Source of the DNA: Bacteroidota bacterium
GTDB taxonomy: Bacteria; Bacteroidota; Bacteroidia; Bacteroidales; UBA12077
Assembly: GCA_020444275.1 (NCBI GenBank)
Contig: JAHLLG010000001.1
Location: 248,001-312,000 of the forward strand
Length of the DNA stretch: 64,000 nt
Direction: 5' to 3'
Positions 1 to 64,000 of this stretch are shown here, one piece after another (positions within the stretch are counted from its first letter, which is position 1; every line of letters starts with the position of its first letter). The notes beneath the pieces are model-generated. The model made no database searches and was not told the DNA's origin. It worked only from the letters and a program-made list of their open reading frames with translations. A program made the translations under genes and the position numbers.

Positions 1-702
1 ATTAATTGAAACAATATGATCATAAATGTTATCACTACGAGGGGTGTTTTGATCAAAAATAAATGCTGCTGTATTAAATTGATCATCTAAGGTTGGGATA
101 ATAATAATCTTCCAGTAACCACTTGGTAATTTATGCTGTTCATTTGCATTGGGTAGTTTTGGCATTTCTCTTTCATAAAGCGGACCAGTCATTACGTACA
201 CGAGATTGGTTTTTCTTACTATGTCTCTCACCTTATTTTCTAAATACATCCAAGGACCTCTATTAAGATCTGATTTTTGAGGTGTAATATTGCTTAGGTA
301 GTTTGTTTCAGATGCATATACAGAGTTTTTAAAAGAGCCTAAAGGGGCTTGATGTCCACGATCAGTTTTTAATGTGTCATTAGCATATTTATAGTCATTT
401 TCAGATCCTGATTTAGGCTCCAACGTTTCTTCTTCGTCGAGCCATGGATCAGACTTCCAAGCTCTATCAATTGTTAATGATCCATCGACTTCATGAACTG
501 TAAGTCTATATGCAACCCAATCCGCAAATTTTGTTTCATCATTACTACTTAACGCATAAATATCTCTTATAATTAAATCATTTGATTCAGGTGTTCCTGT
601 AGGATAACCATAGAAAAAATGTTTACAATAAATTTCAGGATTTTGAGCATTTAATTGACTTGTGATCAAAATAATAGAAATAATAAAGATAAAATTTTTC
701 AT
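1..702 (-). CDS. DNA/RNA non-specific endonuclease (NUC1-like), signal peptide, truncated by window start
   Basis: My translation of the minus strand from ATG at 702 gives MKNFIFIISIILITSQLNAQ (signal peptide) and later KTDRGHQAPLGSF...NITPQKSDLNRGPWMYLE...LVYVMTGPLY, the DRGH motif region of NUC1 nucleases. Absent from the ORF track because it runs off the window edge. Confidence 0.85.
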   Translation of the reverse strand, partial: MKNFIFIISIILITSQLNAQNPEIYCKHFFYGYPTGTPESNDLIIRDIYALSSNDETKFADWVAYRLTVHEVDGSLTIDRAWKSDPWLDEEETLEPKSGSENDYKYANDTLKTDRGHQAPLGSFKNSVYASETNYLSNITPQKSDLNRGPWMYLENKVRDIVRKTNLVYVMTGPLYEREMPKLPNANEQHKLPSGYWKIIIIPTLDDQFNTAAFIFDQNTPRSDNIYDHIVSIN

Positions 703-762
703 AATTAAGATCTTTAGTGTATAGTAACTAATTTACAAATTTTTTTTAACTTGAAATTAATT

Positions 763-1077
763 TTACCAAAAAAGGAAAGATCTGTTCTTATGCCATAGTA
801 CCTTACTTCTAGAAATACTAAAATGGCTCTTACATCCTACTATTCTAGATACTGATGGGTATAAGGATATTTTTTTATTTGCTGTTAAATAGTGCCAGCA
901 AGGTGAAACGGTTTTCAACAAATTTAGATGTATAACATCTTGACATCCACAAGGACATTTAAAACTGAGTAACCATTTATTATTTGATTCTCCAATAACA
1001 TATATACATTTCGTTTGATAATTTTCAGGTGGATCAAGAACATTTTTGTATTTGTATCTTCTTCTAAATAATTTCAT
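763..1077 (-). CDS. DUF6527-like small Cys-rich (putative Zn-binding) protein
   Basis: 104 aa with FKCPCGCQD...PCWHY...GCKSHFSI; last gene of the Ubl operon. Confidence 0.65.
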   Translation of the reverse strand: MKLFRRRYKYKNVLDPPENYQTKCIYVIGESNNKWLLSFKCPCGCQDVIHLNLLKTVSPCWHYLTANKKISLYPSVSRIVGCKSHFSISRSKVLWHKNRSFLFW

Positions 1078-1083
1078 TTTAAT

Positions 1084-2475
1084 TTATATAGATAATTCCG
1101 GCATTTCAAGATAAGGTATCACATCACCTCGCCCAATATTCTTTGCTAAAAATAAATCTTTAGAATACTTGTTTTCTCCTACATTAACAATGAAGTTTTC
1201 TGTCATATCAATTGTACTTGCAGCATAATAATCAGGAGAATCTACCTTATACTGGTGCACTCTGTTTAGAAATTCATTAATTGCATGGCTTGATATTTGC
1301 ATATTTATACTAATTACAGCCGGACTATTTACATTTATATTCTTTATGTATGAATTCTTTTTTAAATGAAAATATTCGTTTGGATTTTTCCTATACTGAC
1401 TTGAGGATCTTACATCGTCTAAAGTATATACACCACGCGTAAGTAGGGAAGATTTGCCAGGTTGTATATAGTGAACAGTTCCGCATATTTTTGATATACC
1501 TCCTTTATTATCTGCCTCTAATTTAACTCCAAGATCAAAATAGGGGATTATATAAAATGTACTCAACTGATTAATTAAATACCTTCCATCAACACTATCC
1601 AGACAGCCAAAAATAAGGTCACAATTTGAAAGTGATTTTAGTAAATCTTTATTTTCATATATATTATGTCTATAAGTTATAATTTTAGTTTCTAAACCAA
1701 TATTATTATAAGCATCAGCTAAAACATCCACTTTATATCTTTTTTTTTCGGCATCACTCCTAGTGGAATTTAGTATCCTATTTAGATTTTTAGTTTCAAC
1801 AATATCGGGATCTGCAATAACAAGTTTTCCTACACCTAAACGAACAAGTTGTTCAATAACGATACTGCCTGTCCCTGATGCTCCAACTATACCAATCTCC
1901 ATGCTGTTTAACATTGTGTACGTTTTCTCTCCAAATGCTTGTATTGTTCTTCGAGCAAAATCATCATTTAACGTTGTTTTTGGTTGATTAAAAAAGGTAA
2001 TTAAATCACCAACAATAGAGACTTTAGTTACAGGTTCTGTATTAAGGTCTACATTAAAAAAACGCCCAAAAATTTTTCCTTCTGGCAACATTATTGCACT
2101 GGCATGAGGGAGATCATTATTTGACCAACCAAATACTGAGTCGAAAAACTCACGATCAGACTTGTTGTCTTGTTCAGAAAAGTATTTGTATCCATTGGGA
2201 TGACTATGTATTTTAAGAATTGCAAAATTACTTTTTGCAATCTTTTCAAAATATTTAATAATACTGCTAGTTGACCATTTCAACATATCAGGCTCTCTAA
2301 CAGTACAATCTTTATATGGAACAAATATTATATCATAAACCATTAGTGTATGTATATTATTTGTTAGATTTCTTCCACACAGGGCAACTGCTACAGCTTC
2401 TTTGCCATCACCTGGAAATAAGTGTGTTTTTAATTTTCTGTGATTATCTTCCGTTAATTTAAGATGTAATTCCAT
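1084..2475 (-). CDS. JAB/JAMM peptidase - ThiF/E1-like adenylyltransferase fusion
   Basis: N-terminal HSHPNGYKYFSEQD fits HxHx7Sx2D (JAMM). C-terminal GIVGASGTGS...ADPDIVETKNLNR...CLDSVDGR is ThiF/E1. Overlaps the upstream E2 ORF by 17 bp. Confidence 0.9.
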   Translation of the reverse strand: MELHLKLTEDNHRKLKTHLFPGDGKEAVAVALCGRNLTNNIHTLMVYDIIFVPYKDCTVREPDMLKWSTSSIIKYFEKIAKSNFAILKIHSHPNGYKYFSEQDNKSDREFFDSVFGWSNNDLPHASAIMLPEGKIFGRFFNVDLNTEPVTKVSIVGDLITFFNQPKTTLNDDFARRTIQAFGEKTYTMLNSMEIGIVGASGTGSIVIEQLVRLGVGKLVIADPDIVETKNLNRILNSTRSDAEKKRYKVDVLADAYNNIGLETKIITYRHNIYENKDLLKSLSNCDLIFGCLDSVDGRYLINQLSTFYIIPYFDLGVKLEADNKGGISKICGTVHYIQPGKSSLLTRGVYTLDDVRSSSQYRKNPNEYFHLKKNSYIKNINVNSPAVISINMQISSHAINEFLNRVHQYKVDSPDYYAASTIDMTENFIVNVGENKYSKDLFLAKNIGRGDVIPYLEMPELSI

Positions 2476-2875
2476 ATGGTTGTTTTATAAATTCTTGTTC
2501 AAACCAAAAGCTAACTAGTGTAATATGAGTAGAAATATCATCAACTCCTTCTCTCCAGGGATTTTGGGCTGTTCTATGCCTCGACCATCTTTGATATATT
2601 TTTTCATCGATCGTTTGGTTACTAGTAGCTTTTATTAATTTCTTATCTTTTCTTACTAGAGCAGGATAAAAGTATGCCATATCAATTTGCACTCTGGGAT
2701 ATCCAGTTTCTATTTTAAGAGCGATATCTACATTATTTTGAGTATAACCAGGAGCAACTGGGTAATTATAAATAATTACCCATTGCATTCCTTTGTCATT
2801 TAATGTTTCCCAATCTAACCCTAAATCGTCTAAAAATTCAACATCATAACTTGGTAATTGAAATTGCCTTCGCAT
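2459..2875 (-). CDS. E2/UBC-like protein (Prok-E2_E type)
   Basis: 138 aa between the Ubl and E1 genes with YPRVQIDMAYFYP and QRWSRHR..NPWREGVDDISTHITLV; resembles bacterial Prok-E2_E proteins. No cysteine present. Confidence 0.7.
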   Translation of the reverse strand: MRRQFQLPSYDVEFLDDLGLDWETLNDKGMQWVIIYNYPVAPGYTQNNVDIALKIETGYPRVQIDMAYFYPALVRKDKKLIKATSNQTIDEKIYQRWSRHRTAQNPWREGVDDISTHITLVSFWFEQEFIKQPYGITS

Positions 2876-3175
2876 TTATCCTTCAGTTTGATCTAATGGA
2901 ATAGTCATGAACTTTTCTACTCCAGGTTCTGTGAAACATACTACCTGATCATATGCGATTTTTTGAACTTTACCGCCCTTAAATCGCTGATTTAGTTGAA
3001 ATCTTTCAGGAGGTGTTTTTCCTGCAAGATGTAGAATCTCTTTCCCTGTCATACATTCGATTTCCACTATGTATTTTTGGCGATCAACTTTAATCTTATA
3101 CTTTTGATTCTTAGGAATCTCTTTGCCTTCTTGGGCAAATAACTCAATGTCGATAATTGTTTTTTCTGTATTCAT
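2876..3175 (-). CDS. Multi_ubiq-like ubiquitin-like modifier (single domain)
   Basis: 99 aa; KYKIKVDRQKYIVEIECMTGKEILHLAGKTPPERFQLNQ pattern; ends in Gly (…LDQTEG-stop). Confidence 0.75.
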   Translation of the reverse strand: MNTEKTIIDIELFAQEGKEIPKNQKYKIKVDRQKYIVEIECMTGKEILHLAGKTPPERFQLNQRFKGGKVQKIAYDQVVCFTEPGVEKFMTIPLDQTEG

Positions 3176-3265
3176 AATTTTATTAAATTTGATTTAACCC
3201 TTAAACAAAAGAGAGTGACAAAAAAAAGTGTCACGCTTTTGTCTTTACTGTATAAAGAAAATATT

Positions 3266-3934
3266 ATGACTATTACCTTCCCAGAACAAAGTCAGTTTAA
3301 GGCGCTGAATGAAAAGGATTTAATCTTGAACCTCAAAAGTGAAACAGATTCAAGAGTAATAAAGGCCTTACAATTTGAGTTTTATAATCGTTATGCACCC
3401 TATGTGTTTAAGATTGCTACACAAGCGTGCCGTAGCTATGAGGATGCAGATTTTTTGGCAAGAGAAGTACTTCAAAAAACCTTTATAAATGCTTTTAAAG
3501 CCTTGGGAAATTTTGATTTACCTGATCCTATCAGTGATGATGTATGTAAGAAAGTCTTAAAAGCATGGTTGGGTAAAATTGGAAACACAGAGTTAAAAAA
3601 AGTATATGCTGAAAAGAAAGATGTGTATAATTTATCATTTGATGATACCTATGAGCCGGTGGATAGCACGTTCATATCAAGTTTAGAGGAGGAGGTTGTT
3701 GAGATTCCAAATGAGTTTATGTTGAAACTTAATAAAGCTCTTGATAGTTTAAAAGAAATAGATCGTTTAATTGTTCTTACATATGCTAGTGAAGGATGTA
3801 TAAATTCTAAAAAACATCTTAGCAAAAACTCAATGGATTTTTTAATAAAAACATTTGAAACTACCCCTGAAAATATAAGACAAAGAAAAAGAAGAGCCCT
3901 TGAAAAAATTAAAACTATTTGCTTTAGCTCGTAA
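3266..3934 (+). CDS. sigma-70 family RNA polymerase sigma factor-like protein
   Basis: Region 2-like YNRYAPYVFKIATQACRSYEDADFLAREVLQKTFINAFKAL; C-terminal region 4-like NIRQRKRRALEKIK. ATG at 3266 preferred over the GTG at 3215, which lies within a dyad. Confidence 0.7.
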   Translation: MTITFPEQSQFKALNEKDLILNLKSETDSRVIKALQFEFYNRYAPYVFKIATQACRSYEDADFLAREVLQKTFINAFKALGNFDLPDPISDDVCKKVLKAWLGKIGNTELKKVYAEKKDVYNLSFDDTYEPVDSTFISSLEEEVVEIPNEFMLKLNKALDSLKEIDRLIVLTYASEGCINSKKHLSKNSMDFLIKTFETTPENIRQRKRRALEKIKTICFSS

Positions 3935-3953
3935 AAAAAACTAAAAACAAACC

Positions 3954-4295
3954 ATGAAAAAGAAAAGTAAAAAGAATCGTACACAAATCGACCAAGAATT
4001 AATAATTCAAAGAGCTATTAGTTCAGGTGGATTTTTATTTCCAGAGACTGTAAACGAAGTAATTGAATATGAAAGGAGATTTGGAAATACGGACGTTATT
4101 CTACCAGATGACCTAAAAGAACCTTTATTTTTAGAATCAAAAGATGACTGTAGCCCGATTTCTGCAGTTGATTCTAGCAGTAATTATTCAATGGCGGCTA
4201 GAACAGCAGACGAGTCTATTCCAGAAGAAATCAAAATTAGGATGGAAAGAGATAGAAAGAATTATAAAAAGAAGAAAAATAAAAATGTGGGATGA
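3954..4295 (+). CDS. hypothetical protein, 113 aa, coupled to sigma factor and ImmA/IrrE genes
   Basis: ORF starts 20 bp after the sigma stop and overlaps the next start (ATGTGGGATGA). Confidence 0.6.
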   Translation: MKKKSKKNRTQIDQELIIQRAISSGGFLFPETVNEVIEYERRFGNTDVILPDDLKEPLFLESKDDCSPISAVDSSSNYSMAARTADESIPEEIKIRMERDRKNYKKKKNKNVG

Positions 4296-5100
4296 TAGAA
4301 GACGTGAGATCGCATTTCTAGCTGAAGGAATTGCAGAAGAAAATATTACAAACGGTATTGTAAGTTTAAATAAGATACTTAAAAAGAAAGATATCGAAGT
4401 AATATATGGCAATTATGGTAAGTATTTTGAAGGTGACCTTGTTCATGAAGATGGTAATTTCTGGATTTATATTAATCAGGATATTTTAACTGAAAAGAAA
4501 TCACCAAGAACAAGGTTTACCTTGGCTCATGAACTTGGGCATTATTTTATAGATGAACATCGAAATTTATTACTTCAAGGTATTTCCTTATCATTTCGAG
4601 GAAATAGTTTTCATTCAGAAAAACATACAGAAAAAGAGGCAAATTTATTTTCATCAAATTTATTGATGCCTTTTTCTAGATTTAAAAGAAAGGCAAGCAG
4701 GTTCGAACCAGGTATATCTTCAATTATCGGGTTAAGCAAGTTTTATAAAACATCTATTGAAGCTACAGCAATCAGATATATAGATCTTGATATCTGTCCT
4801 TCAATTTTCATTAGGTGGCGGGAAGATTTTACTTCCCATTATGCGTCATACTCAAGGTCATTCTCAGGTCTTTCCGGGGTAAAAGGAAGACCTGTAATAA
4901 GAGTTGTTGATAATTACATTAGTGAAATTTTTGACTCATTGGAATCTGTTGAAATAAATGAGGAATTTTACGAAGTTGCAACTAATTTATCAAGATGGAT
5001 TGCAACAATAAAACCGGAATCAAGATATGATTTAACCGGACTAGAGCAAACTATACGACTTGGTAATTACGGAGGTATGACTTTACTTTTATTTCAATAA
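4285..5100 (+). CDS. ImmA/IrrE family metallo-endopeptidase
   Basis: RTRFTLAHELGHYFIDEHR (HExxH) followed by EKEANLFSSNLLMP, typical of ImmA/IrrE. Start at 4285 (MWDDRRREIAF) is more plausible than the track's 4144. Confidence 0.9.
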   Translation: MWDDRRREIAFLAEGIAEENITNGIVSLNKILKKKDIEVIYGNYGKYFEGDLVHEDGNFWIYINQDILTEKKSPRTRFTLAHELGHYFIDEHRNLLLQGISLSFRGNSFHSEKHTEKEANLFSSNLLMPFSRFKRKASRFEPGISSIIGLSKFYKTSIEATAIRYIDLDICPSIFIRWREDFTSHYASYSRSFSGLSGVKGRPVIRVVDNYISEIFDSLESVEINEEFYEVATNLSRWIATIKPESRYDLTGLEQTIRLGNYGGMTLLLFQ

Positions 5101-5296
5101 TCAACTTTTAAGATATAATGTCGAATAAATTCGATACGGGTTATTAATTTATTGCTTCTGTAGATTTATATTATTTATTTTTCGTTTTTACCAATTAGTT
5201 TTTACACAATAACCTTGTAAAGAACTGTCTGAATTAGGCATTTGGAATTTTTCCTTTATCCCATCAGAATTAATTTTATTAATACTTAAAGTTAAT

Positions 5297-5476
5297 GATT
5301 TTTAAGGTATACTTTAAAATCGTTTGTAGTATTTGTTAGGTTGATAATAAAGCGGCATGATAAATTCTCATAAAACGTAAGTTTTTTGAGAATAGTTTCA
5401 TTTAAATTTTTATCAATGAAAATAATTTCATAAACTCGTATCAGAAAAGTGTATCACATTAAATGAGTTTATGAGA
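5297..5476. promoter_or_regulatory. candidate recombinase binding (res-like) region: multiple dyads upstream of the resolvase
   Basis: Dyad GATTTTTAAGGTATACTTTAAAATC (5297-5321); TTCTCATAAAAC-gtaa-GTTTTTTGAGAA (5365-5392); TTTCATAAACTC ... GAGTTTATGAGA (5427-5437 / 5465-5476). Confidence 0.55.
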
Positions 5477-5477
5477 T

Positions 5478-6065
5478 ATGATTATAGGTTATGCAAGAGT
5501 TTCTAGAAAAGAACAAAACTTAAATTTACAGATTGACGCCCTCAAAAAAGCAGGATGTGAAAAGATTTATACGGAAAAAATTAGTGCAGTAAAGGAACGA
5601 CCAGAATTTGAAAAAGTATTGGATTTACTTCGTAAAGGGGATAAGCTAGTCGTCTGGAAACTTGACAGATTGGGAAGAAGCCTAAAACAGTTGGTTAATT
5701 TAGTTGAAGAATTTGGAAAGCGAGAAATAGAGTTTACGTGTATATACGACAACATTGACACTAGCACTCCGCAAGGAAGATTGTTCTTTAACATGATGGC
5801 ATCTTTGGCAGAATACGAAAGAGAAATAATAAAGGAAAGAACTATGCATGGTTTAGAGGCAGCTAAAATTAGAGGAAAGTTTGGAGGTCGTCCAGCTGGG
5901 TTATCTAATGAGAATTTACAAAAAGCTAAAGTTGCTAAACAACTTTACGAAGAAGGTAAAATATCTGCAAAAGAGATTGCGAAAACATTGGGTTTAAGTA
6001 CTGCAACACTTTACAGATATTTACATAGGATGGAGGTAAAGATTGGCGAATTACCTGCTAGTTGA
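5478..6065 (+). CDS. small serine recombinase (resolvase/invertase family)
   Basis: MIIGYARVSRKEQNLNLQIDALKKAGCEKIYTEKIS...WKLDRLGRSL, C-terminal HTH (AKEIAKTLGLSTATLYRYL). Confidence 0.95.
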   Translation: MIIGYARVSRKEQNLNLQIDALKKAGCEKIYTEKISAVKERPEFEKVLDLLRKGDKLVVWKLDRLGRSLKQLVNLVEEFGKREIEFTCIYDNIDTSTPQGRLFFNMMASLAEYEREIIKERTMHGLEAAKIRGKFGGRPAGLSNENLQKAKVAKQLYEEGKISAKEIAKTLGLSTATLYRYLHRMEVKIGELPAS

Positions 6066-6116
6066 ATTTTCCCGAATTAAAAATTATTATATAGATAGGG
6101 TTTAAATGTAAATGGA

Positions 6117-7643
6117 CTATATTTCGATTTTCTTTGCTTTCCATAAAGTTAGATCCGTTTCAATCCAATTACGATCAAAGACCCTTTTATCCCGTGAACT
6201 CACGTATTGTATAAGCTCTTCATATCCCCACATTGTTAGTTTTATTTGATATACAATATTATCTTTTCTTTGATTAAAAGGGGTGCCTTTAAGTGGAATG
6301 TCCTTTACTTCTATCCGTGTTATTGTTTTTTGAAATTCGCCAATGAAGTTTTCTCCTGACATATCAAAAATATCTTTTTTTGGTTTGTTAGGGACAACTT
6401 CTAACTTCCTTTTATATTTGTTAATTCGAGATTCTAAAGCACTAATTTCTTCATTATATGATTTTGATTGATTTATAAAAATAGATTCAGGTATGATTTC
6501 TTTAACATAACCATTTGTAAGTCTTGAAAACTCTTTTTCTAATTTTTTTATATTATTTTCAATTACTTCAATTTTTTTATAAAGTTCTTTATTTCTTTTT
6601 TTTACTTTGCTTTCTATTTTATTCCAGTCCCATACGTTTGTTGATGAGTGATGGAAAAAGGCTAGTAAATTCAATAAATCAATATTGATACCTTTCGACC
6701 CACAAAACTTGTTTTTGTATCCCGTTTTTGACGACAGACATTTATAAACATTATCGGACAGGTCTTTCCTTCTATGCATGTATAAAGGCTCACCACATTT
6801 CCCGCAATAGGCTAGTCCTTTAAGTAGATTAATGTTTTTAGAATCTCTATTATGATGTTTAGCTTTTGCTTTAATTATAGATTGTACAGCTTCCCAGTTT
6901 TCAATAGGAATAATTACCTCAAGGTTATAAGGTACTTTCTCTTTATTATGATACCTTTCACCTTTATATAGAGGGTTGGTTAAAATATCATTTATTGTCT
7001 TATCAACCCAGCGTTTGTTTTTTCTAGTTTGTACGCCAAGATCATTTAGGTGCTGAGCAATCTTGTTCATACTCATTCCTTCAAGATACTTACTATAAAT
7101 TTCTTTTATTATTTCAGCTTCTTTAGGCTGTATCGCTAATTTCTTATTTATTGATTGAAAACCAAAAGGTTGTACAGCGCTATTTGCTCCACCATTTAAT
7201 TTAGAGTTCTTGAGTCCTGATTTAACACGGGTTTTTAAAGTTTCAACCTCCATTTGTGCAATACTTGCAAAAATACCTACTCTAAGTGTTGCTTCCCCAC
7301 TTATAGAACCATCAGGGTTAAGGGTTCTAATTCCTTCTTTTTCGGTATGAATACAAACACCATCTTTACTCAATTCATCTATTATGTCTATTGTATGTCG
7401 TAAATTTCGTCCAACGCGACTTAACTCGTGACTAAAAATGTGTTTAATATTATTTTCTTGAATAAAATCTAGTAATGCATGAAAAGCGGGACGATCTAAG
7501 TTTTTAGTTGTTCCGGAAATTTTTTCTTCAAAGATTTCAATAACTTCAAAACTTAACTTCTTTGCATATTCCTTTAATTCATTTATCTGTCTTTCTGTGT
7601 TTTGCTCTAAAGTTGATACTCTTGCGTAGATAACTGCTTTCAT
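6117..7643 (-). CDS. large serine recombinase / site-specific integrase
   Basis: MKAVIYARVSTLEQNTERQINELKEYAKKL; SHELSRVGRNLRH; recombinase domain and zinc ribbon (CGKCGEPLYMHRR...YKCLSSKTGYKNKFCGS); coiled-coil C-terminus. ATG at 7643. Confidence 0.95.
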   Translation of the reverse strand: MKAVIYARVSTLEQNTERQINELKEYAKKLSFEVIEIFEEKISGTTKNLDRPAFHALLDFIQENNIKHIFSHELSRVGRNLRHTIDIIDELSKDGVCIHTEKEGIRTLNPDGSISGEATLRVGIFASIAQMEVETLKTRVKSGLKNSKLNGGANSAVQPFGFQSINKKLAIQPKEAEIIKEIYSKYLEGMSMNKIAQHLNDLGVQTRKNKRWVDKTINDILTNPLYKGERYHNKEKVPYNLEVIIPIENWEAVQSIIKAKAKHHNRDSKNINLLKGLAYCGKCGEPLYMHRRKDLSDNVYKCLSSKTGYKNKFCGSKGINIDLLNLLAFFHHSSTNVWDWNKIESKVKKRNKELYKKIEVIENNIKKLEKEFSRLTNGYVKEIIPESIFINQSKSYNEEISALESRINKYKRKLEVVPNKPKKDIFDMSGENFIGEFQKTITRIEVKDIPLKGTPFNQRKDNIVYQIKLTMWGYEELIQYVSSRDKRVFDRNWIETDLTLWKAKKIEI

Positions 7644-7659
7644 AAAAATGGTGTTTTCA

Positions 7660-7700
7660 CAAATATAAAACACCTCATTTAATTATACAACTATATCAGA
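7660..7700. other. genomic island / comM junction (att end)
   Basis: The comM reading frame diverges right after HHTISD, about 40 bp from the integrase start codon. Confidence 0.8.
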
Positions 7701-8534
7701 GATCGTATGGTGCGGACTCCGGTAAGGCCGTTTGGTCATCAGCGACGTGTCGCCGTCAATTTTTCCTGCAACCGAATGAATTTTTGTGGTTTCCAGCGCT
7801 TCGTGCAAAGTCAACGGGGGAATAATAGTCGGAATTCGTTTTGCTAACATCGTTTTTCCTGCGCCTGGAGGGCCAATCATAACGATATTATGACCACCAG
7901 CGGCGGCAATTTCCAATGCTCTTTTTACATTCTCCTGTCCACGTACATCCGAAAAATCGGCTTCGTAATTGTTCACGTTGGTAAAAAACTCATCGCGGGT
8001 ATCCACTATGGTTTTCTCGAGTGTAATCTCATCATTAAAAAAACCAATAACTTCTTTTATATTCTCTACACCATAAATTTCCAGATCATCAACTACAGCT
8101 GCCTCTTTGGCGTTTTCTTTGGGTAAAATAAAACCTTTGAATCCTTCTTTACGAGCCTGAATGGCGATGGGTAAAACACCTTTTATTTTTTGCAAGCCAC
8201 CATCCAGCGAAAGTTCGCCCATAATCATGTACTTATGAATTTCATCAGATTGGATTTGCTCTGATGCAGCTAAAATCCCAATGGCCAGAGGTAAATCGTA
8301 TGCCGATCCTTCTTTTCGAATATCGGCAGGAGCCATATTGATCACAATTTTTTTGCCCGGAACTTTATATCCGTTAGTACGTAAGGCAGAATCAATACGT
8401 TGCTGACTTTCTTTAACAGCACTGTCGGGCAAACCCACAAGATAAAAGTTGATTCCCTGGGATACACTAACCTCAATGGTAATGGTTGTTGCATTTATTC
8501 CCTGAACAGCACTTCCATAAGTTTTAACTAACAT
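7683..8534 (-). pseudogene. comM: ComM/YifB Mg-chelatase-like ATPase, 5' fragment interrupted at HHTISD
   Basis: MLVKTYGSAVQGINATTITIEVSVSQGINFYLVGLPDSAVKES... with Walker A GPPGAGKTMLAKR; ends RPYRSPHHTISDIVV-stop. Normal YifB continues past HHTISD with Walker B and about 230 more aa. Confidence 0.92.
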
Positions 8535-8548
8535 ACAAGGTAATTTTT

Positions 8549-9136
8549 CTAAAGATTCTCTTCGATATAATGTATTAAAGAGTGTATAATCTTAATATGA
8601 ATTTCCTGCGCTCTGTCGGCATAATCCGATTGCGGTGCCCTGATTTCAACATCACATTGCTCTGCTAATTTCCCACCACTTTTACCGGTTAAACCAATAA
8701 TCTTCATGCCTTTCTGCCGGGCTACTTTACATGCTTCCAACACATTTTTAGAATTCCCGCTTGTGCTAATTGCAAATAGAACATCACGTTCCTGACCTAC
8801 TGCTTCCAGATATCTCGAAAAAATATAATCATAACCAAAATCATTGGCTGTGCACGAAATGTGGGTTGGGTCGGAAATAGAAATGGCCGCTATGGCTGGT
8901 CGGTTATCTCTGAAACGCCCGGTAAGTTCCTCGGCAAAATGCATCGCATCGCTCATTGAACCACCATTACCGCACGATATTACTTTATTTCCTGATTGAA
9001 TACTGCGAATAATGATATCACCTGCTAATTTGATATGTTGAAAATTCTGATCATCAGAAATAAATTGCTCTAAAATATGTTGTGCTTCTAAAAAGTCTTT
9101 CTTTATGGAATCCATTTTTTGTTTTTTAATAATCAA
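8549..9136 (-). CDS. gmhA: phosphoheptose isomerase (SIS domain, GmhA-like)
   Basis: [21 protein letters not shown]...[15 protein letters not shown]. Confidence 0.88.
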
Positions 9137-9367
9137 TGCTAAGATAAATATATCGAAAATTATTACAAAGCAATTTTTACGATCATTTTATAAGTAATTC
9201 ATAGTTTGATATTTCTACATATATATTTCACGAAAATGAATGGATGTTTTTTTTTAAATAAATAAATTGTTAAACTTGCTTTTCATAAGCAAAGGAATAA
9301 CAAAGACTTAAACAGCAAGGTACATTGATTATTCTTTGCTCTTTTTTACAAAGATACATAAGGTTTT

Positions 9368-9982
9368 ATGAGTAAAATAAAGTTAAACGTACTGGGCATA
9401 TCATACAGCCAAACGCAAACCGGAGCTTATGCTTTAGTATTAACTGAAGAGCAGGGAGAACGAAGAATACCTATTATTATTGGTGGATTTGAAGCGCAGG
9501 CCATTGCCATTCAGTTAGAAGGCTTAAAGCCGCCACGGCCGTTAACTCATGACCTGTTTTTAAACTTTGCCATGTCGTTCGGAATTAATCTTACCGAGGT
9601 TAATATATATCGTCTTGAAGAAGGTGTCTTTTACTCAAAGTTGATTTGTAATAATGGGGGCAAAGATATTGCTATTGATGCCAGAACATCGGATGCAATT
9701 GCATTAGCTTTACGATTTAAATGTCCTATATATACAACTGAAGAGATCCTGCAGAAATCCGGAATTGTTATTGATATTCAGGAAAAGGGAGAAGCAAAGG
9801 CTCCACAGGCAAAAAAAACATCAGGATCAGGAAAAAAGAAACCAGATATTACAGATGAAAGTAAATATAAAAACCTTGATCTGGAGGCGCTTGAAGAACT
9901 TTTGGATGAGGCAGTAAAAAATGAGGAATACGAGAAGGCATCCGTAATTCAGGATGAGATAAATAAACGAAAATCACAATAA
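9368..9982 (+). CDS. bifunctional nuclease (DUF151) family protein with C-terminal UVR-like motif
   Basis: ALVLTEEQGERRIPIIIGGFEAQAIAIQLEGLKPPRPLTHDL; IDARTSDAIALALRF; LEELLDEAVKNEEYEKASVIQDEI. Confidence 0.9.
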   Translation: MSKIKLNVLGISYSQTQTGAYALVLTEEQGERRIPIIIGGFEAQAIAIQLEGLKPPRPLTHDLFLNFAMSFGINLTEVNIYRLEEGVFYSKLICNNGGKDIAIDARTSDAIALALRFKCPIYTTEEILQKSGIVIDIQEKGEAKAPQAKKTSGSGKKKPDITDESKYKNLDLEALEELLDEAVKNEEYEKASVIQDEINKRKSQ

Positions 9983-10004
9983 AATACCACCTTACTTAAA
10001 AATC

Positions 10005-11531
10005 ATGAAGAAATTACTTATTCTTTTTTCTCTTGTGATTGTAATCGCAGGAGTTATCGTTACAAAAACAGATGTAAAAGCCGAAGAAGAACAGTCGCAG
10101 CAGGATACTATTGTTAGAGTAGATTCAATGTTAACAGATAAAAATGTTGAAGAAGTTGTTGCCGATGAGCAAGCCGATACATCAAAATCGAATATACTTA
10201 TAAAAAAAGGCTTAAAATCGGAGTTTAATTTTATTACTATTCTTCGTGGATTACTTGGAATGGCGGTATTAATTATGATTGCGTGGCTTTTTAGTGCCAA
10301 TAAAAAACAAGTCGATTGGCTGGTAATTGGTAAGGGTTTGGCCATACAGTTGATACTTGCCATAAGTATTTTATATATTCCATTTGTAGCGTATTTTTTC
10401 GAGTTTGTGGGAAAGATTTTTGTTAAGATACTTGATTTTACTAAAATTGGTAGTGAGTTTCTGTTTGGTCCGATGATGGATCAGGATTCAATAGGATATA
10501 TTTTTGCATTTCAGATTCTACCTACAATAATATTCTTTTCAGCGCTTACCAGTGTACTTTTTTATTGGGGTGTTATTCAGATTGTAGTTCGTGGTTTGGC
10601 CTGGGTTATGGTTCGAGCGATGAAATTGTCGGGTATGGAAAGTTTATCGGTTGCCGGAAATATATTTTTAGGTCAAACAGAATCGCCACTCATGATTAAG
10701 GCATACTTGCCCAAAATGAACGATTCGGAAATGCTTCTGGTCATGATTGGAGGCATGGCGACGGTAGCCGGTGGAGTGCTTGCTGCTTATATCGGATTTT
10801 TAGGAGGTGACGATCCTGCCCAGCGAATATTATTTGCTAAGCACCTGCTTACAGCTTCGGTTATGGCAGCTCCCGGGGCAATTCTTATTTCAAAGATTCT
10901 GATGCCTCAAACTGAAAAAATAAGTAAACAGGTTGAAGTAAAAATGGAAAATATCGGATCCAATTTCTTGGATGCATTATCTAATGGAACCCTCGAAGGT
11001 CTTAAACTTGCAGCAAACGTAGGAGCTATGCTACTTGTGTTTTTTGCCTTTATTGCCATGATCAATTTTATTTTTACTAAAGTGGGTGCCTGGGTTAACC
11101 TTAATGAGGTTATTGCAAATGCTACCCATGGTCAATACGAAAACTTATCTCTTGAATTTATCCTGGGATATCTGTTTTCACCCTTAATGTGGGTAATTGG
11201 GGTTTGTAAAGAGGATATGGCGTTAGTAGGGAGATTACTTGGTGAAAAATTAATAGCCAGCGAATTTGTGGGATATACAAGCCTGGCTAACTTAAAGGCT
11301 ACAGGTAATGCTGTATATGGAAGTTTCACCGAGTATAAGTCTGTTATTATGGCAACTTATATGCTCTGTGGTTTTGCAAATTTTGCTTCTATTGGAATTC
11401 AGATTGGCGGAATTGGAGGTTTAGCGCCAAATAAAAGAGGATTCTTGTCGAAACAAGGAATGCGTGCTTTGCTTGGTGGTACATTAGCCTCGTTATTATC
11501 TGCAACCATAATAGGAATGATTTTAGGGTAA
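10005..11531 (+). CDS. NupC/CNT family nucleoside transporter
   Basis: LFGPMMDQDSIGYIFAFQILPTIIFFSALTSVLFYWG; GNIFLGQTESPLMIKAYL; CGFANFASIGIQIGGIGGLAP. Confidence 0.92.
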   Translation: MKKLLILFSLVIVIAGVIVTKTDVKAEEEQSQQDTIVRVDSMLTDKNVEEVVADEQADTSKSNILIKKGLKSEFNFITILRGLLGMAVLIMIAWLFSANKKQVDWLVIGKGLAIQLILAISILYIPFVAYFFEFVGKIFVKILDFTKIGSEFLFGPMMDQDSIGYIFAFQILPTIIFFSALTSVLFYWGVIQIVVRGLAWVMVRAMKLSGMESLSVAGNIFLGQTESPLMIKAYLPKMNDSEMLLVMIGGMATVAGGVLAAYIGFLGGDDPAQRILFAKHLLTASVMAAPGAILISKILMPQTEKISKQVEVKMENIGSNFLDALSNGTLEGLKLAANVGAMLLVFFAFIAMINFIFTKVGAWVNLNEVIANATHGQYENLSLEFILGYLFSPLMWVIGVCKEDMALVGRLLGEKLIASEFVGYTSLANLKATGNAVYGSFTEYKSVIMATYMLCGFANFASIGIQIGGIGGLAPNKRGFLSKQGMRALLGGTLASLLSATIIGMILG

Positions 11532-12152
11532 ATGATGAGATTGAGAATACTTATTATACTTTCTATTCTTTTTATAAACGGGAAATCATTCGGGCAGAAT
11601 GGTGATGAATCAAAAGATTACCTTGTTACGATTAATACGGAGTATGGTAAAATAAAGATGCTTCTTTTTGATGATACTCCGTTACATAAGGAAAATTTTA
11701 TTCGGTTAGCCGAGGCGGGTGTTTACGATCATATCATTTTTCATCGGGTAATTAATCATTTTATGATACAGTCGGGAGATTATACTACACGTAATGAACC
11801 GGTTGATTATGACCCGCGTGTGATTGGCGAACCTATTCCTGCAGAGATATTACCTCACCATTTGAATGTGCATGGTGCAGTGGGTGCGCCAAGAAGAGGC
11901 GATGATGTAAATCCTGAACGAAAATCAAGCAATACTCAATTTTATATTATTCAGAATTGCAAGGGAGCGCATCATTTAGATGGCAAATTTACTGTTTTTG
12001 GGCAGGTTATGAGTGGTTTTGAGGTTATAGATTCTGTTGCATCCCAGCCTACATCGAGTAAAGATCGTCCTATGAAAAATATCAGAATAACAGTTGATAT
12101 TGATCAGGTTAGTAAGGATGATATTGAAAAGTTTTATAATTTTACATACTAA
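11532..12152 (+). CDS. cyclophilin-type peptidyl-prolyl cis-trans isomerase, exported
   Basis: YDHIIFHRVINHFMIQSGD; NTQFYIIQNCKGAHHLDGKFTVFGQV; N-terminal signal peptide. Confidence 0.9.
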   Translation: MMRLRILIILSILFINGKSFGQNGDESKDYLVTINTEYGKIKMLLFDDTPLHKENFIRLAEAGVYDHIIFHRVINHFMIQSGDYTTRNEPVDYDPRVIGEPIPAEILPHHLNVHGAVGAPRRGDDVNPERKSSNTQFYIIQNCKGAHHLDGKFTVFGQVMSGFEVIDSVASQPTSSKDRPMKNIRITVDIDQVSKDDIEKFYNFTY

Positions 12153-12168
12153 ATATTAACCAACCGCT

Positions 12169-13293
12169 ATGAAAAAAATCGTTGTTTTAGGTGCAGGCCT
12201 TGTTGGAAAAGCAATTGCCATTGATCTTGCCAAATCGTTCGACGTAACTTCCGTTGATATATATACCTCAAACTTAGAGAAACTGCAAAAATATAAGCAT
12301 ATAAAAACGCTGGTTGCCGATCTTTCTGAAAAAGAAGAGCTTTTGGATGCTATAAAAGACTGTGATTTAGTTATTGGTGCATTACCTGGTTTTATGGGGT
12401 ACGAGGCAGTAAAAAATACAATCATGGCCGGTAAGAATATTGTAGATATCTCTTCGTTCCGCGAAGATCCGTTTGAGCTGGATAGCCTGGCAAAAGAAAA
12501 TAATGTAACAGCCGTTGTTGATGCAGGTGCTGCACCCGGAATGGGAAATATTATTTTAGGTTATCACAATGAAAAAATGCAGGTTAACAGCTATAAATGT
12601 TACGGGGGCGGATTACCATACAAGAGAGAATGGCCTTTTGAATATAAAGCAGTATTTTCTCCTATAGATGTGTTGGAAGAGTATATACGTCCGGCTAGGT
12701 ATGTTTTAAATGGCGATCTGGTTGTTCGTGAAGCATTATCGGAAGCTGAAATTGAACATTTTGAACCGATTGGTTCACTTGAGGCTTGGAATACAGATGG
12801 TTTGAAAACATTACTCAAAACCATGAAAATTCCGAATATGATTGAAAAAACATTGCGTTATCCGGGTACGGTTAAATATATCAAGGTATTAAGAGAAATG
12901 GGCTTGTTTTCTAAAGATCAAATTCTGGTTAGCGGGAAGCCGGTTCGTCCGATTGATGTTACTTCTAAACTTTTATTTCCCGTGTGGGAGCTTAAAAAAG
13001 ATGAAGAAGATTACACGATGGTCCGCGTGATTATTAAAGGGAAAGAAAACGGAGAGCAGAAGAAATATACATATAACCTGTACGATAAATTTGATAAAAA
13101 GACCAATACCACTTCTATGGCCCGAACAGCAGGATATACTTGTACTGCTATTGCACATTTATTTGCTAAAGGCATGGTAAATCATAAGGGAATCTGCCCA
13201 CCGGAGTTTTTGGGAGCAAACGAAAAGAGTTTCGAGTTTATTATGAATTACCTCAAGGATCGGGGAGTTGATTATAAATTAACAAAAGAATAA
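12169..13293 (+). CDS. saccharopine dehydrogenase family protein
   Basis: N-terminal Rossmann MKKIVVLGAGLVGKAIAIDLA; VDAGAAPGMGNIILGY. Confidence 0.85.
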   Translation: MKKIVVLGAGLVGKAIAIDLAKSFDVTSVDIYTSNLEKLQKYKHIKTLVADLSEKEELLDAIKDCDLVIGALPGFMGYEAVKNTIMAGKNIVDISSFREDPFELDSLAKENNVTAVVDAGAAPGMGNIILGYHNEKMQVNSYKCYGGGLPYKREWPFEYKAVFSPIDVLEEYIRPARYVLNGDLVVREALSEAEIEHFEPIGSLEAWNTDGLKTLLKTMKIPNMIEKTLRYPGTVKYIKVLREMGLFSKDQILVSGKPVRPIDVTSKLLFPVWELKKDEEDYTMVRVIIKGKENGEQKKYTYNLYDKFDKKTNTTSMARTAGYTCTAIAHLFAKGMVNHKGICPPEFLGANEKSFEFIMNYLKDRGVDYKLTKE

Positions 13294-13315
13294 AAATAGA
13301 TATATCAGTATGAAT

Positions 13316-13349
13316 AAAAAATCCCAGACTAATATAGCCTGGGATTTTG
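13316..13349. terminator. bidirectional rho-independent terminator
   Basis: AAAATCCCAG...CTGGGATTTT hairpin between convergent genes. Confidence 0.8.
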
Positions 13350-13370
13350 CATTTTTTAAAGGATATCGTT

Positions 13371-14288
13371 CTAATGATGTCCAAAATGTTCATCTATTTT
13401 TTCTCCTGCTAATATTTTAACCGGTAAGATATTTTCTTTAGGTGGCAAAGGGCAGGTAGCAAAATCGGTAAATGCGCATGGCGGATTAGTTGCCTTGTTA
13501 AAATCAATAGATGTAATTCCTTTTTGATTTGGTTTCTCAACAGATAAAAATCTACCGGCACCATACGTTTCTTCTGCGCTGGTTTCGTCGGCAAATATTA
13601 TGAAAAAGTCGCTGTTTACACCATCGCCCAACGGCATTAACGAATATTCATTGCCATCGATTTTAAATTTTAAAAGTCCGTAACATTTCTCAAATTCAGT
13701 GTCTCCTAGTACATTAGGTATGGCAATTTCTTTAGGGGTTTCGAATTTCTCAAATTTTGCATTAATCCTCCATTTTGTATCAATAGGAAAAGATGGAAGT
13801 TCATTAATTTTACTTACCAACGGACTTTCAATATCTCTCAGTCGTATTCCATATCGATCTCCTCGTTTAATGATATACCATCGTAAATCGCCTGACTTGA
13901 AGTAGGTGGTATTTTCATCCATGTCGGTGTACACTTCATGTTCTTTTAATAGCGAGTCGTTAATGAAAACCTCAACATCTTTGTTAATTTGCACGCTTAT
14001 ATTTCCTTTATATAGGATAATTGTCCCAATAAAATCGGGTGCTTTTTCAGGGAAAACAATATTGTTGGCTTCATTACTACCAAAAGGATTTTGGCCTTCC
14101 TCAAGCCAGTACAACCCTACAAGGTTTAACCAGCCATTTTCAGATTTAAGTCGCTCCAGGCGCTGTTGTTTCCACTCTTGCACCTCTTGGATATAATCTT
14201 CCTTGTTAAATTTTTCATTTTTTGATTGGCAACTCATGGTAAGAATTACTATGGTTAAAATAGCTAATAGGTTAAATATTTTTTGCAT
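13371..14288 (-). CDS. DUF1684 domain-containing lipoprotein
   Basis: Lipobox-like LTMSCQSK; WLNLVGLYWLEEGQNPFGS...NPPCAFTDFATCPLPP typical of DUF1684. Confidence 0.85.
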   Translation of the reverse strand: MQKIFNLLAILTIVILTMSCQSKNEKFNKEDYIQEVQEWKQQRLERLKSENGWLNLVGLYWLEEGQNPFGSNEANNIVFPEKAPDFIGTIILYKGNISVQINKDVEVFINDSLLKEHEVYTDMDENTTYFKSGDLRWYIIKRGDRYGIRLRDIESPLVSKINELPSFPIDTKWRINAKFEKFETPKEIAIPNVLGDTEFEKCYGLLKFKIDGNEYSLMPLGDGVNSDFFIIFADETSAEETYGAGRFLSVEKPNQKGITSIDFNKATNPPCAFTDFATCPLPPKENILPVKILAGEKIDEHFGHH

Positions 14289-14346
14289 GATGATTTAGTT
14301 AAATAATTTTTTGGAAAGATAAACCATCGGAACATTTTAACAAAAT

Positions 14347-14655
14347 CTAATCGAGTAGTTTTATAACCAATAGGCGTAAGTTTTGATTGCTATTATTCTC
14401 CCAACCTCTGTTTTTCTCCGAAGTTATTTTAATGGTATCATTGGTAGTTAAAATATGTTCTTTACCTTCAACTGATAAAGATCCTTTGCCCTCTGTAATG
14501 AAGAAGATCACATCAAACGGGTTTTTATGTTCGTCCATTTTCTCACCAGGTTTAAGGAGCAGATGAACGATTTCAATTTTCTCTTCGGAATGCAGAATGT
14601 ATGCATCTAAATCGAACGGAACTTGGGGAGAATTATCCAGGTTTCTAATATTCAT
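14347..14655 (-). CDS. cupin domain protein
   Basis: LLLKPGEKMDEHKNPFDVIFFITEGKGSLSVEGKEH. Confidence 0.8.
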   Translation of the reverse strand: MNIRNLDNSPQVPFDLDAYILHSEEKIEIVHLLLKPGEKMDEHKNPFDVIFFITEGKGSLSVEGKEHILTTNDTIKITSEKNRGWENNSNQNLRLLVIKLLD

Positions 14656-14975
14656 GTAACTTTCTGAAATTTATGAATGAATTTATAATAGAAATACCAT
14701 AATGTATCTAAGGTGTTGGTATATATCATTTTAGGACCAACCGTTCGCATTACATTTTTTATTTCTTCTTGTTTATGCGTGTTATAACAGTGAATATCAC
14801 AATTGGAGCAAACAGGCTTGTTTTTTAGAAAGGGGCATTTTAGCAAACGCTTTTTTGCATAGTCTAATAACTCACTACAATTTGAACACAGTTCATTTTC
14901 ATTATGGATTTCTTTACAATATTTCTTAACCATTAAGCTAATTACCTTTTTTTCTCTTTGTACTCTTTTATGCAT
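14652..14975 (-). CDS. YgbA-like (nitrous oxide-stimulated promoter) family protein
   Basis: MKKYCKEIH..ELCSNCSELLDYAKKRLLKCPFLKNKPVCSNCDIHCYN...MRTVGPKMIY. Confidence 0.8.
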   Translation of the reverse strand: MHKRVQREKKVISLMVKKYCKEIHNENELCSNCSELLDYAKKRLLKCPFLKNKPVCSNCDIHCYNTHKQEEIKNVMRTVGPKMIYTNTLDTLWYFYYKFIHKFQKVT

Positions 14976-15069
14976 AACAGCATTAAATTTTTGTAAGGTT
15001 CTAATAGTTAGAACAGTTCATACTGAATAATGTTTTCTTTGACATTTAAATTGGTATAACTTATTTCTA

Positions 15070-15110
15070 AAAAGCATATAGTGGCGAATGCTTTTAACTA
15101 TATGCTTTTT
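15070..15110 (-). terminator. rho-independent terminator
   Basis: AAAAGCATATAGT ... ACTATATGCTTTT 13-bp stem downstream of the lipoprotein gene. Confidence 0.75.
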
Positions 15111-15129
15111 GAAACAAATTCATTTTACT

Positions 15130-15759
15130 TTAATTATTCAATCTATACAGGAATTCTGCAATGGGAACTGTAATTTTTACATTTTCATCCAAAGCTTTAA
15201 GATCATCTGCGGTATAGCCAATTTCGTTTATTTTATCACCCAGTTCTTTCATTTCCTTTTCATATTCTTCTTCACCATCAATTAGCTTGGTTGTTTTAAG
15301 TCCACCAATCTTTGAAATAATACCAATATCATGGTCTCTGCTTTTTACTACTTTTTCCAACTCGTTTTTGGCAGTTTCTATATCATTGAATCCGGCATCC
15401 ATTATCATTTGTTCAAGGTCTTCATTTGTAAGATCCCGCAATTCTTCGTTAGGTTTAGCTTTATAAGCTTCGGCTAACGTGTTTGCTTTTTCCCATGTAT
15501 CATCAGAAATTTTTCTTTCTGTTGCAGTAAGACCAAGTAATTCAAGGTTCTTGTCAGAAAGTATTGCATCATCCTCTTCTTCCATTTCTTTGGCTCTTTC
15601 AGCCATTTCTTTAACGTTTTTTTGCATTTCCTTTACTTCTGCTGCTGAACCTCCTGCTTTTTCAATAGCTTCATCAACTACTGACTTTTCAGAGTTACCT
15701 CCGCAGGACCAGAATAACAAACTGAAAAGCAACAGAGTTAAGATTGATAGGTTTTTCAT
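15130..15759 (-). CDS. hypothetical lipoprotein
   Basis: Signal/lipobox LLFSLLFWSCGGNSEKS; otherwise charged helical protein. Confidence 0.65.
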   Translation of the reverse strand: MKNLSILTLLLFSLLFWSCGGNSEKSVVDEAIEKAGGSAAEVKEMQKNVKEMAERAKEMEEEDDAILSDKNLELLGLTATERKISDDTWEKANTLAEAYKAKPNEELRDLTNEDLEQMIMDAGFNDIETAKNELEKVVKSRDHDIGIISKIGGLKTTKLIDGEEEYEKEMKELGDKINEIGYTADDLKALDENVKITVPIAEFLYRLNN

Positions 15760-15887
15760 GATAATTTCCTTTCTTTTATTTGAGATTAATTTTATAGGAA
15801 CAATTTACTAAAAAATAATTACTCATAAAAGATGGTAAATCAAACTATGAAATAGCAAGCCAATCATTAAAATCTATATTGAAAAAA

Positions 15888-16226
15888 TTATAAAATTTTA
15901 GTGGGTCCATTAGGTTTTGGAACTTTTGTAACCAAAACCCGAAGTATTTTATCACTCTTGTTATACCAGCAATGTGGTATTTTTGCCGGACTATCAATTA
16001 AGGTGTCTTGTGTAACTTCTAGCTGTTCATCACCTACTTCAACGATACCGGTTCCTTCCAGCACATAAAAAATCGCATCAACCGGGGTTATGTGTTTTTT
16101 TAATTGCTCTCCCGGATGCAGAAGAATATGACTTACCATGGCATGTTCACTATCATATAAACCTCTGGCATCAATGCCATGTGGATTTTTACGAGATTCT
16201 GCTTCTGTATATTTTATTGTTTTCAT
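15888..16226 (-). CDS. cupin domain protein
   Basis: HILLHPGEQLKKHITPVDAIFYVLEGTGIVEVGDEQ. Confidence 0.82.
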   Translation of the reverse strand: MKTIKYTEAESRKNPHGIDARGLYDSEHAMVSHILLHPGEQLKKHITPVDAIFYVLEGTGIVEVGDEQLEVTQDTLIDSPAKIPHCWYNKSDKILRVLVTKVPKPNGPTKIL

Positions 16227-16244
16227 AGTTAAAATTATTAAAAC

Positions 16245-16273
16245 CCAGACAGGTTTGCTAGAAACCTGTCTGG
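16245..16273 (-). terminator. rho-independent terminator downstream of hcp
   Basis: CCAGACAGGTTT gctag AAACCTGTCTGG, perfect 12-bp stem; T-rich on the minus strand beyond. Confidence 0.85.
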
Positions 16274-16294
16274 ATGGGATGAATAATAATTGGA

Positions 16295-17953
16295 TTAGTT
16301 CATAAACATCTTAATATCGTCATCAACATTTCCTACTCCACCAATACCAAATGTTTCAACCAAAACTTTAGCTACATGTGGTGATAAAAATGCAGGTAAT
16401 GTTGGCCCAAGGTGAATATTTTTCACACCTAAATAAAGCAATGCTAACAATACAATTACAGCTTTCTGTTCGTACCACGCAATGTTATAAGCAATAGGTA
16501 GTTCGTTAATATCATTTAATTCAAATACCTCTTTTAATTTCAGGGCAATTACTGCTAACGAGTAACTGTCATTGCACTGACCAGCATCCAGAACTCTTGG
16601 TATTCCTCCAATATCGCCTAACTCCAGTTTGTTATATCGATATTTGGCACAACCTGCAGTTAAGATAACCGTATCTTCCGGTAATTTATCAGCAAATTCG
16701 GTATAATAATCACGGCTTTTCATTCTTCCGTCGCAACCAGCCATTACAAAGAATTTCTTGATTGCACCTGATTTAACGGCATCAACTACTTTATCGGCTA
16801 ATTGCATTACCTGGTTGTGAGCAAATCCACCAACAATTTCTCCTTTTTCTATTTCAATTGGGGCATCACATTTTTTGGCATGCTCAATTATTTGAGAAAA
16901 GTCTTTTTGTCCGCCTTTCTTTCTGTCCGGAATATGCGTAAATCCATTAAACCCGGCAGCTCCAGTAGTATAAACTTTATCGTAATATTTGGCATCTTTT
17001 TTAGGAGGCACTAAACAGTTGGTTGTGAATAGAATTGGTCCGTTAAAGCTTTCAAATTCTTCTTTTTGTTTCCACCATGAGTTTCCATAGTTTCCGACAA
17101 AATGATCGTACTTTTTAAATGCTGGATAATAATTGGCTGGTAACATCTCACTATGTGTATAAACATCAACACCGGTTCCTTCGGTTTGTTTTAAAAGATC
17201 TTCCATATCTCTTAAATCATGACCACTAATTAAGATTCCCGGATTATTTCGTACACCAATATTTACTTTAGTGATTTCAGGATTTCCATAAGCAGTTGTA
17301 TTTGCTTTATCAAGTAGCGCCATGGCTTCAACACCATATTTTCCTGTTTCAAGAGTTAAAGCTACCAGATCGTCAGCAGTTAGAGAATCATCAGTAGTTG
17401 CTACCAACGCATCCTGCATAAATTTGTATAAATCTTTGTTTTCATGATCAAGGTTATATGCATGCTCAGTATAAGCTGCCAAACCTTTTACTCCATAGGT
17501 TATCAATTCCCGTAATGATCGAATATCTTCATTTTCTGTAGCAAGAACTCCTATGTTTACAGATTTTCGTTCGTATTCATCTGGTGTGAAAGCTTGCCAT
17601 TTAGCTGAATCGTGTAGCTTACTTTCATCTAGTTCAACACCTTTATTTTTCAGGTCAAGACGCAAATTATTTCTGATTTCCAGGCCGTCTCTTACTCGAT
17701 CAATAAAAACCTGTTTATCAAAATTAGCATTGGTTATGGTTGCAAATAAACCATCAAAAATGAATTTATCGACTTTCTCATCATACTCCATCTGGTTTTC
17801 TCTGGCTGCCTTGGTATAAATTGAAATACCTTTTAAAACGAACATTAAGAGATCTTGCATATTGGCAACATCATCGGTTTTACCACAAACTCCTTTTAAG
17901 GTACAACCTGTTCCTTTTGCCGCTTCCTGACATTGATAACAAAACATACTCAT
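16295..17953 (-). CDS. hcp: hydroxylamine reductase / hybrid cluster protein
   Basis: [93 protein letters not shown]. Confidence 0.97.
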
Positions 17954-18000
17954 AATTTTTTTGATTTTAAATGTTATTGATTTTTATCTAATTATTTGGT

Positions 18001-18948
18001 TTATATCCAGTCTTCCGAAAGTATTTCACCCGAAATACTAACTGTTATTGTTTTAATTGGTACTTTTCGCGACGCTTCCTGCACAGCTAACTGTGCCATT
18101 TGTAATATGCCACCACAACAGGGTACTTCCATTTTCATTACCGTAATAGTATTTACCTTTGCATCATCGATAAGCCCAACCAGTTTGTTGATATATATAT
18201 CTTTATTTGAATCTAATTTAGGGCAGGCAATTGCTAGTGATTTCCCTTTTAAAAATGTACTATGAAAATTACCTAAAGAAAAGGCAACACAATCTGCTGC
18301 TAATAAAAGATCTGAATTCTGAAAATAAGAAGCAGCCGGATTGATCAAATGCATTTGCACAGGCCATTGTCTTAGTTCAGACGGAACATCTTCAACCGAA
18401 ATGTCATGACCTCTTTCAGGTTTATTAATTTCTCTTGCAGCAGACCCCGGGCATCCACCTCCCATAATATTGTGCACAGCATTATGAGAATGATGTGCAT
18501 GTTTTTCTTCATGTCCACCACACCCGCAATTACTTGACTCTTGTTCTGCTTGTTGTTGTGATCCGTTGTGAACAATAGCTGTTACTTCGTCAATGTCAAA
18601 TGAAATATTTTCTTTATTTTCTTGCATCCAGCGAACGCCTTGTTTAAGATAACCAAATTCTTTATGATCTTTAAGATGGGTTAAATGAGCAATTACCGTG
18701 TTCTTGCCTTTAGTTACCATTTCTTTAATCACAGCAATTTCATCGTATGGTTGTGCTTCTCTTTCAATGATTTCTATGGCACCTTCCGGACAGTGTCCTA
18801 TACAGGCACCTAAGCTATCGCACATTAAATCGCTAATTAATCGAGCTTTCCCGTCAATCATCTGCAATGCCCCTTCGTGGCAGTTTGGAATGCACTCGCC
18901 ACATCCGGTGCATTTTTCTTCGTCAATTTCTATGATTTTTCTTTTCAT
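18001..18948 (-). CDS. 4Fe-4S ferredoxin-like protein, putative hcp partner
   Basis: CTGCGECIPNCHEGAL and CDSLGACIGHCPEGAIEI clusters; Cys/His-rich insert (NCGCGGHEEKHAHHSH). ATG at 18948. Confidence 0.85.
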   Translation of the reverse strand: MKRKIIEIDEEKCTGCGECIPNCHEGALQMIDGKARLISDLMCDSLGACIGHCPEGAIEIIEREAQPYDEIAVIKEMVTKGKNTVIAHLTHLKDHKEFGYLKQGVRWMQENKENISFDIDEVTAIVHNGSQQQAEQESSNCGCGGHEEKHAHHSHNAVHNIMGGGCPGSAAREINKPERGHDISVEDVPSELRQWPVQMHLINPAASYFQNSDLLLAADCVAFSLGNFHSTFLKGKSLAIACPKLDSNKDIYINKLVGLIDDAKVNTITVMKMEVPCCGGILQMAQLAVQEASRKVPIKTITVSISGEILSEDWI

Positions 18949-19034
18949 TTTATAGTCTATTAATATGATATAAGAATTAAAGTAATTCAATACCAAAATA
19001 ACGAATAGAAAATGAACTGACCAAATTTTTTTTG

Positions 19035-19048
19035 ATGATTTATATCAT
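19035..19048. promoter_or_regulatory. FNR/HcpR-like dyad ATGAT-TTAT-ATCAT
   Basis: 14-bp palindrome about 90 bp upstream of the Fe-S protein start. Confidence 0.4.
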
Positions 19049-19106
19049 ATTTCCATCAATTACTGCTCGTTTATAATGGATTTAAAGGTTTTCAGGGGTA
19101 TAAAAA

Positions 19107-19130
19107 AACCGGTTTTTATAAAAACCGGTT
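19107..19130. terminator. rho-independent terminator downstream of rrf2-type regulator
   Basis: AACCGGTTTTTATAAAAACCGGTT. Confidence 0.75.
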
Positions 19131-19151
19131 CAGGAATTGGTAGAAAATATT

Positions 19152-19550
19152 TTATAGATACTTGTCAACGGTTTGATCTTTGAGATACTTTTTAAAATCA
19201 GTGGTCATTTTATTGGTAACGTTATTCATTAAACATTTATCAAAAGGACAAATTTGTTTACCCATTGGGCAAGCGCTAACTTCAATAGGACCCTCTATCG
19301 CTTCGTATAATTCAAGAAAATTAATATCTTCAGGCTTTCTTTTTAAAACAAATCCACCACTGGGACCGCGTTGAGAAGTTAAATAACCTGCTTTTACCAA
19401 ACGCTGCATTACTTTAGCAACGTGATGTTTTGATGTATCGGTACGCTCTGCTATTTTTAATACGTTTAATCCTGATTTTTCCTGGGCAATTAAGATAACA
19501 CCATGTAATGCAATTGATGCTGCCTCTGATAAAGTAAATACTTTTGCCAT
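19152..19550 (-). CDS. Rrf2 family transcriptional regulator
   Basis: LSEAASIALHGVILIA...TSKHHVAKVMQRLVKAGYLTSQRGPSGGFVL; C-terminal Cys set ACPMGKQICPFDKCLM. Confidence 0.92.
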   Translation of the reverse strand: MAKVFTLSEAASIALHGVILIAQEKSGLNVLKIAERTDTSKHHVAKVMQRLVKAGYLTSQRGPSGGFVLKRKPEDINFLELYEAIEGPIEVSACPMGKQICPFDKCLMNNVTNKMTTDFKKYLKDQTVDKYL

Positions 19551-19764
19551 ATTTCGGTAATTAGATAATTTAGGTATTTAAATGCTCAAAATTACGAAAT
19601 ATTTTTTATCAACAGCCATTTTTTTATAAAATATTGATAACTGTAGAGTTCAAGTTTTGTTTAATACTTAACACTATAAATTGTTAAATACAATTGATTA
19701 ACAAATTCACTTTATGATTATTCATTGATTATTTTTACCATATAAATTGGAAAAAAATAGAATA

Positions 19765-20559
19765 ATGAAGCAATATCTTGATTTACTAGATCATGTATTA
19801 AATAATGGCACTAAAAAAGAAGATCGTACAGGGACAGGAACCATAAGTACTTTTGGTTATCAAATGAGGTTTAATTTGCAGGATGGTTTTCCTTTATTAA
19901 CCACAAAAAAACTTCACCTAAAATCGATTGTTTATGAGCTGCTCTGGTTTTTAAATGGCGATACCAATATAAAATATCTAAATGAGCATAAGGTTAGAAT
20001 TTGGGATGAATGGGCAGACGAAAACGGAGATTTAGGTAACATTTATGGTTATCAGTGGAGGTCGTGGCCAGCACCTAATGGAGAATCAGTTGATCAAATA
20101 TCTCAAATTATTAATTCCATAAAGAATAATCCTGATTCACGCAGACATATTGTAAGTGCATGGAATGTAGCCGATTTAAAAAATATGGCATTGCCACCAT
20201 GTCATATTTTGTTTCAATTTTATGTGGCCGATGGAAAGCTATCCTGTCAGCTGTATCAGCGCAGTGCCGATATATTTTTAGGAGTACCATTTAATATTGC
20301 ATCCTATGCGATTTTATTAAAAATGGTTGCTCAGGCAACAGACCTGGAACCCTATGAATTTATTCACACGCTTGGCGATGCACATATTTATTTAAATCAC
20401 GTTGAACAGGTAAAACTGCAATTAACAAGAGAACCAAGATCTTTACCAAATCTTAAAATGAATCCTGATAAAAAAGATATCTTCTCTTTCGAATTTGATG
20501 ATTTTGAATTAGTAGATTATGATCCACATCCACATATTAAGGGTGCTATTTCGGTTTAA
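19765..20559 (+). CDS. thyA: thymidylate synthase
   Basis: [67 protein letters not shown]. Confidence 0.97.
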
Positions 20560-20630
20560 GGTTAATTAATGATTTGGTAAGAATGTATAGGGTTAATAAA
20601 TGAGAAAATGATTAAATGATAAAATCAGTG

Positions 20631-20675
20631 TTTATCAGCGATTTGTGATTTCACAATCTGTGTTATCCGCGTTCT
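20631..20675. repeat. degenerate intergenic repeat (copy 1)
   Basis: tttatcagcg...aatctgtgttatccgcgttct; related to the sequence at 52474-52521. Confidence 0.45.
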
Positions 20676-20691
20676 AAAAAAAATATTTACT

Positions 20692-21177
20692 ATGATTTCA
20701 ATAATAGTAGCTGTAGCAGAAAATAATGTAATAGGAAAGGATAATAGCCTCATATGGCATTTACCGCGAGATTTAAAACATTTCAAAGAAACAACTTCAG
20801 GTCATTATATCATTATGGGGCGTAAAACATTTGAATCGAATGGTCGACCATTACCCAATAGAACAAATGTGATCATAACTCGTGATAAAAATTACAAAGC
20901 AGAAGGTTGTATTGTTGTTCATTCTTTGGAAGATGCCATAAAGGAAGCAAAAGAAGATTCTGAAGCATTCATCATTGGGGGAGGAGTAATTTATGAAATG
21001 GCCATGCCATTGGTTGACAGAATATACCTGACTAAAATTCACCATAAATTTGAGGGGGACACATACTTTCCCGAGATTAATATGGATGAGTGGGAGGTAA
21101 CTGAAGAACGCTTCTTCGAGATTGATGAGAAAAACAAATATCCTTTTACGATTCTTACATTGGATAGAAAGAAATAA
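20692..21177 (+). CDS. folA: dihydrofolate reductase
   Basis: MISIIVAVAENNVIGKDNSLIWHLPRDLKHFKETTSGHYIIMGRKTFES. Confidence 0.96.
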   Translation: MISIIVAVAENNVIGKDNSLIWHLPRDLKHFKETTSGHYIIMGRKTFESNGRPLPNRTNVIITRDKNYKAEGCIVVHSLEDAIKEAKEDSEAFIIGGGVIYEMAMPLVDRIYLTKIHHKFEGDTYFPEINMDEWEVTEERFFEIDEKNKYPFTILTLDRKK

Positions 21178-21181
21178 AAAA

Positions 21182-21202
21182 ACAGTCACTCGAAAGTGAC
21201 TG
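21182..21202 (+). terminator. rho-independent terminator
   Basis: CAGTCACT cgaa AGTGACTG hairpin after folA. Confidence 0.75.
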
Positions 21203-21248
21203 CCTTTGACTTGTAAACCGAGAGTCGGATTTTTATTTGAATTAAAAT

Positions 21249-22469
21249 TTATGCTGCTTTTAGTCGTTGGATATTTGTTTTACCCATTTTTTCTTTGGCG
21301 TATTCCAACGTAATATTAATTTCTTTTTCGTCACTTGATGGCATGTCGAACATTACGTCCATCATAATTGCTTCGCATATTGATCGCAATCCTCGTGCAC
21401 CTAATTTAAACTCAATAGCTTTTTCTACAATATAATCCAGCACTTCATTTTCAAATGTTAGTTTTACACCATCCATCATGAATAGCTTCTCATATTGCTT
21501 GATAATGGCATTTTTAGGTTCGGTTAAAATCCTGCGCAATGCTTCTTTATGCAATGGATTTAAATAGGTTAAAACAGGTAATCGTCCAATAATTTCGGGA
21601 ATCAATCCAAACGATTTTAAATCCTGCGGAGCAATATATTGCAATAAATTATCTCTGTCTATTTGTTCTTTTTCACGACTTGCTGAGTAACCAACAACCT
21701 GAGTGTTTAATCGTTGTCCGATTTTACGTTCAATTCCGTCGAAAGCTCCACCGCAGATAAATAAAATATTTTTGGTGTTTACTGCAATCATTTTCTGATC
21801 AGGGTGTTTACGACCACCTTGTGGTGGAACATTAATTACTGATCCTTCCAGCAACTTAAGTAATCCTTGCTGAACGCCTTCACCTGAAACGTCTCGGGTA
21901 ATGGAAGGATTGTCGCTTTTACGTGCAATCTTATCAATCTCATCAATAAAAACTATGCCTTTCTCTGCTGCTTCGGTATTATAATCTGCTACCTGAAGTA
22001 AACGGGTAAGAATACTTTCGATATCTTCTCCTACATATCCGGCTTCTGTTAAAACAGTCGCATCAACTATTGTAAACGGGACATGCAACATTTTTGCAAT
22101 CGTACGTGCCAGTAAAGTTTTTCCGGTACCTGTTTCTCCAACCAGAACAATATTTGATTTTTCAATCTCAATATCTTCGTTATCTTTTTTGTTGGATTGT
22201 AGTAATCTTTTATAGTGATTATATACAGCTACCGAAAGATATCGTTTAGCTTCTTCCTGTCCAATTACATACTGATCCAGAAAATCTTTGATTTCAACAG
22301 GTTTAAGCAATTCAATTTCATTTACATCAAAATCGCTCTTTTTCTGAAGCTCTTCAAGAACAATATCATGTGCTTGCTCAATGCATCGGTCACAGATATG
22401 TCCAGACAAACCTGCTATTAAAAGATTCGTATCTTTTTTATCTCTCCCACAAAATGAACATTTATCCAT
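21249..22469 (-). CDS. clpX: ATP-dependent Clp protease ATP-binding subunit ClpX
   Basis: [26 protein letters not shown] zinc finger; [28 protein letters not shown]. Confidence 0.98.
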
Positions 22470-22526
22470 TATTTCTTCCGATTAATTATTCAGTGCAAAG
22501 TTACAGCATAAATTAGAATAAAAAAA

Positions 22527-22546
22527 CCGCATTTTGATTAATGCGG
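22527..22546 (-). terminator. terminator downstream of clpP
   Basis: CCGCATT ttgatt AATGCGG with flanking A-tract on the plus strand. Confidence 0.65.
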
Positions 22547-22570
22547 CTTAAATTTATGTTAATGTAATAC

Positions 22571-23254
22571 TTACTTTTTGTTGTTGTGCCTTACAAGCAC
22601 TTCGTCGATCATTCCATATTTTTTTGCTTCTTCTGCTGTCATCCAGTAATCACGATCTGAATCTTTTTCAATTTTTTTGAATGTATTTCCACTGTGTTTT
22701 GCTAAAATATCATACAACTCTTTCTTTAACTTCAGGATTTCCCGTGCTGTAATTTCTATGTCGGCAGCTTGTCCCTGAGCACCACCCATTGGCTGATGAA
22801 TCATAATCCTTGAATGCGTTAAAGCAGAACGTTTACCTTCTGCTCCGGCAGCGAGTAAAACAGCACCCATTGAGGCGGCCATTCCTGTACAGATGGTTGC
22901 AATACTCGGGCTGATATACTGCATCGTATCATAGATTCCTAAACCTGCATGAACACTACCTCCAGGGGTATTCATATATACCTGAATATCTTTAGAAGGA
23001 TCAGTCGATTCAAGGAATAGTAATTGGGCCTGTATAATATTGGCAACATCATCAACGATTGGAACACCCAAAAAGATAATTCGATCCATCATTAAACGGG
23101 AAAAAACATCCATCTGAGCAACATTCATCTGGCGCTCTTCAATAATGGTTGGTGAAATATAATTGTTGTATGCAGATGCATATCTTTCTAAAGACATGCT
23201 ACTTATACCAATATGTTTATTTGCATATTTTTTAAATTCGTCTTTCGGAATCAT
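22571..23254 (-). CDS. clpP: ATP-dependent Clp protease proteolytic subunit ClpP
   Basis: [58 protein letters not shown]. Confidence 0.97.
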
Positions 23255-23329
23255 AATAATCAATTTTTAAATTAATAAGTGATAAAGTTAGTTAAAATTG
23301 ACTGAACTTGTATTTAATCTAAATGAAAA

Positions 23330-23354
23330 AGTCGCATTAATGAATAACGCGACT
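23330..23354 (-). terminator. terminator downstream of tig
   Basis: AGTCGC...GCGACT hairpin with T-run on the minus strand. Confidence 0.6.
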
Positions 23355-23382
23355 CTTAAAATATTGTTTTGATTCTAAAGAA

Positions 23383-24765
23383 TTATTTCTTCTTCTTTTC
23401 AGATTTCTTTTGTTCGTCTTCCCAAAGTTTTTGGAAATCTTCAACAGATATTTCTTTAATATCTAATTTTATCGAATCTTTGATGAATTCCAGCACTTTA
23501 TCTTCGAATTTTTTCTCATAAAGTTTTCTTCGTTCTTCATCTTTTTTAAGAATTTCTTGAGCATATTGAGCTAATTGCTCATCTGGAAGATTTGCTAAAC
23601 CGTACTGTGCAAACTGCGCCGCAGTTACCTCTTTTGCCGCTTCTAAGATGTCTTCTTCTTCAACTTTAATCTCGTTTTCTTTAATGATAGCATCTTTAAT
23701 TAACTGCCATTTTAGATCTTCTTCAAACTTAGGAAATTCTTCCTCAATTTGTTCCGGAGTGAATTTGCCTTCGTTAACAGCAATTAACCAACGCTTAAGA
23801 AACTCGGTTGGTAATTCAGGATCAAATTTCTTAACAAATTTTTCTTTGGCATCAATTAAGAAACGATAATCTGTTTCGCGAACGAAGTTATCTTTAATTT
23901 CTTCGGTTAATTTTTCTTTAAATTCTTTATCTGTTTTTACCACATCTTTTCCAAAAGCTTTATCGTATAGCTCCTGATTGATTTCTGCTTTCTCGAAACG
24001 TTGCACCTTAAGAATCTCAAAGTTAAAATCACCTTTTATATTTTTGGCAACTTCTTTATCTACCTTTAACATAGAAGCAATTTCAGAATCGCTTGGATAC
24101 GCTTTGCGAACATCTAATTTGATGGTGTCGCCAGCTTTATGACCTGCCATTGCTTTCTTGATCTCTTCGTTTTTAATATATTCAATGGTAATTTTTACCT
24201 CTTCGGCCTTAATACCACCTTCTTTAACATTACCTTCTTCATCAAGCTCAACGAAGTTACCTGTTAACATTTCGTTATCGGTAGTTTCTTCCACATCCTT
24301 AAATTCACCAAAACGGCGAGCATAATTATCGATATGTGTTTCCAATAATTTATCGTCAACTTTTATTTCGTAATAAGGAACCTTGTCCTTTTTCGATAAC
24401 TTAACATCTACCTCTGGAGCCAAAGCCACATCGAATGAAAATTCAAATTCTGATTCGTTATCAAAATCAGCAGGTTTTTGATTTTCGGTTGGTAATGGTT
24501 CTCCAAGAATATTTAATTTCTCTTCGCGAATATAATTGGTAAGCGATTCAGAGATCAGTTTGTTCACTTCCTCCACTAAGATTCCTTTACCGTACATTTT
24601 TTTAATTAATCCGGTAGGAACTTTTCCGGGACGGAATCCATCAATACGAGCTTTCTTACGATAATCCTTAAGTACATTCTCTACTTTTTCTGCATAATCT
24701 TTCTCCGAAATGTTAACCTTAAGTACCGCAGTTAAATCACCAGTTTTCTCTTTAACTATGTTCAT
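23383..24765 (-). CDS. tig: trigger factor
   Basis: MNIVKEKTGDLTAVLKVNISEKDYAEKVENVLKDYRKKARIDGFRPGKVPTGLIKKMYG. Start moved to 24765 because the track's extension runs through a tRNA. Confidence 0.95.
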   Translation of the reverse strand: MNIVKEKTGDLTAVLKVNISEKDYAEKVENVLKDYRKKARIDGFRPGKVPTGLIKKMYGKGILVEEVNKLISESLTNYIREEKLNILGEPLPTENQKPADFDNESEFEFSFDVALAPEVDVKLSKKDKVPYYEIKVDDKLLETHIDNYARRFGEFKDVEETTDNEMLTGNFVELDEEGNVKEGGIKAEEVKITIEYIKNEEIKKAMAGHKAGDTIKLDVRKAYPSDSEIASMLKVDKEVAKNIKGDFNFEILKVQRFEKAEINQELYDKAFGKDVVKTDKEFKEKLTEEIKDNFVRETDYRFLIDAKEKFVKKFDPELPTEFLKRWLIAVNEGKFTPEQIEEEFPKFEEDLKWQLIKDAIIKENEIKVEEEDILEAAKEVTAAQFAQYGLANLPDEQLAQYAQEILKKDEERRKLYEKKFEDKVLEFIKDSIKLDIKEISVEDFQKLWEDEQKKSEKKKK

Positions 24766-24798
24766 TACTAATCTGTTTGAGAATTTATAAATTTTAAA

Positions 24799-24842
24799 AA
24801 ACCGCCAAACCACCGATTCTGTTCGATAGTTTGAGCGGTTTG
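24799..24842 (-). terminator. hairpin downstream of tRNA-Leu
   Basis: AAACCGCCAAAC...GTTTGAGCGGTTT imperfect stem. Confidence 0.5.
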
Positions 24843-24851
24843 TCTCGTTAG

Positions 24852-24933
24852 TGCGGATGAAGGGACTCGAACCCCCACGCCCGAAGGCACTAGATCCTAA
24901 GTCTAGCGCGGCTACCAATTACGCCACATCCGC
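24852..24933 (-). tRNA. tRNA-Leu (anticodon TAG)
   Basis: Minus strand GCGGATGTGGCGTAATTGGTAGCCGCGCTAGACTTAGGATCTAGTGCCTTCGGGCGTGGGGGTTCGAGTCCCTTCATCCGCA; acceptor GCGGATG/CATCCGC, long variable arm, TTCGAGTCC T-loop. Confidence 0.95.
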
Positions 24934-25057
24934 AAAAGTGAGTGCAAATATAAATCATTTTTTTTGATTACCCAGAATATTTAAAAAAAAATTGAATGAA
25001 TATTATGCTATTCGACATATATCATTTTCAAATCATAATAGTTGATTTTTTATAACC

Positions 25058-25621
25058 TTAAAGTTGATTTTCGATATAAAATCCCATTTTATCGGGATGA
25101 TCTGAAACCATAGTGTTTTTATCCATTTTCCGGAGCATAAACAGTGCGATAATATCTCCGCCTGCAGCCCAGGAAAAGAAAATCCCTACTGCTAAATATA
25201 AACCATTTCCTAAAATTAATCCTGCAATTCCCGGAATAATTCCCATGACAATTAATGGCATGGCACCACCTAATCTGTAGTGTTTAACTTTTAATGGTTC
25301 TTTACAATGACAATATGGAGTAAAACTATTGATTCCAAATTTAATGGATTTGAATCCTTTTTTTGCAAAAATTGCCCATGTAATACCATGTAAAAACTCA
25401 TGAATAATGATACCAAGTATAAATACAACTACGAAATATTGAACAAACTCTTTTCTACCAGATTCGAATGTTTGATAATCCCAAATTAAGATGAAAGGAA
25501 TGAGATAAAGGACAGTGATAGGTAGTATTAGAAAAATAGCATAAAGATTTACTTTCCCAAGTTCAAGGGTATATTCTTTCCTATTTTCTGTTATATTTTG
25601 CATTAAAAAAAATAAGATCAA
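25058..25621 (-). CDS. DUF3267-like integral membrane zinc-metalloprotease family protein
   Basis: HExxH in GIIIHEFLHGITWAIFAKKGFKSIKFG; multiple TM segments. Confidence 0.7.
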   Translation of the reverse strand: MILFFLMQNITENRKEYTLELGKVNLYAIFLILPITVLYLIPFILIWDYQTFESGRKEFVQYFVVVFILGIIIHEFLHGITWAIFAKKGFKSIKFGINSFTPYCHCKEPLKVKHYRLGGAMPLIVMGIIPGIAGLILGNGLYLAVGIFFSWAAGGDIIALFMLRKMDKNTMVSDHPDKMGFYIENQL

Positions 25622-26377
25622 CTAGTCATTAATACCAATTGTTCTTAAGTCGAAGTTTTTACCTAAATAAACTCTTCTTACTTGCTCATCTTCTGCAAGC
25701 TCTTTTGCATTACCTGCTTTTAATATGGAGCCTTCAAAAAGTAGGTATGCTCTATCTGTAATCGTTAATGTTTCATGAACATTGTGGTCAGTTATTAATA
25801 TACCGATATTTTTTTCTTTTAGTTTAGCAACTATTTCCTGAATATCTTCAACCGCAATTGGGTCTACTCCTGCAAAAGGCTCGTCTAGTAGTATGAATTT
25901 TGGTTTTATGGCCAGTGCACGGGCAATTTCAGTTCTTCTTCGCTCACCACCCGAAAGTTGAATACCAAGACTTTTACGGATCTTTTGAAGACCGAACTCA
26001 TCCAGTAAATTTTCAAGTCTTTCACGCTGTTCTTCTTTCGACATATCAGACATTTCCAGAACTGCCTTGATATTATCTTCAATGCTTAATTTTCTGAAAA
26101 CCGAAGCTTCCTGCGCAAGATAACCTACGCCTTTTTGAGCTCTTTTATAAACTGGTTCTTTGGTTATATCTTCATTGGCAAGATAAATTTTACCTGAATT
26201 TGGAGTAACCAATCCTACAATCATATAAAAGGTTGTTGTTTTTCCTGCTCCATTAGGACCTAGCAATCCAACAATTTCTCCTTGTTCAACTTCTACAGAA
26301 ACACCTTTTACTACAGTTCTTGACCGGTATTTTTTTACTAAGGTATCTGTACGCAGTTTAATCTTATCTTGACTCAT
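25622..26377 (-). CDS. lptB: LPS export ABC transporter ATP-binding protein
   Basis: [65 protein letters not shown]. Confidence 0.95.
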
Positions 26378-26507
26378 GATCTTGATTTTTTTGCAAATGT
26401 ATATATTTTATTATAAAAACTGTTTTTAGGAAATAATGTTGTCTTAAATTTAGCCTGACATATGTTTTAAACATTATATTTCCCAAGATTCATGAAATAA
26501 CAACAAG

Positions 26508-28976
26508 CTAGAATACCACCTGTACACCCACTCTTAATCCAAATTTTTGAATATTATCATGTTGCAGATGCGTTAAACGCCACATGGCATCAATTCGTAT
26601 TAACTTTAAAATATTTTCAATACCAATACTAGCTTCTGCATAAGGATCATTTAATTCATATAATCCATCGGGGAAATCCATAATACTTTGATGTTTATCG
26701 CTTAAATTGCCAATAACTCCTTTAGCTGATACCACCTCTCTCCATTTAAGTTTTCGCATCAATGGTATTTTGTTTAGGAAAAGACCTTGAAAATGATGCT
26801 CAACAAAAAGACCCACATATTCGTCACTGGCGAACTCGTAGTAATTCATCATATTAAAGGCATATTTGTCCAAAGCATAGGTTTCATTTCCTTCGTGAAG
26901 TTTTAGCAAAGGATATGGAACCTCTCCAAATAACTTTCCTCCATCCACAATAAATCTGGTATAACCGAACAAACCCATAGGGACTTTATCTTCAATACTC
27001 AGATTAATCGTATAATATTCGTATTCGCTACTGAATATATCTTTAAGCCCAGCGGTTAAATTCAATGTAAATACTGGACTATGTGTACCCAGGCTTAATC
27101 TGTTAAAGCTGCCTCGCACGAATTTCTCATTTTTAGCATATCGGGCATTTAACGTAACTTCAGAAGTGGTTATGGAGTTGAAATTTAATGTATCAGTACT
27201 AGTTGCCTTTTGGAATGGAATATACTGAGTCGATTCAATGTTTCTGTAATTATATGTAAATTTTGTGATTAATCCCTGAAACCACTCTTTTTCAAAGGTA
27301 GTGCTAAAATCATCTACCATGGTTAATTTATAATTTGGGTTTCGCCTTAGTATGGAGGTGAAAAAATTATCTTCGGTCAGAGCATTCGGACTTTGACCCA
27401 ATTGTTGAATGTCGTGTTTATATTGCATTTCAAGTGATACTCTCGGGTTTTTATCAAATAAATAGATGTAGCCAAGTCCGTATTTAAATCGGTTATCCAG
27501 ATCACCATAGGCAACGTGCGCGTTAATTTGAATATCTGTACTGAAGTTTCTGCTTGTTTCACCACCAAATCTAAATCGATTACCCTCTATTTCGTTAAAG
27601 CTATACAATTTGTAATAGGGACCAATTTGAAATAATCCAATTTCATAATGATACATCACCAACATGGAAACGATTTTTTCTATGGTTGTGTATACAGGAA
27701 CCTGTTGAATAGAATCCACCATGCTGTAAATGTTTTTCTCTTTGGGCGTAAGTTCCATTGGTCTGTTTTTATCCCAGAATTCCATATCGGTTTTTATTGC
27801 ATCTTCATCAACAATAACATCTTCTTTTAGATCTAAAATATCGGCAGGAGGAGGAGTTCTTAAATTAATGTTACTATATGCGGTCGTTTTTCTTCCAAAA
27901 AAACCTGTGGATTTATCTGAAATGTTAAAATCAAAGAACATTTTTTCGTTTTTAAGAAACCATAAACTGTCATCAACGGGAGTATATTCATATTCAGCTA
28001 CAAAATCGTTAATATAGTTTATGTTAACTTCTTTGGCCATTCTCATCTGGATTTTAACGATAGCAAATGAAGTATCGTTTACCCAGAAATCGCCTCTGAA
28101 TGTTCGTTCTTGTGTTCTTTTCGGAACGAATGAAATTTGATAGCACCATTTATTACCTATGTATGCACTATCAATTAAGTAATATTTGTAAAATAGCAAC
28201 CCAAAATCGGCAATGGGACTGACAAAACCAGGTTCAAATACCGAAACGTAATTTTCGTAGATATTAATATCCTGATACATTTTTCCGGTAAACTGAGATA
28301 AACTGGCATTTTCAAAACCCGAAATTTTTGATGCGGTTATAACTTCACGTTCTTTATCCGGATTTTTTGTGTAGTAATAATCTGATATTGTTTCAGTTAT
28401 GAAAATTGGCAGATAGGGTTTTCCGGTAACGGTCGAGGTATCAACATAATCAAAAATGAACTGAAAATCTCTAAATAACCTGTTTTGTTTGAACTCTTCA
28501 TCCACATTATTCACATCGAGCTCAATTTTATTATATAGCTGATAAGAAAAGTAATCGAACTTTGTGGGATTATGTTTCTTCTTATTGGCAATTATGTTAC
28601 GTAATATTGGATGAGCAGGGTTTTCCGTTGGTAGCACAACAATTTCTTCGAGGGCATATACATTTGGTTCTAGCTTGAAATTTAACTCCTGATAATTATA
28701 TTTATTTAATCGCTTAGTTTGTGGTTTATAACCAACAAATGATACAACTAAAGAATCATAGTTTTCTCTCGTTTCAAGAAAATATTCACCGTCCATATTG
28801 GTAATTGTTCCTATGGATGAATTCTTAAATGTTATATTGGCAAACGGAACAGGTTCATTTGTTTCTGAATCGAAAACAGATCCTCTTACTTTAGTTATTT
28901 GAGCCAGACTATTATTTCCCGGAGATAGAAAGAATGATAATAGCAGAAGAAAGATAATATAGAACTGTCGCATCAA
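26508..28976 (-). CDS. DUF5686 / carboxypeptidase-like regulatory domain outer-membrane protein
   Basis: Signal peptide, then VRGSVFDSETNEPVPFANITFKNSSIGTITNMDGEY (CarboxypepD_reg-like) and a long beta-rich C-terminus. Confidence 0.8.
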   Translation of the reverse strand: MMRQFYIIFLLLLSFFLSPGNNSLAQITKVRGSVFDSETNEPVPFANITFKNSSIGTITNMDGEYFLETRENYDSLVVSFVGYKPQTKRLNKYNYQELNFKLEPNVYALEEIVVLPTENPAHPILRNIIANKKKHNPTKFDYFSYQLYNKIELDVNNVDEEFKQNRLFRDFQFIFDYVDTSTVTGKPYLPIFITETISDYYYTKNPDKEREVITASKISGFENASLSQFTGKMYQDINIYENYVSVFEPGFVSPIADFGLLFYKYYLIDSAYIGNKWCYQISFVPKRTQERTFRGDFWVNDTSFAIVKIQMRMAKEVNINYINDFVAEYEYTPVDDSLWFLKNEKMFFDFNISDKSTGFFGRKTTAYSNINLRTPPPADILDLKEDVIVDEDAIKTDMEFWDKNRPMELTPKEKNIYSMVDSIQQVPVYTTIEKIVSMLVMYHYEIGLFQIGPYYKLYSFNEIEGNRFRFGGETSRNFSTDIQINAHVAYGDLDNRFKYGLGYIYLFDKNPRVSLEMQYKHDIQQLGQSPNALTEDNFFTSILRRNPNYKLTMVDDFSTTFEKEWFQGLITKFTYNYRNIESTQYIPFQKATSTDTLNFNSITTSEVTLNARYAKNEKFVRGSFNRLSLGTHSPVFTLNLTAGLKDIFSSEYEYYTINLSIEDKVPMGLFGYTRFIVDGGKLFGEVPYPLLKLHEGNETYALDKYAFNMMNYYEFASDEYVGLFVEHHFQGLFLNKIPLMRKLKWREVVSAKGVIGNLSDKHQSIMDFPDGLYELNDPYAEASIGIENILKLIRIDAMWRLTHLQHDNIQKFGLRVGVQVVF

Positions 28977-29246
28977 GAGTGTTTAAATTTTAAAATTAAC
29001 GTTTTATTTTTGAATTTAATCTGTTGCCGTAAAATATTTATGACGATTACATATTAATATTTACTACATTTACTTTAAAATAATAAGTTAGTTAAACCCA
29101 TTTGGGGTCACTATCAATCAATTCTACTCCCTTATGTAAGTGGTTAAAGTGGTGGGTAAATCAAGGTAACAAGTAACGTTTAGCTTGATTGTGGTGTTAT
29201 ATAAAAACAAAAATAGAATAATTTGCTTTAATAACAAGTAAAATTT

Positions 29247-30050
29247 TTATTCTGCGTCTATCTTTTTAGATATTCTTCTGGAAATTGCTATTCCAACCTC
29301 GTAAAGCAGTAATAATGGAAATGTTACTAGAATTAAGCTAAAAATATCTGGTGGTGTAATAGTTGCAGCAAGAATAAGGATTAATATAACAGCATGGCGA
29401 CGATATTTTTTTAAAAACGACGGAGTGATAAGTCCTGCTTTACTTAAAAAGTACACTAAAATAGGCAACTCGAATGTTACGCCGGCAGCAAGTGTTACCG
29501 ATGTTATGGTTCCTATATATGATTTTAAGTTTATTTGATTAACAACCTGGTCACTTACATTATAGGAACCTAAAAAATGCACCGATAATGGTGCTATAAC
29601 AAAATAGCCAAATAATACGCCGGTTAAAAAGAGAAATGAACTAATGGTAACTGCTCCTCTTGTATGTTTGGCTTCCTTTTCATAAAGTGCAGGACGAATA
29701 AAGCGCCAAAACTCCCAAAAAAGATATGGAAAGCCCAATATGATACCTGCAAAAATAGAAGTTGTAATATGCATGGTAAATTGCCCTGCCATTTTGATGC
29801 TAATAAGCTGGAATGATTTCGTGTTAATACATAGTTTGGGAATATGAACCTTTTCACCCAATTGACACAAGAGTTTGTTGGTTAAAAAACCAGGATTTTT
29901 TGGAGCTAATATGATTTCATCGAAAACAATTTCACGAAAAAAGAAGGCTGCTATAGCAATGATCAAAATAGCTGCAAATGCCCGAATGATATGCCATCGC
30001 AGTTCTTCGAGATGTTCCAGAAAGGTCATTTCTTTGTTTTCGGCCGGCAT
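29247..30050 (-). CDS. tatC: Sec-independent protein translocase TatC
   Basis: MTFLEHLEELRWHIIRAFAAILI; FPYLFWEFWRFIRPALYEKEAKH; YRRHAVILILILAATITPPD. Confidence 0.96.
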   Translation of the reverse strand: MPAENKEMTFLEHLEELRWHIIRAFAAILIIAIAAFFFREIVFDEIILAPKNPGFLTNKLLCQLGEKVHIPKLCINTKSFQLISIKMAGQFTMHITTSIFAGIILGFPYLFWEFWRFIRPALYEKEAKHTRGAVTISSFLFLTGVLFGYFVIAPLSVHFLGSYNVSDQVVNQINLKSYIGTITSVTLAAGVTFELPILVYFLSKAGLITPSFLKKYRRHAVILILILAATITPPDIFSLILVTFPLLLLYEVGIAISRRISKKIDAE

Positions 30051-31007
30051 CTATACAATTCCTTCTTTTAAAATATCGTGCAAATGAACCATGCCAACAT
30101 ACTTGTTTTTATTTACGACAACAAGCTGGGTTATATTATTGTTTTCCATTAAATGAAATGCATTAATTGCAAGTTCATCTTTATTTACTGTTTTTGGATT
30201 TGCCGACATAATATCTTTTGCTGTTAGGTTTTCAAACGTGTTATATTTTTGTAACATGCGTCGAATATCACCATCAGTAATTATACCCAAAATTTCGTTA
30301 GAATCGCCAAGAACTACTGTTGCTCCAAGTCTTTTCGAGCTTATTTCAATGATGACATCTTTAACATTCTCATTTTGTGTAACTTTTGGGGTTTCGTTGT
30401 TTTTATACAGATCGCTAACCCGCATATAAAGTTTTTTACCCAATGCACCACCTGGGTGAAACTTAGCAAAGTCGTCGCTAGAGAATCCTCTGTATTCCAA
30501 TAAACAAACTGCTAATGCATCACCAATTACAAGTTGTGCTGTTGTGCTGTTTGTCGGTGCAAGATTATTCGGACATGCCTCCTTGTCAACGGTTGATTTT
30601 AGCACATAGTCAGATTGCTTACCAAGAAATGAGTCAACATTTGAAACCATTCCAACCAAAGTATTGCCTCTGCTTTTAATAAGTGGCACCAATACTTTAA
30701 TTTCAGGAGTATTACCGCTTTTCGAGATGCAAATAATAACATCATCTTCCTGAATTATACCTAAATCGCCATGGATAGCATCAGCGGCATGCATAAATAT
30801 AGCCGGTGTTCCGGTTGAATTCAATGTGGCAACAATTTTTTGTGAAATGTTTGCGCTTTTGCCTATTCCTGTAACAATTACACGACCTTTACTTTTATAA
30901 ATGATTTGAACCACTTTTTCGAAATCCTGATCGATATAACTTGCCAACCTTTTAATTGATTCTGATTCCTGGAGAATAGTATTTTTTGCTAATTCGATTA
31001 TATTCAT
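30051..31007 (-). CDS. kdsD: KpsF/GutQ arabinose-5-phosphate isomerase (SIS + CBS)
   Basis: RVIVTGIGKSANISQKIVATLNSTGTPAIFMHAADAIHGDLG; APTNSTTAQLVIGDALAVCLL; CBS pair. Confidence 0.93.
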   Translation of the reverse strand: MNIIELAKNTILQESESIKRLASYIDQDFEKVVQIIYKSKGRVIVTGIGKSANISQKIVATLNSTGTPAIFMHAADAIHGDLGIIQEDDVIICISKSGNTPEIKVLVPLIKSRGNTLVGMVSNVDSFLGKQSDYVLKSTVDKEACPNNLAPTNSTTAQLVIGDALAVCLLEYRGFSSDDFAKFHPGGALGKKLYMRVSDLYKNNETPKVTQNENVKDVIIEISSKRLGATVVLGDSNEILGIITDGDIRRMLQKYNTFENLTAKDIMSANPKTVNKDELAINAFHLMENNNITQLVVVNKNKYVGMVHLHDILKEGIV

Positions 31008-31245
31008 ATATCCTTAGGTTTAATCACCACTAATCATTAAATGTCAAGAAAATCTCGACATTGTTATATTCTTTTTAAAATTTTTATTGTAAATTTATGT
31101 ACAAATGTATTTATTTTAAAATAAACTTAAGATGTTTCGTTTTAAAAGATGTTTTAGAAATTATTAAAAAGCTTGTAAGAAACAAAAAAGTTTATTTTTT
31201 TTATAAATTGACCTAAATCATATTACAAAATAATTAAAAGAAGGA

Positions 31246-33441
31246 ATGAGTGTAGGAGCAGATATTTCATTAAAAGAGTACCTCAAGAAATATTTTGGTT
31301 TTGATACATTTAAAGGCAATCAGGAGGTTGTTATCAGAAATGTACTTGACGGGAATGATTCTTTTGTTTTAATGCCTACTGGTGGAGGAAAATCATTATG
31401 CTATCAATTGCCATCATTAATTATGGATGGAACGGCTATTGTAATATCTCCCCTTATAGCATTGATGAAAAATCAGGTTGATGCTATGCGTGGTTTTAGC
31501 ACAGAAGAAGGAATTGCACACTTTTTAAACTCTTCGTTAACTAAAACTCAAATGCAAAAAGTTAAACAGGATGTTTTAGATGGTAAAACAAAACTGCTTT
31601 ATGTTGCACCTGAGTCGTTAACTAAAGAAGAAAATATTTTATTTCTTAAACAGGCTAAAATATCATTTTACGCAGTTGATGAAGCACACTGTATTTCTGA
31701 ATGGGGTCATGATTTCCGACCAGAATACAGAAGAATTCGTCCGATTGTAAATAAAATTGGTGAAGCCCCGATTATAGCATTAACAGCTACAGCAACTCCA
31801 AAAGTGCAGAGCGATATTCAAAAAAACCTGGATATGATGGATGCCAATGTTTTTAAATCGTCGTTTAACAGGGAGAATTTATACTATGAGGTTAGGCCTA
31901 AGGTTAATGCTGCAAAGGAAATAATTAAATTCATCAAAAATAACTCAGGTAAATCAGGAATTATATATTGCTTAAGTAGAAAAAAGGTTGAAGAGCTGGC
32001 AGAAGTTCTGCAGGTAAATGGAATAAAAGCTTTGCCTTATCATGCCGGAATGGATGCTGCAACACGAAGTGGTAACCAGGATAAATTCCTGATGGAGGAT
32101 GTTGATGTGATTGTAGCTACCATAGCTTTTGGTATGGGAATTGACAAGCCGGACGTTCGCTTTGTAATTCATTATGATATACCTAAAAGCTTAGAAGGGT
32201 ATTACCAGGAAACAGGTCGTGCAGGTCGTGATGGTGGCGAAGGTAAATGTATCTCTTTCTATAGCTATAAAGATATTCAGAAGTTAGAAAAATTTATGCA
32301 GGGCAAACCTTTGGCCGAACAAGAAATTGGTAAACAGCTTCTGTTAGAAACTGTAGCTTATGCGGAAAGTGCCGTTTGCCGAAGAAAAATGCTGTTACAT
32401 TATTTTGGCGAAGAATATCATCAAGAGAATTGTGAAAACTGCGACAATTGTAATCATCCAAAAGAACAATTTGAAGGCAAGGATGATGTGGTTCTTGCCC
32501 TGGAAGCTATTATTGCTGTTAAGGAAAAGTTTAAGGCAGAGCATGTAGCTAATGTGTTATCAGGAGTAAAAAATACTTCAATCAAATCATATAAACACCA
32601 TGAATTAGATGTTTTCGGTGAAGGATCGAAAGAAGATCCTAAATACTGGAATGCTGTATTACGTCAGGCATTAATTGCCGGGTTTATTGATAAGGATATT
32701 GAAAATTATGGTTTGTTAAGTGTAAATGAAAAGGGTCGTGAGTTTATTAAAAATCCTGAACCATTTATGCTTACAAAAGATCACGATTACGAATCGGCTG
32801 ATGATGAGATGGAAGGTAAATCAGGTGAAGGCAAAACGGGAGCGGTTGACAATGAGTTATTTAACATCTTAAAAGATCTTAGGAAAAAAGTTGCTAAAGA
32901 GCTGAATTTACCACCGTTTGTAATTTTCCAGGACCCTTCAATTGAAGATATGGCAATTCAATATCCGATAACACTTGAGGAGATGCAGCGTATTGCCGGA
33001 GTTGGTGCGGGTAAAGCTCAAAAATACGGGGCTAAATTTGTTGATTTAATTAAGAAGTACGTTGACGAGAAAGAGATTATCCGTCCGATGGATATGGTCG
33101 TTAAATCGATTGTAAATAAGTCCGGACTTAAAGTATATATAATTCAAAGTATCGACAGGCAGATGTCGTTAGATGATATTGCAGATGCTAAAGGCCTGGA
33201 GATGCATCAACTGATAGACGAAATCGAATCTATTGTTCAGTCGGGCACAAAAATTAATATTGATTATTACATTAATCAAACCATTGATGAGGATAAACAG
33301 GAAGATATTTACGAATATTTCCGCGAAGAAGCAGAAACAGAATCGATCGAAGCTGCTTTAGAGGAGCTGGGAGAAGAAGAGTATTCTGAAGAAGAGATAC
33401 GATTAATGCGTATTAAATTCTTCTCTGAATTAGGAAATTAA
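31246..33441 (+). CDS. recQ: ATP-dependent DNA helicase RecQ
   Basis: VLMPTGGGKSLCYQLPSL; AVDEAHCISEWGHDFRPEYRRI; YYQETGRAGRDG; Zn-binding C..ENCDNC; HRDC-like domain. Confidence 0.97.
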   Translation: MSVGADISLKEYLKKYFGFDTFKGNQEVVIRNVLDGNDSFVLMPTGGGKSLCYQLPSLIMDGTAIVISPLIALMKNQVDAMRGFSTEEGIAHFLNSSLTKTQMQKVKQDVLDGKTKLLYVAPESLTKEENILFLKQAKISFYAVDEAHCISEWGHDFRPEYRRIRPIVNKIGEAPIIALTATATPKVQSDIQKNLDMMDANVFKSSFNRENLYYEVRPKVNAAKEIIKFIKNNSGKSGIIYCLSRKKVEELAEVLQVNGIKALPYHAGMDAATRSGNQDKFLMEDVDVIVATIAFGMGIDKPDVRFVIHYDIPKSLEGYYQETGRAGRDGGEGKCISFYSYKDIQKLEKFMQGKPLAEQEIGKQLLLETVAYAESAVCRRKMLLHYFGEEYHQENCENCDNCNHPKEQFEGKDDVVLALEAIIAVKEKFKAEHVANVLSGVKNTSIKSYKHHELDVFGEGSKEDPKYWNAVLRQALIAGFIDKDIENYGLLSVNEKGREFIKNPEPFMLTKDHDYESADDEMEGKSGEGKTGAVDNELFNILKDLRKKVAKELNLPPFVIFQDPSIEDMAIQYPITLEEMQRIAGVGAGKAQKYGAKFVDLIKKYVDEKEIIRPMDMVVKSIVNKSGLKVYIIQSIDRQMSLDDIADAKGLEMHQLIDEIESIVQSGTKINIDYYINQTIDEDKQEDIYEYFREEAETESIEAALEELGEEEYSEEEIRLMRIKFFSELGN

Positions 33442-33482
33442 TATTAAATATTGAATTGTTCTAAAAAAATTATAACTTGGCT

Positions 33483-33507
33483 GGGATGCATTTTGCATCC
33501 CTTTTTC
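33483..33507 (+). terminator. rho-independent terminator of recQ
   Basis: GGGATGC attttt GCATCCC followed by TTTTT. Confidence 0.8.
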
Positions 33508-33530
33508 AATTATTCATAAAACGATTACTT

Positions 33531-34418
33531 GTGGAAACAGTTTTAAAAATAAACAATCTGAGTAAAAATTACGGAAACATACAAGCCGTAAAGAATGTCT
33601 CATTTGAAATCAAAAAAGGAGAGGTGTATGGAATCCTTGGTCCGAATGGCAGTGGAAAAACAACTACACTAGCTGTTGTGTTAGGCATTTTACAAGCCAA
33701 TGCTGGTAATTTTCAGTGGTTTGGACAACCGTTGAGCAAGCATACTCGCCGAAGAATTGGTTCGTTGGTTGAAACGCCTAATTTTTATCCTTACTTAACA
33801 TTATGGGAGAACCTTAAAATTGTTGCGAAAATAAAAGATGCTCCCGAAGATGATATCAATTATGCATTAGGAGTAGCTAATTTATTGAAAAGAAAACACA
33901 CAAACTTTGGTTATCTGTCATTAGGAATGAAGCAGCGCATGTCAATGGCATCGGTACTTATCGGAAATCCTGAAGTGTTAGTTTTAGACGAACCTACTAA
34001 TGGGCTCGATCCGGAAGGTTTTGCTGAAGTTCGGCATATTATACAAACCCAGGCAAAAGAAGGTAAGACAATTATACTGGCCAGTCATATTCTCGATGAG
34101 GTAGAAAAAGTGTGTTCTCATGCTGCAATTCTGAAATCAGGAGAGTTAATTGCAAACGGTAAGGTAGGAGAATTGTTGTCGACCGAAGAAACAGTTTATG
34201 TGCAGGCAGAAAAGCTTGATGAGTTGATGAAACTTTTGAATGATTCTGAAATTGCTTCGAAAACATACATGTCAGATGAGGATCTTGCTGTGGTGTTACA
34301 TAGTAATTATAAGTCGGCTGATTTGAGTAAGTTCTGCTTTGAACAAGGTTATCCGCTGTCGAAAATTGTGGTTAAAAAGCAGAGCCTTGAAGAACAGTTT
34401 TTACAATTAGTTAAATAA
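33531..34418 (+). CDS. ABC transporter ATP-binding protein
   Basis: GILGPNGSGKTTTLAVVLGI; LSLGMKQRMSMASVLIGNPEVLVLDEPTNGLDPEG. GTG at 33531 preferred, since the track's TTG precedes the recQ terminator. Confidence 0.92.
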   Translation: METVLKINNLSKNYGNIQAVKNVSFEIKKGEVYGILGPNGSGKTTTLAVVLGILQANAGNFQWFGQPLSKHTRRRIGSLVETPNFYPYLTLWENLKIVAKIKDAPEDDINYALGVANLLKRKHTNFGYLSLGMKQRMSMASVLIGNPEVLVLDEPTNGLDPEGFAEVRHIIQTQAKEGKTIILASHILDEVEKVCSHAAILKSGELIANGKVGELLSTEETVYVQAEKLDELMKLLNDSEIASKTYMSDEDLAVVLHSNYKSADLSKFCFEQGYPLSKIVVKKQSLEEQFLQLVK

Positions 34419-34422
34419 GTTA

Positions 34423-35271
34423 TTGTTTATCTTAAATAGAAATGTGATGAAAAAACTTTTCAATCTTGAAAAAATAAAAGCCTTATCATATCCTGCCTTT
34501 AAAACATTAATGATCATACACTTTTTACTTTTCTTTTTAGTGATCCTTGTTGTATCAAGATGGCATATTACGATTCCCGGATTTTCTGTAAAAGGATTAT
34601 ATCAGTTTCCAAATATCTGGACATTTTTCCCTTGGGTAGCCAGTTGGTTTAATATATTTCTGACCATTGTTTTAATCACCCTGGTTGGTAATGAATTTGC
34701 ATTTAAAACTTTTCGCCAGAACGTGATTGATGGCTTAAGCAGAAATGATTTAATCGCAGGCAAGCTAATATTGATATTTACTGTTGCTGTTTATACTTTT
34801 TTAATGGTGCTTATAGCCGTGTTGATTTTTGGTTTAATTAAAACAGATGGTTTAACAGCCGGTAAAGTATTTGAGCATGTACATCTTCTGTTTGTATACT
34901 TTATTCAAGCCATTGGATATATGACACTGGGTTTATTATTTGCTATGATTTTTAGAAACACGGCACTATCAATAATTATGTTTATACTGTATTTCCCAAT
35001 TGAAGGTATTATTCGATTATTCTTTAAGCAGGAAGCAAGACGTTTTTTCCCGCTTAAAATTATATCTAACCTAACACCCAGACCTGAAATTTTAACCATG
35101 ACATCGGAGCAAAGTTATACCAATGCATCTGGAACAAGTTCTCTGGATCTTACTGAAATGGGGCTCTTACCAGAAGAACTTCCACTGGGAGTAACAGTAG
35201 TTGTTGCTTTAGGTTATATTGGTTTCTTTATAGGCATGTCGTTGCTGCTCATTAATAAACGAAATTTATAA
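34423..35271 (+). CDS. ABC transporter permease (ABC-2 type)
   Basis: Multi-TM protein directly downstream of the ATPase; GNEFAFKTFRQNVIDGLSRNDLIAGKL. Confidence 0.8.
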   Translation: MFILNRNVMKKLFNLEKIKALSYPAFKTLMIIHFLLFFLVILVVSRWHITIPGFSVKGLYQFPNIWTFFPWVASWFNIFLTIVLITLVGNEFAFKTFRQNVIDGLSRNDLIAGKLILIFTVAVYTFLMVLIAVLIFGLIKTDGLTAGKVFEHVHLLFVYFIQAIGYMTLGLLFAMIFRNTALSIIMFILYFPIEGIIRLFFKQEARRFFPLKIISNLTPRPEILTMTSEQSYTNASGTSSLDLTEMGLLPEELPLGVTVVVALGYIGFFIGMSLLLINKRNL

Positions 35272-35278
35272 ATACAAA

Positions 35279-35299
35279 GAGCCCGGATTTTCCGGGCTC
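35279..35299. terminator. terminator between convergent genes
   Basis: GAGCCCGGATTTTCCGGGCTC. Confidence 0.8.
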
Positions 35300-35323
35300 A
35301 CTCATTATTAAACTATCACCAGA

Positions 35324-35809
35324 TTAACTTTGCATGATTTGCTTTAAAGTAGCACACATTTCATAATCTTCAACACTAATATAATAATCCAAAAGAGAGT
35401 TTAAAAAATCGGGATCATCATAATACGGATGCCTTTCATCAAATGTAATATCATTATTTATGGTAAGCTCAAAATAGTCTTCTCGTTTAAGTTTTGCTGA
35501 ATCTTTAAGATGATCAGATTCAATTTTATTTTGGTCCGGTGATTGCATTTGTTCTTGCGGTAAAAAAATTCCGTTTTGCAATACTTCTATGTAAGAAACA
35601 AGTTCTTTTTGCAGTTTTATAGCAGAATTATTTTCATTAATTAGTTCTTTATTAATCTTAAATTGCTTTTCAAGCCTACTTGTCCTGTCAGAGGTAACAG
35701 GTTCTTTGAGAATTTTCTTAATCTTATCTTCGTTTTGATGTATTAGATCCAGGTTGCTCCGAATACGTTGCTTAATTACTTCTGCTACCTTTTTTAAATA
35801 TTCAGCCAT
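35324..35809 (-). CDS. hypothetical protein with UVR-like C-terminal motif
   Basis: 161 aa coiled-coil; C-terminal LLDYYISVEDYEMCATLKQIMQ resembles UVR motifs. Confidence 0.55.
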   Translation of the reverse strand: MAEYLKKVAEVIKQRIRSNLDLIHQNEDKIKKILKEPVTSDRTSRLEKQFKINKELINENNSAIKLQKELVSYIEVLQNGIFLPQEQMQSPDQNKIESDHLKDSAKLKREDYFELTINNDITFDERHPYYDDPDFLNSLLDYYISVEDYEMCATLKQIMQS

Positions 35810-35927
35810 AATCTTAATTATTAGTTTGTTGACAACTAAAAAACACGTTAATGCAATAAATTGTTTACGCTATTTTGACGAACAGAACTATTCTTGTGAT
35901 AAATATTAATTAATCTGGAGTAAATAA

Positions 35928-37149
35928 TTAAGACTTGGTATCTAAGGCATCTCGAAGTCCGTTACCAACCAGTGTAAAAGATAATACCATAAGCATTATG
36001 GCCAATCCGGGAAGAATTGCAAGGTAAGCTTTATCCATTATAATGTAGCCGTAATGTTCCTTAATCATTGTTCCCCACGATGGAACAGGTGGTTGTACAC
36101 CAATACCTAAAAAACTTAAACCGGCTTCGAGTAGGATTGCTGTTGCAAAATTTGCTGCAGAAATGATAATGACCGGACTCATAATATTGGGAAGAATGTG
36201 TTTGAAGATTATCCTGCTATTGCTGTAACCAAGAGCACGTGCAGCTTCAGTATACTCTTTTTCGCGAACACTTAAAACCTGTCCGCGAACAACACGAGCA
36301 ACCTCAACCCACATGGTTAAACCAACAGCGATAAAAATTTGCCAAAATCCTTTTCCGATTACCAGCGTTATGGCAATAACCATTAGTAATGTAGGAATTG
36401 ACCAAATTACATTGATCAACCACATGATTAAATCATCTACCTTTCCTCTAAAAAATCCTGCAACAGATCCTAATGTAATGCCAATAAGCAGTGATATGAA
36501 AACCGAAATGAAGCCAACTGACAAAGAAACTCTGGTGCCAATTAATAAGCGGCTTAAAAGATCTCTGCCAAATCGATCTGTTCCTAACCAATATCTAACT
36601 TTTACAATATGATTCTCATGAATCTGATCTTTTAATTCTGTACGTGAAATACTATTTTCACTACCCGATATATCCGTGTAATAGTAGTTGTTATTTTTAA
36701 ATGTAATTTCTGATCCGTATTGAATAGCAGCAATGACATCTATCGGGTTGATTGCTTTATAAAAAGGTTCTTCGCCTTCAACATCGTTAAACTGTTCAAT
36801 AATAAGCTTATCATTTTCGAAACGGTAACTGTTTATCGGAATAAAGTTAAACTCATTACGTTTGCCTAAAATCATAGTCTTCAGAATTCCCTGCCTCTCT
36901 GTTTTTTCGTTTTTACGCATCTTAAGCATGGTGCATCTAAATCCGGGCTTTTTAGTTGATATTTCAAGCGTTTGGGTATTGGCAAATGCTGATTTGTCAG
37001 GAGTGATTGAATAACCCAGTAATCCAATAATAATGGCGAATACAATAAATAAAAGTCCTGCCAAAGAAAGCTTGTTTTGCTTAAAACGTTGCCAAGCTAG
37101 TTTATTCAATGAGCCATCAATATCAAATTTCTGTTTTCTGAAAATCATA
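35928..37149 (-). CDS. peptide/nickel-type ABC transporter permease (DppC/OppC-like)
   Basis: LGTDRFGRDLLSRLLIGTRVSLSVGF; EYTEAARALGYSNSRIIFKHILPN. Start MIFRKQKFDIDGS at about 37149 is more likely than 37214. Confidence 0.9.
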
Positions 37150-37167
37150 GTCTCAAAATTATCTTTT

Positions 37168-38289
37168 TTATTGTAAAGATCGGTTTTTCCACATAAAATT
37201 TCCCAACAGACCAAAAATAGCTGTTAGAATAATGTAAAAAGGATAAATAACCTGAAGTGGAATAAAAAGCCAGAGTAACTTTTGCTGATGAAAGAAGCGT
37301 GAAACCGGTAAAAGAATTGTCAAATCAATAATAGATTTAAATGCAAAGAATAGTATGGCATATAAAAATGCATCGCTGGCAAATAGATTGTACACGATTG
37401 ATGCTCCTAGAATCAGGTTGGTTAAAAAAACAATGAGTGCTGTAAAAATTAAATCAAAATCTTTGTATGACTTACTCTTTGATGTCCAACGAATACGTTG
37501 ATGTATAAACTGATGTAAATTATTTGCCGGATTTGTTTCAACTACTGCATCTTCCGATTTCAGAAAATGAATACTGTTTTTGTACTCTCGTTTGGCGTGT
37601 AATAATAGAAAAATATCATCTCCGGAAGCAAAGTGTTTTTGCTGATTTGATGTATTATAGAGCGATTTATCAAAAAATAAATTGGCACCATTATTCATTA
37701 TTGGTCGTTTAATTCCGATAGCTCCAGCACCAGAACCAACCAGACTCATAAATTCAAGAGCTTGTAGTTTATGGAAAATATTGTTGTGTTTGAATACCAC
37801 TGGTCCAGCAATTAATTTGCTTTTATGATTTGTATAAAACGCCACGAAACTATTCACCCAGTTAGCCGGCATCGTGCAGTCTGCATCTGTTGTTAAAATA
37901 TGATCGTAGGCAGCTTGTTTTATGGCAAGATCTAATGCTTCTTTTTTACCTTGCTTTTTATCTGTTAACTTAAAATGTTTGATATATTTAAAACTTTCAG
38001 TGAATTGTTCAATAACAGCTATCGTGGCATCCTCCGAGTGATCGTCGACTACTATAATTTCCATTTGTTCTTTCGAATAGTTTTGTTGGACAAGGCAGTT
38101 CAAAAGTTGAGCGATGTTATTTTCTTCATTCCTGCAGGCAACAACGATACTCACCGGAATTGGTTTTTGATTATTGTTTGCATGGAAAGGTTTTATATGA
38201 AGCCATCCGAAGGAAAATCTCAGGATGATACATGCATATAATCCAAAAACAAAAGCTGCTATATAAAGAAATATCGACATGAGAATCAA
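37168..38289 (-). CDS. family 2 glycosyltransferase
   Basis: PVSIVVACRNEENNIAQLLNCLVQQNYSKEQMEIIVVDDHSEDAT; LTTDADCTMP; HQRIRWTSKSKSY (QxxRW-like). Confidence 0.9.
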   Translation of the reverse strand: MILMSIFLYIAAFVFGLYACIILRFSFGWLHIKPFHANNNQKPIPVSIVVACRNEENNIAQLLNCLVQQNYSKEQMEIIVVDDHSEDATIAVIEQFTESFKYIKHFKLTDKKQGKKEALDLAIKQAAYDHILTTDADCTMPANWVNSFVAFYTNHKSKLIAGPVVFKHNNIFHKLQALEFMSLVGSGAGAIGIKRPIMNNGANLFFDKSLYNTSNQQKHFASGDDIFLLLHAKREYKNSIHFLKSEDAVVETNPANNLHQFIHQRIRWTSKSKSYKDFDLIFTALIVFLTNLILGASIVYNLFASDAFLYAILFFAFKSIIDLTILLPVSRFFHQQKLLWLFIPLQVIYPFYIILTAIFGLLGNFMWKNRSLQ

Positions 38290-38431
38290 AAATACTAAAT
38301 ATTATGTTTGTTTAATTCGGATAGTATGATTTAGACATTGAATTGTTCGTTTCATATTTAAATTGATCAAAGCGTTAAACTTAGTTGACTATAGATAGGT
38401 AATTTTATATCTTAGCTAAAATGATTCTTGA

Positions 38432-39964
38432 ATGAAAAATATGAGATTTTTTTACAGAATATTTTCGATATTGTGGTTTGTGCTTATTGTTATTCAGTGC
38501 AATTCACAATCGGATAGTGCAAATAACAAAGCATGTATTGATCGCAATCCGGTCGTGGCAGGTTCTTTTTACTCCAATGATTCAGCAACGTTATATAACG
38601 ATCTGAGTTTGTTATTTAAACGCGCCAAGCCTTCAATGCACGCAAAAAATGTTGCAGCTATTCTTGCGCCGCATGCAGGATATTTATATTCTGGCAAGGT
38701 GGCTGCTTCGGCTTACAATCAGCTTAACCCCGACAAGAAATACGATAATATTTTTATTATTGCATCAAGTCACAAGGCGCTGTTTCAGGGAGCTTCCATT
38801 TATAATCAGGGCGATTATATTACTCCTTTTGGTAAGGTGAAAGTTAATACCGTATTAGCTAATCAGCTAATTGATAATAACAGTGTTTTTAACTTTACTC
38901 CTGATGCTCATGCGGCTGAACATAGTCTGGAAGTTCAGTTGCCATTTTTACAATATATCTTAAAAAGGGATTTTAAAATAGTACCCATTGTTACAGGGAC
39001 ACAAAGTGTAGCAGAAATTGAACTGATATCAAAAGCGTTGACTCCATATTTTACCGAAAATAATCTATTTGTAATAAGTACTGACTTTTCGCACTATCCA
39101 AATTATAGCGATGCCAAAATTATTGATAAGAAAACAGGAGATGCAATCTTAGCAAACTCGGTAGATAAATTAATTACAGCTGTGAATGTAAATGCAGCAT
39201 CAAATATCGAAAATTTAGTAACCAGTTTATGCGGATGGCCGGCGGTTTTAACGTTATTAAATATTACTCAAAATGATCGATCAATTGAGGTGATACCTGT
39301 CGATTATCAGAATTCCGGCGATGTTACAGGAGATAAAAGCAGGGTGGTTGGATACCACGCAATGGCATTTGTCAAGACTAAACAAAGCACTATGATAGAA
39401 AATGATTTTACGTTGACCAATCAAGAAAAGAAAAAGTTGCTTGAGATAGCCCGAAAAACAATTCATGAATATCTCAATTCAGGTAAATATCCTGATATTG
39501 ATGAAACGAATATCACCCAAACCATGAAATCAGAATGTGGAGCTTTTGTGACTTTGCATAAGGAAGGTGAGCTGCGAGGTTGTATTGGCAGGTTTGTTGC
39601 CGATGATCCACTTTATCAAATTGTTCAAAAAATGGCTGTTGCTGCCGCAACTCAGGATCATCGTTTTCCTATGGTTACTGAAGACGAAATGGGTAATATT
39701 GACATTGAAATTTCTGTATTAACACCACTGAAACGTATTGAATCTATTGATGAGATAATGATGGGGAAACATGGGATATACATTAAGAAAGGGTTTGCCT
39801 CCGGAACATTTTTGCCACAAGTTGCTACCGAAACAGGCTGGACCAAAGAAGAATTCCTGGGCTATTGCGCACGAAATAAAGCCGGTATTGGATGGGAAGG
39901 ATGGAAGGATGCCGAAATATATACGTACGAAGCATTAGTATTCGAAGAAAACGAATTTAAATAG
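38432..39964 (+). CDS. AmmeMemoRadiSam system fusion: MEMO1-like (B) + AMMECR1-like (A), N-terminal signal-like segment
   Basis: NPVVAGSFYSNDSATLYNDL...ILAPHAGYLYSGKVAASAYNQL (MEMO1); CGAFVTLHKEGELRGCIGRF...DHRFPMVTEDEMGNIDIEISVLTPL (AMMECR1). Confidence 0.93.
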   Translation: MKNMRFFYRIFSILWFVLIVIQCNSQSDSANNKACIDRNPVVAGSFYSNDSATLYNDLSLLFKRAKPSMHAKNVAAILAPHAGYLYSGKVAASAYNQLNPDKKYDNIFIIASSHKALFQGASIYNQGDYITPFGKVKVNTVLANQLIDNNSVFNFTPDAHAAEHSLEVQLPFLQYILKRDFKIVPIVTGTQSVAEIELISKALTPYFTENNLFVISTDFSHYPNYSDAKIIDKKTGDAILANSVDKLITAVNVNAASNIENLVTSLCGWPAVLTLLNITQNDRSIEVIPVDYQNSGDVTGDKSRVVGYHAMAFVKTKQSTMIENDFTLTNQEKKKLLEIARKTIHEYLNSGKYPDIDETNITQTMKSECGAFVTLHKEGELRGCIGRFVADDPLYQIVQKMAVAAATQDHRFPMVTEDEMGNIDIEISVLTPLKRIESIDEIMMGKHGIYIKKGFASGTFLPQVATETGWTKEEFLGYCARNKAGIGWEGWKDAEIYTYEALVFEENEFK

Positions 39965-39971
39965 ATTACTT

Positions 39972-40304
39972 ATGAGCACCTATGGATTTTTACCAATTAC
40001 TTTAATTAGTTTGATAGTATATTTTGTAAGCTATTTTCTTACTAAAACAAAATACCTGAAATTTGTAAAACACCGACGAATATGGAATCTCATTTTGCTG
40101 GTTACCTTTTTTATTGCCGGCACATTAGGAATTTTCATGACAGTTATCTATAGTTTCGAATTAAATATTAATATTCCGTATGTGTTGTTACAGATTCATG
40201 TTGGTGTTGGAACAGTCTGGTTCATTATTGCTTTTTTTCACTTTCTTTGGCATCTAACCTATTTTAAAAAGGCAATAAAAGTAATTTTCTCGAGCAGTAA
40301 GTAG
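39972..40304 (+). CDS. small integral membrane protein, hypothetical
   Basis: 110 aa, about three TM helices, co-directional with neighbours (8 bp gaps). Confidence 0.6.
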   Translation: MSTYGFLPITLISLIVYFVSYFLTKTKYLKFVKHRRIWNLILLVTFFIAGTLGIFMTVIYSFELNINIPYVLLQIHVGVGTVWFIIAFFHFLWHLTYFKKAIKVIFSSSK

Positions 40305-40311
40305 CAGGTTA

Positions 40312-42441
40312 ATGCAAAATAGTAACCATATAAAATATGCTAAACCCGGTGTTATCATGCTGGGTTTTATTTCATTGGCTACCCAGATAATTGTATTACG
40401 CGAATTTCTTACATTATTCAATGGTAATGAGTTGGTTATTGGTATCATACTTGCCAACTGGATGTTGCTTACCGGATTTGGAGCTTATTTGGGAAAGTTT
40501 ATTGGTAAGAAAAAGTATAAGAATGTATGGAATATTATGATCCTGGGTTTGTTAGCTTTTATACCAATAGTAACGGTTTTAGTTTTACATTCTGCTTGGT
40601 ATAACGTGTTTACACCCGGAATGATGGCTGGAATTACTCATGTTTTTTATTACTCGTTTATTATTTTATCTCCATTTTGTATTCTTTCAGGTATCTTATT
40701 TACACAGTTTGCCAGGCTGGAATCTTTATTAACCAATAATAATAAAATTGGAGAAGTATATGCTTGGGAATCAATGGGCAGTTTAATAGGTGGTATTCTT
40801 GTTAACTTTGTTTTGATCTGGATAACAACAACTTTTCAGAGCCTCTTTTTACTTATGGTTGTAATGGTATTGGTTACCTGTTATTTAGGAATTAAAAGCG
40901 ATCAATTTATCTTATCTGGTTTGGTACTTATCATATCTTTTGTTTTTGGGTTTTTATTTTTGAAAACCGATTTTGATAAATATGTCAGAGCATTGGCTTT
41001 CCCATCGCAAGAAATCGTTTATACCAGCGATTCCCCTTACGGGATTTTTGCAATTACAAAACATGGTGATCAGTTAAATTACTACGAGAATAATATTTTG
41101 ATGGCCTCATCCGGAGATGTTGTGTCGAACGAGGAATCGGTTCATTTTGCAATGGTTCAGCATGAAAATCCTGAAAATATTTTAGTGCTTTCAGGGTTTA
41201 TTTCCGGAATTATGGAAGAAATCAATGAATATCCGGTTCAAACGGTTGATTATGTAGATTTAAATCCAGAGATAATTAAAACCGCTCGTAAGGCATTGGA
41301 TAATGAAGTATATCATACATTAAGCTTAATCGAAAATGATCCGGTTCGTTACCTCAAAAAAAATGATAAAAAATACGATGTTGTTTTAATTAATTTTCCA
41401 AAACCATCAACCATACAATTGAACAGGTATTATACACAAGAGTTTTTCGAACTGTTAAAGAAAAATCTAAGTGAGGATGCAGTAATTTCCTTATCAGTGC
41501 CCTCGAGTGCAAATTACCTTGGCGATCAGGCAAGGCGACTTTTATCGATCATTTATAAAACGCTAAAAACCGAGTTTAAAAATGTTTTAATTCTGCCTGC
41601 AAGCAGTGATTTTTTAATTGCATCCGATAGTAGCCTAAATTACCATATTGCCAAAAAAATCGAACAGTATAATATCCCTACCGAATATGTGAACACCTAT
41701 TTTTTCGATGACGAACTTATTCAATTACGAAGCGAGCAGTTGCATATTCAATTGGACGATAATGTTTTGGTAAACAGAGATTTTAGTCCGGTTTTTTATC
41801 AAAGTCAACTGCAATTATGGATGAGCCGGTTTAATATTAAATATTGGATACCTGCAATCATTATTCTTCTTTTTTCAGGGTTCTTTTTTGTTAAAGCTGG
41901 CAGAATATACAAAGGTGTATTTGCAGCAGGATTTGCCGGAACAAGTATTGAAATCATCTTATTGCTGGTGTTCCAGGTTGTGTTTGGTTATGTTTATGCT
42001 GTAGTTGGAATTTTTATCATGATTTTTATGGGCGGTTTGGCTTTCGGCTCATATTATGTACCAACGTATTTTAAGGAAATAAACAAAAAGAGTTTACGTA
42101 AAATTCTATGGGCTGTTTCGATCTATGCTTTTCTTCTTCCGGTAGTGTTTTTCTTATTTAAAAGTGTTGAATTGAACGATGTTATTTTATTGATCATTTT
42201 TGCAGTCTTGTTATTTATCATCTCACTTTTAACCGGTGCTGTTTTTTCGCTGGCCTGTAAAATTAATACCAACGATTACGGAACCATAGCTTCCAGTGCA
42301 TATGGGTTAGATTTATTAGGAGCTGCAACAGGTGCTTTACTTTTTACGATTTATTTTATTCCTGTACTGGGTTTTGGGTGGTCGGTAGTTGTAGCCGGAA
42401 TATTTAATCTGTTAATGGTTATCGTTAATCAAGGTAAATAA
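40312..42441 (+). CDS. membrane-fused spermidine synthase-like (polyamine aminopropyltransferase) protein
   Basis: TM domains flanking a spermidine synthase-like core: VYTSDSPYGIFAITKHGDQLNYYENNILMASSGD...ENILVLSGFISGIMEEINEYPVQTVDYVDLNPEIIKTARK. Confidence 0.8.
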   Translation: MQNSNHIKYAKPGVIMLGFISLATQIIVLREFLTLFNGNELVIGIILANWMLLTGFGAYLGKFIGKKKYKNVWNIMILGLLAFIPIVTVLVLHSAWYNVFTPGMMAGITHVFYYSFIILSPFCILSGILFTQFARLESLLTNNNKIGEVYAWESMGSLIGGILVNFVLIWITTTFQSLFLLMVVMVLVTCYLGIKSDQFILSGLVLIISFVFGFLFLKTDFDKYVRALAFPSQEIVYTSDSPYGIFAITKHGDQLNYYENNILMASSGDVVSNEESVHFAMVQHENPENILVLSGFISGIMEEINEYPVQTVDYVDLNPEIIKTARKALDNEVYHTLSLIENDPVRYLKKNDKKYDVVLINFPKPSTIQLNRYYTQEFFELLKKNLSEDAVISLSVPSSANYLGDQARRLLSIIYKTLKTEFKNVLILPASSDFLIASDSSLNYHIAKKIEQYNIPTEYVNTYFFDDELIQLRSEQLHIQLDDNVLVNRDFSPVFYQSQLQLWMSRFNIKYWIPAIIILLFSGFFFVKAGRIYKGVFAAGFAGTSIEIILLLVFQVVFGYVYAVVGIFIMIFMGGLAFGSYYVPTYFKEINKKSLRKILWAVSIYAFLLPVVFFLFKSVELNDVILLIIFAVLLFIISLLTGAVFSLACKINTNDYGTIASSAYGLDLLGAATGALLFTIYFIPVLGFGWSVVVAGIFNLLMVIVNQGK

Positions 42442-42449
42442 ATCTAAAG

Positions 42450-43046
42450 TTAGTTTAGTTCTAAAATATCAGCATATTTTACGTTTAATAAACTGTCTAT
42501 TTGTTCAGAATTTCGTTTAAATCGTATAGTCGAATTATGAGCGTCTCTGAATAGAACATACATGCGTTTTTTATCATTGACTTTTCTGCTTTCAAGAGAG
42601 CTATACAATATATTTGTAATCCTTTTCTTGTATTCTCCCCAAAGTCCTATAGCTTTGCTATTATCGCTAAGCCCTGTTAAGAGCTCATAATCAATTTTGG
42701 TTACTAGTTTTGAGTTTTCTAAAATATTCCATCCCGTCTGAGTATATTCACTTGTTGTTACTCCATTGTTTTTTACAATTAAATCCATCAAGCTTAATGG
42801 CGTATTTCTATAGTAGTCAAAAGTATCAATATGATTTTGTAATTGAGTTAACTGAAAATCGATCCGTTCAAGATTAGTTTTATTATCGTTATATATACTA
42901 ACTATAGATTTTTTAATAAACTCATTTTCTTTTCGTTGTTCGTTCCAGTTACTTAAAATTAAAGCCACCAGAACACCCAAAAAGGCTGGGATAAAATCAA
43001 GAATGATCTTTTTATAATTAATCCGGATTTTTTTAAGCTTAATCAT
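42450..43046 (-). CDS. hypothetical membrane-anchored protein (DUF6090-like)
   Basis: Single N-terminal TM (DFIPAFLGVLVALILSNWNEQRKENEF) and a helical domain. Confidence 0.5.
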   Translation of the reverse strand: MIKLKKIRINYKKIILDFIPAFLGVLVALILSNWNEQRKENEFIKKSIVSIYNDNKTNLERIDFQLTQLQNHIDTFDYYRNTPLSLMDLIVKNNGVTTSEYTQTGWNILENSKLVTKIDYELLTGLSDNSKAIGLWGEYKKRITNILYSSLESRKVNDKKRMYVLFRDAHNSTIRFKRNSEQIDSLLNVKYADILELN

Positions 43047-43193
43047 GCCTGTACGAGTTTAATTTGGCGTACAAAAATAAAAATTTAGTTGAATTGACCA
43101 TGATCTTTGCAATTATTCATTTTAATAATTGCATTTCCCTGAATACCGTTTTAAATTTGAAAATATATGAAGCTTTACTTTCGTTAAAAGGAT

Positions 43194-44327
43194 ATGGGCA
43201 AAAAGATAAATAAACGGGATTTTTTAAAGTGTAGTGCTTTAGCTTCGGGCGCTTGTTTTTTAGGATTAAATAAGCTTCAGGCTGCTACTCATTTTATTAA
43301 TGGTAAGGAAGAGCTTTGGAAATGGAGCAAGCTGTCAAGATACTTTATAGAAACTCCTCGTGGATCAAAATGCCTGATATGTCCTAATGAATGCACATTA
43401 AAAGAGAATGAAGTTGGAGATTGTCGCTCAAGAGTTAATTATCAGGGGAAAATTTACTCTATCGGATATGGAAACCCTTGTTCGTTGCATGTAGACCCTA
43501 TCGAAAAGAAACCGCTGTATCATTTTTTACCCGAAAGCAAATCTTTTTCGCTGGCTGTGGCCGGATGTAACCTGGCATGTTTAAATTGTCAGAACTGGCA
43601 AATATCTCAGGTTAGTCCGAAAGATACCCGAAATTATGATCTGATGCCTAACGATGTATATAAACAAGCTGCACACTATAATTGTAAATCAATTGCATAT
43701 ACCTATTCTGAGCCAATTGCATTTTATGAATACTTTCTCGATTCGTCGAAAATAGCTCGTGCCAATGGAATAAAAAATGTCATGGTTTCTGCAGGATACA
43801 TTAACGAAAAACCGTTACGTGAAGTGGCTCAGTATGTAGATGCTGCAAACATCGATTTAAAAAGCTTCGATGATGAAATATATGCACGGCTGAATGCCGG
43901 AGGACTGGAACCGGTATTAAATACATTAAAGATTCTAAAAGATGAAGGTGTTTGGCTAGAAATTACAAACCTGATTGTTCCTGAGTGGACTGATGATCTG
44001 AACATGATACAAAAAATGTGTAAATGGTTATATCAAAATGGATTTGAAAATAATCCCTTACACTTTAGTCGGTTTACGCCACTATATAAACTAACGCACT
44101 TACCTTCAACTCCGGTAAGTGTGTTAAACGAAGCGCGCAATATTGCTTTGAACGAAGGGCTTAAATATGTTTACATAGGAAATGTGCCGGGGTCAAATGC
44201 TCAAAATACGTATTGTCCGAGTTGCAATGAAATTGTTATTGAACGAAAAGGCTATCGGATAACACAAAACAATATTGTAAATAATACGTGTAAAAAGTGT
44301 AATAGTGCAATTGCCGGCGTATGGTGA
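43194..44327 (+). CDS. amrS: AmmeMemoRadiSam system radical SAM enzyme with Tat-like N-terminus
   Basis: CNLACLNCQNWQ (CX3CX2C); N-terminus INKRDFLKCSALASGACFLGLNKLQA; YSEPIAFYEYFLDSSKIAR. Confidence 0.92.
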   Translation: MGKKINKRDFLKCSALASGACFLGLNKLQAATHFINGKEELWKWSKLSRYFIETPRGSKCLICPNECTLKENEVGDCRSRVNYQGKIYSIGYGNPCSLHVDPIEKKPLYHFLPESKSFSLAVAGCNLACLNCQNWQISQVSPKDTRNYDLMPNDVYKQAAHYNCKSIAYTYSEPIAFYEYFLDSSKIARANGIKNVMVSAGYINEKPLREVAQYVDAANIDLKSFDDEIYARLNAGGLEPVLNTLKILKDEGVWLEITNLIVPEWTDDLNMIQKMCKWLYQNGFENNPLHFSRFTPLYKLTHLPSTPVSVLNEARNIALNEGLKYVYIGNVPGSNAQNTYCPSCNEIVIERKGYRITQNNIVNNTCKKCNSAIAGVW

Positions 44328-44773
44328 TTGTTTATAAAGAATTGTATTTTATTATTAAAAATATTTTTTCAATGAGTTATTTTAAAATACTAGGAATTGT
44401 TTTTGGTTTGGCTGCTATGTTGAAACCTTTTTACATGCATCTTATCCCTTGGGATGAGAATAAATTTATTGCAAAAGCATATTCAAAAAAAAGACCTAAA
44501 TGGATTACTCCCATTGCTATTGTTGGATTGCTGCTTGTTGGCATTACATGGTATAAAGAATTAACAACGGATATTCCATACTCATTGGTTATTACAATTA
44601 TCTTTTCGCTAACCGCCATAAAAGCTATATTTTTTATTTTTGATTATGAAAAATTTCAAAAGTGGGTGGCGGGAATGCTAACAAAAGGTGGTGGTAAAAA
44701 AATTGTGTTGGTAGATATTCTTGCAGGAGTACTTGGATTAATTGTATTAATTGCATCAATTATTATTTACTAA
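44321..44773 (+). CDS. hypothetical membrane protein
   Basis: 150 aa hydrophobic ORF overlapping the radical SAM stop by 7 bp; the start may be internal (MSYFKILGIV). Confidence 0.55.
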   Translation: MVIVYKELYFIIKNIFSMSYFKILGIVFGLAAMLKPFYMHLIPWDENKFIAKAYSKKRPKWITPIAIVGLLLVGITWYKELTTDIPYSLVITIIFSLTAIKAIFFIFDYEKFQKWVAGMLTKGGGKKIVLVDILAGVLGLIVLIASIIIY

Positions 44774-45164
44774 TAGTTTTTTTACCGAAAAATAATTTAG
44801 GAGTGACAACGCCTGCTAATATTCCTGCAGCATTAGCGTAAAAATCAACAGGGTTAAAAGTTCGTCCCGGTATAAAGGTTTGAGCATACTCACTTAATCC
44901 TGACAATAGTAATGCAATTATTAAAAAGTAAACCAGGTATTTTTTCCTGATATGGAACAGACTGTCAGCTTTCCAGAATAGATATAAAACAGAAAGCCCC
45001 AAATAAACCAGAAAATGAAAGAAATAATCCAGTCGAAAACTTTGTTTATTAACTTCTATCTTTAAATTAGGGTTATATGGTGTAAGTGTGAAATAGAAGA
45101 TTAAAGCTACCCACAACCAGAAAAGTATAGCAAATAGCTTTTTATTTCTTAAGATAAATTCCAT
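44763..45164 (-). CDS. VanZ-like family protein
   Basis: Four TM segments; LSGLSEYAQTFIPGRTFNPVDFYANAAGILAG. Confidence 0.85.
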   Translation of the reverse strand: MEFILRNKKLFAILFWLWVALIFYFTLTPYNPNLKIEVNKQSFRLDYFFHFLVYLGLSVLYLFWKADSLFHIRKKYLVYFLIIALLLSGLSEYAQTFIPGRTFNPVDFYANAAGILAGVVTPKLFFGKKTISK

Positions 45165-45248
45165 ATAAATCTAGTTAACTCCTTAGTAAACGATACAATG
45201 ATAGTTTTATTTACTAAGATATTGAAATCAAATTCTAGAAATCACAGA

Positions 45249-47465
45249 TTAGATTGTTTTTCTTTTCAAACGAAGACTGTTTAAGACAACCGAAACTGAG
45301 CTAAAGGCCATTGCTCCACCGGCAATCATCGGATTAAGCATAAATCCATTTACCGGGTATAGAATTCCTGCTGCAATTGGTATGGCAATAATATTATAGA
45401 TAAATGCCCAGAAAAGATTTTCTTTAATCGTTCTTAACGTAGCATTGGATAGTGTTAATGCAGCTGCTATTTTTTCCAAATCACCTTTTACTAAAGTAAT
45501 ATCTGCACTTTCCATGGCTATGTCTGTACCATGGCCAATGGCAATTCCAATATCGGCTTTGGTAAGGGCAGGAGAATCGTTAATTCCATCGCCTACCATC
45601 GCTACTTTATATCCTTTCGATTGCAGGTTGCTGATATAGTTAAGCTTATCTTCAGGTAAAACTTCTGCTCTAAACTGGTCTATACCTGTTTTTGTAGCAA
45701 TATCCTGTGCTGTGTTTTTATTATCTCCGGTAATCATATGAACTTCGAGGTTCATCTTCTGAAGCTTTTTTATTGCTCTAACAGAACTTTCTTTAATCTG
45801 GTCTGAAATGGCAAACAGGGCAATCAACTCCTTGTTTTTAGCTATAAATACCATGGTTTGTGCAAAATCACCAAATTGATCAAAATACCTGTGCTCTTCA
45901 ATAATGTCAATCTGATTTTCTTTCATCAGTTGGTAATTCCCAATGAGGTAATCGTTTTCATGAATTGTTGCTGAAACTCCCAGCCCGGTTTGGCTATTAA
46001 ATTTCACTACTGTTAAACTACTGTTCGACAGGTGATTTAAATATCTCACAATAGATGCTGCCAGCGGATGTTCCGATTTTCGTTCAATTGCTAAAACATC
46101 TTCCAGAATCTGGTCGCGTTTCACATCACTTTTTAGCCAAACAACTTCATTTACTTCTGGTTGTCCTTTGGTAATGGTTCCTGTTTTGTCAACAACTACT
46201 ACATCAACTTGTTTTGCGTTTTCCAGAGTTTCGGCATTTTTAATCAAAATACCATTTTCGGCACCTTTACCAATTCCAACCATTAGTGCCGTAGGAGTTG
46301 CTAATCCAAGTGCACAGGGGCACGCAATAATCAGAACAGTAACCAAGGTAACAAAGGCATAGGTTATTTTTGGGTCGGGTCCAAATAAGTACCATACAAT
46401 TGCACTTAAAATAGCAATTCCAATGACCACAGGTACAAAAATGGATGCAATTTTATCGGCAAGTTTTTGCACAGGGGCTTTACTTCCCTGAGCATTTTTA
46501 ACCAGTTCAATAATTTGCGACAAAACAGTGTCTTTACCCACTTTTTGAGCAACCATATCAAAGCTGCCCGATTTGTTGATTGTAGCACCAATAACCAAAT
46601 CGTTTTCTGTTTTTTCAACAGGTATTGATTCTCCGGTAATCATACTCTCATCTATAAAAGAAGAACCCTGAATTACCTTTCCATCTACAGGAATTTTCTC
46701 ACCCGGGCGAATAACAATTCGATCACCAATTTGAACATCATCAATGGAAATTTCTTCTTCTTTATGATTTCGGATTACCCGTGCGGTTTTTACTTTTAAC
46801 CCCATGAGTTTTTTGATGGAATCAGAAGTCCTTGATTTGGCTTTTTCTTCGAAGTATCTACCCAATAAAATCAAAGCAATGATTATTACTGCTGCTTCAA
46901 AATAAACATGCGGCTGAATACCTTTTGATAAAAGAAAGTCGGGAAATATGGTGTTAAAAGCACTGTACAAGAAGGCGGCTCCTGTACTCAAAGCAACCAG
47001 TGTATCCATGTTAACGGATTTGTTTTTGGCTTGTTTGTATGCAATTACAAAGAATTCTCTTCCAAACCAACTTAATACAGGCACAGCAAAAGCAAACATA
47101 ATCCAGTTAGCATAAGGAATATCAGGGAAAAACATGGCAATTAGAAATACCGGAATCGCGAACAGAAATGAGAAAAAAACTTTTTTTCTTGAACTGTCCA
47201 GGTTTTTTTTCTCTTTGGCTTCTATCTCTTCAATGTTATTCTTCGATTCTTCAATAATTAATTTATAACCAATACTTTCTACAGCTTTTTCAAGATCTTC
47301 AGGAGTTACTTTTTGTTCGTTAAACTCAACAAAAACGGTAGATGCTGCAAAGTTAACATTTGCAGTATCAACTCCTTCTAAAGCAGAAAGTATAGATTCC
47401 ACACTTTGTGCACAGTTGGCACAACTCATCCCTTCAACCTGATATGTTTCTTTTTTGATGCTCAT
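45249..47465 (-). CDS. copA: copper-translocating P-type ATPase
   Basis: N-terminal [16 protein letters not shown] in [64 protein letters not shown]. Confidence 0.96.
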
Positions 47466-47470
47466 TAATA

Positions 47471-47695
47471 TTAATCTTCCAGTCTTTCTACTTTATATCC
47501 TGCTTTCGTAACAACATCTTCAATATTAGCAGCAATTTTATCAGTATTTCCATCGGTTTCAACCTCAATGATTTTATCGTTTACATCAAGAAATACCCTC
47601 CAGGATTTTATTTCATCTATGCTTTCCATTCCTGGTTTTATTGCATTAACACAACCATTACATTTAAGGTTGGATTTAAATCGTATTGTTTTCAT
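47471..47695 (-). CDS. heavy-metal-associated domain (copper chaperone-like) protein
   Basis: [26 protein letters not shown], 74 aa. Confidence 0.85.
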
Positions 47696-47697
47696 TT

Positions 47698-48084
47698 TTA
47701 TAGTGAATTGATAACTTGTTCTAATTTTGATTTGATATCTCCTGCAATTTTGGCCAATTCGGGGTTTTTTACTGCTTGCATAGATGCCTGGGGATCCACA
47801 GCTGATACATCAATCTTACCATCATCTGTCTCCTGAACAACAACATTACATGGCAACATTAATCCAATATATGGTTCATTTGAAAGTGCTTTATAAGCGT
47901 TGGGTGGATTACAAGCGCCTAGAATTTTGTATTTTCTGAAATCAACATCGATCTTTTCTTTGAGAGTTTTTTGAACGTCAATTTCTGTTAATACACCAAA
48001 TCCTTCTGATTTTAGTTTTGCTGTTACCTGCTCAATGGCAGAGTCAAAATCTGTAGAAATAACTTTGTTTACATAATATGACAT
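47698..48084 (-). CDS. DUF302 domain protein
   Basis: FDSAIEQVTAKLKSEGFGVLTEIDVQKTLKEKIDVDFRKYKILGACNPPNAYKAL...LPCNVVVQE. Confidence 0.9.
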   Translation of the reverse strand: MSYYVNKVISTDFDSAIEQVTAKLKSEGFGVLTEIDVQKTLKEKIDVDFRKYKILGACNPPNAYKALSNEPYIGLMLPCNVVVQETDDGKIDVSAVDPQASMQAVKNPELAKIAGDIKSKLEQVINSL

Positions 48085-48231
48085 ACGAACCTCCTTGATT
48101 TAAACATAAAATCGGCCCCAAAAGCGTTAAAGAAAATGATTATGAGAAAAATTACCTTGTTATTAACCCTTGCTTCCGGAACCGATTTGTCTTTAGTAAA
48201 CAACTAAATTACAAAATTGTTTACAAATATT

Positions 48232-48876
48232 TTAATTATTGCAATTATCATTACAACAACAGGCTAGCTTATTGCTTCTTACTTTTTCGAAAGCTTCGCG
48301 GCCTTCTTTAAAAGCGAACCAGGCTATGCCTAAAGATCCTAATATGTCAATGTACCCTATTTTAAATATTTCATATAATCCACTCGATGCTAAAAGTACT
48401 ATTGATAAATACAAACATGATTTTGTGCAGTTTGCATCAGCAATAATTGCATCCGAATTAAGTTTTTTACCAATCGATAGTTTAAATCTCATCAAAAAAA
48501 ACATGGTAAGGATAGAAACAGATGATATTATTAAACCTGGCAAAGTTGTTTCAGGTTTACTCTGTTGAATAATATTAATTGCTGCACCTGTTACAATGCC
48601 AATTGTTAAGATATAAAATCCAACACCTGTTATCCTTAGCGCTTGTCTTTCGAATTTATCTCGTTGCTCTACACTGGTGCGTTTCATTCTAATAACCATA
48701 TGAGCAATTCCTATTCCCGAGATAACCTCTACAAAACTATCGCTGCCAAAACCCAAAAGTGAAAGAGCCTCATCATCTAAACCAAAATATACGGAAATTA
48801 TTCCTTCAACTACATTATATACAATTGTAATAATGCTTAAGATTAATGCCGTATTTAATAATTTAAGATGGTTCAT
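48232..48876 (-). CDS. cation transporter (CDF-like), Cys-rich C-terminus
   Basis: TM protein with LGFGSDSFVEVISGIGI and SDAIIADANCTKSC; ends LACCCNDNCNN. Confidence 0.75.
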   Translation of the reverse strand: MNHLKLLNTALILSIITIVYNVVEGIISVYFGLDDEALSLLGFGSDSFVEVISGIGIAHMVIRMKRTSVEQRDKFERQALRITGVGFYILTIGIVTGAAINIIQQSKPETTLPGLIISSVSILTMFFLMRFKLSIGKKLNSDAIIADANCTKSCLYLSIVLLASSGLYEIFKIGYIDILGSLGIAWFAFKEGREAFEKVRSNKLACCCNDNCNN

Positions 48877-48932
48877 GTATAAAAGACTTATTCGTCTTTT
48901 ATATCTACAAATGTAATCAATAATTGTTTATG

Positions 48933-49907
48933 TTATGTTCTTTTTATCAAAAAAAATGAGCCAAAAATAGAAGGTATGGCTAAATTAATAATCCACAACA
49001 GAAAGGTTGATAGAACAATGCCTAATATATTACTGGTAAACATACCAATAAAAAAAATGGATAATGATCCTCTTATACCTAGTTCAACTAGCGTAGTTGT
49101 AGGAATTAAGGTTGAAACCAAATATATTAAACCAATGGATGTATACGTTTGTGTAAATCCTAAACTAATGTTGAAATATTTTAATAGAAGATAGAATTGC
49201 AGCGTAAATATGCCGTATCGTAGTATGCTTAGTACTAAAACTATTGCAAGGGTTGAAAATGATGTATTGGTAAAAAAATCGATCTGTTCTTCACGGGATT
49301 GAAAAAAGGAAAATCTTAGCAACAAAGGTTTAATGAATTTGGTATTAAAATAGATCCAGATAAATAAGGTTAAAATAACCAAAGCAAGAATAATAGATAT
49401 CGTGTCTAAAAGCGGGCTTAGGCCTGCTTTTTCAGGGAATAACCATAAAAGCAGACCTAATGCTGCCAGTCCGTTTACAATGGTTGTGATAATTTGTCCG
49501 AAGCTGCCTAAACTTGTTGCAAGCAATCCGTATGTTCTCTGTCCTTTGTTAAGAAACATAATGCGCCCGCCAATTTCGCCAACTCTGTTGGGAGTAAAAA
49601 TTCCAACGGTAATTCCTGCTAAAATACTTCTGAGTGCATCAAAAAAGGTGAAGCGGGCTATTTTTTCTATCAGTTTTTTCCACTTAATGGTTTCAATACC
49701 CCAGTTTACAAACATCAGAATAAAGGCGAGTGCTAAATACAGAAAAGATTTTTTTGTGTTAAATATCCCATGAAAGGTAATGTGATGTAAATTATCAAAA
49801 TGTATAATCTTATAAATTATAAAACCATACGAAAGGATAATGAGAACGAAGCTCAAAATTATTTTGTATATTTTATTTCGCATAAATGGTCTATTCAACA
49901 CACTCAA
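48933..49907 (-). CDS. lysylphosphatidylglycerol synthase TM/flippase-like family protein
   Basis: Multi-TM; RSILAGITVGIFTPNRVGEIGGRIMFL...TLVELGIRGSLSIFFIG. Confidence 0.82.
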   Translation of the reverse strand: MSVLNRPFMRNKIYKIILSFVLIILSYGFIIYKIIHFDNLHHITFHGIFNTKKSFLYLALAFILMFVNWGIETIKWKKLIEKIARFTFFDALRSILAGITVGIFTPNRVGEIGGRIMFLNKGQRTYGLLATSLGSFGQIITTIVNGLAALGLLLWLFPEKAGLSPLLDTISIILALVILTLFIWIYFNTKFIKPLLLRFSFFQSREEQIDFFTNTSFSTLAIVLVLSILRYGIFTLQFYLLLKYFNISLGFTQTYTSIGLIYLVSTLIPTTTLVELGIRGSLSIFFIGMFTSNILGIVLSTFLLWIINLAIPSIFGSFFLIKRT

Positions 49908-50027
49908 AGATATAAGAAGATTCTGTATTGTTTGATATTGATTTAAGTTTTTCGATCTTTACAGCGTATATTTTATGATTTATACTTAAGTTAATTTATT
50001 CATTATTAATAGGTATTATAAGTTTAC

Positions 50028-50804
50028 ATGTCAGTACGACCCAAAAAAAGTTTAGGACAGCATTTCCTTAAGGATGAGAATATTGCCCGGAAAATTGTTG
50101 ATGCAATTTCAGACTTACCACAAAAAAAAGTTTTGGAAATTGGTCCAGGTACCGGAGTATTAACTAGCTTGTTAGTAAAAAATGATGATATTGATTTTTA
50201 TGCCATAGAGGTTGATCAGGAAGCATATGACTTTTTATCAGCTACCTATCCATCAATGAGCGATAGACTTCTATTTAAAAATTTCCTAAAGATTGATTTG
50301 CAAGACCTGTTTTCTGATCCTTTAACTATTATTGGAAACTTTCCTTACAATATTTCAAGCCAAATATTTTTTAAAGTTTTAGAGAATAAACATTTGGTAA
50401 AAGATGTTGTTTGTATGATTCAGAAAGAGGTTGCCGATCGAATAAAAGCCTCGCATGGGAATAAAACATATGGAATCTTAAGTGTTTTATTGCAGGCGTA
50501 TTATGATATCGATTACCTGTTTACTGTTGGTCCTAAAGTGTTTAATCCACCGCCAAAAGTTAATTCTGCGGTTATTCATCTGAAACGAAATCAGCGGGAA
50601 AAACTGGATTGTAATGAGGACCTTTTTTTCAGAGTCGTAAAGTTGGGATTTAACCAAAGAAGAAAAACATTACGTAACTCTTTAAAAAGTATTTTGTTAA
50701 ATTTACCAACAGACGATGATATTTTTAGTAAACGACCCGAACAACTGAGTGTTGAAGATTTTATTTATCTTACAAACTTAATTGAGTCTAACAATAACAA
50801 TTAA
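50028..50804 (+). CDS. rsmA: 16S rRNA (adenine(1518)-N6/adenine(1519)-N6)-dimethyltransferase
   Basis: KKSLGQHFLKDENIARKIVDAI; VLEIGPGTGVLTSLL; IIGNFPYNISSQIFF. Confidence 0.97.
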   Translation: MSVRPKKSLGQHFLKDENIARKIVDAISDLPQKKVLEIGPGTGVLTSLLVKNDDIDFYAIEVDQEAYDFLSATYPSMSDRLLFKNFLKIDLQDLFSDPLTIIGNFPYNISSQIFFKVLENKHLVKDVVCMIQKEVADRIKASHGNKTYGILSVLLQAYYDIDYLFTVGPKVFNPPPKVNSAVIHLKRNQREKLDCNEDLFFRVVKLGFNQRRKTLRNSLKSILLNLPTDDDIFSKRPEQLSVEDFIYLTNLIESNNNN

Positions 50805-50816
50805 AACCAGCAAATT

Positions 50817-52178
50817 ATGGCTATGCAATTCGAACTAACCAAAGAGTTTATTGATCTTCTGCAAGATCATATTGAAAAAAATGATGAGGTAACTGTTTTT
50901 GAAATGGTGAAGGATTTGCACCCGGCCGATATTGCTGAAATATACGATGAGCTGGATATTGATGAAGCACGTTTTATTCATGTAATTCTGGATCCGGAAA
51001 TAGCGGCTGATGTATTGGTTGAATTGGAAGAAGATGACAGGGAGCGGTTTTTAAAAGTTTTACCCAGTGAGGTAATTGCAGAATTTGTGAATAAGCTCGA
51101 TTCGGATGATGCTGCCGATGTTATTGGTGAGTTCTCTGAAGAAAAGCAGGAGGAAGTATTATCTCATATTGATGACCTTGAGCAAGCTGGCGATATTGTA
51201 GATCTTTTGAATTATGACGAGGATTCTGCAGGTGGTTTAATGGCAAAGGAGTTAATTACAGTGAACGAGAACTGGAATATAATGACTTGCCTTAAAGAGA
51301 TGAGGAAGCAAGCGGCCGATGTCGATGAAATTTATTACGTGTATGTTATTGACGACAACAATGTGTTGAAAGGGACTCTGTCGTTAAAGAAACTGCTTTT
51401 AAGTTCATCCAATAAGAAAATAGCGAATATTATCAATACCGATGTTATTTCAGTAAAAACCGATACGACTTCCGAGGAGGTTGCTAATATTATGGATAAA
51501 TACGATCTGGTAGCGCTGCCTGTTATTGACCAGTTAGGGAGGTTAGTGGGTAGAATTACTATTGATGATGTGGTAGATGTAATTCGAGAAGAAGCAGAAC
51601 GCGACTATCAGTTGGTATCCGGTATTACGCAGGATGTTGAGTCGTCGGATAGTGCATGGATGTTAACACGTGCTCGCATACCGTGGTTGTTTATAGGGTT
51701 ATTTGGTGGCATTATTGCTGCCCTTGTAATGGGAGTTTATGAAGTAGATTTAGGCATTAATCCACGAATGGCATTTTTTATTCCGTTAATTGCTGCTATG
51801 GGAGGAAATGTCGGAGTGCAGTCTTCGTCGATTATTGTTCAGGCTTTAGCAAGCAATTCCATGGGGTTCGAAGGAATCGGGCGTAAGCTTTTAAAAGAAC
51901 TTGGTGTAGCAGCCATAAATGGAGTAATTCTCTCTTCTGTAATATTTGCTTACAATTACTTTTTTAGCAATTCGTTCGAATTAACCTTAACAGTAAGTGC
52001 AGCATTATTTTCAGTTATTGTATTTGCTTCCATGTTTGGAACGTTTGTGCCGATGTTTCTGGATAAATTTAAAATAGATCCTGCCTTGGCAACCGGGCCG
52101 TTTATTACAACAGTGAATGATATTATGGGACTGTTTATTTATTTAATGATTGGAAGAGCGGTTTTTACCTTTTTTTAA
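50817..52178 (+). CDS. mgtE: magnesium transporter MgtE
   Basis: DLHPADIAEIYDEL; CBS domains; FIPLIAAMGGNVGVQSSSIIVQAL. Confidence 0.96.
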   Translation: MAMQFELTKEFIDLLQDHIEKNDEVTVFEMVKDLHPADIAEIYDELDIDEARFIHVILDPEIAADVLVELEEDDRERFLKVLPSEVIAEFVNKLDSDDAADVIGEFSEEKQEEVLSHIDDLEQAGDIVDLLNYDEDSAGGLMAKELITVNENWNIMTCLKEMRKQAADVDEIYYVYVIDDNNVLKGTLSLKKLLLSSSNKKIANIINTDVISVKTDTTSEEVANIMDKYDLVALPVIDQLGRLVGRITIDDVVDVIREEAERDYQLVSGITQDVESSDSAWMLTRARIPWLFIGLFGGIIAALVMGVYEVDLGINPRMAFFIPLIAAMGGNVGVQSSSIIVQALASNSMGFEGIGRKLLKELGVAAINGVILSSVIFAYNYFFSNSFELTLTVSAALFSVIVFASMFGTFVPMFLDKFKIDPALATGPFITTVNDIMGLFIYLMIGRAVFTFF

Positions 52179-52359
52179 AAAAGAAATTTTACTTTCATCA
52201 AGGCATTTCTTATTGAACGCTGATTAAATTGAAAGGCAAATCCAAACAAGGATATAGAGGCAGTCCAAAAAGTCTTTGAGTACCTTTGTGAGTCCTTTGT
52301 GTGACTTCGTGGTACAATTCATAATACTGTTATACAATTCCGATATCTATCGGAACACG

Positions 52360-52412
52360 AACCTGCCTGCCGGCATGGCAGGGAAGACGCAGACCTGCCT
52401 GTCGGCAGACAG
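52360..52412. repeat. REP-like GC-rich palindromic tandem element
   Basis: ACCTGCCTGCCGGCATGGCAGG then ACCTGCCTGTCGGCAGACAGG: two adjacent related palindromes in AT-rich intergenic DNA. Confidence 0.6.
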
Positions 52413-52473
52413 GGTTTCACAAAGTAAATGGATCTGAATAATTAGCAATGTTCTCACTTTTTGGACAGCCTCG

Positions 52474-52521
52474 TTTATCAGTATTTTCGGAGCAATCCGA
52501 AATCTGCGGAATCCGCGTTCT
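52474..52521. repeat. degenerate intergenic repeat (copy 2)
   Basis: tttatcagtattttcggagcaatccgaaatctgcggaatccgcgttct. Confidence 0.45.
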
Positions 52522-52525
52522 TTTT

Positions 52526-53089
52526 TTAAAATATTTTGTAATAATAAATTAGCAAGAATGCAATTGGAATAATAATTCCTATAGCGGTTAACCATGCGCC
52601 ACGACCGGTAATTCCGTTTTTACCTTTTAAAATAAACAGACCTGTAAATGCGAGTAAAATCAAAGAAACAGCATAAATATCCGAAATCCAGGTCCACATT
52701 TTATGTGGATTATAATGCAGGTAATTGGCCTGATGAAAAACAGGACGACGTTTTGAAGTTTCGATATATCCTTTACCTGTTGTAAGATCTATATTTATAT
52801 TACCATCTTCTATAAAAATTTTCAAATTTTCTTCATCGGGGAAATAGTGGTTTTTATACTCTTCACCGGGCGTATACTTCTTAATTAAAGACAGAATTTG
52901 ATCTCGATTCAGATTTTCCTGGTTGATGTATTCTTCAATTTTCAACTCTTCATATTTCACAATATAACTTGGATTCCAGTCATCAATATGATTTAAAGCT
53001 ATACCCGATAAACCATAAATAACGGTTAAAAAGAAGAAAATATACCCCAAATCCCGATGTAAATTTCTATTTAATTTTCGAAGCTTCAT
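52526..53089 (-). CDS. PepSY-associated TM domain-like membrane protein
   Basis: LHRDLGYIFFFLTVIYGLSGIALNH; GKGYIETSKRRPVFHQANYLHYNPHKMWTWISDIYAVSLILLAFTGLFIL. Confidence 0.75.
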   Translation of the reverse strand: MKLRKLNRNLHRDLGYIFFFLTVIYGLSGIALNHIDDWNPSYIVKYEELKIEEYINQENLNRDQILSLIKKYTPGEEYKNHYFPDEENLKIFIEDGNINIDLTTGKGYIETSKRRPVFHQANYLHYNPHKMWTWISDIYAVSLILLAFTGLFILKGKNGITGRGAWLTAIGIIIPIAFLLIYYYKIF

Positions 53090-53161
53090 ATGAATTCTTT
53101 TAATTAAAAGTCCGAAGATTTTTAAAATCTTCGGACAAACTTAATAAAACTATTTTGCTTT

Positions 53162-53788
53162 TTAATTACTGTGCTCTTCGCTTTCAGCATGCTCGTGTTC
53201 ATGATCATGTGCTTCACTCTTAATATCTTCATGATCTTGATCACATTCAACTACTTCAAATTTACTAGCTTCGATCCAGAATTGGGAATAGTATCCATTT
53301 TCAGAGGCTGCAATTTGTTCTCTCATGGCATCTATTTGATGTTGCTTTTGTTCAGCTTCTTCTGTAGTTTCTTCGTGAGTTCCACCTGAATGATCGTGTA
53401 AAGCTTCACTTTCTGCTTCCTCTTTTTCAAGGTTTGCTACATAAGCTTCGTCAATTCTTAGTTCTTTCATAATCCCAGTAACCTTAACGTGGCTGCCTTC
53501 CAACTCTTTCTCAAAAACTCCGATTTCATCGTTTGGAGTTATTTTAATAGCTACATCAGGATCAGTTCCCATAATAAACATTCGTTTACCGCCATGCGAG
53601 CATACATGGTTTACTGTTCCTTTAATTACAATCTCTTTGTCAACGTAACTTTGGATATTAGCATTTACCTCGTCAACAGTCACAGCTGCTATTTCTTTTT
53701 CTTTTGTTTCTTCACTTTTTTGTCCCTGGTTTGTGCAAGCAGCAAATGCAGCTAATACAAAAAGAATTCCGAATACTTTCTTAATCAT
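53162..53788 (-). CDS. lipoprotein, OB-fold-like N-terminal domain, His-rich C-terminus
   Basis: Lipobox LAAFAACTNQ; INVKGTVNHVCSHGGKRMFIMG-type segment; C-terminus EAHDHEHEHAESEEHSN. Confidence 0.65.
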   Translation of the reverse strand: MIKKVFGILFVLAAFAACTNQGQKSEETKEKEIAAVTVDEVNANIQSYVDKEIVIKGTVNHVCSHGGKRMFIMGTDPDVAIKITPNDEIGVFEKELEGSHVKVTGIMKELRIDEAYVANLEKEEAESEALHDHSGGTHEETTEEAEQKQHQIDAMREQIAASENGYYSQFWIEASKFEVVECDQDHEDIKSEAHDHEHEHAESEEHSN

Positions 53789-53934
53789 AAATTTTAGGTT
53801 TTATTGGTTAACATTTTAATTTCGAGCATAAATATAGTAAGTATCTTTGAAAAAACAGATACGTACTGTTTAATTAACCTCTTCATAACATCAGGTTAGT
53901 AAATAAGAAAATAAAGAGTGAGTTTTACAGTATA

Positions 53935-55056
53935 TTAGGTTTTAACCGGAACTGTAAAGTTAATGGTAGTACCCTTTCCTTCCGTGGTTTCAATCCACAG
54001 ATCTCCACCGTTTTTCTTAACTAGCTCTTTACACAATATTAATCCAAAACCTGTTCCTTTTTCATTGTCGGTACCTAATGATGTATACCCCTCACCAACA
54101 TCCAAGATTTTTTCTACATTATCGGAATTAATACCTACCCCTGTATCGACAACTTGTAATTGTGCTAAGTTAGTATTTTTATTTTTCAAATATTTAATCT
54201 GAATAAGACTTTCATGATGTGAGAATTTTATGGCATTAGAAATCAGATTTCGTATAATAGTGCTTAGCATGTCCGGATCAGCGTATATTTTTAACTCATC
54301 GGGCGTAAGGTCTACAATATGAATACTTTTTTTACTTGCCGTTTCTAATAAAGGTTTAATACTATTGGCAATTATACTTCTGCAATGGATAATTTCAGGA
54401 ATAACTTCTTTTCTGCCTGATTGTGTATGTGCCCATTCTAGCAGCGTTTCAATTAACTGATATGTAGATTGGGTTGCACTAAAACATTTTTGGATGTGGT
54501 TTTGGATTGCATCCTGATCTAAACGATCATACTTGTGATTTAATAATTTTAAGAAATTATATACTGTGCCTATTGGCCCTTTCACATCATGCGAAATAAT
54601 CGAGATTAACCGGTCTTTTTGAGCGATTAATTCTTCTAACTCCGCTTCTCTTTCCTTAATATGATTTAAATTTTGGTTTCTTTCAATAGAAAATAAAATG
54701 GACTGAATCAGGGAATAGCTTTCAATATTTCCTTTAATTATATAATGTTGAGCGCCCATTTTTACCGCTTCCTGCCCTTTCTTCTCATCTTTTAATCCGG
54801 TAATAACTACGATGGGGATTACTTTTTCTATTTCAAGAATTTCTTCTAACGCCATTAAACCATCACTATCGGGCAATCCCAGGTCTAGAAGAATAATATC
54901 AAAACTATTAGTTGCAATTGTTTCTTTAGCTTCTTTTAATGTTGCTGCATTGTTTAATTCAAAACTAAAATAATCGTTATCTAATAATAATTCCTCGATG
55001 AGTAAGGCATCACCGGGGTTATCCTCAACCAACAATATATTTAAGTTTTGTTTCAT
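53935..55056 (-). CDS. response regulator-histidine kinase hybrid (REC-HisKA-HATPase)
   Basis: N-terminal REC (LLVEDNPGDALLIEELL...IILLDLGLPDSDG); ISHDVKGPIGTVYNFLKL; GTGFGLILCKELVKKNGGDLWIE. Confidence 0.9.
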   Translation of the reverse strand: MKQNLNILLVEDNPGDALLIEELLLDNDYFSFELNNAATLKEAKETIATNSFDIILLDLGLPDSDGLMALEEILEIEKVIPIVVITGLKDEKKGQEAVKMGAQHYIIKGNIESYSLIQSILFSIERNQNLNHIKEREAELEELIAQKDRLISIISHDVKGPIGTVYNFLKLLNHKYDRLDQDAIQNHIQKCFSATQSTYQLIETLLEWAHTQSGRKEVIPEIIHCRSIIANSIKPLLETASKKSIHIVDLTPDELKIYADPDMLSTIIRNLISNAIKFSHHESLIQIKYLKNKNTNLAQLQVVDTGVGINSDNVEKILDVGEGYTSLGTDNEKGTGFGLILCKELVKKNGGDLWIETTEGKGTTINFTVPVKT

Positions 55057-55505
55057 TATTTATCCTTAGGTAAAACTACAATACTCATCCAAAAGTCTTC
55101 GATCTTTTTTACTACATCAAGAAATTTATCTAAATCTAGGGGTTTTGCAATGTAACAATTCGCATGTAGGTTATAGGTTTTGATTATATCCTCTTCAGCA
55201 CGCGAAGTGGTAAGAATTACTACAGGTATTCTTTTTAGTGTTTCATCTTCCTTAATTTCTTTCAACACTTCCCGGCCATCTTTTTTGGGAAGGTTCAAAT
55301 CCAATATGATTAAATCAGGTTTAGGAACATCTTTATATTTCCCTTTTTTGTATAGAAAATCCGTAGCTTCCTCTCCGTCCACTACTGTATAGAGATTATT
55401 AAATAGCTTGCTTTCTTCCAGTGCTTCTTTTGCCAGATCAGCATCGCCGGGGCTGTCTTCTACTAATAAAATATCAATAGGCTTAATTTCTCTAGATTCT
55501 ACCAT
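55056..55505 (-). CDS. response regulator (stand-alone receiver, Rcp1-like)
   Basis: DILLVEDSPGDADLAKEALEE...DLIILDLNLPKKDGREVLKEIK...VVILTTSRAEEDI; no output domain. Confidence 0.92.
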   Translation of the reverse strand: MVESREIKPIDILLVEDSPGDADLAKEALEESKLFNNLYTVVDGEEATDFLYKKGKYKDVPKPDLIILDLNLPKKDGREVLKEIKEDETLKRIPVVILTTSRAEEDIIKTYNLHANCYIAKPLDLDKFLDVVKKIEDFWMSIVVLPKDK

Positions 55506-55536
55506 AATGTTAAATTATTATCATTGGGTGTTTAAT

Positions 55537-57051
55537 TTACTTTTTTATTGTGAAAAAGAATGTTGTTCCTCCTTTGCCTTCCGATTCAAACCATATTTCT
55601 CCACCATGCCGGTTCACTATTCTTTTGCATATAGCCAAGCCAATTCCTGTTCCTTTATACTTATCACCTCCATGTAAACGCTGGAAAATGGTAAATACTT
55701 TTTCTTCAAATTTTTTATCAATACCAATACCATTGTCTTTAATAGAAAATAACCAGCTTTTGTTTTGCTCTTTAGCCGAAATGTGAATTTTTGGGTTTTG
55801 ATTTTCTGTCCTAAACTTAATGGCATTGTTGATTAAATTATAAAAAATACGTTCAATTTGTGCTTTATCAACTCGAATTGCAGGTAATTCATCTATTGAA
55901 ATTTGTGCTTTTGTTTCTTCAATAACTAAATGTAAACTTTTTATAGCAGAATTTACAATTTCTCGAATATCAGTTTTAACAAATTTATCACCTTTTGTTG
56001 AAATGCGCGAATAAATTAAGAGGTCATTAATTAGGGTTTGCATTCTTAATGCCCCATCTACCGCATAATAAATATATTTACTGGCACGTTCATCTAGTTG
56101 GTCTTTATATTTTCGTTCAAGTAACTGCGTATAACTTGATACCATTCGCAAAGGTTCTTGCAGATCGTGCGAGGCAACATAGGCAAAACGCTCCAGTTCT
56201 TTGTTTGAACGTTGCAGGTTTTTTGATGTAGTTTTTAAATTTTTTAAGTATTCAATGCGGCTTATATAATTAGCAATGTGAATACTTATGGCTTTTAGGA
56301 GGTCTTTTTTTTCAGATGAAAACGGATTTTTCGTTTTTTCATTTTCCCAGTCCACGGCATTAACCTTAATATGCCCACGTTCTTTATTATCAATTAATAT
56401 CTTCTCGGATGTGAACAATTCGGAGTCTTTATAATTTTTAGCTCGATATATTTTTTTATCTAAAAGAACCTCAGCAAATATTTTTTTGGGATAAGGCCAG
56501 CCACTTGGTATATAGGCTACTATTTTATTCAACACTTCCTCAGCTTCAATTTTGGGATCTCTAATGGATTCGTTAACCAGATATAAACACTCCATTTCTT
56601 TTATTCGTTCTTTCAAGTTAGATAAAAGATTTTCTCTTTTTGTTTCGGCTTCTTTTTCTTTGCTGATATCCTTGACTATAGCTAATAGATGAGGTTGCTT
56701 ATTAATATTAATTACCGTGCCATTTACTTGTGTATAGAAAGAAGTCCCATCCTTTCTGATATCTATCGTTGAACCTTCGTACGATCCTTTTTTTTCTACA
56801 GATTTTCTAAACTGACCGAATTTTGGATGGTCATCAGGATGAATGAGATCCATGGCATTTTTACCAATCATTTCATTATAGTTATATTGGTAAGTTTTGC
56901 AGGCGGCAGGATTTACTTCAACAATTTCACCCTCAAAATTGGCGATTATGAAAGCATCATTTGCTGAGTTGAAGATAGTTCGAAATTTCTGTTCGCTTTC
57001 GTAGATTTCATTGATTTTTCTCTTGTCGTTATTTATTTCTTGATTTTGCAT
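55537..57051 (-). CDS. PAS domain sensor histidine kinase
   Basis: PAS; AYVASHDLQEPLRMVSSYTQLLERKY; GTGIGLAICKRIVNRHGGEIWFES. Confidence 0.92.
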   Translation of the reverse strand: MQNQEINNDKRKINEIYESEQKFRTIFNSANDAFIIANFEGEIVEVNPAACKTYQYNYNEMIGKNAMDLIHPDDHPKFGQFRKSVEKKGSYEGSTIDIRKDGTSFYTQVNGTVININKQPHLLAIVKDISKEKEAETKRENLLSNLKERIKEMECLYLVNESIRDPKIEAEEVLNKIVAYIPSGWPYPKKIFAEVLLDKKIYRAKNYKDSELFTSEKILIDNKERGHIKVNAVDWENEKTKNPFSSEKKDLLKAISIHIANYISRIEYLKNLKTTSKNLQRSNKELERFAYVASHDLQEPLRMVSSYTQLLERKYKDQLDERASKYIYYAVDGALRMQTLINDLLIYSRISTKGDKFVKTDIREIVNSAIKSLHLVIEETKAQISIDELPAIRVDKAQIERIFYNLINNAIKFRTENQNPKIHISAKEQNKSWLFSIKDNGIGIDKKFEEKVFTIFQRLHGGDKYKGTGIGLAICKRIVNRHGGEIWFESEGKGGTTFFFTIKK

Positions 57052-57086
57052 ATCTAAGATGATTCGGGAATTGCTTCGACTCTGGT

Positions 57087-59087
57087 TTATATATTTAATA
57101 TTTTATTCACTGTATTTAATAATTCATTAGCATCAATAGGTTTTGCAAGATAACCATTACATCCTGCTTTTCTCGCTTTTTCTTTATCTCCTGCAAGTGC
57201 ATAAGCAGTTTGGGCTATGATCGGTAATTCAGGTTTAAGTTTTTTAATGCGCTTTGTTGCTTCTAAACCATCCATAATAGGCATTTTTAAATCCATCAAT
57301 ACTAAATCAATAAAAGGGTTTTCGTTGCAAACCTTTACGGTTTCTTGTCCATCTTTCGTGTGAATAAGGGTGATGTCTAGTTCAGATAGTACTTCTTCAA
57401 TAAACAGGTAATTTAATTCTTCGTCTTCTGCTACCACTATGGTCAGTTTTTTAGTTTCATTTTGCATACTTTGTTTCTTGCTTTTTGTTTTTGTGTTTTT
57501 TAGCGGGGTGTAAGGAATGGTAAAATAAAACCTGGCTCCATGCTCTTTTTCTGATTCAACTCCAATTTCTCCTCCCAATAAACTTACAAGTTTTTTTGCA
57601 ATAGTAAGGCCCAAACCTGTTCCGCCATAAACTCTTGTTGGATCTATTTCAGCTTGCTGGAAACGTTCAAAAATTCTGTCTTGATCTTTTGATGGGATTC
57701 CAATTCCTGTGTCTTCAACATAAAACTGAAGAGTACCTTGTTTAAGCGTATAACCGAATTCAACAGATCCTTTTGGTGTGAATTTCAGCGCATTATTTAA
57801 AAGTTTGGAAATAACTTGTTTGAGTCGTTCTTTGTCTGTTTCAATAGTGCTTTCTTCATCACTCAAACCATTCGATAAATGAAATGATATTCCGGATTTT
57901 TTAAACTGAGGCTTAAAAATTTCGCAAACTTCTTGTAATATACTATTAATCGCTACTTCGCTCTTTATGATTCGTATATTGTTAGAATCGATCATTGAAA
58001 TATCTAATATATCATCTACAATGTTTAAAAGCTGTCTGCTGCTATCTACGACAATTTGAGCGTAGTTATTTCGCTTTTCATCGTCAAAATGGGAGCGTAG
58101 GAACATCTCTGAAAATCCGATAATTCCATTCATTGGTGTACGGATCTCATGACTCATATTGGCTAAAAATGCCGATTTTAAACTGTCGCTTTCTTCGGCC
58201 TTCTCTTTTGCTTTTATTAATTCATTTTCAATGCGTTTTCTTTCTGTAATATCTTGCAAATTGCCATCAATATAAATAATCTCTCCCTGGTCATTTAACG
58301 TTGCCCGGTAGTCGGATTCTATCCAGATAACCGATCCGTCTTTCTTCCTCTCTTTAGTAATATAATTTTTGACGGTTCCCTCTGTTTTCAATCTTTGTAA
58401 CAAGTTATCCCGGTCTTCCTCATCATAGTAAAAATCCTGGGCAGGAGTTTCTTGAAGATCTTGTTGGTTTTTAAAACCATATATATCTAAAAATGCAGGA
58501 TTTGCCGATATTAATTTACCCGAAGGTGTTGAACGAAAAATACCTACCGGAACATTTTCATAAATACTTTTAAACTTTAATTCGCTTTCTTCGGCTTTCT
58601 CTTTAGCTTTGATTAAATCTGCTTCAGCTTTTTTTCTTTCTGTAATATCCTGAAAAACACCTATGGTTAAAAGAGGTTCTCCTTTTTCAGAGTATTTGGT
58701 TTTACCATTTCCCTGCACATAAATTATATTTCTATTTTTTTGCACGAGTTTAAATTCGATGTTCATTTCGGTTTTTACCAAAAGTGCTTTTCGTATATGT
58801 TTTTCAAATCGGTCTCTATCATCAGGATGTAAAAACTGAGTAAGCACCTCATGGGTGCATTCAACTTCACCTTCTTGTACACCCAACAATTTATAAAATC
58901 CTGCCGACCAAAAATCTTTACCGGTTAGCCAATTTCTTTCGTAGTAACCTAAAGATGCAATTTCTTCACTAAGTTTAAAAGCTTCAACGTTCTTGTGAAT
59001 AGTTTCTTCAGATTGTTTTTGAAGTTTTAGCCCAAGCTCTTTGACTCTTTGTTTTAATGCAGCCTTGGTTAGTTTATTGATGTCCAT
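57087..59087 (-). CDS. PAS-PAS hybrid histidine kinase with C-terminal receiver
   Basis: Two PAS/PAC repeats; LANMSHEIRTPMNGIIGFSEMFL; GTGLGLTIAKKLVSLLGGEIGVES; DLVLMDLKMPIMDGLEATKRI. Confidence 0.94.
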   Translation of the reverse strand: MDINKLTKAALKQRVKELGLKLQKQSEETIHKNVEAFKLSEEIASLGYYERNWLTGKDFWSAGFYKLLGVQEGEVECTHEVLTQFLHPDDRDRFEKHIRKALLVKTEMNIEFKLVQKNRNIIYVQGNGKTKYSEKGEPLLTIGVFQDITERKKAEADLIKAKEKAEESELKFKSIYENVPVGIFRSTPSGKLISANPAFLDIYGFKNQQDLQETPAQDFYYDEEDRDNLLQRLKTEGTVKNYITKERKKDGSVIWIESDYRATLNDQGEIIYIDGNLQDITERKRIENELIKAKEKAEESDSLKSAFLANMSHEIRTPMNGIIGFSEMFLRSHFDDEKRNNYAQIVVDSSRQLLNIVDDILDISMIDSNNIRIIKSEVAINSILQEVCEIFKPQFKKSGISFHLSNGLSDEESTIETDKERLKQVISKLLNNALKFTPKGSVEFGYTLKQGTLQFYVEDTGIGIPSKDQDRIFERFQQAEIDPTRVYGGTGLGLTIAKKLVSLLGGEIGVESEKEHGARFYFTIPYTPLKNTKTKSKKQSMQNETKKLTIVVAEDEELNYLFIEEVLSELDITLIHTKDGQETVKVCNENPFIDLVLMDLKMPIMDGLEATKRIKKLKPELPIIAQTAYALAGDKEKARKAGCNGYLAKPIDANELLNTVNKILNI

Positions 59088-59221
59088 TACGATAAATGAT
59101 AAACCCTAATAAATATACGTTCCTAGAAAATTTGGAGGTAATTTAAGAAGAATAAGGTTACAATACGTAGGTAGTAATACTTGTTTTAAGCTGTTATTAG
59201 TTAAGGTTTAATACGTATTTT

Positions 59222-60481
59222 CTAGAAAGTATTATTGATCGCTTCAACCGGATTTAGTTTTGAAGCTTTACTTGATGGGAAAATTCCTGCAATAATTCCA
59301 ATAATTACCGATATCAGTAATCCCAAAATAATATTTCCAAACGTTAATGTAATTTCTAAGTCAACTTTATTACTCGCTATTATGCTTCCAATGAAAATAA
59401 GAATGAGGCCTATTATACCACCAATTAAAGAAAGCATAACTGCTTCGAATAAAAACTGCATCATAATAAACTTTCGATTGGCTCCTAAGGATTTTTGTAT
59501 GCCAATTAAATTGGTTCGTTCTTTTACCGAAACAAACATAATATTTGCAATACCAAAACCTCCCACTAAAATGGAGAAACCACCAATTAACCATCCGGCA
59601 AAATTAATAACACCAAAAATACTGTTCAGTGCGGAGTTTAACACACTGGATTGATTCAGTGCAAAAGTGTCTTTTTCTTTGGGACGAATGGTTCTCACCG
59701 ATCTCAAAATACTTCGTAATTCATCTTTTAATTCAGAAATGGTAACATTTGGGTTTGCTTTAACCATGATCATCGGATTTGTATTTTCACTTTTTACGTC
59801 CATTATGGTTTTGGCAAATCGAATGGGTAGAACAATCATTTCATCTAAGCTTCCGCCACTGTTTAAAATGTCTTTTCCCTCTTTGGCTATTAATCCTACG
59901 ACTAATATTTTACGTCCCTGAATTTTTATTTCTCTTCCAACAGGATTCATTCCCTGAAAAAGATCCTGGGCAACCTGGTAACCGATCAAACAAATGTTTT
60001 TGCCTGCAACCGATTCGAAAGGAGTGAAATAACGGCCATCCTGCAGTTCAAAAGCTCTTATTTTCTCAAACTCATGCGAGTTTGCCCAAATTATAGTGTT
60101 TTCTCGTGTATTACTTTTATATTTTACATTGCGCAAGGTCGATGCGGCAAAATTTACGATTTCAGCTTGTTCCGATCTTTTTTTTATTTGTTCATATTCT
60201 TCTTCTGATGGAACAGGACGATTTAAATACTCCCACCACTTGTACTCCTCTCCTGGAGGTGGAGCCCAGGGCCATTTTTGAATGTAAATTACATCATCGC
60301 CCAAAGATGATAAGCTATTACGTATGGTATTTTCTAGAGAATCCAGCACCGTAAAAACCGAAATAATGGCAAAAATCCCAATGGTTATGCCCAACAGAGT
60401 TAATAATGTTCTTAACCTGTTAACTTTCAGAGCGCTAACAGCAAAAAGAAAACTTTCTTTTAGAAGATTCAGAAATAGCAT
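59222..60481 (-). CDS. MacB/FtsX-type ABC transporter permease
   Basis: KVNRLRTLLTLLGITIGIFAIISVFTVLDSLENTI; FVSVKERTNLIGIQKSLGANRKFIMMQFLFEAV. Confidence 0.9.
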   Translation of the reverse strand: MLFLNLLKESFLFAVSALKVNRLRTLLTLLGITIGIFAIISVFTVLDSLENTIRNSLSSLGDDVIYIQKWPWAPPPGEEYKWWEYLNRPVPSEEEYEQIKKRSEQAEIVNFAASTLRNVKYKSNTRENTIIWANSHEFEKIRAFELQDGRYFTPFESVAGKNICLIGYQVAQDLFQGMNPVGREIKIQGRKILVVGLIAKEGKDILNSGGSLDEMIVLPIRFAKTIMDVKSENTNPMIMVKANPNVTISELKDELRSILRSVRTIRPKEKDTFALNQSSVLNSALNSIFGVINFAGWLIGGFSILVGGFGIANIMFVSVKERTNLIGIQKSLGANRKFIMMQFLFEAVMLSLIGGIIGLILIFIGSIIASNKVDLEITLTFGNIILGLLISVIIGIIAGIFPSSKASKLNPVEAINNTF

Positions 60482-60681
60482 ACAACGTTAGTAATTAAAA
60501 CTTCAATTATTTTTAACAAATATACGATATGTGATTTTTTTTTTAAGCTATTATTTATATTTTCGAACTGTTATTAGAAAAGTTCATTTCCCCTTACGAT
60601 TGGGAGCTTTTTTACTTATCTAATTTTGAAATTATACCAATTATTTTGCGTATTTTTGTAAACTTTAACAAAAATTTGTAA

Positions 60682-62208
60682 ATGAGCGACTTAAAGCGAA
60701 TCAATTCAGCCTTAATTTCGGTTTTTGATAAAGGAAACCTGGAACCGATTATCGAAAAATTAAAAGAGCTAAATGTAAAAATCTATTCAACGGGCGGTAC
60801 AAAGCAGTTTATAGAAAAATTGGGAGTAGATGTAATTGCTGTTGAAGATGTAACAGATTATCCTTCTATTTTAGGTGGAAGAGTAAAAACATTACATCCA
60901 AAAGTTTTTGGCGGAATATTAGCGCGAAGAGATAATAAATCTGATAAGGAGCAACTTAAAGAATATCAGATTCCGGAAATCGACCTGGTTATTGTTGATC
61001 TTTATCCATTCGAAGATACTGTAGCTTCCGGAGCAGAAGAGCAAGATATTATTGAGAAAATTGATATCGGAGGAATTTCATTAATTCGTGCTGCGGCAAA
61101 GAACTTTAAAGATACAGTTATCATTCCATCAAAAGATCAGTACCAGGATATTATTGATTTATTGAATAAAAAAAATGGTGAAACATCTATTGAAGATCGT
61201 AAAAGACTTGCATTGGAAGCGTTTAATGTTTCATCACATTACGATACGGCTATTTTTAATTATTTCAATAACGATATTAATAAGCCGGCATTTAAACAAA
61301 GTTCTGTTGCAGGAAACGAATTAAGATATGGTGAAAATCCACATCAAAAAGGAACGTTCTTTGGCAATTTAGAAGAAGTTTTTGACCAGTTGCACGGGAA
61401 ACAAATCTCGTATAACAACTTGTTGGATATTGAGGCAGCCGTTCAGTTAATTGCAGAATTTGAGGATACGACTTTTGCAATAATGAAACACAATAACGCA
61501 TGTGGAGTGGCCTCCAGAGAAAAATTAGTTGATGCTTGGAACGATGCTTTGGCTGGTGATCCGGTTTCGGCATTTGGTGGGATTTTAATTACCAACCGGG
61601 AAGTGGATATGGCTACAGCCATTGAAATTGATAAAATTTTCTTTGAGGTGATTATTGCACCATCTTATGCTAACGACGCTTTGGGAGTATTAAAGAAAAA
61701 GAAGAATAGAATTATTTTAGTTCAGAAAATGTTTGAGTTTCCAAAAGCTCAGTATAGATCAATGTTGCACGGAACATTAGTACAAGATCGGGATTTGAAA
61801 ACGGAAACTGAAGCAGATTTAAAAACAGCAACTAAAAAACAAGCAACTAAACAAGAAATAGATGATTTGTTGTTTGCAAATAAAATTGTAAAGCATTCAA
61901 AGTCAAATACTATAGTTTTAGCTAAAAATAAGCAGCTTTGTGCAAGCGGAGTTGGACAAACATCCAGGGTTGACGCATTGAAACAGGCCATTACAAAAGC
62001 CGCTGGTTTTAGATTTGATTTGAACGGTGCAGTTATGGCTTCCGATGCATTTTTCCCGTTTTCTGACTCGGTTCAGATTGCTAACGAGGCCGGAATAGCT
62101 TCGGTTATTCAACCAGGAGGATCGGTAAGGGATCAGGAATCAATTGATTATTGTGACCAGCATAATATGGCCATGGTATTTACAGGAACAAGACATTTTA
62201 AACATTAA
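60682..62208 (+). CDS. purH: bifunctional AICAR transformylase/IMP cyclohydrolase
   Basis: ALISVFDKGNLEPIIEKLKELNVKIYSTGGTKQFIEK; GGRVKTLHPKVFGGILARR; LRYGENPHQKGTFFG; GGSVRDQESIDYCDQHNMAMVFTGTRHFKH. Confidence 0.97.
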   Translation: MSDLKRINSALISVFDKGNLEPIIEKLKELNVKIYSTGGTKQFIEKLGVDVIAVEDVTDYPSILGGRVKTLHPKVFGGILARRDNKSDKEQLKEYQIPEIDLVIVDLYPFEDTVASGAEEQDIIEKIDIGGISLIRAAAKNFKDTVIIPSKDQYQDIIDLLNKKNGETSIEDRKRLALEAFNVSSHYDTAIFNYFNNDINKPAFKQSSVAGNELRYGENPHQKGTFFGNLEEVFDQLHGKQISYNNLLDIEAAVQLIAEFEDTTFAIMKHNNACGVASREKLVDAWNDALAGDPVSAFGGILITNREVDMATAIEIDKIFFEVIIAPSYANDALGVLKKKKNRIILVQKMFEFPKAQYRSMLHGTLVQDRDLKTETEADLKTATKKQATKQEIDDLLFANKIVKHSKSNTIVLAKNKQLCASGVGQTSRVDALKQAITKAAGFRFDLNGAVMASDAFFPFSDSVQIANEAGIASVIQPGGSVRDQESIDYCDQHNMAMVFTGTRHFKH

Positions 62209-62236
62209 TATACAATAACTTAATATAACAACGCAA

Positions 62237-63259
62237 ATGGGATTGTTTTCATTTTTCACACAAGAATTGGCAATGGACTTGGGTACAGCCAATACCATAA
62301 TTATTCATAATGACAAGATAGTAGTTGATGAGCCATCAATTGTTGCAGTAGAACAAAGTACTGGAAAATTGGTAGCTATTGGGAAAAAAGCTCGTCAGAT
62401 GCATGGGAAAACGCATGTTAATATACGAACAATACGTCCATTAAAAGATGGTGTAATTGCCGATTTTAATGCAGCTGAACAGATGATTCGTGGAATGATT
62501 AAAATGATTAACAACAAAGCCCAGTTATTTGCACCATCATTAAAACTGGTAGTTTGTATACCTTCAGGTAGTACTGAGGTAGAGATGAGAGCAGTAAGAG
62601 ATTCGTCTGAACATGCGGGTGGAAGAGATGTATATATGATTTATGAACCAATGGCTGCTGCTATTGGAATGGGAATCGATGTCGAAGAACCTAAAGGAAG
62701 TATGGTTGTTGATATTGGAGGTGGTACTACAGAGGTAGCAGTGATTGCGCTTGGAGGTATTGTAAGTAACAAATCTATTCGAATTGCAGGAGATGCCTTT
62801 ACTGCCGATATTCAGGCATACATGCGTCATCAGCACAATATAAAAATTGGAGAACGCACAGCCGAAGAAATAAAGATTAATGTGGGATCTTGTTTAGCTG
62901 AATTAGAAAATCCGCCTGAAGATTATGTAGTGCGTGGTCCAAATTTAATGACTGCAATGCCTGTTGAAATACCTGTTTCATATCAGGAAATTGCACATTG
63001 TTTAGATAAATCCATATCAAAAGTGGAAACAGCAATTTTAGGAGTGTTGGAACAAACGCCTCCTGAGTTATATGCTGATATTGTTAGTGAAGGAATTTAT
63101 CTTGCAGGTGGTGGAGCCTTAATGCGTGGATTGGATAAACGTTTAACGGATAAGATCGGAATACAGTTTCATGTAGCTGAAGATCCTTTACATGCTGTAG
63201 CACGAGGAACAGGAATAGCACTAAAAAATGCGGATAAACTAACTTATTTAATGAGATAA
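62237..63259 (+). CDS. mreB: rod shape-determining protein MreB
   Basis: AMDLGTANTIIIHNDKIVVDEPSIVA; MVVDIGGGTTEVAVIALGGIV. Confidence 0.98.
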   Translation: MGLFSFFTQELAMDLGTANTIIIHNDKIVVDEPSIVAVEQSTGKLVAIGKKARQMHGKTHVNIRTIRPLKDGVIADFNAAEQMIRGMIKMINNKAQLFAPSLKLVVCIPSGSTEVEMRAVRDSSEHAGGRDVYMIYEPMAAAIGMGIDVEEPKGSMVVDIGGGTTEVAVIALGGIVSNKSIRIAGDAFTADIQAYMRHQHNIKIGERTAEEIKINVGSCLAELENPPEDYVVRGPNLMTAMPVEIPVSYQEIAHCLDKSISKVETAILGVLEQTPPELYADIVSEGIYLAGGGALMRGLDKRLTDKIGIQFHVAEDPLHAVARGTGIALKNADKLTYLMR

Positions 63260-63281
63260 TAGCTTATAAGGTGAATAGAAC

Positions 63282-64000
63282 ATGAGAAGTTTACTTAATT
63301 TTTTATTACGAATACATTTTTTGCTTCTATTCATTCTTATTGAGGTTTTTTCAATTACACTATTAGTTAATAATAATAATTTTCATAGAGCACGTTTTGT
63401 AAATTTTACAAGGCAGCTTGCAGGTAACCTATACGATAAAACATCCAGTTTTAAGCAGTACCTTTCATTGGCCGAAGAGAATAAAAGATTGGCTGAGGAG
63501 AATAACAGGTTATTAAATATTATAGAATCTACGTATAAATCTGACGAGATATTTTTTCGTTCGGTGAATGATACTATATATAATCAGAGATATCGCTACA
63601 CTCGTGCCAGGATAATTAATAATTCGATTAATAAAAAACACAATTTTTTAACACTTAACAAAGGGAGCTTACAAGGATTAAGACCAGAAATGGCGGTTGT
63701 TTCCGAGGGAAGTATTGTTGGTGTAATAAAAGGTGTTTCGAAAAACTATGCTACGGTAATTTCTTTGTTGAACCTTGATCTGCGCATTAGTTCAAAGGTT
63801 AAGAAAAACGGGTATTTTGGATCATTAAACTGGACAGGAGAAGATTATCAAACAGCAACTTTACATGAAATTCCGCTGCATGCTGATATTCAATTGGGCG
63901 ATACCATTATAACCAGCGGGTTTTCATCTATTTTCCCTGAAGGAATTATGATTGGATTTATTCAGGATTTTGAAGAAAAAAGTGGTAGTTTCTATGAAAT
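63282..64000 (+). CDS. mreC: rod shape-determining protein MreC (truncated by window end)
   Basis: ATG at 63282: MRSLLNFLLRIHFLLLFILIEVFSITLLVNNNNFHRARFVNFTRQLAGNLYDKTSSFKQYLSLAEENKRLAEENNRLL; follows mreB. Confidence 0.9.
   Translation, partial: MRSLLNFLLRIHFLLLFILIEVFSITLLVNNNNFHRARFVNFTRQLAGNLYDKTSSFKQYLSLAEENKRLAEENNRLLNIIESTYKSDEIFFRSVNDTIYNQRYRYTRARIINNSINKKHNFLTLNKGSLQGLRPEMAVVSEGSIVGVIKGVSKNYATVISLLNLDLRISSKVKKNGYFGSLNWTGEDYQTATLHEIPLHADIQLGDTIITSGFSSIFPEGIMIGFIQDFEEKSGSFYE

Follow-up and report, generated by a model that had tools for sequence, protein, structure and literature searches.

Bub operons encode a known bacterial pathway of tagging by ubiquitin-like proteins (Ubl). As cited in PMC13373217, the family was defined by Gong et al. 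2025 and Ye et al. 2026, and its mechanism is covered by the 2026 paper (Ye et al., NSMB); anti-phage protection by Bub operons has not been demonstrated according to the same article (PMC13373217). Iyer et al. 2006 had already described an operon type, 6e, composed of a polyUbl, an inactive E2/RWD-like protein, a JAB-E1 protein and a metal-binding protein (PMC1779556). Hence, the prior work suspected in an earlier note on this DNA does exist (Iyer et al. 2006, PMC1779556; Ye et al. 2026).

The window (the whole 64,000-nucleotide stretch that was analyzed) carries four tightly packed genes on the minus strand (763-3175), encoding a Ubl, an E2-like protein, a JAB-E1 fusion and a DUF6527 protein. 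The BubA-like Ubl (99 residues, 2876..3175, minus strand) matched Pfam Multi_ubiq (PF14452, E=1.6e-9) and gave weak PDB matches to Bub Ubls, Citrobacter BubA among them. It contains cysteine, is free-standing with no fusion to the E2, and its C-terminus is already glycine (...LDQTEG). The BubB-like E2 (138 residues, 2459..2875, minus strand) matched Prok-E2_E (PF14462, E=2.1e-34), and the BubCD-like JAB-E1 fusion (463 residues, 1084..2475, minus strand) matched ThiF (PF00899, E=1.2e-28) and, slightly below the Pfam family cut-off, Prok-JAB (PF14464, E=4e-5). The E1 and E2 genes, both placed correctly by the earlier note, overlap by 17 bases. The last gene (763..1077, minus strand) encodes a DUF6527 protein (PF20137, E=5.4e-17), the fourth gene of Bub operons, relatives of which were found in 82 of 101 Bub loci.

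The window thus holds in one operon the gene content of a Bub system, and the gene order is identical in two other loci (L005 and L007). The E1 matched Citrobacter BubCD (PDB 9ea4) with E=5.2e-69, and its AlphaFold model (pLDDT 92) had BubCD as best fold match (TM 0.85/0.88). The E2 matched BubB (PDB 9eae_C) with E=1.9e-22 in a sequence search and E=2.5e-36 in a profile search, and the best fold match of its model (pLDDT 89) was BubB of 9eae (TM 0.87/0.93). Besides BubB homology the E2 has the WSRH block and no catalytic cysteine, and besides BubCD homology the E1 has intact JAMM and adenylation motifs and a crossover tyrosine. As E1 and E2 match BubCD and BubB by both sequence and fold, the four-gene set is a Bub operon, a Bacteroidota member of the known tagging pathway. 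Conjugation of the Ubl by these proteins is putative.

To place the window proteins we used 101 loci, including the window itself, of which 78 came from a genome scan and the rest from plasmid, viral and genome loci. The 78-locus scan used a narrower alignment, a nine-sequence alignment being too diverse as a query; a scan of genome contigs with a single-protein query returned no loci. A PF14461 search of the genome gave no match, but as its controls were silent too this negative carries no weight. Alignment of 90 E1s and 94 E2s left 81 E1s and 84 E2s once near-duplicates were taken out.

The window E2 has no cysteine in its 138 residues, as the earlier note had it, and so lacks the catalytic residue of a canonical thioester (UBC) E2. 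Among the 94 aligned relatives no conserved cysteine column was found (the best held cysteine in 18 of 94), and 32 of the 94 have no cysteine at all within the aligned domain. Ser98 and His100 of the WSRH block (Ser98-Arg99-His100, 2576..2584, minus strand) are present in all 94, and in 84/84 when near-duplicates are left out. Trp107, Tyr59 and Met66 are likewise 84/84 in this reduced set. This block is the best-conserved region of the E2 and spans several phyla. Given the 32 cysteine-free members, the lack of a conserved cysteine column and the 94/94 conservation of Ser98 and His100, the absence of cysteine from the window E2 is more than chance. Two E2 serines had been put forward earlier as candidates; that of QRWSRHR is Ser98 and is invariant together with His100, whereas that of SNQT is not conserved.

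The JAB-E1 fusion retains what adenylation and JAMM chemistry require by motif. The adenylation residues named earlier are present, and the key ones (G198, G203, D222, N230, R233, K248 and D293) are found in 90/90 E1s of the family. The JAMM metalloprotease motif (H90-S-H92-P-x7-S100-x2-D103, 2167..2208, minus strand, with E26 at 2398-2400) is complete, E26, H90, H92, S100 and D103 each being present in 90/90 E1s. The crossover loop (residues 376-383, 1327..1350, minus strand) starts at Tyr376. Nowhere else in the E1 model does pLDDT fall below 50 over three or more residues in a row, and such low confidence would be typical of a loop that moves during crossover; the model is of a monomer, with neither Ubl nor E2. 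Tyr376 is present in 80/80 resolved E1s, the single gap being a split reading frame (L087). The crossover cysteines of MoeB (C187) and ThiF (C184) align adjacent to Tyr376, in a register that a Bub insertion makes uncertain by a few residues. Hence, where a canonical cysteine E1 of the UBA5/MoeB/ThiF type has a crossover-loop cysteine, the window E1 has a tyrosine. The title of PDB entry 9eav, BubCD(D104A/Y370F)-BubB-BubA(155-229), describes an E1-E2-Ubl ternary complex, and by alignment Citrobacter D104 is the JAMM aspartate (D103 of the window protein) and Y370 is Tyr376. The choice of Y370F suggests that the tyrosine is needed for a step after binding, which would fit a catalytic role.

Our overall reading, which we consider quite probable, is that this Bub operon uses a cysteine-free route through an oxyester on E2 Ser98, with Tyr376-dependent transfer and with the JAMM domain acting on conjugates. 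The E1 portion of the JAB-E1 fusion would adenylate the C-terminal glycine of the Ubl, as its motifs and fold indicate. Neither the crossover loop of the E1 nor the E2 has a catalytic cysteine. Once activated, the Ubl would form an oxyester with Ser98 of the E2, either directly or by way of the loop tyrosine of the E1. His100 would be the likely base, and Tyr376 would be required for transfer as either a catalytic side chain or a transient acceptor. The Ubl would then be passed from Ser98 to a presumed target, and the JAMM/JAB domain probably removes or processes the conjugates. In the fused relatives the JAB domain may additionally release the Ubl from the E2, a step that would not be needed in the window operon because its Ubl is already free. 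We infer the oxyester on Ser98 because this serine is invariant and conserved thiols are lacking. Ser98 and His100 are retained, and a conserved E2 cysteine is lacking, even beside E1s of the cysteine type, and on sequence grounds the Ser98 oxyester is the most economical reading, with the caveat that an invariant serine beside an invariant tryptophan and histidine could be structural. Ye et al. are said to describe Ubl~serine oxyester intermediates. A more elaborate thiol-free form, a two-step oxyester relay in which the Ubl would go from Ubl-AMP to a tyrosyl ester on E1 Tyr376, then to E2 Ser98 and on to the target, seems to us unlikely. The question of the active site is reduced to three invariant residues: Ser98 and His100 of the E2 and Tyr376 of the E1.

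We give a similarly low probability to an E2 that is a catalytically dead RWD/UEV-like scaffold, which would only position the Ubl while the E1 moves it directly from the adenylate to a target, or to the E2 as the target itself. Iyer et al. 2006 assigned this group of E2s as cysteine-less and likely inactive (PMC1779556), and the E2 model does give weak fold matches to the E2 variants Tsg101 UEV (E=1.2) and Mms2 (E=1.7). However, a passive scaffold has no need of an invariant Ser/His pair, and this pair is kept in 84/84 E2s from several phyla.

Another possible nucleophile, the serine of the PGKSS segment of the E1, had been proposed earlier to occupy the expected crossover position. E1 residues 338-350 (QPGKSSLLTRGVY) do read PGKSSLLTRG as reported. 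Upon alignment with both E. coli MoeB and ThiF, the PGxxCLxC segment corresponds to their CYRC, which together with their C-terminal CxxC pair forms a zinc-binding site. PGKSSL (E1 339-344, 1444..1461, minus strand) is thus the site of a lost zinc-binding CxxC and not the catalytic crossover position, as read from these alignments. Among the 81 non-redundant E1s residue 343 is serine in 65, threonine in eight, cysteine in six, asparagine in one and aspartate in one. As the column accepts S, T, C, N and D, residue 343 is not an essential nucleophile. The six E1s with cysteine at 343 (L001, L004, L010, L015, L016 and L021), five of which also have cysteine at 346, all carry near-C-terminal cysteines (CPIC, CLYC, CRIC or a similar pair), and in such keepers of the first pair these are the counterparts of the MoeB/ThiF C-terminal CxxC. 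The window E1 has no cysteine in its C-terminal tail and so has neither of the two CxxC zinc pairs of a canonical cysteine E1. The prevalence of serine (65/81) and threonine (8/81) speaks for Ser343 as an oxyester-forming crossover residue, but the asparagine and aspartate at this column, the pairing of CxxC with a C-terminal cysteine partner in the cysteine-type members (as in the MoeB/ThiF zinc sites) and the order of the segment in the E1 model, unlike that of the crossover loop, make this role very improbable. Column 343 does not track E2 chemistry, since E2 Ser98 and His100 and E1 Tyr376 are constant whichever of the five residues occupies it. Two events can now be separated: whether the zinc site of the E1 is lost varies within the family, whereas the absence of a catalytic cysteine does not. 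Of the earlier proposal that Ser/Thr oxyesters replace thioesters, the part that stands is the E2 (no conserved cysteine, invariant Ser98) and the part that falls is the E1 PGKSS serine.

Least probable of all is a thioester route kept through a relocated cysteine in the E1 or another protein: the Ubl has a cysteine and E1 column 291 (FGCLD) is cysteine in 78/81, but C291 lies within the adenylation core directly before the DxxDGR motif, the other cysteine named earlier (column 331, ICGTV) is present in merely 38/81, no column beyond residue 316 of the 81 E1s exceeds that count, and the E2 has no conserved cysteine. Both ICGTV and FGCLD were rejected on conservation and position.

Upstream of the Bub operon lies a divergent module on the plus strand (3266-5100). 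Its first gene (3266..3934) encodes an ECF-like sigma factor (TIGR02937 sigma70-ECF, E=6e-11, slightly below cut-off), which probably regulates the Bub operon; relatives are found upstream of 24 of the 84 non-redundant Bub loci. In 23 of the 84 the sigma factor is paired with a small protein (~113 residues, 3954..4295, plus strand in the window), and 14 of these loci also have CapP. The small protein matched no family in Pfam or in a further family-profile search, and its co-occurrence with the sigma factor makes it an anti-sigma candidate. The third gene (4288..5100, plus strand) encodes a CapP-like ImmA/IrrE (M78) peptidase (PADLOC capP, E=2.4e-40; Pfam PF06114). The module looks like a sigma/anti-sigma counterpart of CapH plus CapP, and the literature searched gave no account of such a module. 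In L031 (6989-7835), L034 (7008-7851) and L077 (3807-4713, counted on the reverse strand), a conserved domain of ~170 residues is joined to the N-terminal motif of the small protein (FGYLLPTNDEELEEFEKIFGKTQV in L031); the L031 copy had no Pfam match, and no CapP was detected at these three loci.

The Bub operon sits on an island, roughly 27 kb long, that interrupts comM/yifB. At one end of the island a large serine recombinase gene (6117-7673) adjoins the N-terminal half of comM/yifB (7683-8534), and the C-terminal half (L101/L102) lies ahead of the window, about 20.3 to 19.6 kb from its first base. A relative of the same genus carries a Bub operon of a different, cysteine type (L103, 4329-8521), the E1 of which has PGSDCL and a C-terminal CRIC, and this operon adjoins a comM interrupted at a nearly identical point, which suggests a shared integration hotspot. 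Putative secreted endonuclease genes adjoin both operons, possibly by chance: that of the window (1-702, minus strand) matched Pfam Endonuclease_NS, and that of L103 (9310-13026, plus strand) is endonuclease I-like by eye.

Of the described systems, Citrobacter Bub (BubA, BubB and BubCD; PDB 9ea4, 9ea5, 9ea8, 9eae and 9eav) shares the cysteine-less E2 with a QRWSRHR block, the JAB-E1 fusion with PGxS[S/T]L and an invariant crossover tyrosine, and the folds of both proteins. The identity is about 30-37% and the divergent regulators differ, and whereas in a Citrobacter-type locus (L008) the Ubl is multi-domain and forms one protein with the E2, the window has a single free Ubl and a separate E2. 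Type 6e of Iyer et al. has the same gene content, and its E2 was already reported to have no conserved cysteine; that E2 was proposed to be inactive and Ubl-binding (PMC1779556), whereas the invariant Ser98 and His100 argue for an active site. The Bil system (BilABCD) likewise comprises a bacterial Ubl, E1, E2 and JAB, but its JAB is separate and the BilD E1 has a catalytic cysteine, Cys417 (PMC11354881). The UBA5/MoeB/ThiF E1s share the adenylation fold and a crossover loop at the same position, but their zinc CxxC pair and crossover-loop cysteine are both missing from the window E1. The Bub family is widespread and cysteine-less chemistry is fixed in it; the window operon is a new member, and as the pathway is already being studied, the gain is a corrected active site and a sharper test.
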